Source of the DNA: Oscillospiraceae bacterium
GTDB lineage: Bacteria; Bacillota; Clostridia; Oscillospirales; Oscillospiraceae
Reading direction: 5' to 3'
Length of the DNA stretch: 35,507 nt
Assembly: GCA_902799075.1 (NCBI GenBank)
Contig: CADBYZ010000009.1
Coordinates: forward strand, 1 to 35,507
The notes beneath the pieces are model-generated. The model worked only from the letters and a program-made list of their open reading frames with translations, was not told where the DNA came from and searched no databases. Of this stretch, positions 1 through 35,507 are shown in pieces. The position numbers and the translations under genes were made by a program. Positions within the stretch are counted from its first letter, which is position 1. Each line of letters begins with the position of its first letter.

Positions 1-915
1 CCTATCTACTGTCAGCACACCCGCTGTCACATCCAGCGTCCCGCCGTAGACTGTGCCTGCTTCGGCGGGGAAGGTAATGTGGTAGGTTTCGCTTTGATAA
101 GGTTCGTAGTCGGTGGCAGTGGAGCCTAACTCAAGCTGTGGATTAACTGCACCGCTCCAGGCGATATTGATACCCTGTATACGCATAAAATGACAGTCCG
201 CAGGCGTTGTAAATGTCGACAATGTTGTCGAAGCAGCTTCTCCGATATATTCGATTGTTGATTTGTAATACTTGGGCCGTATAGCGCGTTCAAATCCGCT
301 GACAACATATGTTGTACTCGGTTCACACTTTATCAGCGGCGTTACTTTGTTGCTTGTGTTCGGAACAACCTCGCCCGTGTTATGATCGACAGCGCCGGAA
401 GTGACAGCGTTAATATCGAGCAGATTTTTCCCAGTCCTCGTCACGTTGCACCCCGTCCAGCCGGAGATGGGGCGAACGTTTGTCGGGGACGGATCACCGC
501 TGCCGGACTGTGCAGGCTCAATATTGACCGTCAGCGCCTTAATCGGCATACCGTCCGCGCCGTCCTCAAAGCTGACAATCGCACCGGATGCGGTGTCGAT
601 AATGACGGGAGCTTTCTTCTTGACAGCGCTCTTTAAGTCATGAACATCCTGCTTGTTGCTCTGGATCTGCGCGGCGCTGCCGGTGACGCTGGCGGCCGCC
701 TGCTCTGCAAAGTGCCTGGCATTGTTATGGAAGGTCTCGTCCGTACTCCCTACGGGTGCGCCTCCTTTTTCGCCGACGGCCCATGCTTCGGCGGCAGCGG
801 CACTCTGCTCCGCTCTTACCGCTGCCTTCTCCGCCTGGGATACGTATCGGCTTGTCCGGGCAGTGTCGCCCCCTGTGATGGTGAGCGTCCCCGCTGTGTT
901 TCTCCCCTGTTTCAT
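1..915 (-). CDS. Phage tail fibre / receptor-binding-like protein, N-terminal part (cut by window edge)
   Basis: An open frame of 305 codons runs leftward from ATG at 915 off the window without a stop, so the C-terminus is missing. AGGAGG lies at the end of the gene before it, 4 bases upstream. Residues 25-75 form a helical, alanine-rich stretch with the phrase AWAVGEKGGAPVGS and then HNNARHFAEQAA, typical of tail-fibre shafts. A beta-rich domain follows with the phrases DPSPTNVRPISGWTG and GTVYGGTLDVTAG, seen widely in tail proteins of gut Firmicutes phages. It probably makes a distal fibre or host-contact part of a short tail. Family recognition is from memory; the receptor-binding end cannot be judged because it lies outside the window. 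Confidence 0.72.
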   Translation of the reverse strand, partial: MKQGRNTAGTLTITGGDTARTSRYVSQAEKAAVRAEQSAAAAEAWAVGEKGGAPVGSTDETFHNNARHFAEQAAASVTGSAAQIQSNKQDVHDLKSAVKKKAPVIIDTASGAIVSFEDGADGMPIKALTVNIEPAQSGSGDPSPTNVRPISGWTGCNVTRTGKNLLDINAVTSGAVDHNTGEVVPNTSNKVTPLIKCEPSTTYVVSGFERAIRPKYYKSTIEYIGEAASTTLSTFTTPADCHFMRIQGINIAWSGAVNPQLELGSTATDYEPYQSETYHITFPAEAGTVYGGTLDVTAGVLTVDR

Positions 916-919
916 GCTT

Positions 920-1234
920 TTATACCTCCTCTGTGCCCAGTGTGTTCATCACGCACAGCTCTTCCGCGGCGCTCTTCATCACGGTCCCGCCCGGGAGTGT
1001 GCCGCGCGCCTGGACAAACGCCGGGATGCCCGCGCGCAGGAGCGCTGTATCCGCCCCGGTGAGGATAAAGTAAACACAGCCCTCGTCCGTGTTCGGCTCG
1101 GCGTCCGCCATTTCCCTTCGCACAACGGGCCTTCCGCCCTGTACGACAGTCAGCGTCAGGCTCTCCAGCTCCTCCGGCTCCATGTCGAGCCTGACCTCCA
1201 GCGTCATTTCCTCGCCTCGTGTCATGTTTATCAT
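920..1234 (-). CDS. Small phage tail-region protein
   Basis: A 104-aa protein with no signal peptide or membrane segment. It starts at ATG 1234 behind GGAGGAG, which overlaps the stop of the gene before it, and ends 4 bases before the fibre gene at 915, so it is translated as part of the late phage operon. The sequence alternates beta-prone stretches (TLEVRLDMEPEELESLTLTV) with a C-terminal half that reads like a small beta-sandwich. I do not recognise a named family. By position between two tail genes it is probably an accessory tail or fibre-associated protein. A second in-frame ATG 9 codons in is a possible alternative start. Confidence 0.6.
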   Translation of the reverse strand: MINMTRGEEMTLEVRLDMEPEELESLTLTVVQGGRPVVRREMADAEPNTDEGCVYFILTGADTALLRAGIPAFVQARGTLPGGTVMKSAAEELCVMNTLGTEEV

Positions 1235-1246
1235 ATGCTCTCCTCC

Positions 1247-1933
1247 TCAGGACAGTGTGATCCCGGTGATCTCCAGGCTGTTTCCCACACAGCTTGAGCC
1301 GATGTAACAGGAGCCGGTCATGGCCGTAATGCTCAGCGACGCCGTGTACAAAGCGTCGATCCCGCCCATCCAGACAGCGCCCATCTCCGGTGTCTCATCG
1401 GGATCAAACACCTTCTCGCTGGTGCTGCCGAGGCATATGCGGCTTCTCTCCCCCGCGGATGCGCGCAGATAGCCGGTGACCGTCAGACTCGAATAACCGG
1501 TCACATCCACGGCCGGGCTGAGCCAGAAGCCGCCGCTGCCGTTTTCCCGGATGGCGCTGCCGCTCAGGGCGGCGTTTCCCCCGAGAGTCACGCCGCTCTT
1601 GAGCCCGCCCTGGGCCGACAGCAGCACGCCGCCCTCACTCACGACCGGCGCGCTCGGGTAGGCGATCTGAATAGCCCTGATCTCGCCCTGGCCGCTGATT
1701 GCCACAAGGCCCGTCCTGCCGCGCGCGCCGTCGGAGATGGTCACCGTCCAGTCACCGTTTGACGGCACCGCGAAGGACGCAATGCCCGGCACGTTCTCCG
1801 CCGTGAGCAGCTCGCCGCCCTTGGCGCAGACGCAGGCGCTGCCGGAGGGGATCCTGGCGCAGATCATAGCGTGGCTGCTTGTGTTGATCGAGGCGTTTGC
1901 GCCGCCCCGTCTGAAGAAATAAGCCTCTCCCAT
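1247..1933 (-). CDS. Phage tail protein, glycine/serine-rich beta structure
   Basis: A 228-aa protein starting at ATG 1933 with AAGGAAG at the end of the upstream fibre gene (4-base gap), so the two are translationally close. It is rich in Gly, Ser, Thr and Ala. The first half (to about residue 80) reads like a short carbohydrate-binding-like or jelly-roll domain, with the phrase GDWTVTISDG. The second half, roughly residues 105-228, resembles the discoidin-like beta domains that end many gut-phage tail proteins, with hydrophobic strands separated by GS-rich turns. It belongs to the late operon by order, spacing and strand. The exact role (fibre tip, chaperone or adaptor) is not decided by the sequence. 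Confidence 0.6.
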   Translation of the reverse strand: MGEAYFFRRGGANASINTSSHAMICARIPSGSACVCAKGGELLTAENVPGIASFAVPSNGDWTVTISDGARGRTGLVAISGQGEIRAIQIAYPSAPVVSEGGVLLSAQGGLKSGVTLGGNAALSGSAIRENGSGGFWLSPAVDVTGYSSLTVTGYLRASAGERSRICLGSTSEKVFDPDETPEMGAVWMGGIDALYTASLSITAMTGSCYIGSSCVGNSLEITGITLS

Positions 1934-1937
1934 CGTC

Positions 1938-3173
1938 TCACTTCCTTATGCACAAAATCCGAAGCGGCAGCACAGCCGTCGGCCTGCCCAGGGCATAGAC
2001 GGTGAGCGCGCCGTTTGACGCCTGCGCCCTGTACAGCAGCGCGTAATCCTCCAGCCGCCTTCTGTCGGTGCCGAAGGTCCCGCTCAGGCTCACGTCTACC
2101 AGCGGCGTATCGCTGCCCGTGAGGCCCGCAAGGCTCACCGTCTGGGTAAATGGCGCCGCCGATCCCTGCCAGGCGGCGGGGTCGAGCTCCGCCGTATAGG
2201 TGACGCTCACCGCGCCCGACGCCAGCTTCTCCGCCGTGACCGCGCCGTCTTCCAGGCTCCCGGTCCCGACACTGATGGGGTCCGCGCCCCCGGGCATGTG
2301 CCGCGCCCCGTGATAGGGCAGGGCTGCCAGGGCCGCGTTGAAGGTGGCCTCGGTGCCCTGATAGCCCGCGTCCACGGCTGCCTCGAAGGCGCTGGCTCCC
2401 GCGGGGCCCTGCGCCCCGTCCCGCCCGGCAGGCCCGCGGATATTCTGGGCCGCCGGGTTTACTAAGCCGCCGTCGTTTGTCCAGCTGATGTTGCCGACCG
2501 CGTCCACGCTGGGGCGGAAGGTGGCGCCCGGCGAGCCGTTATCGCCCTTTACGCCCTGGATGCAGCCGTTGTTGCGCCAGGAGCCGTTCACCGCGTCCCA
2601 GATATAGATGTCGTATGGCGCCCCGGTGCCCACGCCGTAGGCTTCGCCGGGCTGCGGCTGCGTCACGGCCTCGGCCAGAGCCTGCGCGTCGGCATAGTAG
2701 CCCGCGATCACGAAGCTCAGTCCGTCGCGCCCGTTGAAGGCGCCCGCCTCCGCCCGCTCCTTCACCTCCCGTGCGCAGGCCAGAGCGGCGGAGGCGTCGT
2801 TTGCGATCTGCTCGGCTACGCTCAGGGGCATGGCATGCAGCGGCGCGTCCACAAGGCCGGACTCCTTTACCGTCAGGATCACCGGCGCGGTGGTCAGTCT
2901 CCCGCTCTCCTTATTGCCGCTGAGGTAGACCGTCCACTCCCCGGCGGTGAGGTTCAGGCCCTTGTCCTCGGTGATGCAGTCGTTTCCGTCGAGGATGAGA
3001 TCATAGACCTCCGTCCCCGCGCCTTCGCCCCGGCGAAAGTGCAGCCAGCGGGTGTAGCCGGCCCACTCGTCGCCGAGAAACCACACCTTGGCCGTCAGAT
3101 AATTCAGCGTATCCGCCGCGATGACCGGGGTATACACGCGCAGGTTCTGACCGCTGACATATAATTCAATCAT
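1938..3173 (-). CDS. Phage tail fibre with collagen-like segment
   Basis: 411 aa from ATG 3173; GAGGAGG sits 7 bases upstream inside the preceding 37-aa gene, whose end it overlaps by 8 bases. The N-terminal ~110 residues form a beta domain like the upper-baseplate/fibre attachment domain of Firmicutes phages (MIELYVSGQNLRV start). A helical linker follows at about 120-150. Residues ~235-285 contain Gly-x-y triplets (GPAGRDGAQGPAGAS), a short collagen-like trimerising stretch. The phrase YHGARHMPGGADPI is a frequent fibre-shaft motif. The last ~90 residues are a beta-rich tip. It probably forms a trimeric fibre attached to the short tail. A longer frame starting 10 codons upstream lacks a good ribosome site. 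Confidence 0.75.
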   Translation of the reverse strand: MIELYVSGQNLRVYTPVIAADTLNYLTAKVWFLGDEWAGYTRWLHFRRGEGAGTEVYDLILDGNDCITEDKGLNLTAGEWTVYLSGNKESGRLTTAPVILTVKESGLVDAPLHAMPLSVAEQIANDASAALACAREVKERAEAGAFNGRDGLSFVIAGYYADAQALAEAVTQPQPGEAYGVGTGAPYDIYIWDAVNGSWRNNGCIQGVKGDNGSPGATFRPSVDAVGNISWTNDGGLVNPAAQNIRGPAGRDGAQGPAGASAFEAAVDAGYQGTEATFNAALAALPYHGARHMPGGADPISVGTGSLEDGAVTAEKLASGAVSVTYTAELDPAAWQGSAAPFTQTVSLAGLTGSDTPLVDVSLSGTFGTDRRRLEDYALLYRAQASNGALTVYALGRPTAVLPLRILCIRK

Positions 3174-3279
3174 GCTTTTCCTCCTCATTGAGCTGCCGGA
3201 CAAGTCGTATGAGGTAGTCCCGCAGCTGTCTGATCTGCTGCTGTTCGTCTCCCGTGAGGATGGGCGGCAGCTCGATCAT
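3166..3279 (-). CDS. Very small phage protein (37 aa) between stabilisation protein and fibre
   Basis: ATG 3279 overlaps the stop of the upstream gene (ATGA), and its 3' end overlaps the start of the fibre gene by 8 bases. This double overlap is typical of a real coupled phage gene. The product begins MIELPPILTGDEQQQ, then a charged amphipathic helix (IRQLRDYLIRLVRQLNEE). I recall similar 35-60 aa proteins with the phrase PPILTGDE at the same place in gut Firmicutes phages, but cannot verify this here. Its role is unknown; a coiled-coil oligomerisation peptide for the fibre is one guess. Confidence 0.6.
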   Translation of the reverse strand: MIELPPILTGDEQQQIRQLRDYLIRLVRQLNEEEKHD

Positions 3280-5027
3280 CCCACATCACTTCCCGTCGTC
3301 AGGATTTTTGCGATGGAGTAAAGCCGCACCTCGCCCTTGCCTGCAAGCTTCATGCGCAGATGGTCGCAGCGCCGCGGCCGCACGGGCAGGGTCACGGTGC
3401 GCGTGCCCTTCATCTTTACGCGGCCCTGCCGCACCCACTCGCCGTTTGAGTCGTACATGAGATACACGTCCAGCTGTGCGCCCTCCTCCATGTACAGGCG
3501 CAGATTGAAGCGCGAGAGATATTTCCGGTCCGGGTACTGGTAGCAGAGCATGCCCGTCTCCGCCTCCCAGGCAACGAAGGGCTCCGGCGTGCCGACACTG
3601 CCCTCCATGGCGAAAAGCGCGTCAGGCGTCAGGCAGTACAGCTCGTCGCCCAGGGACGCAAAGCCAAGCGCGCGCAGCTCGTCCTCCCGCATCCAGAGAT
3701 TGCGCCGGATGTCGTAGACAAAGAGGCTCCATCGCTCCTGCGCGTCCCTCATGGAGATGTAGTAGCGCTCCCCCAGCACCCCGGCTGAAGCCTCATAGTA
3801 GCGCACATCCCCCAGCGCGTCGCTGATCGACTCGGGGAAGCTGCCCTGATAGGCGCAGATATCGGCGCGGCTTTTATAAAGCAGCGTCTCGTTGACCACC
3901 TGCAGGCTCTGATCGCAGCCCTCCTGTACGCCGCGGCAGACGGTCTCCGTGATCTGGTGCGCCCCCGAGGCCGACACCGTGACGCGGTGGATGCGGTTTT
4001 CCTTGAAGAACATCGGGTAGCCCTGAAAGTTCACCGCCCCGGTCCACGGCCCGTCCGAGCCTACCGACGCCGTCCAGCTGTCGGTCGAAAGGCCCATGTA
4101 CTGACGCCAGTTTTTGAAGTCGCCCAGGGCGCAGCAGTATATCTCGTTGAGGTTTTTCCCCTCCGTCATGCCGTAGCGGCAGCCCCAGAGGCGGTTTTTG
4201 CACTCGATGACGAAGTCCATCTCCGGCACACGCCGCTCGATGCGCACGGTGCCCTCGGTCTGGGTCAGGGCCTCGTCGAGAAGGCCCGTCACCGCAAGCC
4301 AGTCGCGCTCGCCGCTGCCGCCGCCGATGGCGCAGATCACATGCTCGCCGTTGACGCTCTCCACCGCCGCGCCCGTGATGCTCACGCCGTCGTTTTTCCG
4401 AAACAGGCCGCCCAGCTCTCCCTCGGAGATAAAGCGCAGCCTCGTGTATACCGTGGGGATCTCCGTCCACTCGCTCATGGCGGCGCTCCACTGGCGCAGG
4501 ACATGTGCGCTTTTGGACGCGTCGATCCAGTAAAGCCCGTCGCTCGGCTCTCCCGGCGCGGTCTCGCTTTTCACCGGCTGAGGGTAGAGGGTGCCGTCGG
4601 CGCGGCACAGGGCATACTCCACCGCGCCGACCGAGCTGTAGCCCGCCTCCAGGCTCCCGTGATCCGAAGGATCGGCTGTGTTGTAGTAGACCTTATCCGG
4701 GAAAATGACGATGACCGCGCCCATGCTCACAAGCTGCTTTTTCCCGGACGAAAGGCCCGTCACCGCCGTTTTCTCCCCGCCGTACCAGAGCGCTCCGCCC
4801 TCCACGAAGGCGAGCTTTTCCTTAGCCAATACCCCGCCCGGCGCGTGCATCGTGCGCACGCGGCCGCGCTTTTTCCGGCTGCCGAGCAGGGGATAATAAG
4901 CGCTCGTGAGGTTGCGGGTATCGTAGAACTCCCCGTCGCCGATGCGTGCCCTGTGGCGGTAGCCTGCAAAGACGTCGGTCACGACGCGCTCGGCGTATTC
5001 ATAATCCAGCCTTGGCAGCAGTGCCAT
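3276..5027 (-). CDS. Phage packaged-DNA stabilisation / tail hub protein (gp10-like)
   Basis: 583 aa from ATG 5027, with GGGAGG 7 bases upstream. The protein is beta-rich throughout with repeating short hydrophobic strands and aromatic turns (YYPLLGSRKKRGRVRT near the N-terminus, NRLWGCRYG and KNLNEIYCCALGDFKNW in the middle). This resembles a beta-propeller-like tail hub. Proteins of this size with the phrase NRLWGC..G..EIYCS.LGD.KNW are annotated as P22 gp10-like packaged DNA stabilisation proteins or podovirus tail tube/nozzle proteins. It lies between the head-connector gene and the fibre, which fits a plug closing the portal of a short-tailed phage. Assignment rests on remembered motif and position. 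Confidence 0.6.
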   Translation of the reverse strand: MALLPRLDYEYAERVVTDVFAGYRHRARIGDGEFYDTRNLTSAYYPLLGSRKKRGRVRTMHAPGGVLAKEKLAFVEGGALWYGGEKTAVTGLSSGKKQLVSMGAVIVIFPDKVYYNTADPSDHGSLEAGYSSVGAVEYALCRADGTLYPQPVKSETAPGEPSDGLYWIDASKSAHVLRQWSAAMSEWTEIPTVYTRLRFISEGELGGLFRKNDGVSITGAAVESVNGEHVICAIGGGSGERDWLAVTGLLDEALTQTEGTVRIERRVPEMDFVIECKNRLWGCRYGMTEGKNLNEIYCCALGDFKNWRQYMGLSTDSWTASVGSDGPWTGAVNFQGYPMFFKENRIHRVTVSASGAHQITETVCRGVQEGCDQSLQVVNETLLYKSRADICAYQGSFPESISDALGDVRYYEASAGVLGERYYISMRDAQERWSLFVYDIRRNLWMREDELRALGFASLGDELYCLTPDALFAMEGSVGTPEPFVAWEAETGMLCYQYPDRKYLSRFNLRLYMEEGAQLDVYLMYDSNGEWVRQGRVKMKGTRTVTLPVRPRRCDHLRMKLAGKGEVRLYSIAKILTTGSDVG

Positions 5028-5041
5028 GTCTCTGCCTCCCT

Positions 5042-5401
5042 TCAGAATCGAAAGCCCTCACCCCGGCGGCGGGGTCTGTGGCTGCGGTTATACCAGTTGA
5101 CCCAGCCCTGCCAGGTGCTGTTGAAAAGGGTCATGCGCTTGTTGTAGCGCTGGGTCTCCCCGTTCTCGGCGGCGACCATGGCCTGCAGGTAGTAGTAATA
5201 CAGATCTTCGCCGTAGGGATCCTTCACCAGCAGCTCCTCCTCGCCGCTCTCGTATTCGTCGGGAAAGGAGGTCCAAACGTCCTCATGGGTCTGGATGACC
5301 TCGCGGTAGATCCGCCCGTCCAGCGACCACAGCCAGCGGAGCTTCTGCTCCGGCGAATAATCGTTCGGCTCGAGCAGGTCAAGCCTTTCGATGATGTCCA
5401 T
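5042..5401 (-). CDS. Small head-tail connector/adaptor-like phage protein
   Basis: 119 aa, acidic in the middle and basic at the C-terminus (RSHRPRRRGEGFRF). Helices are rich in aromatic residues (DLYYYYLQAMVAAENGETQRYNKRM), the usual look of head-completion adaptors that dock on the portal. It lies directly before the gp10-like gene (14-base gap) and after the capsid genes, the expected place for an adaptor. The upstream gap of 187 bases holds a large inverted repeat, so this gene has been separated from the capsid genes by a repeat insertion. No named family is certain. Confidence 0.6.
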   Translation of the reverse strand: MDIIERLDLLEPNDYSPEQKLRWLWSLDGRIYREVIQTHEDVWTSFPDEYESGEEELLVKDPYGEDLYYYYLQAMVAAENGETQRYNKRMTLFNSTWQGWVNWYNRSHRPRRRGEGFRF

Positions 5402-5430
5402 TGCTCTGATTTTAAGTCACCTTCCTCTTT

Positions 5431-5574
5431 GGCTCCCTCTCCGAGGGAGCTGCCCCAGTGCGCACATTGGGGCTGAGGGAGTCCCCCGTCCTGCGCCCTG
5501 CTTCCATAGTGAAGCTGTCTTTCGACTCCCTCAGTCTGCCCTTGCGGGCAGCCGGCTCCCTCAGGGAGGGAGCC
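5431..5574. repeat. MITE-like long inverted repeat (GGCTCCCTC family)
   Basis: The left arm 5431-5483 reads GGCTCCCTC..GAGGGAGC..GCC..CTGAGGGAGTC and the right arm 5524-5574 is its imperfect reverse complement. Each arm also folds on itself (GGCTCCCTC with GAGGGAGC). The central spacer is about 40 bases. It fills the gap between two phage head genes and has no coding potential. Similar GGCTCCCT repeats are, from memory, abundant between genes in Faecalibacterium and related Clostridia. Function and mobility are unknown. Confidence 0.7.
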
Positions 5575-5588
5575 GGCGCCCCGTTTCT

Positions 5589-5798
5589 TTACACGCTCTG
5601 CTTGAGGTCGTCGACGCTCTGGTAGAAGCGGTCGGCGGCAAGCTCCGAGCGCTTGATCTCCGCCGCCACGGCCTCGGGGACACGGGACTTTTTGCCGCGG
5701 GGCAGGAGGTAATTTACGCCGTTGATGCCGACGAACAGGTTGGGATCCTCGCGGTCGGATCCGCGGGGGATGAACACTTCGACTCTCTTATCTTCCAT
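5589..5798 (-). CDS. Small capsid-associated phage protein
   Basis: 69 aa from ATG 5798, 15 bases after the capsid gene stop, with GGAGGGAG upstream. It has an N-terminal beta hairpin and the phrase NLFVGINGVNYLLPRGK, followed by a helix. From memory, proteins with VNGVNYLLPRGK occur right behind major capsid genes in many Firmicutes phages. It may be a minor head or decoration-like component; the exact role is not known. Small, basic-acidic mixed, no membrane segment. Confidence 0.65.
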   Translation of the reverse strand: MEDKRVEVFIPRGSDREDPNLFVGINGVNYLLPRGKKSRVPEAVAAEIKRSELAADRFYQSVDDLKQSV

Positions 5799-5813
5799 GG
5801 TAATTCTCCCTCC

Positions 5814-6887
5814 TTAGTTTGCTTCATCAGACGCCGAGAAGCTGGACGTGCTCATCACGCGCAGCAGGCGCTCGGGATAGAGGATGGTGGCGCCGTTGGT
5901 CTCGAACTTGTAGCCGATGGTGCTGAACTGGTTCAGCGGACCGCCGATCTCGCCCTTGTCGTGAATGATCATCTCCAGTGCGCCGCCCTCGGGGTCGATG
6001 ATGCCGAAGGAGTCCCTGCCGAAGAAGTAGGTGGCGTAAACGGCGACGGAGCCGCTGCCCTCCTTGATGACGGGGGCAAAGACGTTTTCGATGAAGCGCA
6101 CGCCGTGCAGCTCGCCGATCTCGCCGTTGAAGATCTCCTCGGGAGCGGCGTACTTGTGGGCCTCAATCCAGCTGTCGCTCGCGCGCAGGTCGTGGGCCAC
6201 CGAGGGGTGGATGACCGCGAAGTACTTGCCGCCGATTCTCGGCACGCGGTTTTTCTTCATGACGGTGACGGCCTTGTTCACCATCTCCGGGGTGAGATGG
6301 CAGTGGTAGGTGGCGTCCTCGGTAAGGCCGCTGTTCTGGGTGGGGGTGGCGTTGACGCTGCCGTCGGCCTTCTTGATCTTGTCGCAGTAGAGGACGTTGG
6401 TGTTGGTATAGAGGGCTGTGCGGATCAGGGCCTCCTGGGTCTCGGCGGCGGAGGCGCCCATTTCCTCGGTGGCGCCCAGGATCACGTCGTCGTAGGCTCT
6501 GAGCTCCAGTCTGTCGGTGATGGCGGTGTAGGTGCCGTACTGGTCGATGCTGCCGGTGACGGCGGTGACGCCGAACTTCTGGCCGGTGGGGATGACGCCC
6601 TCGGTGAGCTTTGAGGCGCGCTCAAAGGTGTTCCACTTGCGCCACTCGACGCTGCCGTGGTGGTTTGCGGGCAGGGGCTGGCGCTTGGCGAGCTGGGCAT
6701 AGAAAAGCTCGGTCCTGGCGTTTTCCAGCAGCTCCGTGTCGTAGAAGGCTTTGAGCTCGGCGGACAGGGTATGGTCAGAGTCAAAGGCGGTTCCGCCATT
6801 GCTGTCATAGGCGTTTGCAAAGCCGCCGGTGGCATTGACCAGCGTACCGGCGTCGGCAAAATGCTGAAGGTTAAAATAGTTGTGCAT
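5814..6887 (-). CDS. Major capsid protein, N4-gp56 family, with N-terminal Prp-type cleavage motif
   Basis: 357 aa, HK97-fold major capsid protein of the N4-gp56 family. Supporting phrases are YDTELLENARTELFYAQLAKRQPLP near residues 50-75 (the family hallmark), NTFERASKLTEGV, and a C-terminal YKFETNGATILYPERLLRV. Length fits the family (300-420 aa). The N-terminus reads MHNYFNLQHFADAG. This matches the NLQ-(F/H)-F-A motif at which the cysteine protease Prp cuts ribosomal protein L27 and the 80alpha capsid and scaffold proteins. Removal of about ten residues during maturation is therefore likely. A Prp-like gene lies 1.8 kb upstream in the same operon. ATG 6887 has GAAAGGAG 7-8 bases upstream. 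Confidence 0.9.
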   Translation of the reverse strand: MHNYFNLQHFADAGTLVNATGGFANAYDSNGGTAFDSDHTLSAELKAFYDTELLENARTELFYAQLAKRQPLPANHHGSVEWRKWNTFERASKLTEGVIPTGQKFGVTAVTGSIDQYGTYTAITDRLELRAYDDVILGATEEMGASAAETQEALIRTALYTNTNVLYCDKIKKADGSVNATPTQNSGLTEDATYHCHLTPEMVNKAVTVMKKNRVPRIGGKYFAVIHPSVAHDLRASDSWIEAHKYAAPEEIFNGEIGELHGVRFIENVFAPVIKEGSGSVAVYATYFFGRDSFGIIDPEGGALEMIIHDKGEIGGPLNQFSTIGYKFETNGATILYPERLLRVMSTSSFSASDEAN

Positions 6888-6912
6888 AGATTTCTCCTTT
6901 CAAATCTGGGGT

Positions 6913-7659
6913 TTACTCCCCCGGCCCGATCCTTCTTCCCTGGGCCTTGGCCTCCAGGATGCGTTTTTTCAGGGCCTCTCGTTCTTCGCGGCTCATGGAT
7001 CGCGGATCAAGGGTGAAGCGTCCCCCCTGCCCGGTCTCCCGCAGCTCGCGCGGCCTCGCCCCCGCGCTTTGAAGGCTCCGGCTGACGGCCTCGAGGCTTC
7101 TGCGCGCCGTATCGCGCTGGAGCTCTGCCCGGTGACGGGCAAAGTAGGCGTCGGCAAGGGAGATGCCGCTGTGCGGCGCGGTCATGCGCACAAAGTCCGC
7201 ATCCTCCATTTCGCGGGCAAGATCAAAGTCCGGCACGCTCCGGCGCAGGGCCTCGGCCTCGGCGTACATCGCCTGCAGGTGCGCCGCGATCCCGGCGCCC
7301 TCGGGGCGGTAGGCCTCCGCCCTCTCCCGCAGATTTTGGGCCAGGCTCTCCGCGTCGCTCTCCTCTGTGAGGCCGTAGCGCTCCTCCAGCACCCTGAGTA
7401 CCGGCGAGAGTCTTTCAAGCCTCTCCTCGGCCCGGGCTCTGCCGCGAAGCCGCGCCTTAACGATGCCCTGCACCGCCTGATCGTAGCTGCTTCGGTAATC
7501 GGGGTCCTGCAAAATTTCCTCCCAGCTGGGCTTGTGCTGTCCGTCCTGCCCGGACTCGGCGGCGGGCGGCGCCGTCTCTGCTGCCGCCGGGGTCTCGGCG
7601 GCGTTCTCCGCGCCCGTGACCGGCTCGGCCGGTCTGATGGTTTCCGCTTCGTTGTTCAT
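6913..7659 (-). CDS. Putative phage scaffold protein
   Basis: 248 aa from ATG 7659, chosen because AAGGAG lies 7 bases upstream; a longer frame to 7686 has no such site. The first ~50 residues are Ala/Pro/Glu-rich and disordered. The rest is charged helix with coiled-coil character (RAEERLERLSPVLRVLEERYGL), ending in a basic tail with REEREALKKRILEAKAQGRR. Its place directly before the major capsid gene, its acidic disordered N-terminus and its helical body are typical of scaffolding proteins. No Prp-type NLQ-F-A motif is visible in it, unlike the capsid protein. No protease domain is seen. Confidence 0.65.
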   Translation of the reverse strand: MNNEAETIRPAEPVTGAENAAETPAAAETAPPAAESGQDGQHKPSWEEILQDPDYRSSYDQAVQGIVKARLRGRARAEERLERLSPVLRVLEERYGLTEESDAESLAQNLRERAEAYRPEGAGIAAHLQAMYAEAEALRRSVPDFDLAREMEDADFVRMTAPHSGISLADAYFARHRAELQRDTARRSLEAVSRSLQSAGARPRELRETGQGGRFTLDPRSMSREEREALKKRILEAKAQGRRIGPGE

Positions 7660-7704
7660 GCTTTTTCTCCTTATCTGTACCGGCAAAGGCCGGGAAAGGG
7701 TAAC

Positions 7705-8667
7705 TTAAAGTCTGCGGCTCTTGCCGTTGGAGCCGCTGCCCTTCTGGTTCGCGGCCAGCTTTATCTGCTCCTTGCTGCCGGGTATGCTGTTTATCGGGCC
7801 GGTGGGGATGGTGTATCCGCCGCCTGAGCCCTTATTGCCGCCCGCGGCGGAAGCGCCGCCGGAATAGCCGCCCGCCAGCAGTCCCAGCAGATCACTGCCG
7901 CCGAGTCCGCCGGACATGACCAGCGCCGCGGGGTTTTTCATGAGGTAATCATTGCGCAGCGCCTGGGCCTGACCACGGCTCATTCCGGCGGCGGACAGCT
8001 CCGCGTCGCTCGGCATGTAGCCGCTCTGGGTGATGAGCTTCATCATGTTCTGATAGCTTTTCTCCCCGCGCTCGTAGTCGAGCTTCTCCTGTGCCAGCAT
8101 CTGGGAATAGCCCGCCTGCTGCCGCTGATACTGAAGCTGCTCCCGCGCAAGGTCACGGTCGAGCTTGTCCTGCCCGCGCCGGTAAGCCTGCTCCTCCAGC
8201 TTTGCCGCCATATCGTAGCGGTCCTTCGCCCGGCCGACCTCATCCTGCGCAAGGGCCATCGTCGAATCGAACAGGCCCTTGAGCTCGTCGCCCTCGGCGT
8301 TGTAGCGCTCCCAGGCGGCCTGGTAGAGCTGGGGCATCACCTGGCCCAGGCGCTGGAGATAGTACTCGTACTCCTGCTGTCCCACGCTCTGGGCGTAGCT
8401 GGAGCCGTAGCCGCCCGTAAGGGAGGCCGCCTGCCCCATGGTGTCGCGCATGGCGCGCTGCCCCTCGCCCACCATCTGGGTGCGGTAGCTCTGGTACAGG
8501 GGGTCGCCCGCTGGGTCGTAGCGGAAGGCGGGCCGGTTCACGATCTCGTCATAGAGTCTGCGGATCTGGCTGTCGTAGCTGGACGTAAAGTCCGGCAGCA
8601 CGCTCTCGGCGCGGCGCAGGGCCTCCATGGTGCTGTCAAACTCGGTTTTCGTTTTTTCTTCGCTCAT
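7705..8667 (-). CDS. Coiled-coil phage virion protein, possible ejection/internal protein
   Basis: 320 aa, translationally coupled to the protease gene by an ATGA overlap at 8664-8667. The body is helical and Gln/Tyr/Ala-rich, with the phrases YDPAGDPLYQSYRTQMV and DTMGQAASLTGGYGSSYAQ followed by YEYYLQRLGQVMPQLYQAA, then a long coiled coil (residues ~125-215) and a Gly/Ser-rich, low-complexity C-terminal 80 residues with a basic end. I remember this phrase set in hypothetical proteins next to N4-gp56 capsid genes in gut phages. An internal virion or DNA-ejection protein fits its composition, but no function is shown by the sequence. Confidence 0.6.
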   Translation of the reverse strand: MSEEKTKTEFDSTMEALRRAESVLPDFTSSYDSQIRRLYDEIVNRPAFRYDPAGDPLYQSYRTQMVGEGQRAMRDTMGQAASLTGGYGSSYAQSVGQQEYEYYLQRLGQVMPQLYQAAWERYNAEGDELKGLFDSTMALAQDEVGRAKDRYDMAAKLEEQAYRRGQDKLDRDLAREQLQYQRQQAGYSQMLAQEKLDYERGEKSYQNMMKLITQSGYMPSDAELSAAGMSRGQAQALRNDYLMKNPAALVMSGGLGGSDLLGLLAGGYSGGASAAGGNKGSGGGYTIPTGPINSIPGSKEQIKLAANQKGSGSNGKSRRL

Positions 8668-9002
8668 TCCTCATCCTCCTGTTCCAAATCCTCGCCCGTG
8701 AGCGTGAGCGATACGTTTTCGGGCCTGTTTTCGGCGAGTGCCGCGATCCCGGCGGCGATCGTGTCAAAACTCTCGCGGCAAAGCTCTTCGTGTCCGTCCG
8801 GACTGCACCGCAGGGAGAAGAAGCCCGGCGCGCGCCGGATCACCGGCAGGGTCCGCTCCGCCGTCTCCTCCATGCGCTTTTCCAGCGCCATCATCAGCGC
8901 GCTCAGCGCCGCGCACACGAGGTCGCCGCCGGCAGGCCCCGCCTGGGCGTGTCCCTCCATCGTGAGGCAGAGGCCCTCCCGGTCATACCGTACCCGCGTC
9001 AT
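8664..9002 (-). CDS. Phage-encoded Prp-like cysteine protease
   Basis: 112 aa, the length of the Prp (YsxB) family that trims the N-terminus of ribosomal protein L27 in Firmicutes. The family core is present: G17-H18-A19 and D27-L28-V29-C30-A31-A32-L33-S34. His18 and Cys30 are 12 residues apart, the same spacing I recall for the His22/Cys34 pair of Staphylococcus aureus Prp. The gene lies between portal and coiled-coil genes, overlaps both (ATGA-type), and so is part of the virion operon rather than of an L21-prp-L27 operon. Together with the Prp motif in the capsid N-terminus this suggests a dedicated maturation protease. Activity itself is inferred. Confidence 0.82.
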   Translation of the reverse strand: MTRVRYDREGLCLTMEGHAQAGPAGGDLVCAALSALMMALEKRMEETAERTLPVIRRAPGFFSLRCSPDGHEELCRESFDTIAAGIAALAENRPENVSLTLTGEDLEQEDEE

Positions 9003-10852
9003 CGTCCGCCTCCCGGCTGGCCCGCGGCGCCGGCTCTGGCCCTGGCCCGCTCCATGCGCCGGTCCTCGCGGGCGCTGTCACGCTTGACCTCAGTCTTTTT
9101 TGGCGCGGGCCCAGCCCTGCCCGTCAGGCCCGCCATCAGGCGGGCCGCCCGCTCGGGCTCGTATTTCTGCGTCATGGCCAGGGCGTACTGCTGGTACAGG
9201 GCCAGCTCCTTCTGGATGCTGCCGTTATAGAAAAGCTGCTGCATCAGCTCGTCCTTGCCCTCAAACTCCATCATGCTCATGCACGCGAGGGCCTGGTCGC
9301 TGCGCTCGGGGGTAAAGAAGCCGAGCTGATAAAACTGCAATGCCAGCTCGTTCTGGCTCATGCGGGTATAGGCGCTGCTCTTCTGGGGGATGACACGGAT
9401 GTCGAAGACCGGTCTTCGCAGGCCGAGATCCACACCCTCCGGGGCATAGAGCGCCTGGGGGCGCAGTCCCTGATTGGAGTAGCTCACAAACTGCTCCAGC
9501 CCCAGCGCGCCCGTGATGCGAAACTGCCGCGGCAGATCGTAAAACTGGCGGATGAGCTCGATGCACAGCTCGATCATCTCCGCGTACACCCGGTAGCTTG
9601 CGCGGGTGGAGTCGCGGCTGCCCTTGCCGCTGGCCTCCTGCAAAGCCGCGATGGCGGAGGCGGCGGTCACGCCCGCGTTCACAAGTCCCACCGAGGTCTC
9701 GGTATTGCCGGAGGTCTCCCTGAGCTCATTGATGACGCTTGCGCGCATTTCAAGATAGTTGCCGCTTAACGGCCTGTAGTCCACGATGCGCAGGCTGTCC
9801 TCGCCGAGGTTGCCGCTGACGTGGACGATGGGGTTGGAGAGGTTCAGAAACTCCTCCTCGTTCACGGCCCCGTCGGCGCGCTCAAAGTAGCGCGGCACCG
9901 CGCCCACCATGGTGTTCTTGAGAAAGGCGGTCTGCAGCATGTCGATCTGGGTCTGTGCATTGCGGCAGAGGTCGATGTACCCGTAGCCGCAGGGGCTTCC
10001 CTCCACGGGGAAGAGGCTGTCGAACACGAAGGGGTAGCGCCCGTGGTCGTAGAGCCCGCGCGCAAAATCCGTCTCCCCTGCCGTCTCGCGCAGGAAGTCC
10101 TCGTTCTCGCTTGCGTACAGGAGCGTCGAGCCCACGTACTTGCAGTAATGCAGCACGTCCCGGCCCAGGAATTTCTTCTTGTAGTACACGTCGATAACGG
10201 TGCTTTTGCCGTCGGTGCCCACGCTGTCGTCGTAGAGAAAGCGCGTGGGCGCAAAGCTCATGGCCTTGAGCTTTCCGGCAAGCTGGGGGTACTCGGCGGT
10301 GAGAGCGTCGTTGTCCTCAAGGCGCGTGTGGAAAAAGTACGCGCTGTCCTGCACGTCGCGCACCCCCGGCTCCCAGAACACGTTCAGAAGGTCGACGCGC
10401 TCAATGGTGATATCGCCGAGGCCGCCCGCCTTCTCCGTGTCCCAGCCCACGCGGTAGACGCCCGTGCCGGTCTTGAGCTTCTGCCACATGCCGTCGGAGT
10501 AGGTCTTCTCGAAGGCGTTCTGCTCCAGGATCACGGGCAGGATCTTGGACAGGATGCGCGCCTCGGCCCGGTCGTCGGGCTCGCGCGGCAGGATGTTCGG
10601 CTCGGGATAGGCGTCCATGGCGTCGGCGTGCTTGGAGACGATCACGTTGTGCAGCCACCCGGACACGGCCTGAAAGCCGTCGGAAGCCTCATGGCTTTTT
10701 CTCTCCTCGGCGCTGTTGCGGAGCTTCCACCAGTTTTCCGCCGCCACGGCGCGCCGCTCGATGCTGGCCTTCCCGGCCTTGTACTTCTGCAAAATCCGCG
10801 TAAATTCCGCCAGCCGCTTCTCATCGACCGGCAGGGCTAAATCCTTGTCCAT
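8999..10852 (-). CDS. Phage portal protein
   Basis: 617 aa from ATG 10852. An earlier in-frame ATG at 10966 would read through a repeat element and is not preferred; GGAGG lies 13 bases before 10852. The N-terminal helix region (EKRLAEFTRILQKYKAGKASIERRAVAAENWWKLRN) and the phrases AYFFHTRLEDND, GYIDLCRNAQTQIDML and NAGVTAASAIAALQEASGKGSRD are typical of podovirus-like portals of gut Firmicutes phages. The C-terminus is basic and disordered. The portal forms the dodecameric ring at the DNA entry vertex and binds the terminase encoded next to it. Its end overlaps the Prp gene by 4 bases. Confidence 0.85.
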   Translation of the reverse strand: MDKDLALPVDEKRLAEFTRILQKYKAGKASIERRAVAAENWWKLRNSAEERKSHEASDGFQAVSGWLHNVIVSKHADAMDAYPEPNILPREPDDRAEARILSKILPVILEQNAFEKTYSDGMWQKLKTGTGVYRVGWDTEKAGGLGDITIERVDLLNVFWEPGVRDVQDSAYFFHTRLEDNDALTAEYPQLAGKLKAMSFAPTRFLYDDSVGTDGKSTVIDVYYKKKFLGRDVLHYCKYVGSTLLYASENEDFLRETAGETDFARGLYDHGRYPFVFDSLFPVEGSPCGYGYIDLCRNAQTQIDMLQTAFLKNTMVGAVPRYFERADGAVNEEEFLNLSNPIVHVSGNLGEDSLRIVDYRPLSGNYLEMRASVINELRETSGNTETSVGLVNAGVTAASAIAALQEASGKGSRDSTRASYRVYAEMIELCIELIRQFYDLPRQFRITGALGLEQFVSYSNQGLRPQALYAPEGVDLGLRRPVFDIRVIPQKSSAYTRMSQNELALQFYQLGFFTPERSDQALACMSMMEFEGKDELMQQLFYNGSIQKELALYQQYALAMTQKYEPERAARLMAGLTGRAGPAPKKTEVKRDSAREDRRMERARARAGAAGQPGGGR

Positions 10853-10879
10853 ACGTTTTTTGAATCCTCCGTTCCTTAC

Positions 10880-11025
10880 TGTAGGGGCTGACGCCCTCGG
10901 CAGCCCGCGCGGTAAAACCCGCGATATCGGATAAGATAGGCGCGAATAAAAATGTCTGTTTTTCACACATCATCTCACATGGTACGTCATCTTACATCGG
11001 GCCGCCGAGGGCGTCGGCCCCTACA
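10880..11025. repeat. TIR element copy A (GTAGGGGC-family, MITE-like)
   Basis: The termini 10880-10907 and 10998-11025 are inverted repeats of about 28 bases with two mismatches (TGTAGGGGCYGACGCCCTCG and onward). The interior is about 90 bases, not coding, and lacks the nested CCCCGGC hairpin found in copies B and C. It fills the gap between terL and the portal gene, so it must be transcribed with the late phage genes. Two further copies lie at 17875-18024 and 24999-25150. Confidence 0.8.
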
Positions 11026-11033
11026 ATTTCATT

Positions 11034-12458
11034 CTATTTTTTCAGCGGGTCCACCAGCAGCGTCTTCTCCTCCACGGGTCTGAGCGGCAGGATGGGCCGC
11101 GCCATGCAGAGATACCGCCACTCGTCGGCCACGTGGTCCTCCTGGCTCGTGTCCAGATCCTCGGGCTCGGCTTTGGCAAACTGCAAAAGCGGGATCGTGC
11201 GGATAAAGGCCCTGCAGTTATCGAAGACATACATCCGCGCCCGGCCCTCGTCGTCAAACTGCAGGCGGTAGTGGCACTGCATCCAGCCGGGGATACGCTT
11301 GTGGTCGCCGGGGACGAAGTAGACCCCGAAGCGCGCGGCGGTCTCGGCCACGCTCTCGCCGCGGCTTGCGTCCCAGATGGCGGGGTCGGCCACGCCCTCG
11401 ATCCTCCGTCCCCGCAGCCAGGGGTGCTCGCGCTCGATACGGGCGATCTCCTGAAACTGCTTATCCGGCGTCCAGCGCACGCCCTCGTTCGGGGTGTCGG
11501 TGCAGCCGTAGAGCTCGAGGATGCGGTACAGCACCCCCTCGTAGTCCAGCGCCCACCACGCGCAGGAGAAGGGCTTGCCGTAGCCGAAGTCATAGCTTCT
11601 GAGGATCGTCCATCCCCGCCGCGGCCCCGCGCTCATATCCAGCGGCGCGATCACATGGCACCATCTCCCCTGGGCCTTGAGCTCCTCCCTTGAAAGCTCG
11701 CAGCCGTGTTCCAAAGCCTCCTTCATGTCCGGCTCGATACGGAAATCCTCGAAGAACTGCCCCTCGAAGATGTCCCAGCTGCCGTAGAGCCACGCCTCTC
11801 TGAGCTTCGGCGGCAGGCTTTTAAGTTGCTTTACGTAGTCGGGGTTTTTCTCCATCAGCGCCCGGTTGTCCGTGACCAGTGCTTGGATGAAGCTATGCTC
11901 GTCCGGCTCCTCGCCCTCCCGAAAGCGCCGGTCGAGAAAGAGGCGCTTGACCCAGGCGTGACCCTCGCCGCCGGGATTGCAGGTGTAGTAGATGCGCTTG
12001 GGAAAGTCGTTCGTGCCTCGCACGCAGGCGCGCAGCTTTTCCATGCTGCTCTCGCTCTGCTGGGTAGCCTCGTCCACGAACAGCACATCCACCTCTGTCC
12101 CCTGAAAGCGCAGCGCGTCCTTCTCGTTTTCCAGATACCGGAACAAAATCCGGCTGCCGTTTGGAAAGGCGATCTGTTTTTTTCCGTCATTGTAGACCGC
12201 GATCCGTTCCTCGCCCTCCAGATAACAGCCCAGCATCTGGCACAGGGGCACGATGTGGTTTTCCTGCAGCTCGGGGTAGGTCTTGCGCACGATCATGACC
12301 TTGATGCCCGCGTACCGGAGACACAGCAGCACCGCCTTGACGCGCACGGCCCAGCTCTTCCCGCCGCCCCGCGCCCCGCCGTAGCCCACATACTTATGTC
12401 TGTCCCGCAAAAACAGCTTCTGCTTTTCGCTCGGCTGCGGCAAACACAGTTCAGCCAT
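11034..12458 (-). CDS. terL: Phage terminase large subunit
   Basis: 474 aa, the packaging motor and nuclease. The ATPase half shows Walker A GGARGGGKS at residues ~27-35, the adjacent VMIVRKTYPEL adenine-binding stretch, Walker B VLFVDEA, and the coupling motif YYTCNPGGEGH. The C-terminal RNase H-like nuclease domain has the expected acidic residues in YDFGYGKPF, VADPAIWD and EDHVADEWRY. All key residues are present, so the gene looks intact. It starts at ATG 12458 with GGAG 7 bases upstream, within a short GTGTGGAG repeat. The neighbouring portal gene is downstream, separated by TIR element copy A. Confidence 0.93.
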   Translation of the reverse strand: MAELCLPQPSEKQKLFLRDRHKYVGYGGARGGGKSWAVRVKAVLLCLRYAGIKVMIVRKTYPELQENHIVPLCQMLGCYLEGEERIAVYNDGKKQIAFPNGSRILFRYLENEKDALRFQGTEVDVLFVDEATQQSESSMEKLRACVRGTNDFPKRIYYTCNPGGEGHAWVKRLFLDRRFREGEEPDEHSFIQALVTDNRALMEKNPDYVKQLKSLPPKLREAWLYGSWDIFEGQFFEDFRIEPDMKEALEHGCELSREELKAQGRWCHVIAPLDMSAGPRRGWTILRSYDFGYGKPFSCAWWALDYEGVLYRILELYGCTDTPNEGVRWTPDKQFQEIARIEREHPWLRGRRIEGVADPAIWDASRGESVAETAARFGVYFVPGDHKRIPGWMQCHYRLQFDDEGRARMYVFDNCRAFIRTIPLLQFAKAEPEDLDTSQEDHVADEWRYLCMARPILPLRPVEEKTLLVDPLKK

Positions 12459-12464
12459 CTCTCA

Positions 12465-12495
12465 ACTCCACACTCCACACTTCAAACTCCACACT
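12465..12495. repeat. Short CTCCACACT repeat in the terL leader
   Basis: The stretch contains three partial copies of CTCCACACT (plus strand), read as AGTGTGGAG on the minus strand. It forms the whole gap between the upstream small gene and terL and supplies the GGAG that serves as the terL ribosome site. Simple repeats of this kind are slippage-prone. Confidence 0.6.
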
Positions 12496-12497
12496 TT

Positions 12498-12722
12498 TTA
12501 AAGGCTCATCTCCTCCGCCTCTCCCTCAAAGCGCACGGTCAGTGCCCCGCCCTGCGTCTGCCCGTCCTCGTCCCACAGGCTTTGCAGCTCCTTGAGCGCG
12601 CCGGTTATCGTCTTGAGGTCCTTCAGGTCCGGTTCCTCCGCCCGGTCAAGGTATTCCTCGAAGCGCCGCAGCAGCTTTTGTCCAACCCGTTTGAGCGCCT
12701 CACGCTCTTCCGCGCCGCTCAT
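12498..12722 (-). CDS. Small helical phage protein upstream of terL
   Basis: 74 aa starting at ATG 12722 in an ATGA overlap with the preceding gene. The first 50 residues are a charged helical pair (REALKRVGQKLLRRFEEYLD and DLKDLKTITGALKELQSLW), then an acidic tail. Its position directly before the large terminase is that of a small terminase subunit, but at 74 aa it is short and has no clear helix-turn-helix, so I leave the role open. Similar short proteins with the phrase DLKTITGALKEL precede terL in other Clostridial prophages, from memory. Confidence 0.6.
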   Translation of the reverse strand: MSGAEEREALKRVGQKLLRRFEEYLDRAEEPDLKDLKTITGALKELQSLWDEDGQTQGGALTVRFEGEAEEMSL

Positions 12723-12958
12723 GTGTCGCGGTATTTGCAGTCATAGGTGCAGCCGTAAACCGGGCATCGCTCGAAGCGGCCCGTGCAGTAGCGTCCCATG
12801 TGCCTGTCCTTGAGGGCCAGCGACCGGAAGCGGCTGACTGTGTCGACTCCTCTGTCATAGCCCTCGCAGCAGATACTGCGCCCGGTCTCGTCGTCCGAGA
12901 TATAGAAGGGGCAGCGCACATCCGCGTCCGTCCATTTGATCTTCTTAAAGTTCTTCAT
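12719..12958 (-). CDS. Small cysteine-rich phage protein
   Basis: 79 aa from ATG 12958, with AGGAGG 7 bases upstream; the longer frame to 13048 has no ribosome site. It contains six cysteines: C16 (RCPFY), C30-C31 (ICCEGYDRG), C58, C65 and a final CTYDC. Spacing suggests a metal-binding knuckle. It overlaps the next gene by ATGA and its 5' end overlaps the 39-aa ORF before it. From memory, proteins with the phrase DVRCPFY...ICCEG are common just before terminase genes in Clostridial prophages. Possible roles are a transcription regulator or a packaging accessory; the sequence does not decide. Confidence 0.65.
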   Translation of the reverse strand: MKNFKKIKWTDADVRCPFYISDDETGRSICCEGYDRGVDTVSRFRSLALKDRHMGRYCTGRFERCPVYGCTYDCKYRDT

Positions 12959-13064
12959 CCTTGTCCTCCTGCTCGTCACAATCTTTTCCGTCCCGTTCAA
13001 ACCAGGGCGGGTACCCGCTGCGCTCCATGCAGCGTATGATCGGATCATCCCTGCTCGGCTTCAA
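12945..13064 (-). CDS. Possible very small phage protein (39 aa, TTG start)
   Basis: The frame begins at TTG 13064 with GAGGTGG 5 bases upstream and ends inside the next gene, overlapping it by 14 bases. The product reads DDPIIRCMERSGYPPWFERD then an acidic tail. The phrase RCMERSGYPPW resembles a motif of short phage and integrated-element proteins (IERTGYPPW), which is the main reason to list it. No ATG start is available in a useful place. If real, it is the first gene of the late operon visible here. Confidence 0.4.
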   Translation of the reverse strand: MKPSRDDPIIRCMERSGYPPWFERDGKDCDEQEDKDEEL

Positions 13065-13117
13065 AGAACCACCTCGCTTGAAATTGACGTAGATCGCACA
13101 TATTTAAGACAAAAGCC

Positions 13118-13146
13118 TTGACAAGTCCGGCGTTATGCCTTAGAAT
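13118..13146 (+). promoter_or_regulatory. Promoter for the XRE-ImmA pair, with structured leader
   Basis: TTGACA (13118-13123), 17-base spacer, TAGAAT (13141-13146). The leader to the XRE start is about 125 bases. It contains an imperfect stem, GCAAGGCGTTGTCT (13157-13170) with AGACACGCTTGC (13181-13192), followed 13 bases later by a run of six T. No gene lies in this ~215-base stretch on the plus strand. Confidence 0.7.
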
Positions 13147-13279
13147 AAGAAAAACCGCAAGGCGTTGTCTCATATCTTTCAGACACGCTTGCAGTATATC
13201 CCATGTTTTTTAGAATTTCAAGGGTGAGCTCCTTCCTTTTTGAGATTTGTGGAGCTTGCACAAAAATGGGGTGAGCTTT

Positions 13280-13639
13280 TTGTTCCAATATGAGCGCTTT
13301 GAAGCATTATTAAAATCCCGCGGCATCACCAAGACCCACATCTCCCGCTGCCTGGGCCGCAGCGCCACACTCTGCCAGGACTGGAAACAGCAGAAGTCCC
13401 AGCCCAGCGACAAGCAGCTGCGGGAGGTGGCCCGCATCCTCGGCACCACGCCCGAATACCTGCGCGGGGAGACGGACGAAATTGCGCCCGGTGCCATGAC
13501 CGAGGAGATGGAGCAGCTGCTCACGTCCCTGCGGGAGCGTGAGGACATGCGCATGCTCTTCAAGCTTGCGCAGGACGCGTCCCCGGAGGACGTGCGCCAG
13601 GCCGTAAAGATCATCGAGGCGCTGCGGCGCGATGACTGA
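13280..13639 (+). CDS. XRE-family repressor (phage/element type)
   Basis: 119 aa if started at TTG 13280 (product M-FQYERFEALLKSRGITK), preceded by GGGGTGAG; a longer TTG start at 13247 is possible. Residues ~5-62 form a Cro/CI-type helix-turn-helix: GITKTHISRCLGRSATLCQDWKQQKSQPSDKQLREVARILGTTPEYL. The C-terminal half is helical and ends with a segment also found in ImmR-type repressors (DVRQAVKIIEALR). It overlaps the following metallopeptidase gene by 8 bases. In ICEBs1 and related phages the repressor ImmR is cut by the peptidase ImmA, so this is likely the repressor of the prophage, though its target operators are not visible. Confidence 0.8.
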   Translation: MFQYERFEALLKSRGITKTHISRCLGRSATLCQDWKQQKSQPSDKQLREVARILGTTPEYLRGETDEIAPGAMTEEMEQLLTSLREREDMRMLFKLAQDASPEDVRQAVKIIEALRRDD

Positions 13640-13961
13640 CACCTATGTGCGCCTGATCGCCCTGCCGGCGAAGGTGGAGGGCGTGACCCTCCCGAACGAC
13701 GACGGCAGCTTCGACATCTACATCAACTCCCGCCTCTCCCCCGTACGGCAGCAGGAGACGCTGGAGCACGAGCTGCGCCACATCCGGCACGAGCATTTCT
13801 ATCTCGACATGGATGTCCGCCGCATGGAGCGTCAGGCGGACGGGGAAGCGCTGAACGTGGTCCTCCACCCGCCCGCGGGCATGATACCCTGTTTTCATTC
13901 CGAACAGGCCCTGGCCCGCTGGGTCGATACCCTGTGCGCACAGCTCGGCGTGGAGCTTTAA
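13632..13961 (+). CDS. ImmA/IrrE-type metallopeptidase
   Basis: 109 aa. The zinc-peptidase motif HExxH is at residues 46-50 (LEHELRHIRHEHFY), in the usual place for ImmA/IrrE family proteins, and is followed by the conserved helix with E62 region (RRMERQADGEAL), giving the third-ligand candidate. ATG 13632 lies inside the end of the repressor gene. ImmA family members cleave the XRE repressor encoded next to them and so relieve repression. The gene is shorter than many ImmA proteins (about 130-170 aa) and has a compact C-terminus. It sits only 100 bases from the host thrC promoter, so it marks the visible right border of the phage-derived region. Confidence 0.8.
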   Translation: MTDTYVRLIALPAKVEGVTLPNDDGSFDIYINSRLSPVRQQETLEHELRHIRHEHFYLDMDVRRMERQADGEALNVVLHPPAGMIPCFHSEQALARWVDTLCAQLGVEL

Positions 13962-13997
13962 GAAAGGAAAGATATTGTGTCCGTGAATTAAATACAC

Positions 13998-14026
13998 TTG
14001 ACTTTTTATCGCGCACAGTGTATCAT
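13998..14026 (+). promoter_or_regulatory. thrC promoter
   Basis: TTGACT (13998-14003), 17-base spacer, TATCAT (14021-14026), about 40 bases before the thrC ATG. The leader is too short for a T-box or a transcription attenuator. Confidence 0.75.
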
Positions 14027-14065
14027 AGCTCCGCTTACAAGATTTTGAATCAGGACGTGATCTTT

Positions 14066-15523
14066 ATGTACTATCAAAGCACCCGCGGCGCTTCCCCCGC
14101 CGTTTCCTCCGCCCGCGCGATCGTGGACGGTCTTGCCCCCGACGGCGGGCTCTATGTCATGGCCCCCGGGGAAATCCCCCAGCTTGACTGGCGTTCCTTC
14201 CTGGCCCTGGATTATCCGACGCTGGCCTCGAAGGTCCTCTCCGCCCTCCTGCCCGACTTTGACGAGGCGGAGGCAAAGGCGCTTGTGACCGCGGCCTACA
14301 CGGGCAAATTCTCCGATCAGCGCATCGCCCCCCTCAGAGCCGCCGGGGACGATCTGTTTTTAGAGCTCTTTCACGGCCCCACATCGGCCTTCAAGGACGT
14401 GGCGCTGTGCCTGCTTCCTCACCTGATGAAGCGCTCGGCGGAAAAGCTGGGCGACACGGACGATATCCTCATCCTCACCGCCACCAGCGGCGACACCGGC
14501 AAGGCGGCGCTCGAGGGCTTCCGCGACGTTGAAGGCATCCGCATCCTGGTCTTCTATCCTCGCGACGGGGTCAGCGCCGTGCAGAAGGCGCAGATGGTCA
14601 CCCAGGCGGGCAAAAACGTCAAGGTCTGCGCGGTCGAGGGCAACTTCGACGACGCCCAGTCCGGCGTGAAGGCCATCTTCTCCGCCATGCCGAAGGGCCT
14701 TTCCTCGGCAAACTCCATCAACATCGGCAGACTTGTCCCCCAGGTGGTCTACTACTTCTCCGCCTATATCGACGCGGTGCGTCTCGGCAGGATCCGCGCG
14801 GGACAGAAGCTCAACTTCTCCGTCCCCACCGGAAACTTCGGCGACATCCTGGCGGGCTACCTTGCCTTGCGCATGGGCCTTCCGGTCGGCAGGCTCATCT
14901 GCGCCTCGAACGCCAACAACGTCCTCACGGACTTTATCCGCACCGGCGTCTATGACCGCCGCCGCCCCTTCCACAAGACCATCTCCCCCTCCATGGACAT
15001 CCTCATCTCCAGCAACCTTGAGCGCCTTCTCTACCTCATGAGCGGCGACAGCGCCTTAGTGGCCTCCCTGATGGCACAGCTCAAAGACGAGGGGCACTAC
15101 AGCGTCCCCGCGGAGCTGCTGGAAAAGATCCAGTCCGTCTTCTGCGCTTACTGCTGCGATGACGAAGGCACGAAGGACGCGATCAGCACGGTATGGAGCC
15201 GAAACGACTATCTCTGCGACACCCACACGGCGGTCGGCTGGAGCGCCGCGCAAAGCTTCGGCAAGGCGGAGGGCCCCACGGTCATCCTCTCCACCGCCTC
15301 GCCCTACAAGTTCCCGGCGGCTGTCCTCTCCGCCATCGGCCAGAGCTGTGACGGCGACGAATTTGCCATGATGGACGCGCTCGAAGAGAAAACAGGCGTT
15401 CCCATGCCGGAAAATCTGCGCGGTCTGAAGGCGCGTCCGGTGCTCCACCGCGATTGCGTCGCCCCCGCGAACATGCTCGAATACGTCAGGGAAAAGAAGG
15501 CGGAATCAAGCTGGGCGGAATGA
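14066..15523 (+). CDS. thrC: Threonine synthase
   Basis: 485 aa, PLP-dependent enzyme that turns O-phosphohomoserine into threonine. ATG 14066 is chosen because the promoter ends at 14026; frames further upstream would start inside it. N-terminal phrase MYYQSTRGASPAVSSARAI and PDGGLYVMAP are hallmarks of the class with the extended N-terminal domain. The PLP lysine is K110 in HGPTSAFKD. The phosphate-binding ATSGDTGKAA loop and the FSVPTGNFGDILAGYLA stretch are intact. Length fits bacterial class II enzymes (~490 aa). A ThrH-type gene follows, which suggests a local source of phosphohomoserine. No thrB or hom gene is in the window. Confidence 0.95.
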   Translation: MYYQSTRGASPAVSSARAIVDGLAPDGGLYVMAPGEIPQLDWRSFLALDYPTLASKVLSALLPDFDEAEAKALVTAAYTGKFSDQRIAPLRAAGDDLFLELFHGPTSAFKDVALCLLPHLMKRSAEKLGDTDDILILTATSGDTGKAALEGFRDVEGIRILVFYPRDGVSAVQKAQMVTQAGKNVKVCAVEGNFDDAQSGVKAIFSAMPKGLSSANSINIGRLVPQVVYYFSAYIDAVRLGRIRAGQKLNFSVPTGNFGDILAGYLALRMGLPVGRLICASNANNVLTDFIRTGVYDRRRPFHKTISPSMDILISSNLERLLYLMSGDSALVASLMAQLKDEGHYSVPAELLEKIQSVFCAYCCDDEGTKDAISTVWSRNDYLCDTHTAVGWSAAQSFGKAEGPTVILSTASPYKFPAAVLSAIGQSCDGDEFAMMDALEEKTGVPMPENLRGLKARPVLHRDCVAPANMLEYVREKKAESSWAE

Positions 15524-15549
15524 TTGCGGTATACCGCACGACATACCAT

Positions 15550-15613
15550 ACGTCACGTTGAACGTCACGTTGTACGTCACCCCAGGTAAGGTAAGGTTAG
15601 GTAAGGTAAGGAT
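15550..15613. repeat. Tandem short repeats in the thrC-thrH gap
   Basis: Two full copies and one partial copy of the 12-mer ACGTCACGTTGW occupy 15550-15581, followed by GGTAAG/GGTTAG pentamer repeats to about 15613. Just before, GCGGTATACCGC is a perfect palindrome. There is no terminator here, so thrC and thrH may share a transcript. The ribosome site of thrH lies in the purine-rich tail (AAAGAGAG). Confidence 0.6.
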
Positions 15614-15644
15614 AGTATAGGACAGGAAAGGATAAAGAGAGCGT

Positions 15645-16247
15645 ATGTATATCACATGCCTTGATCTGGAGGGCGTTTTGGTCCCCGAGATCTGGATCGC
15701 CTTTTCGGAGGCAAGCGGCATCCCCGAGCTTCGCCGCACCACACGTGACGAACCCGACTACGACAAGCTCATGCGCTGGCGTCTCGGCATTTTGAAGGAG
15801 CACGGCCTCGGCCTCAAGGAGATCCAGGACGTGATCGCCACCATCGACCCCCTGCCGGGCGCGAAGGAGTTTCTGGACGAGCTCAGGTCCATCACCCAGG
15901 CCGTCATTTTAAGCGACACCTTTACCCAGTTTGCCCAGCCCCTGATGAAAAAGCTGGGCTGGCCGGCGCTGTTCTGCAACGAGCTGGTGGTCGCCCCCAG
16001 CGGTGAGGTCACGGATTTCCGTCTCCGCTGCCGGCAGACGAAGCTCTCCACCGTGCGGGCCTTCCAGTCCGTGGGCTACGAGACCATTGCCTCCGGCGAC
16101 AGCTTCAACGACCTGGCCATGATCCAGGCGAGCAAGGCGGGCTTCCTCTTCCGCGCCCCGGAGAGCATCAAGGCCCAATACCCGGACATTCCGGCCTGTG
16201 ACGAATACGACGAGCTGTTGAAGCTCATCAAGGCGGCCATGGTGTGA
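15645..16247 (+). CDS. thrH: Phosphoserine phosphatase / homoserine phosphotransferase, ThrH type
   Basis: 200 aa HAD-superfamily enzyme. The N-terminus CLDLEGVLVPEIWIAF is the ThrH signature: nucleophile D7 and, in place of the usual second Asp, E9. Further motifs are ILSDTF (motif II Thr/Ser region) and SGDSFNDLAMI (motif IV Asp residues). Pseudomonas ThrH is known to dephosphorylate phosphoserine and to transfer phosphate to homoserine. Next to thrC this suggests supply of O-phosphohomoserine, or serine synthesis, or both. Length equals that of the Pseudomonas protein (~205 aa). The 3' end is closed by a strong terminator at 16292. Confidence 0.9.
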   Translation: MYITCLDLEGVLVPEIWIAFSEASGIPELRRTTRDEPDYDKLMRWRLGILKEHGLGLKEIQDVIATIDPLPGAKEFLDELRSITQAVILSDTFTQFAQPLMKKLGWPALFCNELVVAPSGEVTDFRLRCRQTKLSTVRAFQSVGYETIASGDSFNDLAMIQASKAGFLFRAPESIKAQYPDIPACDEYDELLKLIKAAMV

Positions 16248-16291
16248 CCTCGGAGGAATGAATATAGATTCAGCCATCCATGCATATACGA

Positions 16292-16330
16292 ATCCCCGGC
16301 GAAATCGTTTACGTTTCGCCGGGGATTTTT
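16292..16330 (+). terminator. Intrinsic terminator after thrH
   Basis: A perfect 13-bp stem, ATCCCCGGCGAAA (16292-16304) with TTTCGCCGGGGAT (16314-16326), 9-base loop, then T residues to 16330. The same hairpin arms recur inside TIR element copies B and C, and in altered form at 31856. Confidence 0.85.
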
Positions 16331-16331
16331 G

Positions 16332-16360
16332 TTGCAGACGGTGGGGAAATCTGCTATAAT
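16332..16360 (+). promoter_or_regulatory. Promoter of the VOC-azlCD operon
   Basis: TTGCAG (16332-16337), 17-base spacer, perfect TATAAT (16355-16360). It begins 2 bases after the thrH terminator, so transcription of the operon starts anew here. Confidence 0.75.
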
Positions 16361-16400
16361 GCGCGTATTCCAAAATTTCCTGCGCGGAGGGAGCCTCATT

Positions 16401-16784
16401 ATGGAGCTCAACGCCATTCACCACATTGCGATCATCGTCTCGGACTACGCGGCGGCGCGCAGCTTCTATGTTGACATGCTGGGCTTTCCGGTGCTGCGGG
16501 AAAACTACCGCCCGGAAAAGCGGGACCGGAAGCTCGACCTGAAGCTCAACGACGACACGGAGCTTGAGATCTTCGCCCCGGAAAACCCGCCGAAGCGGCC
16601 CTCCTACCCCGAGGCCTGCGGTCTGCGGCACCTGGCGTTTCATGTTTCGGACATCGAGCAGACCGTCGCGGAGCTCTCGGCCCTCGGCATCGCCTGTGAG
16701 CCCGTCCGTTTCGATACCTTCACGGGAAAGAAGATGACCTTCTTCCGCGACCCGGACGGTCTGCCGCTGGAGCTGCACGAATAG
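16401..16784 (+). CDS. VOC-family glyoxalase-like protein
   Basis: 127 aa from ATG 16401 with GGAGGGAG upstream; a longer frame would start inside the promoter. Two beta-alpha-beta-beta-beta modules of the vicinal oxygen chelate fold are visible. Candidate metal ligands are H8 (NAIHHIAII), the Glu in TELEIF, a His in LRHLAFHV and the Glu in LPLELHE. This is the YaeR/SMU-type subgroup of lactoylglutathione-lyase-like proteins; true substrate is unknown and glutathione use is doubtful in this type of bacterium. It is followed after 33 bases by azlC, the only hint to its physiological setting. Confidence 0.8.
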   Translation: MELNAIHHIAIIVSDYAAARSFYVDMLGFPVLRENYRPEKRDRKLDLKLNDDTELEIFAPENPPKRPSYPEACGLRHLAFHVSDIEQTVAELSALGIACEPVRFDTFTGKKMTFFRDPDGLPLELHE

Positions 16785-16817
16785 GAGACAGCGCAAAAAG
16801 GAGAACACCGCAACGCA

Positions 16818-17507
16818 ATGAAAAACGAAGTAACCAGACAGGCATTCAAAACCTCCATCCCCGTGATGGCGGGCTATATCGTGCTCGGCATGGGCTTCGG
16901 CCTGCTGCTGCACGACGCGGGCTACGGCGCGGGCTGGGCCCTGCTCATGGCCGTCACCATCTACGCCGGCACCATGCAGTATGTGGGCGTGAGCCTGCTT
17001 GCGGGCGCGGCGTCCGTTCTCACCACGGCGCTGACCACCCTCATGGTGCAGGCGCGGCACCTTTTCTACAGTATCTCCATGATCGAGCGCTACAAGGGCG
17101 CGGGCAAGTATAAGCCCTACATGATCTTCGGCCTGACGGACGAGACCTATTCGCTTTTGAGCGACGACAATCTCCCGGTTGACCCGAAGGACGCCCACCG
17201 CTACCGCTTCCTCGTCACTCTGTTCAACCACAGCTACTGGATCATCGGCTGCGTGACAGGCAACCTTCTGGGCGAGGTCCTGCCCTTCTCGACCAGGGGC
17301 CTGGAGTTTTCGATGACGGCGCTGTTCGTGGCGTCGCTGACCGAGCAATGGATCACCATGCGCGACCACATCCCGGCGCTGACGGGTCTTTTCAGCACGC
17401 TGCTGTGCCTGCTCGTCTTCGGGCCGGACAATTTCCTGATCCCGGCCCTGCTGCTCATCACCCTGATCCTGACGCTTCTGCGCAGCCGAGAGGAGGCCCG
17501 GGCATGA
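16818..17507 (+). CDS. azlC: AzlC family branched-chain amino acid exporter, large subunit
   Basis: 229 aa, about five to six membrane helices. Family phrases are [21 protein letters not shown] at the N-terminus, [14 protein letters not shown], the polar [14 protein letters not shown] loop and [10 protein letters not shown], all characteristic of AzlC (YgaZ-like). With AzlD it forms an export complex for branched-chain amino acids and related compounds such as the analogue 4-azaleucine. Its TGA overlaps the azlD ATG. The ribosome site AAAAGGAG is rather far (about 14 bases) from the ATG, which may lower initiation. Confidence 0.92.
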
Positions 17508-17818
17508 GAGAAGTCAAGCTGATTGCCGTCATGGCCCTGGGCACGGCGCTGCTGCGCTTTCTGCCCTTCCTCATCTTCCGCAAACGCACGCCGCCCTACA
17601 TCGCCTATCTGGGCAAGGTCCTGCCCCCGGCGCTTATCGGCATGCTGGTCATCTACTGCTTCAAAGACGTGCGCTTCACGACCGCGCCCCACGGCCTGCC
17701 GGAGCTGATCGCGGCGGGGAGCGTGGTGCTGCTGCATGTATGGAAGCGCAGCTCCCTCGTCAGCATCCTCGGCGGCACGGCGATCTACATGGTGCTGGTG
17801 CAGCTGGTATTCGCGTAA
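17504..17818 (+). CDS. azlD: AzlD family branched-chain amino acid exporter, small subunit
   Basis: 104 aa from ATG 17504, which overlaps azlC as ATGA, so the two are translated together. Three to four membrane helices; hallmark phrases are [14 protein letters not shown] near residues 15-30, [18 protein letters not shown], and a C-terminal [14 protein letters not shown]. Small partner of AzlC (YgaH-like). The normal size for the family is 100-110 aa. Another frame that opens earlier on the same strand lies inside azlC and is not used. Confidence 0.9.
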
Positions 17819-17874
17819 ACGCAAACCGGGCGCGCGGTAAAACACAGGTTTTATACGTTAAATCGGTGCTGAAC

Positions 17875-18024
17875 GTAGGGGCCGACGCCCACGGCGGCCC
17901 GGCAGAGAAATCTCAATAATTGCACATATCCCCGGCAAATTCGCCGCATTCGTGCGTTTTTGCCGGGGATTCCAGCATAAATTTGATCTGAACCGCGCGG
18001 GCCGCCGTGGGCGTCGGCCCCTAC
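17875..18024. repeat. TIR element copy B (GTAGGGGC-family), with nested hairpin
   Basis: Termini 17875-17901 and 17998-18024 are a perfect 27-bp inverted repeat starting GTAGGGGCCGACGCCCACGG. The interior holds a second hairpin, ATCCCCGGCAAA (17928-17939) with TTTGCCGGGGAT (17959-17970). No ORF. It lies just behind azlD. The hairpin is followed by few T residues, so it is not a clear terminator. Confidence 0.85.
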
Positions 18025-18071
18025 AATGGCATCCGGACTTTTTCTCAGCCCTTTTTCGTTTTTCTCATAAA

Positions 18072-18359
18072 CAAAAAAGTGGCCCCTTCCGTTTGGAAGG
18101 GGCCAGAACAGCAATCCATATGAACATTTCTCATGTTATGAAGGGATTTGCTTTGGACAATGCCAGGCCATGTCGCGATCATCGCCTGTTGATTGTCTCA
18201 ATCGGTTTTCCGTCACAAGTTATGTATGCGTGATACGTTGACGATCGTTGCCCGGTCAACCTCCGGCCTCTTGGCCGCCGGCAGCCCGCAAGTAAATTGG
18301 TCATGCTCTCCGGGTTAATGGTGCCGATTACACCGATGGGATGCCGCCCATCTCCAGTG
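18072..18359 (-). ncRNA. Candidate stand-alone small RNA, about 290 nt
   Basis: On the minus strand a near-consensus promoter (18366-18394) is followed about 290 bases on by an excellent intrinsic terminator (18073-18105). No convincing gene lies between: the longest frame is 41 codons (18179-18304) with a poorly spaced ribosome site. The predicted transcript has several local stems: GATGGG/CCCATC near 18334-18351, GGTG/CACC just after it, CGGCC-AAGA-GGCCG near 18263-18276, GTTGAC/GTCAAC near 18235-18260 and GATTG-AGA-CAATC near 18190-18203. The next minus-strand features are a repeat and the convergent azlD, so it is not a leader of a gene. It matches no RNA family that I can recognise (not 6S, SRP, tmRNA or RNase P). 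Confidence 0.55.
18073..18105 (-). terminator. Intrinsic terminator of the candidate small RNA
   Basis: 11-bp perfect stem, TGGCCCCTTCC (18080-18090) with GGAAGGGGCCA (18095-18105), loop of four. Read on the minus strand it is followed by C and six T (18078-18073). On the plus strand the stem is followed by GAACAGCAA, so the terminator acts leftward. Confidence 0.85.
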
Positions 18360-18365
18360 CTGTGT

Positions 18366-18394
18366 ATTGTACTACCGATTTTCTGGAAAGTCAA
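18366..18394 (-). promoter_or_regulatory. Promoter of the candidate small RNA
   Basis: Minus strand: TTGACT (18394-18389), 17-base spacer, TACAAT (18371-18366). Start is expected near 18359. It is divergent from the mtnN promoter about 60 bases to the right. Confidence 0.7.
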
Positions 18395-18452
18395 TGAACA
18401 AATTATGAACTTTTGAAGGAATTCCCAACCCATCTTGGAAAGCAAAAAGCTC

Positions 18453-18481
18453 TTGCGGCAGTACAATCCATGTGTTATGAT
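18453..18481 (+). promoter_or_regulatory. mtnN promoter
   Basis: TTGCGG (18453-18458), 17-base spacer, TATGAT (18476-18481). The leader to the ATG is about 25 bases and holds AAGGAG, leaving no room for a riboswitch. Confidence 0.65.
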
Positions 18482-18511
18482 TGTCAAAACGCAGTCAGAA
18501 GGAGAAAAACC

Positions 18512-19222
18512 ATGAATCTTGAAACCAAACCTATCGGCATCATCGGTGCCATGGACAATGAAATCGAGCTTTTGAAAAGCAGCATGGACATCAAAAAGAT
18601 GGAAGCCATCGCAGGCATGACCTACTATTGCGGCACACTCTGTGAGCACGATGTGGTGCTGGTGCGCTGCGGGATCGGCAAGGTCAACGCCGCCATCTGC
18701 GCCCAGACGCTGATTACCCACTTCGGTGTCGGCCGGGTCATCAACACCGGCGTTGCCGGGGCTCTGGAAAGGGACATCAACATCGGGGACATCGTGGTCT
18801 CCACCGACGCGGTGCAGCACGACATGGACTGCACGTCTCTGGGCTACAGCTTGGGCATCATCCCCGACAACGAGTTCAGCTTCTTCGAGGCGGACGAGGT
18901 CATGCGCCGCAGCGCGGCGGAGTCTGCCCGTCTTGCCGCGCCGGAGAAGCGCGTCTTTGAAGGGCGCGTCGCCTCAGGCGATCAGTTCATTGCCGACAGC
19001 GCCCGCAAGCAGGCCATCATCAAGGAGCACGGCGCCATCTGCTGTGAGATGGAGGGCGCCGCGATCGGCCAGGTCTGCGCCCAGAACCGCGTGCCCTTTG
19101 TCATCATCCGCGCCATTTCCGACAAGGCCGACGATTCCGGTCATCTCTCCTACCGCTCCTTCGTGGAGATTGCCGCGAGGCACAGCGCGGCCATCGTGAA
19201 GCACATGGTGGAGAACGCCTGA
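18512..19222 (+). CDS. mtnN: 5'-methylthioadenosine/S-adenosylhomocysteine nucleosidase
   Basis: 236 aa from ATG 18512, AAGGAG 8 bases upstream. The enzyme splits MTA and SAH into adenine and the thioribose or ribosyl-homocysteine part, clearing by-products of SAM use. The N-terminal IGIIGAMDNEIELL aligns with the E. coli start, putting catalytic-site Glu at E17 (E. coli E12). Also seen are the GVAGAL loop, the MEGAAIGQVC ribose-binding segment, and ISDKAD with the catalytic Asp. Length is normal (230-240 aa). A bidirectional terminator separates it from the convergent LysM gene. Confidence 0.95.
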   Translation: MNLETKPIGIIGAMDNEIELLKSSMDIKKMEAIAGMTYYCGTLCEHDVVLVRCGIGKVNAAICAQTLITHFGVGRVINTGVAGALERDINIGDIVVSTDAVQHDMDCTSLGYSLGIIPDNEFSFFEADEVMRRSAAESARLAAPEKRVFEGRVASGDQFIADSARKQAIIKEHGAICCEMEGAAIGQVCAQNRVPFVIIRAISDKADDSGHLSYRSFVEIAARHSAAIVKHMVENA

Positions 19223-19232
19223 ATAGAACGCC

Positions 19233-19279
19233 AAAAAGGACTGCCTCAAAACGACAGACGTTTTGAGACAGTCCTTTTT
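19233..19279. terminator. Bidirectional terminator between mtnN and the LysM gene
   Basis: A long stem of 21 positions with one mismatch, 19233-19253 against 19259-19279, loop ACAGA. A-run on the left and T-run on the right let it work on both strands, serving the convergent genes. Confidence 0.9.
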
Positions 19280-19291
19280 TTCCGTCTCCGC

Positions 19292-19522
19292 TCAGCTCTT
19301 GTAGATCACCAGCGTCTCACCCTCGCGGATGAGGTCGGGGTTGCGGATGTTGTTCCAGGTCACCAGATCCATGATGGACACGCCGTACATGGCCGCGATC
19401 TTGGTGAGCGTGTCGCCCCGCTTGACCGTGTAGCCGATCTTCTGCCGTCTGGGCTCGTTCTCGCCGCCGCTGACCTTGGCAAGACCAGCATCGCTGAGCT
19501 GCTTCTTTTCTTTTCCGAACAT
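19292..19522 (-). CDS. Small LysM-domain protein with double-glycine leader
   Basis: 76 aa from ATG 19522, GGAGAGGAA upstream. Residues 30-75 are one LysM domain (YTVKRGDTLTKIAAMYGVSI...NPDLIREGETLVIY), which binds N-acetylglucosamine polymers such as peptidoglycan. Residues 1-20 contain LSDAGLAKVSGG. Counting back from the last Gly: L-12, S-11, L-7, V-4, G-2, G-1, the pattern of leaders cut by C39-peptidase ABC exporters. There is no Sec signal peptide or membrane helix, so secretion through such an exporter would solve how a wall-binding domain leaves the cell. No exporter is in the window. The alternative is a cytosolic LysM protein with a chance leader-like start. Confidence 0.85.
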   Translation of the reverse strand: MFGKEKKQLSDAGLAKVSGGENEPRRQKIGYTVKRGDTLTKIAAMYGVSIMDLVTWNNIRNPDLIREGETLVIYKS

Positions 19523-19566
19523 GTGAGTTCCTCTCCTTCATGGCAAATTTCTTGTATGATGAAAAA

Positions 19567-19595
19567 AGTATAAACCGCCGCGGCATTTTTTACAA
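19567..19595 (-). promoter_or_regulatory. Promoter of the LysM gene
   Basis: Minus strand TTGTAA (19595-19590), 17-base spacer, TATACT (19572-19567), about 45 bases before the ATG. Confidence 0.65.
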
Positions 19596-19655
19596 GTGGG
19601 CCCGGTCGGGTTTAGGAAATCTTAAGGAATGACAAAAAGCCCGCTCCCTTCATTT

Positions 19656-19735
19656 GTTAGCTTTGGTTAACTTTTTTAACAAAAGCCCTTGACAAGTTAG
19701 CGAGGATTAACTATTATACTATATGCAAGTTAGCC
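19656..19735 (+). promoter_or_regulatory. feo promoter with repeated GTTAGC-type half-sites (candidate metal-repressor operator)
   Basis: TTGACA (19689-19694), 17-base spacer, TATTAT (19712-19717). The spacer itself is an inverted repeat, AGTTA (19695-19699) with TAACT (19708-19712). Further half-sites are GTTAGC 19656, GTTAAC 19666, and GTTAGC 19729. This resembles the half-sites of DtxR/IdeR-family iron repressors (TTAGGTTAGC) more than Fur boxes. Binding by such a repressor would block the polymerase under iron sufficiency. The family call is inference. Confidence 0.5.
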
Positions 19736-19774
19736 AAATGCAACCTGCAATCCGGACAACAGAGAGGAACAGCA

Positions 19775-19987
19775 ATGATGCCTTTGAATGTAGCGCAGCC
19801 CGGGGAAGAGAACATCATCCGCAAGATCGGCGGCAGCCCCGAGGTAAAGCAGCATCTGGCGGATCTGGGCTTTGTGGTGGGCGGCACGGTCACGCTGCTG
19901 AGTGTTTTGGGCGGCAATGTGATCGTAAACGTCAAGGAGTCCCGGGTCGCCCTGGACGCCGACATGGCCCGGCGGATAATGATTTGA
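19775..19987 (+). CDS. feoA: FeoA family protein (first copy)
   Basis: 70 aa, one SH3-like FeoA domain: PGEENIIRKIGGSPEVKQHLADLGFVVGGTVTLLSVLGGNVIVNVKESRVALD. FeoA is a small cytosolic partner of the FeoB iron transporter, needed for full uptake activity. ATG 19775 is 5 bases after GAGAGGAAC; a second ATG follows directly. The gene opens the operon. It differs clearly from the next feoA copy (N-terminal MPLNVAQPGE against MKTLRDAKIGE), so this is not a recent duplication. The role of having two separate FeoA proteins is not known, though the arrangement is common in Clostridia. Confidence 0.9.
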   Translation: MMPLNVAQPGEENIIRKIGGSPEVKQHLADLGFVVGGTVTLLSVLGGNVIVNVKESRVALDADMARRIMI

Positions 19988-20000
19988 GGGAGGAAACGGA

Positions 20001-20222
20001 ATGAAAACACTGCGGGACGCGAAAATCGGCGAGACCGTCAAGGTCGTCAAGCTCCACGGAGAGGGCGCGGTGAAGCGCCGCATCATGGACATGGGCATCA
20101 CCAGGGGTGTCGAAGTCTATGTGCGCAAGGTCGCGCCGCTGGGAGATCCGGTCGAGGTCACCGTGCGCGGCTACGAGCTGAGCCTGCGCAAGGCCGACGC
20201 CGAGATGGTCGAGGTCGAGTAA
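20001..20222 (+). CDS. feoA: FeoA family protein (second copy)
   Basis: 73 aa, canonical FeoA domain: LRDAKIGETVKVVKLHGEGAVKRRIMDMGITRGVEVYVRKVAPLGDPVEVTVRGYELSLRKADAEMVEV. The RRIMDMG and GDPVEV(T/R)VRGYELSLRK phrases are the family core. It starts 13 bases behind the first feoA with GGGAGGAAA as ribosome site. It probably contacts the cytosolic or membrane face of FeoB, whose gene follows after 86 bases. It ends in VEVE. Confidence 0.93.
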   Translation: MKTLRDAKIGETVKVVKLHGEGAVKRRIMDMGITRGVEVYVRKVAPLGDPVEVTVRGYELSLRKADAEMVEVE

Positions 20223-20308
20223 AGACGTATCTGTTCCGGGGCGGCGGCCCCGTATCTTCAAGCTCTGCGGTTAGGCATTTCTAACTGGGAAAGAAAGGAC
20301 TTACAGCC

Positions 20309-22591
20309 ATGGATATACGCATTGCTCTTGCCGGCAACCCCAACAGCGGCAAAACGACGCTTTTTAACGCCCTGACCGGCTCTGCCCAGTTTGTGGGCAA
20401 CTGGCCCGGCGTCACGGTGGAGAAGAAGGAAGGCAAGCTCAAGAAGTTTGACGGCGTCATCGTCACGGACCTGCCCGGCATCTACTCCCTCTCCCCCTAT
20501 ACGCTCGAGGAAGTGGTCGCGAGAAACTACCTCATCGACGAGCGCCCCGACGCCATATTGAACATCGTCGACGGCACGAATCTGGAGCGCAACCTCTATC
20601 TCACCACCCAGCTGACCGAGCTGGGCATCCCCGTGGTGGTCGCCATCAACATGATGGATATCGTCCGCCGCAAGGGTGACAAGATCGACATCAAGGAGCT
20701 GTCCCGTCAGCTCGGGTGTGAGGTCGTGGAGATCTCCGCCCTGAAGGGCGACGGCGTACAGGCCGCCGCCGAGGCCGCCGTGAAGGCTGCCAAGGGGGTC
20801 AAAACCATCCCCATGCACAAGTTCAACGGCGTGGTGGAGCACGCCCTGGCCCACATCGAGGAGGTCACCGTCCACCACCTGCCCGAGGAGCAGCAGCGCT
20901 GGTACGCCATCAAACTCTTCGAGCGCGACGAGAAGGTGATGCAGAAGCTGAACCTGCCGGCCGAGACGGTGGCCCACATCGAAAACGACATCAAGGCCGC
21001 CGAGAAGGAGCTGGACGACGACGCCGAGAGCATCATCACCAACGAGCGCTACATCTACATAGGCTCGGTCATCAAGGCCTGCTATAAGAAAAAGAGCCAC
21101 GGTGAGCTGAGCACCTCGGACAAAATCGACCGGATCGTCACCAACCGCTGGCTGGCTCTGCCCATCTTCGCCCTGGTCATGTACCTGGTCTACGCCCTGT
21201 CCATGGGCAAGTCTATCGCCGACGGCGGCATCTCCATCGGCACCTTCCTCACCGACTGGGCAAACGACGTGCTGGGCGGCGCGTGGCTGACCGACGGCTC
21301 CCGCGCCCTGCTGGAGAGCTGGGGCGTGGCTCCCTGGCTTGTGGGCCTCATTTCCGACGGCATCCTCGCCGGCGTCGGCGCGGTGCTGGGCTTCGTGCCC
21401 CAGATGCTGGTCCTCTTCCTGATGCTGTGCCTGCTGGAAGACTGCGGCTATATGGCCCGCATCGCCTTCATCATGGACCGTATCTTCCGCCGCTTCGGGC
21501 TTTCCGGCAAGAGCTTCATCCCCATGCTGGTGGGTACCGGCTGCGGCATCCCCGGCGTCATGGCCTCGCGCACCATTGAAAACGAGCGAGACCGCCGCAT
21601 GACCATCATGACCACGACCTTCATCCCCTGCGGTGCGAAAATGCCCATCATCGGCCTCATTGCGGGCGCGCTCTTCGGCGGCAGCACCCTGGTCGCCACC
21701 TCCGCCTACTTCATCGGCATTGCGGCCATCGTCATCTCCGGCATCATGCTCAAGAAGACGAAGATGTTCGCCGGCGACCCGGCTCCCTTCGTTATGGAGC
21801 TGCCCCCCTACCACGTCCCCGCCTGGGGCAACGTCCTGCGCGGCACCTGGGAGCGCGGCTGGTCCTTCATCAAGCGCGCCGGCTCCGTCATCGTCATCGC
21901 CTCCATCATCATCTGGTTCCTCTCCGGCTTCGGCACGGTCAACGGCAAGTTCGGCATGGTCCAGGAGCTCTACGAGGACAAGGAGCTCGTCAACGACGCC
22001 TATGTCAGCCAGGTGGCCGAGCGCATGGGCATCCCCGAGGACGAGGTCGAGCCCATGGACGACTCCATCCTGGCCCGCGTCTCCCAGCCTGTGTCCGTGA
22101 TCTTCAAGCCCCTGGGCTTCGGCGACTGGAAGCCCACCACCGCCACCGTCACCGGTCTTGTGGCCAAGGAAGAGGTCGTCGGAACCTTCGGCGTCCTGTA
22201 CAACTACGACGACAAGGACGGCGAGGAGGAGCTGGAGGAAAACGGCGACCAGATCTGGCCGAACGTGCGCGAGGACTTTGAGCGCTTCTCCGGCGGTCAC
22301 GGCAAGCTCGCGGCCTACTCCTTCATGATCTTCAACCTCCTCTGCGCCCCCTGCTTTGCGGCCATCGGCGCCATCAAGCGCGAGATGAACAGCCGCAAGT
22401 GGACCTGGTTTGCCATCTGCTACCAGTGCGGCTTTGCCTATGTGATCTCCCTGATCGTCTGGCAGATCGGCTGCGTGATCGCAGGCAGCGCGCATGTGCT
22501 CGGCCTGATCGCGGCGATCGCCCTGCTCGCGGCCCTGTGCTGGCAGCTGTTCAAGCCCTACAAGGAGTCGCAGAAATTAACCGTAAAGTAA
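20309..22591 (+). CDS. feoB: Ferrous iron transport protein B
   Basis: 760 aa membrane iron(II) transporter with a GTPase head. N-terminal G domain: G1 GNPNSGKTT (9-17), G3 DLPGIYSL, G4 NMMD, G5-like region SALKGDG. A helical GDI-like spacer follows (~165-260). The membrane part has two Gate motifs (GFVPQMLVLFLMLCLLEDCGYMARIAFIMDR and the FAVxPxGxK-like region TTFIPCGAKMPI with ..LLCAPCFAAIGAIKRE). The GCGIPG and CGAK cysteine-bearing stretches are conserved. Length is at the upper end of the range. AAAGGA lies 11 bases before ATG 20309. The two feoA genes upstream and the Cys-rich gene downstream complete the operon. Confidence 0.97.
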   Translation: MDIRIALAGNPNSGKTTLFNALTGSAQFVGNWPGVTVEKKEGKLKKFDGVIVTDLPGIYSLSPYTLEEVVARNYLIDERPDAILNIVDGTNLERNLYLTTQLTELGIPVVVAINMMDIVRRKGDKIDIKELSRQLGCEVVEISALKGDGVQAAAEAAVKAAKGVKTIPMHKFNGVVEHALAHIEEVTVHHLPEEQQRWYAIKLFERDEKVMQKLNLPAETVAHIENDIKAAEKELDDDAESIITNERYIYIGSVIKACYKKKSHGELSTSDKIDRIVTNRWLALPIFALVMYLVYALSMGKSIADGGISIGTFLTDWANDVLGGAWLTDGSRALLESWGVAPWLVGLISDGILAGVGAVLGFVPQMLVLFLMLCLLEDCGYMARIAFIMDRIFRRFGLSGKSFIPMLVGTGCGIPGVMASRTIENERDRRMTIMTTTFIPCGAKMPIIGLIAGALFGGSTLVATSAYFIGIAAIVISGIMLKKTKMFAGDPAPFVMELPPYHVPAWGNVLRGTWERGWSFIKRAGSVIVIASIIIWFLSGFGTVNGKFGMVQELYEDKELVNDAYVSQVAERMGIPEDEVEPMDDSILARVSQPVSVIFKPLGFGDWKPTTATVTGLVAKEEVVGTFGVLYNYDDKDGEEELEENGDQIWPNVREDFERFSGGHGKLAAYSFMIFNLLCAPCFAAIGAIKREMNSRKWTWFAICYQCGFAYVISLIVWQIGCVIAGSAHVLGLIAAIALLAALCWQLFKPYKESQKLTVK

Positions 22592-22628
22592 TTCTCCCAT
22601 TCTGACAGTACCCCTTTTCTTTCTCTTT

Positions 22629-22668
22629 GGCGGCGCCGGGACTTCCTCCTGTTTAACCCGGCGCCGCC
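22629..22668 (+). promoter_or_regulatory. GC-rich hairpin between feoB and the Cys-rich gene
   Basis: A perfect 12-bp stem, GGCGGCGCCGGG (22629-22640) with CCCGGCGCCGCC (22657-22668), 16-base loop. No T-run follows; instead CCTTATAAGG overlaps the next ribosome site. It may protect the feoB mRNA 3' end or lower expression of the last gene rather than terminate. Confidence 0.5.
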
Positions 22669-22688
22669 CCTTATAAGGAGTTGATCCC

Positions 22689-22865
22689 ATGCTGACCTGG
22701 TTATCGGCAAATCTCATCAATATCGTTCTGATCCTGGTGATCGCGCTGGTCGTCACGCTGATCGTGCGCGGCATGATCCGCGACCGCAAGAGCGGCAGGT
22801 CGGGCTGCGGCGGGAACTGCGCCGACTGCGGCGCCTGCCGCGGCTGCGGTACGTGCAGGTCATAG
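22689..22865 (+). CDS. FeoB-associated Cys-rich membrane protein
   Basis: 58 aa, with one membrane helix at residues ~8-27 (NLINIVLILVIALVVTLIV), a short basic linker, then six cysteines at 40, 44, 47, 50, 53 and 56 in a CxxxCxxCxxCxxCxxC array. This is the small protein that closes feo operons in many Firmicutes (family named FeoB-associated Cys-rich membrane protein). Some see it as a FeoC substitute or an iron-binding partner at the membrane; the function is not proven. AAGGAG lies 8 bases upstream. A strong terminator follows. Confidence 0.9.
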   Translation: MLTWLSANLINIVLILVIALVVTLIVRGMIRDRKSGRSGCGGNCADCGACRGCGTCRS

Positions 22866-22872
22866 AAGCACA

Positions 22873-22908
22873 AAACACCCCCTGCGGAATAAACCGCCGG
22901 GGGTGTTT
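22873..22908. terminator. Bidirectional terminator between the feo and tct operons
   Basis: A 15-position stem with one mismatch, AAACACCCCC/TGCGG (22873-22887) against CCGCC/GGGGGTGTTT (22894-22908), loop of six. T-rich on the right and A-rich on the left; it lies between convergent operons. Confidence 0.85.
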
Positions 22909-22928
22909 GCTGTTTTGGGAAGCGATGA

Positions 22929-24482
22929 TCAGTCGTTGTCGATGTCGAGGTCGACCGGCTTCTTGTCGTCGGGATCGACGCCGGTGGCCTCCTCCTCGGC
23001 CTTCTTCTCCAGCTTGTTCATGAAGATCGGGGAGAGGATGCCGACGATGCACAGGGCGATCAGCACCCAGCACACGACGGAGGAGAACAGCACCGAGATA
23101 TTGCCGCGCGAGGTACGCAGCGCGTTTCTGAGACCCTTCTCGCCGATGGGCCCGAGGATCAGGGCCAGGACCACGGCGGCGGTGTTGAGATCGAGCTTTC
23201 GCATCAGATAGCCCAGCACGCCGAAGGAGAGCATCACGACGATGTCCATGATGTTCTTGTGGATGGCGTAGGAGCCCACGAAGCAGAGGACCGTCACGCA
23301 GGGGATCAGGATCGCGTCGGACAGACGGGAGATCTGCGCAAAGCCGCGGCAGCCCAGAAGGCCGATGCCCAGCATGAAGAACTGGACGAGCACGAAGCCC
23401 GCGAAGAAGGTGTAGGTCATCGGGGCGTACTTGCCGAAGAGCTCGGGGCCGGGGGTAAGGCCCTGGATGACGAGGCCGCCCATCAGCACCGCCGTGACGG
23501 ATTCGCCGGGAATACCGAGCGTCAGGGTCGGGATCAGGGAGCCGCCGGTGACGGCGTTGTTGGCCGCCTCCGAGCCCGCCACGCCCTCGATGGAGCCCTT
23601 GCCGAACAGCTCCTTGTGCTTGGAAAACTGCCGGGAGGTGTTGTAGCCCAAAAAGCACGCGATGGACGCGCCCGCGCCCGGCAGGATGCCGATGAGGTTG
23701 CCGATGATCCAGGAGCGCAGGATCGTCGGACGCAGGATCTTGCGCTCCTCGCGGGTCAGGCTCATCTTGTCGGAGAACTTGGTGGCCTGGGCGCGGGCCT
23801 TGATCTTCTTCTCGGCCAGGATGAAGACCTGGGACATGGAGAACAGACCGATGAGCGCGCAGGTGGTGTTGATGCCCTCGGCAAAGTAGGAGCTCGGCAT
23901 GAAGCGCTTGACGCCGGTGATGGGGTCAAGGCCGATGGTGGACAGCAGGAGACCCAGCGCGCCGGACATGAGGCCCTTGATCATGGACTTGGACGACACG
24001 CCCGCGATGATGGTCAGGCCGAAGATGGAAAGCCAGAAGTACTCCGCCGACATGAACTTGAGCGTCAGCTTTGCCAGCAGCGGGGAGAAGAAGTACAGAG
24101 AAACGCAGCTTAAAAGGCCGCCCCAGAAGGAGGCGTAGCAGGCGGTAAAGAGCGCTTTGCCCGCCTTGCCCTTGAGGGTCATCTGGTAGCCCTCGATGGC
24201 GGTGGCCGCCGAGGCCGGGGTGCCGGGGGTGTGGATCAAAATAGCGGAGATGGAGCCGCCGAAGATGGCGCCGCAGTAGATGGCGCCGAGGACGATGAGG
24301 CCGGTCTCGGGCTTCATGGTGAAGGTCATGGGCAGCATGAGCGCCACGCCCATCGCGGCCGAAAGCCCCGGCATGCAGCCGATGATGATGCCCATGGCGA
24401 CGCCGCCCGCCATCATCAGAAGGTTGATGGGAGTCAGGGCATTGAGAAAGCCCGCGCCCATCAGAGATAAGGTATCAAGCAT
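22929..24482 (-). CDS. tctA: Tripartite tricarboxylate transporter, large membrane subunit
   Basis: 517 aa, about eleven to twelve membrane helices. Family phrases are MGIIIGCMPGLSAAMGVALMLPMTF, GAIYCGAIFGGSISAILIHTPGTPASAATAIEGY, and in the second half GILPGAGASIACFLGYN and GSLIPTLTLGIPGESVTAVLMGGL, the inverted-repeat substrate site of TctA. The C-terminus adds an acidic tail of about 25 residues (EEEATGVDPDDKKPVDLD) beyond the usual end. It takes substrate from the TctC binding protein, driven by an ion gradient. Substrate is a carboxylate but which one cannot be read. RBS AGGAGGG, 15 bases behind tctB. Confidence 0.95.
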   Translation of the reverse strand: MLDTLSLMGAGFLNALTPINLLMMAGGVAMGIIIGCMPGLSAAMGVALMLPMTFTMKPETGLIVLGAIYCGAIFGGSISAILIHTPGTPASAATAIEGYQMTLKGKAGKALFTACYASFWGGLLSCVSLYFFSPLLAKLTLKFMSAEYFWLSIFGLTIIAGVSSKSMIKGLMSGALGLLLSTIGLDPITGVKRFMPSSYFAEGINTTCALIGLFSMSQVFILAEKKIKARAQATKFSDKMSLTREERKILRPTILRSWIIGNLIGILPGAGASIACFLGYNTSRQFSKHKELFGKGSIEGVAGSEAANNAVTGGSLIPTLTLGIPGESVTAVLMGGLVIQGLTPGPELFGKYAPMTYTFFAGFVLVQFFMLGIGLLGCRGFAQISRLSDAILIPCVTVLCFVGSYAIHKNIMDIVVMLSFGVLGYLMRKLDLNTAAVVLALILGPIGEKGLRNALRTSRGNISVLFSSVVCWVLIALCIVGILSPIFMNKLEKKAEEEATGVDPDDKKPVDLDIDND

Positions 24483-24497
24483 TTTTCAAGCCCTCCT

Positions 24498-24962
24498 TTA
24501 CTTGCCGAGCGCCTTCATCACGGTGCCCACCGGCAGCTTCACGCCCAGGAACTTCTGGAACGCAAAGTAGATGAGACCCACGATGACGACCACGGTGATC
24601 GCGGTGTAGAGCGGCGGGACCTTCAGGAACATGAGCACCGCCACCATGAACACCACGGTGGAGATATAAAAGCCGAAGAAATGGATGCCCACCAGATACA
24701 GGATGGTGGCCGCCAGGCAGAAGAAGAACTGCCTGGGCTGGAAGCCCGCGAACACCTCATCCACGCCGCTCTCCACACCGTACTTCTTGGCGTTGACCAG
24801 CATCTGCACAAGGTACAGCGTGGTCAGGCCGAACAGCAGAATGATGGTGAAGCGGGGATAGGTCTGGCTCGAAGCCTTGAGCTTCGTCATATGGTAATAG
24901 AAAAAGCCACAGACGGCGTACATGAACAGTACCACGCCTATGTCCGTCTTCTTCATTTTCAA
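24498..24962 (-). CDS. tctB: Tripartite tricarboxylate transporter, small membrane subunit
   Basis: 154 aa with four membrane helices, the TctB layout. TTG 24962 is favoured as start because AGGAGGG lies 8 bases before it; ATG 24956, two codons in, is the alternative. The last helix pair contains FLKVPPLYTAITVVVIVGLIYFAFQKFLGVKLPVG, a typical TctB end. It partners TctA. The gap of 210 bases to tctC is filled by TIR element copy C, which splits the operon without a clear promoter of its own. Confidence 0.9.
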   Translation of the reverse strand: MKMKKTDIGVVLFMYAVCGFFYYHMTKLKASSQTYPRFTIILLFGLTTLYLVQMLVNAKKYGVESGVDEVFAGFQPRQFFFCLAATILYLVGIHFFGFYISTVVFMVAVLMFLKVPPLYTAITVVVIVGLIYFAFQKFLGVKLPVGTVMKALGK

Positions 24963-24998
24963 GGGACAATCCCTCCTTTATAGCTCTCTCTTCTCACT

Positions 24999-25150
24999 GT
25001 AGGGGCCGACGCTTATCACGCGGCCCGGCAGCTAAAACGGAAATTATACATCAATCCCCGGCGAAACCGTGTCAGTGTTTGCGTTTTCGCCGGGGATTTT
25101 TCATTGCGTCAATATGTATCGTGCGGGCCGCCGAGGGCGTCGGCCCCTAC
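24999..25150. repeat. TIR element copy C (GTAGGGGC-family) inside the tct operon, with nested hairpin
   Basis: Outer arms begin GTAGGGGCCGACGC (24999 on) and end GCGTCGGCCCCTAC (to 25150); the inner part of the left arm differs from the right arm. The interior has the hairpin ATCCCCGGCGAAA (25054-25066) with TTTCGCCGGGGAT (25085-25097), followed by T residues on the plus strand. Since tct genes are transcribed leftward, the T-run lies on the wrong side to stop them fully. Confidence 0.8.
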
Positions 25151-25172
25151 GATATTCTCTCCAGGAATCAGC

Positions 25173-26141
25173 TTAGTAATCGTACCAGAAGCCCTCGGCG
25201 AGGCCTTCGGCGAAGGTCTGCTGCTGCTTGATGAGCTCGCCGGTCGCGGCGGCATCCTTGAAATCGGTGGCCATGCCGGCCTGCTCGGCAGCGGCGATGT
25301 AGTCGGGATCTTCCATGGCGGCCTTGAAGGCAGCCTCATAGAACTTGACCACGTCCTCGCTCACACCGGCGGGGGCCACGATGCAGCGGGAGGAGCCCAG
25401 CCAATCGGGGTAGTAGCCCAGCTCACCGAGGGTGGGAACGTCGGGCAGCTCGGGCAGACGCTCGGGATTGAACACGCCGAGGATCTTGTACTCGCTCTCC
25501 TGGCCGGCGATGTCGGCGAGCTTGACGACCGCGAAGTCGGCCTCAGCGCCGCGCAGGCTGAGAAGCTGGTCGGCAGTGCCTCCCTGGGGGATGTCGATGT
25601 ACATGAACTCGGCGGAGTTGGCAAAGGCCTGGGCGCCGATGTGGTTGGATGCCTGCGGGCCGTTGGTGGAGGCCTTCAGCTCGTCCTTGCCGCCCTGGTT
25701 GGCCTTGCCGTACTCAACCAGCGCCTTGAGGTCGGGGAAGCGGTCGTCGGATGCGCGGACGATGACGATGGAGGTCTCGGTCACGTGGTTGCAGATGGGG
25801 GCGAAGCTTTCAACGGTGTAGGTGCCCATCTCGTTGACGATGGAGCTGGAGAAGTTGGGGAGGTTGATGAAGCCGATGGTCTGGCCGTCCTTGTCGGCGT
25901 CGGCGAGCTGAGACCAGCCGATGGAGCCGGAGCCGCCCTCGACGTTCTCGATGACGATGGTCTGGCCGACGTACTTCTCGGCGTACTTGGCGAGGATACG
26001 GGCGGTGTTGTCGGTGCCGGAGCCTGCCTTGTAGGACACGATCATCGTTACCGGGCCGGTGGGCGCGAAGTCCGCGTATGCGGAGGCCGTCAGCGCAAAG
26101 ATCATGCACAGGACGAGCGCGAGGGCAAAGATTTTTTTCAT
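25173..26141 (-). CDS. tctC: Tripartite tricarboxylate transporter substrate-binding protein
   Basis: 322 aa with an N-terminal signal peptide (KK, hydrophobic core, then TASAYA as a likely signal peptidase I site near residue 23). Mature part has the TctC/Bug fold phrases: GPVTMIVSYKAGSGTDNTARILAKY at the N-terminal ligand loop, TIVIENVEGGSGSIGWSQLA, and ERLPELPDVPTLGELGY. It captures a carboxylate outside the membrane. No lipobox cysteine is seen at the cleavage region, so in a Gram-positive-type cell the protein would need another way to stay near the membrane. AAGGAGG upstream of ATG 26141; own promoter upstream. Confidence 0.93.
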   Translation of the reverse strand: MKKIFALALVLCMIFALTASAYADFAPTGPVTMIVSYKAGSGTDNTARILAKYAEKYVGQTIVIENVEGGSGSIGWSQLADADKDGQTIGFINLPNFSSSIVNEMGTYTVESFAPICNHVTETSIVIVRASDDRFPDLKALVEYGKANQGGKDELKASTNGPQASNHIGAQAFANSAEFMYIDIPQGGTADQLLSLRGAEADFAVVKLADIAGQESEYKILGVFNPERLPELPDVPTLGELGYYPDWLGSSRCIVAPAGVSEDVVKFYEAAFKAAMEDPDYIAAAEQAGMATDFKDAAATGELIKQQQTFAEGLAEGFWYDY

Positions 26142-26232
26142 GGGTTTTCCTCCTTTTTCATAATGCCGGACGTGGGAAAGCGCGTCCGTTTTCCGTCACG
26201 GAGTTTCTCTCTGTCTCCGATTTACAGGAATT

Positions 26233-26261
26233 ACTATACCATGATTGTTTAAACTTTACAA
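26233..26261 (-). promoter_or_regulatory. tctCBA operon promoter
   Basis: Minus strand: TTGTAA (26261-26256), 17-base spacer, TATAGT (26238-26233). The leader is about 85 bases. No sigma-54 site is evident. The rest of the 275-base gap to the lipoprotein gene is AT-rich and holds that gene's terminator. Confidence 0.7.
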
Positions 26262-26369
26262 GCGTTATTTCTAATAGACTGCCAAGAAACTGACGATGTT
26301 TTTGGTAATATTCTACAAATATCTGCGTAATTATTGTTGATTATCTCCAGATATTCAGGCAATCGAAAA

Positions 26370-26402
26370 AGGAAAGACCTCCACGGCAAACGCCGCAGAG
26401 GC
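26370..26402 (-). terminator. Terminator of the lipoprotein gene
   Basis: Stem of 11 pairs with G-U pairs, 26377-26387 with 26392-26402, loop of four, followed on the minus strand by CTTTCCTTTTT. It starts 14 bases after the stop codon. Confidence 0.65.
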
Positions 26403-26416
26403 CCATAATATCAGGC

Positions 26417-27754
26417 TTACTTTTTCTCCGCTTTCCCGTGCCCGCCCGGCAGGCCGTGCGGATGCTCCGCCGCGACCGCAGGCGTATGTTCCACAGGACT
26501 GCCCTCGCTTGCGCTGCCCTCGACATACACCTCGCCGTCCACGTTGAGGGTATGGCCGTTTAAGTCGATGCTGTCCGCGTCGCACTTGAGGCTTCTGACA
26601 TGCGAGTCCCCGGTCAGGACCCATCTGGCCCCGTCGGTGAGCTCCACGTAAACCTCGCCCTCATCCGCGGGATTGACCGCGCCGGTGAGCACGCTGCCGT
26701 CCCAGAGGTGCAGGTTCAGCGTGGACAGGGAGTCAACAAGCAGATCGCCCTCCAGGGTCTGGGCCGCGGTATAGAGCTCGACGTGTCCGCCGTTTGCCCC
26801 TTCCCTGCCCCAGCCCGCGGCGGCTGCGCGGAGGAAGACGCCGTCGGGATCGTCGTTTACGATCCGGGCAGCGGTGAGCTGGATGACGGCGCGGGTGTTA
26901 TTGACAAAGAAAATATCACCGTTCAGGTTCGTGATGCTGCCGCCGCGCATGGTGAAGGAGGCCTCTCCCTCATCCGCGTCGCCGGACATGGACTGGTAGA
27001 GCATGACCGCCTGATACCACGGGGACTTTCCGCTGTTCTTCTGTGTATTGGCGGCGGTGAGCGCGACGTTTTCCAGCGTCACGCTGTTTTTCCCCTCCAC
27101 CACCACGCCCTGGGAGGCCGTGGTGCTCAGCTCGGCGTCGGTGACGGTAATGTCGGCTGTGGAGTAGACGGCGGGCGAGCCGACCCCGGCGGTGTCATAA
27201 GTGCCGCCCGTGACAGTCACGGTGCCGCCGCCCCGGTCGGAGCGGATGGCGGCGGAGGATCTGCCCGTCGTGTGGACCACCACGTTGTTGGCGTTCATGG
27301 TTCCGCCGCCTGTGGTCATGAGGCCGCCGGAGCAGTCGCCGCTCGTCACGACGGTGGAGTCCGCAATATGCACGGCGGTGTCCTCGCCGCAGCTGAACAC
27401 GGCGTTCGCGTGCTTGCCGTCGGTCATGACCGAGACCTCGCGCAGCGTAAGCGCCGCGCCGTTTTCGGCAAGGACGGCGGCGTTTTCGCCGTAGAAGTCC
27501 GCCTCGTCCCCCTCGGCATCGCCCGTCTTGGTGACGGTGATGTTGGAGTAAAAGGCCGTCTCCCCGTCGGCCGTGATGGCGTGGCCGCCGTCTGTTCTGT
27601 CTACGAGGCTTTCGCCGGCGGTGGGTGCGGGACTGTAAAGAGCCGGCACAGGCGACAGATCCGCCGCCTGGGCGGCGGTGCAGCCGGTGAGTCCCCGGTC
27701 TGCCAGCAATAAAAGCGCCGCGATGAGCGCGCATGATTTTGTGTTGAGTTTCAT
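26417..27754 (-). CDS. Secreted lipoprotein with beta-helix-like repeats
   Basis: 445 aa from ATG 27754, chosen for GGAGGGA 7 bases upstream; longer frames run into the intergenic region. Lipoprotein signal: LLLLADRGLTGC with lipobox cysteine at C25. The mature part is a string of short beta strands separated by Asn/Gly/Thr turns (e.g. DITVTDAELSTTASQGVVVEG, GTVTVTGGTYDTAGVGSPAVYS), as in right-handed parallel beta-helix proteins. There is no visible pectate-lyase or glycosidase active site. The C-terminal ~25 residues are His/Pro/Gly-rich (EHPHGLPGGHGKAEKK), possibly metal-binding. Could be an adhesin or carbohydrate-binding surface protein. Not recognised as a named family. Confidence 0.75.
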   Translation of the reverse strand: MKLNTKSCALIAALLLLADRGLTGCTAAQAADLSPVPALYSPAPTAGESLVDRTDGGHAITADGETAFYSNITVTKTGDAEGDEADFYGENAAVLAENGAALTLREVSVMTDGKHANAVFSCGEDTAVHIADSTVVTSGDCSGGLMTTGGGTMNANNVVVHTTGRSSAAIRSDRGGGTVTVTGGTYDTAGVGSPAVYSTADITVTDAELSTTASQGVVVEGKNSVTLENVALTAANTQKNSGKSPWYQAVMLYQSMSGDADEGEASFTMRGGSITNLNGDIFFVNNTRAVIQLTAARIVNDDPDGVFLRAAAAGWGREGANGGHVELYTAAQTLEGDLLVDSLSTLNLHLWDGSVLTGAVNPADEGEVYVELTDGARWVLTGDSHVRSLKCDADSIDLNGHTLNVDGEVYVEGSASEGSPVEHTPAVAAEHPHGLPGGHGKAEKK

Positions 27755-27978
27755 GAGGCGGTCCCTCCTTCTCGGTTTGCGATCATAAGCCTTGACGCTG
27801 CACGCTTTCTGAATGTTCCCGGCATTCACACAATGTTTACAAGTTTTGGGGGAACCGGCATTTTTATCCGGAGAAGGGATTTCCCGCATCCGGCTGTAAC
27901 GCTCCGAATCCGTCTTTCCGTGAGCCCGCGTCCCGGTATTTGTCAGAACACCTGTCGAAACCGGATTTGCGCTCCGCC

Positions 27979-28007
27979 TTGCGCTTTTCAGCCCGGCGTG
28001 ATACAAT
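27979..28007 (+). promoter_or_regulatory. Promoter of the ycxB-like/alr/ddl/yvcK cluster
   Basis: TTGCGC (27979-27984), 17-base spacer, TACAAT (28002-28007), about 40 bases before the first ATG. The remainder of the 27755-28047 gap shows nothing else I can name. Confidence 0.65.
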
Positions 28008-28047
28008 ACGTCCAAAATATGTCCGATGCTTGGAAAGGAGGCGCGGT

Positions 28048-28626
28048 ATGGAGACATTCGAGGTGGAAATGCGCCACGACAGGCAGTCGCTGACCGCGCT
28101 GTCCCACATGCAGTACGATCTGTTCTGCCAGCGCAACCGCATGGCACGCGGCTTTTTGAGCCTGCTGCTGATCGTGATCGCCATCTTCTACGGCGGCGGC
28201 AGCTGGTGGAGCCTGCTTATCATCGCCTATGCCTGCTATCTGACCACCAGCACCTACGCCGCCTCCAACCGCACGGCCAGGCGTATTGCCGATCAGCTTG
28301 AGCAGGCGGGCCAGCCCCTGCCCGCGTCGCGCTATATCTTTGAAAAGAACAAAATGCGCATCATCGACCTCAACAGCGGCGAGGAGCTTGAGCCCATGGC
28401 CTACGGCGATGTCTTCGGGCTGGGTGAGGACCGGGACGCGCTGTATCTCTTCCGCAGCCAGTACGGCGGCTACCGTGTGCCGAAGGAGGCTCTGGGAGAG
28501 CGGCAGGATGCTTTCCGCCGCTTTATACAGAACAAGACCGGCAAGCTTTTCATCCGCCGCCTCACGCCCCTCAACCGGGTACGCAGCTGGCTGCACGCGC
28601 GCGAAAGTGAGCCGACACATCTTTGA
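28048..28626 (+). CDS. YcxB-like membrane protein
   Basis: 192 aa from ATG 28048 with AAAGGAGG 7 bases upstream. Two membrane helices occupy about residues 32-65 (GFLSLLLIVIAIFYGGGSWWSLLIIAYACYL). The soluble C-terminal part (residues ~100-165) has the YcxB-like domain pattern: ISKNKMRIIDLNSGEE-like strand, MAYGDVFGLGEDRDALYLF, and GYRVPKEAL. Such proteins are membrane-anchored with a PH-like domain facing the cytosol; function is unknown. Genes of this type often stand near other envelope genes; here alr follows after 36 bases. Confidence 0.75.
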   Translation: METFEVEMRHDRQSLTALSHMQYDLFCQRNRMARGFLSLLLIVIAIFYGGGSWWSLLIIAYACYLTTSTYAASNRTARRIADQLEQAGQPLPASRYIFEKNKMRIIDLNSGEELEPMAYGDVFGLGEDRDALYLFRSQYGGYRVPKEALGERQDAFRRFIQNKTGKLFIRRLTPLNRVRSWLHARESEPTHL

Positions 28627-28662
28627 CTGTTTTCTTGCATAGTATAGGAAAAGAGTGATTTT

Positions 28663-29799
28663 ATGAAAATCCCCGACAAACGCTGCTGGGCCGAGGTAAG
28701 CCCGGAAAACCTGCTGCACAACTATCACGTCCTCCGCTCATCGCTGCCCGGGGGCTGCCGCTTTCTGGGCGTGGTGAAGGCCGACGCCTACGGCCACGGC
28801 GCGCTGGAGACGGCGCGTCTGCTGGAAAAGGCGGGCGCGGACTATCTCGCGGTGGCCTGCCTTGACGAGGCGCTGGAGCTCAGAGAGGGCGGCGTCACCA
28901 TGCCGGTCCTGATCCTGGGCCACACCGATGCCCGGTACACGGCGCTGCTGATCGGAAACGACATCACCCAGGCCGTCACGGGCCTGAAGGAGGCGGAGGC
29001 CTTCTCCGCCGCGGCACAGAGCTTCGGCGGCACCCTGCGGGTCCATATGGCGGCGGACACCGGCATGTCCCGTCTCGGCTTTCTCTGCACGGGCGCGGAG
29101 CTTGAGCGGGGCGCAGCCCAGCTTGCGCGCGCCTGCCGGCTCCCCGGCCTTGACGCCGAGGGCATCTTTACCCATTTTGCCGTCTCCGACGAGCCGGGCG
29201 AGGAAAACGAGCGCTACACCCGCGAACAGTTTCGCCTTTTCACCGAGGCGATTGCAAGGGTCGAGGCCGCGGGCTTTCGCTTCCGGCTCCGCCACTGCGC
29301 CAATTCCGGGGCGGTGCTGCACTGCCTGCCGGAGACGGCGCTGGACATGGTGCGCCCCGGCCTGCTGCTCTACGGCTATGGGGACGACGCGGGCAAGCTT
29401 GGCCTGCGGCCCTGCATGCGTCTCAAGACCCGGGTGCTCACCGTCAAGACCTACGGCCCCGGCACCACCGTCAGCTACGGGCGGCGCTACACCACAGCAC
29501 GCGAAACGCGCATGGGCGTACTCGGCATCGGCTATGCCGACGGCCTGCCGCGCCTGTGCTCCAACCATTTCTCCGTCGCCTTCCCCGGCGGCACGGCGCC
29601 CCAGCGCGGCAGCATCTGCATGGACATGTGCATGGTCGATCTCAGCGATCTGCCGGACGTGCAGCCCGGCGATGAGGCGGAGATCTTCGGTCCCGGCGCC
29701 GACCTGAACGTCCTCTCCCGCGCGGCGCAGACCATCCCCTATGAGCTTCTGTGCAGTGTATCCAAGCGCGTGCCGCGGGTTTGGAAAAACTTTGATTAA
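28663..29799 (+). CDS. alr: Alanine racemase
   Basis: 378 aa PLP enzyme, interconverting L- and D-alanine for peptidoglycan. The PLP lysine is K39 in VVKADAYGHG, at the same number as in the Geobacillus enzyme. The second catalytic base is Y272 in TVSYGRRY. Further motifs are MAADTGMSRLGF, the RxGxxLYG strand (VRPGLLLYGYG), GIGYADGLPR and GSICMDMCM. Length is normal. The ribosome site (AAGAGTGA) is modest. ddl follows 24 bases downstream, so D-Ala is made and joined within one operon. Confidence 0.96.
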   Translation: MKIPDKRCWAEVSPENLLHNYHVLRSSLPGGCRFLGVVKADAYGHGALETARLLEKAGADYLAVACLDEALELREGGVTMPVLILGHTDARYTALLIGNDITQAVTGLKEAEAFSAAAQSFGGTLRVHMAADTGMSRLGFLCTGAELERGAAQLARACRLPGLDAEGIFTHFAVSDEPGEENERYTREQFRLFTEAIARVEAAGFRFRLRHCANSGAVLHCLPETALDMVRPGLLLYGYGDDAGKLGLRPCMRLKTRVLTVKTYGPGTTVSYGRRYTTARETRMGVLGIGYADGLPRLCSNHFSVAFPGGTAPQRGSICMDMCMVDLSDLPDVQPGDEAEIFGPGADLNVLSRAAQTIPYELLCSVSKRVPRVWKNFD

Positions 29800-29823
29800 G
29801 GCTTGAAAGGAATCGTTTCCTGC

Positions 29824-30891
29824 ATGAAAATTGTTGTATTGGGCGGCGGTGTCAGCACCGAGCGCCATGTCTCCCTGGTCACGGGCACCGCGGTGTGCAA
29901 GGCCCTGCGTTCTCTCGGCCACAAGGCCGTTTTTGTGGACCTGTACATGGGCCTTGAGGATTATGACGGAGAGCTTGCCGACGCCTTTGACGCGCCCGAC
30001 GGCTTTGTCGGCCAGGTCGCTATCGGCAAGACCGCGCCGGATCTCAAAGCGGTGAAGGCCGCGCGGAAAATGCAGGGCCCCAGCCGCATCGGCAAAAACG
30101 TGCTGGAGCTTTGCAGACTCTCCGACTGCGTCTTCCTCGGCCTGCACGGGGCCGACGGCGAGGACGGCAAGATCCAGGCTGCGCTCGACCTGCTGGGTGT
30201 CCCCTACACCGGCTCCGGCCCCCTTGCCAGCGCCATGGCCATGGACAAGGCGGTGGCCAAGCGCATCATGGAGAGTGCCGGTATCCGTACACCCGCGTGG
30301 CGGGAGCTGAGCTATACCGAGGCGGATATCCCGCGCCTTCTCGACGAGCTGCCCGTCCCCTGCGCAATGAAGGTGGTAAACGGCGGTTCGTCCATCGGCG
30401 TTGCCCTGCCGGACACCCGCGAGGAGCTGGAAAAAGCCCTGCATGAGCTGTGCGCCTTCCGCACCCGCGTCATCGTGGAAGAAAAGATCCGGGGCCGGGA
30501 GATCACCCAGCCCATTATAAACGACCACTATACCCCCGCCATCGAGATCGTCCCGCCCGAGGGGACCTACTTTGACTATGTCGCCAAGTACCAGAGCGGG
30601 GCCGAGGGCGCGCGGGAGATCTGCCCGGCCCGTATTACCCAGGCCGAGCAGAAGGCCATCGGCGAGGCGGCGCTGAAATTTCACAAGGCGCTGGGTCTCT
30701 CGGTCTATTCCCGGGTGGACTTCATCCTCGACGGCGAAGGCCGCCCCTGGTGTCTGGAGGTCAACACTCTGCCCGGCATGACGCCCGCCTCCCTCATCCC
30801 CAAAGCCGCGGCGGCGGAGGGCATGAGCTATGCCGAGCTCTGTGAACAGATCTTGCTGCTGTCCCTTGAGCAGCGCAAAAAGGAAGCCTGA
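29824..30891 (+). CDS. ddl: D-alanine--D-alanine ligase
   Basis: 355 aa ATP-grasp enzyme that joins two D-Ala for the cell-wall precursor. ATG 29824 is chosen over TTG 29803 because homologues begin MKIVVLGGGVSTER. Motifs: GGGVSTERHVSL, VFLGLHGADGEDGKIQAALDLLGVPYTGSG, MKVVNGGSSIGV, and the C-terminal YSRVDFILDGEGRPWCLEVNTLPGMTPASL with metal-binding Asp, Glu and Asn. The omega-loop reads FDYVAKYQSG. The Tyr after Lys is as in D-Ala-D-Ala ligases, whereas D-lactate ligases such as VanA have His, so ordinary vancomycin-sensitive precursors are expected. It ends 5 bases before the next gene. Confidence 0.96.
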   Translation: MKIVVLGGGVSTERHVSLVTGTAVCKALRSLGHKAVFVDLYMGLEDYDGELADAFDAPDGFVGQVAIGKTAPDLKAVKAARKMQGPSRIGKNVLELCRLSDCVFLGLHGADGEDGKIQAALDLLGVPYTGSGPLASAMAMDKAVAKRIMESAGIRTPAWRELSYTEADIPRLLDELPVPCAMKVVNGGSSIGVALPDTREELEKALHELCAFRTRVIVEEKIRGREITQPIINDHYTPAIEIVPPEGTYFDYVAKYQSGAEGAREICPARITQAEQKAIGEAALKFHKALGLSVYSRVDFILDGEGRPWCLEVNTLPGMTPASLIPKAAAAEGMSYAELCEQILLLSLEQRKKEA

Positions 30892-30896
30892 TTCCC

Positions 30897-31847
30897 ATGA
30901 AAAAGATCGTTGTCTTCGGCGGCGGCACGGGCTTAAGCCTGCTGCTGTCGGGCCTGAAGCTTTTCCCGGTGGATGTGACCACCGTCATCGCCGTCAGTGA
31001 CAACGGCAGCAGCACCGGCGTTCTGAAAAAGGAGCTGGATATCCCCGCGGTAGGCGATGTGGGCAAGGTGCTCATCTCCATGGCAAACGTGGACGAGGAC
31101 TTTACAAAGCTCCTGGGCTACCGCTTTTCCAAGGACGGGAGCCTGCACAACCATCCGGTGCGGAACATCATGCTCGCCGCCCTCATCGACCTCAAGGGCA
31201 GCCTCACCGAGGCCACGCGCTACATGTGCTCCCTTCTCAACATAAAGGGGACTGTGCTCCCGCTCACCGAGGAAAAGGTGGAACTGGTGGGGGAAAATTC
31301 CCAACATGAGTGGAAATTTTTCGGTCAGGTGGAGGTAAGCCACAACATTCGCCATATCGCGCGCCTGAACTACGACCACAATGTGCATGTGAGCCAGGAG
31401 GTGGTCTCCCACATTCTGGACTGTGACCTCATCGTCTTCAGCCCCGGCAGCCTCTACACCAGCATCCTCCCCCACCTGATTGCCGACGAGGTGGTGGATG
31501 CCCTCAGCCGCACCAAGGCGCCGATCATGTATGTGTGCAACATGGTCACGCAGCCGGGCGAGACGGACCATTACAATGTGAGCGACCATCTGAAGGTGCT
31601 CAATCAGTATCTCGGCACGCGCAGGGTTGACATCGTGCTGGCCAACAACGGCGAGATCGCCCCCGAAGTCGTGGATGTCTATCTGACGCAGGAGAACAAA
31701 ACGGTGGTCGATCTCGACCGTGAGGCCGTGACCGCGCTCGGCGCGCGCATCATCGAGGACGATATGGTCTGCCTCGACGGCACCAGCGTCCGCCACGACG
31801 CCATGAAAACCGCGTTTTTCATATTTTCTTATTTGATGGGGAAATAA
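30897..31847 (+). CDS. yvcK: YvcK/GlmR-family UDP-sugar-binding protein
   Basis: 316 aa. The N-terminal Rossmann-like motif FGGGTGLSLLLSGL, the AVSDNGSSTGVLKKEL stretch (DNGGSxG family signature), LHNHPVRNIMLAAL and the DLIVFSPGSLYTSILPHL segment are hallmarks of the YvcK (CofD-like, 2-phospho-L-lactate transferase-related) family. In Bacillus the protein is GlmR, which binds UDP-GlcNAc and regulates GlmS, steering carbon to the cell wall. Its place after alr and ddl supports a wall role here. In this genome it stands apart from whiA and rapZ, its more usual neighbours, at least within the window. Confidence 0.93.
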   Translation: MKKIVVFGGGTGLSLLLSGLKLFPVDVTTVIAVSDNGSSTGVLKKELDIPAVGDVGKVLISMANVDEDFTKLLGYRFSKDGSLHNHPVRNIMLAALIDLKGSLTEATRYMCSLLNIKGTVLPLTEEKVELVGENSQHEWKFFGQVEVSHNIRHIARLNYDHNVHVSQEVVSHILDCDLIVFSPGSLYTSILPHLIADEVVDALSRTKAPIMYVCNMVTQPGETDHYNVSDHLKVLNQYLGTRRVDIVLANNGEIAPEVVDVYLTQENKTVVDLDREAVTALGARIIEDDMVCLDGTSVRHDAMKTAFFIFSYLMGK

Positions 31848-31855
31848 GCGAAAAC

Positions 31856-31897
31856 GCATCCCCGGTGAACGATTACGTCCACCGGGGATGCGCTGTT
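31856..31897. terminator. Bidirectional terminator between yvcK and clpB
   Basis: 12-bp perfect stem GCATCCCCGGTG (31856-31867) with CACCGGGGATGC (31880-31891), 12-base loop, then TGTTTT; preceded by AAAAC for the other strand. Its arms are a covarying form of the CCCCGGCGAAA hairpin elsewhere in the window. Confidence 0.85.
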
Positions 31898-31907
31898 TTA
31901 TGCTGTT

Positions 31908-34487
<2,580 letters not shown>

Positions 34488-34519
34488 GTTATCCCTCTTT
34501 TCGTTGGGAATTTGATTGC

Positions 34520-34537
34520 CTTCCCCTCGAGGGGAAG
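34520..34537. repeat. Perfect palindrome between RHH gene and clpB
   Basis: CTTCCCCTCGAGGGGAAG, 18 bases, fully self-complementary. There is no T-run on either side. It could be an operator for a dimeric regulator, such as the RHH protein, or a remnant of a CTTCCCCT-type dispersed repeat. Confidence 0.7.
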
Positions 34538-34549
34538 CCAGGTTAGCGT

Positions 34550-35206
34550 TCAGATATGCACAGGTGCGTTCCTCATCTGGGAGAAGTAGGCGGCCTCCAC
34601 GTCGTGGTCGTCCAGCCTGCCCGCGAGGTAAGCCTTCATCAGCTTGTCAAAGAGCTTGATGTACTCCGACAAGGCCGCCGCCAGCTCGTCCGTGGTGCAT
34701 TCCCGGTCCGGGGCCGAGATGGAACGGACAAACTTGCCGTCGTACAGCGCATAGTCGATCTTTGCGCCGGTCAAGGGCTTGAGGTGCGTGTCCTCGATCC
34801 GCTTCCACAGGCGGAAAAACTCCGTCATCGCCTGAATGAGCGCCATCGACTGGGTGCGGAACACCACGGAAATCTGCCCGATGGATTCCTCCAGCCCGCG
34901 GTAAAGCTCCACTTCGTACTTGACCGTCGGGCGGTACTTGTATTCCAGCGAACTCTTGAGCGACATGGAAAGGCTGTTGGGCGCGAAGAACGGCACCAGC
35001 TCCCGCGAGGGCTGCATCAGCGCGTCGATGGCGGAGAGCACGTCGTTGATTCTGCGTTCGGGTGTGGTGTAATTGACGTACTCGGCGAGGATCTGGTTAA
35101 TCAGCGCCGAGCGGTTGGAGCCTGTGCGGTGGGCGAGCCGGTCGATCTCACGCACGACCTCATCGTTGAGCATCAGGCTGTACAGGGTCTTTTTCATACT
35201 GACCAT
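34550..35206 (-). CDS. Ribbon-helix-helix regulator-like protein
   Basis: 218 aa from ATG 35206, with GGAGG 6 bases upstream; a start three codons in is possible. Residues 5-48 form a CopG/MetJ-type ribbon-helix-helix: KTLYSLMLNDEVVREIDRLAHRTGSNRSALINQILAEYV. The remaining ~165 residues are mainly helical and acidic-basic mixed, with one basic segment (SLEYKYRPTVKYEVELYRG) and no known effector domain. Typical RHH regulators are 45-100 aa, so the long C-terminal half is unusual. Its strong promoter and position before clpB suggest that it controls that operon, possibly through the palindrome at 34520. Confidence 0.75.
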   Translation of the reverse strand: MVSMKKTLYSLMLNDEVVREIDRLAHRTGSNRSALINQILAEYVNYTTPERRINDVLSAIDALMQPSRELVPFFAPNSLSMSLKSSLEYKYRPTVKYEVELYRGLEESIGQISVVFRTQSMALIQAMTEFFRLWKRIEDTHLKPLTGAKIDYALYDGKFVRSISAPDRECTTDELAAALSEYIKLFDKLMKAYLAGRLDDHDVEAAYFSQMRNAPVHI

Positions 35207-35278
35207 CTCTTTCCTCCGGAGCCATTTGCAGGCATCGCTTCCGCGCGCCGCATCCGGTCCTCCGTTTATCTTGAACAC

Positions 35279-35307
35279 AGTATAGCGCGGCGCATCTATT
35301 TTGTCAA
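35279..35307 (-). promoter_or_regulatory. Promoter of the RHH-clpB unit
   Basis: Minus strand: TTGACA (35307-35302), 17-base spacer, TATACT (35284-35279). Close to consensus, no overlapping CIRCE or CtsR motif. The 35308-35364 stretch is AT-rich with no feature. Confidence 0.8.
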
Positions 35308-35364
35308 GTATTTTATATAAAATTAATTACGAAAAATATAAATCTTTCGAGGAGCAATAATCCT

Positions 35365-35393
35365 TGCATTTTCCCGCCGTATCCGCTATAATA
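35365..35393 (+). promoter_or_regulatory. tRNA-Ser promoter
   Basis: TTGCAT (35365-35370), 17-base spacer, TATAAT (35388-35393), about 23 bases before the mature tRNA 5' end. Confidence 0.8.
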
Positions 35394-35416
35394 GCAACGC
35401 ACTTAAAACTGTATAT

Positions 35417-35507
35417 GGACAGGTATCGAAGTGGTCATAACGGCCCTGACTCGAAATCAGGTAGTCTCGCAAGAGGCTCGTGGGTTCGAATCCCACCCTG
35501 TCCGCCA
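35417..35507 (+). tRNA. tRNA-Ser (anticodon CGA)
   Basis: 91 bases with encoded CCA. Acceptor arm GGACAGG pairs with CCTGTCC, discriminator G. The anticodon stem CCTGA/TCAGG holds the loop CTCGAAA, giving anticodon CGA, which reads UCG. A long variable arm (about GTCTCGCAAGAGGC) and T-loop GTTCGAATC mark it as a class II tRNA. It ends exactly at the window edge; no phage attachment duplication is visible. Confidence 0.95.

Follow-up and report, generated by a model that had tools for sequence, protein, structure and literature searches.

Phage heads and Prp proteases

In the literature searched, cleavage of phage head proteins by Prp-type enzymes was found described in two settings. One is a phage head protease of family C108, clan CR, in Streptococcus phage Cp-1, which cuts the phage's own major head protein near its N-terminus (PMC12445089, accessible part). 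The other is phage 80alpha, which uses the Prp of its host, S. aureus (SaPrp); the Prp cut in L27 and in the 80alpha proteins falls between Phe and Ala (F|A) (PMC9405229 and PMC5744158, accessible parts). The same part of PMC9405229 reports that known Prp substrates follow a rule of a small P1' residue, that Prps are specific for their own substrate, and that residues G21, H22, G29, D31, C34 and S38 of SaPrp are important; a table in the paper gives laboratory E. coli as lacking Prp. That literature yielded no account in which a phage Prp goes with a site of the L27 type, nor one of the host loss and switching considered below.

The DNA analysed here (the window) is a stretch of 35,507 nt from an Oscillospiraceae bacterium. 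According to the reading favoured here, to which a probability of about 0.87 is assigned, a prophage in it encodes its own Prp (C108) head-maturation protease, which cleaves the Phe10-Ala11 bond of the capsid precursor and is carried for want of a suitable host Prp. We infer the cleavage itself, the bond cut and the benefit of cleavage; proteolysis of (N/D)LQxF|A by the window Prp is predicted from the presence of the site and its covariation with the enzyme.

Cp-1 resembles the window in having a phage protease of the Prp family; the window holds such a gene and a candidate site. It differs in being a phi29-like phage in which the first 48 residues of the head protein are removed, and in that its head protein has no LQxFA site. 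The Cp-1 head protease is presumably orf13, listed as hypothetical in its record; orf13 shows a GHG...SCA pattern and a sub-threshold match to PF04327 (E 0.0024). The original prediction, that no such case had been described in N4-gp56-type phages, holds for that type in the literature searched, but a C108 protease that cuts its phage's own head protein was already on record in Cp-1. With 80alpha, the window phage shares an (N/D)LQ-F|A-type site at the capsid N-terminus, present also in the scaffold of many of its relatives (PMC9405229, PMC5744158, accessible parts). However, 80alpha uses the host's enzyme, whereas the window phage encodes its own and no host Prp was found; the 80alpha situation, in which a host Prp is available and the phage has no protease, is not the one encountered here.

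A Prp gene in the head module

The gene at 8664 to 9002 (minus strand, as are all features below unless stated) encodes a phage-borne, MEROPS C108-like cysteine protease of 112 aa. The protein matches Pfam PF04327 (Peptidase_Prp) with an E value of 7.7e-11 and 42.5 bits, above the cut-off of 27, and its PHROG match is phrog_4478 ('peptidase'). Its flexible loop, G17-H18 ... G25-x-D27, lies at 8922 to 8954, with the codons for the catalytic His18 and Cys30 at 8949 to 8951 and 8913 to 8915. Columns G17, H18, G25, D27 and C30 are unchanged across 35 aligned phage Prp sequences, confirming the predicted catalytic pair H18/C30, and the His and Cys are also unchanged in 29 further, more divergent phage Prps. 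By sequence comparison, all six of the important SaPrp residues have counterparts at an offset of -4 (the loop residues corresponding to SaPrp G21, H22, G29 and D31); the window Prp has the His/Cys dyad with its flanking loop Gly, Gly and Asp, and the Ser.

An AF2 model of the protein (pLDDT 89.9) was compared with known structures using Foldseek, as had been proposed. The best matches were S. aureus Prp with substrate, with TM scores of 0.80 (query) and 0.84-0.85 (target), and the predicted fold agrees with the Prp fold as defined in the accessible part of PMC9405229. In the model, the likeness to the bacterial enzyme (7KLD/7JVS) takes in the fold, the dyad, the loop glycines and the Asp. Unlike bacterial prp, which is found between rplU and rpmA, the window gene is part of a phage head module. 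Other marks of ribosomal-processing Prps, a gene between those for L21 and L27 and an L27 with an extension, were not found either, and the best score against the NCBIfam ribosomal-processing Prp equivalogs was 32.8 bits versus a cut-off of 136. The phage prp genes are under purifying selection (NG86 dN/dS 0.12-0.30, 6 pairs).

It is apparent that the gene lies among virion genes, as predicted. It overlaps by 4 nt at each end, with the portal gene (8999 to 10966; P22_portal, E 9e-29) and with an unknown gene (7705 to 8667; ORF call). The large terminase (11034 to 12458; Pfam) and a scaffold-like protein named from its position (6913 to 7686; phrog_13908, unknown function) are encoded nearby. 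A Pfam scan of 20 window proteins showed no further head protease, in keeping with the original prediction. The designation 'prophage' draws support from host genes towards the right of the contig; neither an integrase nor a left boundary was identified. These host genes include a ClpB-type ATPase (31908 to 34487; 77-81% identity to three same-genus genomes over full or nearly full length) and a tRNA-Ser (35417 to 35507, plus strand), and the stretch of ClpB, RHH gene and tRNA-Ser is collinear with a same-genus contig (L274).

The candidate site in the capsid protein

The major capsid protein (MCP) precursor (5814 to 6887, 357 aa) is of the N4-gp56 type, with 185.2 bits against TIGR04387 (cut-off 60) and a match to phrog_1357 (E 8e-65). 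Its N-terminus is MHNYFNLQHFADAG, preceded by AAGGAG. As had been proposed, this start fits a canonical Prp site, MHNYFNLQHF|ADAG. The site NLQHF|A (P5-P1') lies at 6855 to 6872, and Q8, F10 and A11 are invariant across 34 aligned capsids. By analogy with the cut in L27 and the 80alpha proteins, a 10-residue leader, MHNYFNLQHF (6858 to 6887), is predicted.

Strict LQxFA has a background frequency of 1.4e-5 per residue (18 in 1,306,788 aa of six-frame ORFs outside the MCP and scaffold ORFs), and its sole occurrence in the window is that in the MCP. In a set of 87 loci (the window and L004-L089), LQxFA was found no more than 25 aa after a Met in 71 MCP ORFs, 40 scaffold ORFs and 3 others; the 40 represent a second, different protein with the site. 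The scaffold-like protein of the window has no such motif, as noted originally; the accompanying claim of cleavage restricted to the capsid agrees with the head genes of the window, though not with the many relatives that have a site in the scaffold.

In the mechanism favoured here, Prp would be made from the ORF overlapping portal and would cleave the capsid precursor at the Phe10-Ala11 bond, MHNYFNLQHF being removed ahead of procapsid maturation or in the course of it; the scaffold would be trimmed as well in many relatives. Counting against this explanation, 80alpha with an uncleavable capsid protein is a viable phage (PMC5744158, accessible part).

Prp and L27 of the host

In the host MAG (75.7% complete, with the rplU-rpmA junction itself covered), rplU and rpmA are adjacent with no gene, and no prp, between them. 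The sole match in a Pfam Prp search of the MAG was the phage copy, and the host L27 begins MAHKKG, without an N-terminal extension. Three other same-genus genomes carrying such phages have a short L27, and no L27-adjacent Prp was found in them. With no prp at the junction and an unextended L27, there is no host Prp found to borrow and no leader on L27 that the phage enzyme could cut, which suggests that the phage trims its own shell rather than borrowing a host enzyme. The phage would carry Prp because a suitable host Prp cannot be counted on; a host lineage without prp or L27 extension, together with the own-substrate specificity of Prps, would be the reason for the phage copy.

The suggestion that the phage Prp might act on host L27 is not supported, since that protein has no extension, and such targeting was rejected for this host. 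A broader form of the idea, in which the enzyme acts on L27 or other host proteins and remodels host ribosomes, the capsid motif being incidental, would accord with the enzyme's family and the known ribosomal role of that family. It is nevertheless highly unlikely, given the short L27, the location of prp among head genes, the joint loss of site and Prp (below), the failure to reach the ribosomal equivalog cut-offs and the separation, with a support of 100, of 30 host Prps from 52 phage Prps.

It is likewise very improbable that a host Prp cleaves the capsid while the phage carries its own gene as a dispensable passenger. There is precedent for this in 80alpha (PMC5744158, accessible part), and in a few relatives with L27-like leaders an own Prp was not found. 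In this MAG, however, no host Prp was found and L27 is short, the three same-genus genomes agree, and the phage prp is both under purifying selection and lost together with the site.

Co-occurrence of site and Prp

The co-occurrence of the two features among related phages, proposed earlier as a check, was determined. Among 95 loci with portal in view, a count that takes in near-identical contigs and about ten N-termini rows set by hand, 86 had both site and Prp, 8 neither, 1 the site only and none Prp only. In a phylogeny of 86 capsid cores, with site classes A/B/C assigned by eye when Prp states were known, site and Prp each changed 8 times and all seven independent pairs were concordant (sign test, median p 0.016, range 0.016-0.031). 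It is apparent that the site and the phage Prp are retained jointly or lost jointly. In a second, partly overlapping set of 62 loci with portal, 55 had both, 2 neither and 4 the site only; the remaining locus had Prp with LQYYA. Counting against the pairing, locus L255 has Prp and no L..F site by regular expression.

In some loci Prp is present but located at another place on the contig, at least 1 kb downstream of the capsid gene in G132 and G113 and 22 kb upstream of it in G401 C23. Also against the pairing, no phage-type Prp was found anywhere in the genomes of G258 (95% complete; site present) or of G213 (86%) and G231 (93%), in which the site is of the variant form and the hosts lack Prp; the capsid gene of each of the three is about 2.3 kb or less from a contig end. 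Some apparently Prp-less viral relatives proved to be artefacts of flank length, Prp lying further along the contig in L020, L041, L042 and L053. When 12 records were searched whole, 4 had Prp and 8, on contigs of 7-25 kb, had none. Pfam alone overlooks divergent phage Prps, and only phage-trained profiles found those of G114, G152, G364, G386 and G397.

Many related phages are available for comparing the protease, the sites it has in one or two head proteins and host status, and this makes the question of why phages cleave with Prp at all a testable one.

Covariation of enzyme loop and site

Sites with Gln at P3 go with enzymes holding the Gly and Asp that contact this Gln. Among 136 distinct site-loop pairs, which are phylogenetically clustered, 125 combined P3 Gln with a Gly-x-Asp loop and 9 had neither; the other 2 were scored discordant and on inspection were parsing errors. 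This count was made with a new parser replacing an earlier one, under which 5 discordant pairs had arisen from misread enzymes (L014, L029, L224), a truncated enzyme (L068) and a misread site (L258). Variant sites LxLF|D, for example LDLFDG, depart from the small-P1' rule of known substrates, so that their cut point is only putative. The related phages offer natural enzyme-substrate variants of a drug-target protease.

These data bear on a third alternative, that the N-terminal motif is structural or chaperone-binding and that the phage Prp acts on it by binding and not by cutting, cleavage being absent or secondary. 80alpha requires the N-terminus of its scaffold protein but not the cleavage of it (PMC5744158, accessible part), and SaPrp has been discussed as having a chaperone function with tight product binding (PMC9405229, accessible part). 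The invariance of the catalytic His and Cys in 29 divergent phage Prps and the covariation of the P3-Gln-holding loop with the site argue the other way, and binding without cutting is unlikely. Fold, catalytic residues, joint retention and loss, covariation and a host without detected Prp support the view that the phage brings its own Prp, with the capsid as likely substrate; of the interpretation originally offered, this much stands, and the action on host L27 falls away.

Phages with and without their own Prp

In a tree of 105 columns, otherwise poorly resolved, the 30 host Prps lie on one side of a branch with a support of 100 and the 52 phage Prps, including that of the window, on the other. 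Recent capture of Prp from a host was considered and is unsupported, the host Prps forming one side of that branch. L27-like capsid leaders were present on 5 contigs in 2 groups, with portal in view and an own Prp not found, which suggests, by analogy with 80alpha, the use of host Prp. Phages L085, L355 and L356, in which no Prp was detected, carry GFQFF, as in the L27-type site IGFQFF.

It is reasonably probable that Firmicutes phage heads occupy three interchangeable states with repeated switching between them, gain or loss of host Prp and long L27 being one driver, and that phage and ribosomal Prps are parallel branches of a family co-evolving with a short leader. In the first state, a phage would have its own Prp and a self-tuned site in the capsid, often in the scaffold and sometimes in a tail protein; in the second, no Prp of its own and a leader copying that of L27 in a host that has Prp; in the third, neither Prp nor leader.

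Six named phages also have their own Prp in the head module: Enterococcus phiFL3A, Oenococcus phiS11, Lactococcus PLgT-1 and TP712, Latilactobacillus TMW 1.1447 P1 and Dorea DO134P1. All six have LQxF-type sites in scaffold and capsid, these proteins being named from position in DO134P1 and TP712, and an LQ-type site was seen in the tail protein of 4 of the 5 with an annotated tail protein examined. Prp is at or beside the annotated portal in phiFL3A, phiS11, PLgT-1 and TMW 1.1447 P1. The six differ from the window phage in not being annotated as N4-gp56-like; the portal domain of phiFL3A is of the SPP1 type. The comparison suggests a function for genes labelled 'DUF464' or 'ribosomal protein' in phages of lactic acid bacteria.

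The Prp-like gene of the six is variously annotated as peptidase, ribosomal protein, hypothetical or unknown, or is left unannotated.

Phage Prp gene and its genomic setting

The phage head module, encoded on the minus strand, consists of a terminase (11034-12458), a portal (8999-10966), the Prp-family gene prp (8664-9002), a gene of unassigned function (7705-8667), a scaffold-like gene (6913-7686) and the N4-gp56 capsid gene (5814-6887). The prp ORF overlaps each of its two neighbours by 4 nt. Its product matched PF04327 with 42.5 bits (cut-off 27). An AlphaFold2 model built on a 35-sequence alignment (pLDDT 89.9, pTM 0.82) bears out the original assignment to this family: it has a predicted Prp fold, best matched in Foldseek by substrate-bound Staphylococcus aureus Prp (SaPrp; 7kld, 7jvs), and the 14 matches with E values ≤0.001 (from 7kld, 7jvs, 2g0i, 2g0j, 2idl, 1s12 and 4peo) were all to Prp or Prp-like proteins. 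The SaPrp residues reported as important in PMC9405229 (G21, H22, G29, D31, C34 and S38) correspond to G17, H18, G25, D27, C30 and S34 here. H18, C30 and G85 do not vary even among 29 divergent phage Prps, and dN/dS for prp between relatives is 0.12-0.30 (6 pairs).

The source metagenome-assembled genome (MAG) comprises 2.4 Mb (75.7% complete), and the window is its whole contig C9. The right part of this contig carries the bacterial genes TctA, TctC, ClpB, an RHH gene and tRNA-Ser. The ClpB is 77-81% identical, at full or nearly full length, to those of three same-genus genomes and 66% identical to that of one genome from another family; in the same-genus genome G097, the ClpB, RHH gene and tRNA-Ser stretch all match in the same order. 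This identity and gene order point to the Oscillospiraceae bacterium of the MAG as the most likely host of the phage contig. Neither an integrase nor a left prophage boundary was found on the contig. A 27-29 nt stretch present at both 10998-11024 and 25123-25151 exactly matches the same stretch of a same-genus contig (L274).

Cleavage site in capsid and scaffold proteins

The capsid N-terminus reads MHNYFNLQHF'ADAG (' marks the predicted cut); PMC9405229 gives MLxx(D/N)LQ(F/L)F'A as the consensus for L27. Q8, F10 and A11 were invariant across 34 aligned capsids (38-88% identity to this one), and the residues ahead of the site were variable. The scaffold-like protein, as originally noted, has no site in its sequence. 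Strict LQxFA within 25 residues past a Met was found in 71 capsid ORFs, 40 scaffold ORFs and 3 others (87 loci); the motif is rare outside capsid and scaffold ORFs, at 18 occurrences among 1.31 million residues. Where the putative site occurs in both scaffold and capsid, it is common to two proteins, as in 80alpha, since these are different proteins.

Co-occurrence of site and phage Prp

The first viral scan comprised 80 loci. Site and Prp were scored in 136 loci, eight with the Prp state taken from outside the locus stretch; L031, L034, L044 and L265, whose N-termini were unreadable or missing, were omitted. Both features were present in 96 (Prp on the stretch or further along the contig), the site only in 26, neither in 13 and Prp only in one (L255). 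Among the 95 loci with a portal on the stretch, the numbers were 86, 1 (L085), 8 and 0; thus, 25 of the 26 site-only loci had no portal there.

A scan of 400 family genomes revealed N4-gp56-type capsids in 52, which were sorted by reading of the N-termini into LQ-type sites (22), variant sites with another P3 residue (17) and no site (13). A phage-type Prp was detected in 21/22, 15/17 and 0/13, respectively. It was not found despite a site in G258, G213 and G231; in the 13 siteless genomes (8 with a portal in view), genome-wide searches gave an L27-adjacent Prp or none.

When 86 capsid cores are placed on a tree, the predicted correlation among relatives holds, with 8 changes each for site and Prp and 7/7 independent pairs concordant (median p 0.016). 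A weak point is that site classes were set by eye with Prp states already known. This quick tree (LG+G4) omits L258 (short) and loci from later scans (named genomes and the L085 capsid), keeps five fragment rows out of the Prp trait and, for six rows, takes the score from a different contig of that genome.

The named-genome scan (80 loci, partly from the same genomes as before, for example L326 = G286 and L336 = G113) gave both features in 58, site only in 17, neither in 4 and Prp only in 1. With a portal (62 loci), these were 55 with both, 4 site-only, 2 with neither (L311, L346) and 1 with Prp and LQYYA (L286); of the four site-only loci, those of G286 and G113 have a Prp elsewhere in the genome, and the others are L343 and L344. 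A third scan, started from the L085 capsid, added 42 loci. Of the 32 with a portal, 23 had both, 3 the site only (one, L374, with Prp elsewhere on the contig), 3 neither (one, L386, with a borderline TQLFA in a truncated capsid) and 3 Prp without a strict site.

Host Prp and L27

In the source MAG, rplU directly adjoins rpmA with no gene between, and host L27 begins MAHKKG. L27 was found in 73/81 sampled family genomes and a Prp match in 39/81 (in the source MAG, the phage's own); the Pfam match was absent in 42/81, some of which are incomplete. Where read, genomes without it have a short L27 starting at the mature residue (L002, L003, L120-L148). Among the L27 loci listed, three of which did not match the L27 pattern, a leader such as MLNIGLQFF'AHKK was present in 29/29 Prp-bearing genomes read and absent (M'AHKK) in 15/15 without host Prp, including the source MAG and G079, though the latter lacks a clear ATG. 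Three same-genus genomes carrying such phages (G132, G197, G286) and two of other genera (G113, G270) have a short L27 and phage-type Prp only. In Prp-less hosts, LQ-type capsid sites were accompanied by phage Prp in 6/6 genomes (in G286 on another contig) and variant sites in 2/4 (G152 and G298); none was found in G213 and G231 as far as searched.

Phages with a site in which no own Prp was found

No Prp was found on the whole contigs of L085, L355 and L356 (25, 12 and 39 kb), whose capsid leaders end GFQFF'A. The L085 and L355 capsids start MFKSKVGFQFF'A; that of L356 (9001-10074) starts MLPIGFQFF'A, near family L27 leaders such as MLKIGFQFF'A. The L343 (4009-5073) and L344 (3956-5023) capsids have the leader MLKLNLQHF'A, and the only Prp found in those genomes adjoins L27, with L27 leaders MLRLNLQLF'A and MLKLNLQLF'A. 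These five leaders fit the use of host Prp, although the numbers are small and a Prp elsewhere in the phage could be missed in such fragments. Those of L343, L344 and L356, which depart from L27 leaders at one or two positions, may mimic L27 to that end. The G258 host has Prp and an L27 leader MLYIGLQFF, of which the capsid site DLQLF'A is no close copy.

Covariation of enzyme and site

In SaPrp, the substrate P3 Gln bonds loop residues Gly29 and Asp31 (PMC9405229). The 184 loci that have both capsid and Prp yielded 136 distinct site-loop pairs for scoring (5 loci were unscorable): 125 combined P3 Gln with a Gly-x-Asp loop, 9 had neither and 2 were scored as discordant. The latter were parsing errors (N-terminal site KLDLFD in L258; loop GHDLVCC in L366). 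Two unscorable loci, L220 and L232, have site NLRMFD and loops ending AEIPC and ADLPC, respectively. Separation of predicted site types by loop type is imperfect, because ADLPC keeps Asp at the expected place, without Gly, alongside NLRMFD. As the pairs are phylogenetically clustered, the covariation is supportive, not proof, of a match between enzyme and site.

A divergent phage Prp subgroup (L217, L221, L223, L243, L248, L258), most of which scores close to or under the Pfam cut-off, has a shortened loop of the GHATGS...C type with no loop Asp, and is paired with capsids having L..F followed by an acidic residue.

Relation to known systems and other named phages

Cp-1 orf13, which we take to be its C108 protease gene, matched PF04327 weakly. 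The Cp-1 protease, of family C108, removes 48 residues from the N-terminus of the head protein (PMC12445089). In section 3.1 of the review PMC9405229, CP-1 is described as a staphylococcal phage; the host stated in record NC_001825 is Streptococcus pneumoniae. Cleavage of phage proteins by host Prp has already been described for 80alpha (PMC5744158). In the literature searched, no report was found of a phage Prp with an L27-type site, of a link to host Prp loss or of switching between states, nor, in line with the original note, of an N4-gp56 case, although the 2015 and 2017 Prp papers of Wall et al. may mention phage homologues.

Named phages with Prp were found by tblastn with the Prps of two relatives. 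LQxF-type sites occur in scaffold and capsid of phiFL3A, phiS11, PLgT-1, TMW 1.1447 P1, DO134P1 and TP712 (named from position in the last two), with P1' of the capsid site being Thr in DO134P1 and Ser in TP712. The PLgT-1 tail protein has no LQ-type site; tail protein sites were LQRF'A in phiS11, LQKF'A in TMW 1.1447 P1, LQVF'S in DO134P1 and LQLL'A in phiFL3A. Four loci of named Firmicutes phages (L397, L398, L400, L401) carry an LQ-type site in tail protein, scaffold and capsid, and encode Prp within the head module.
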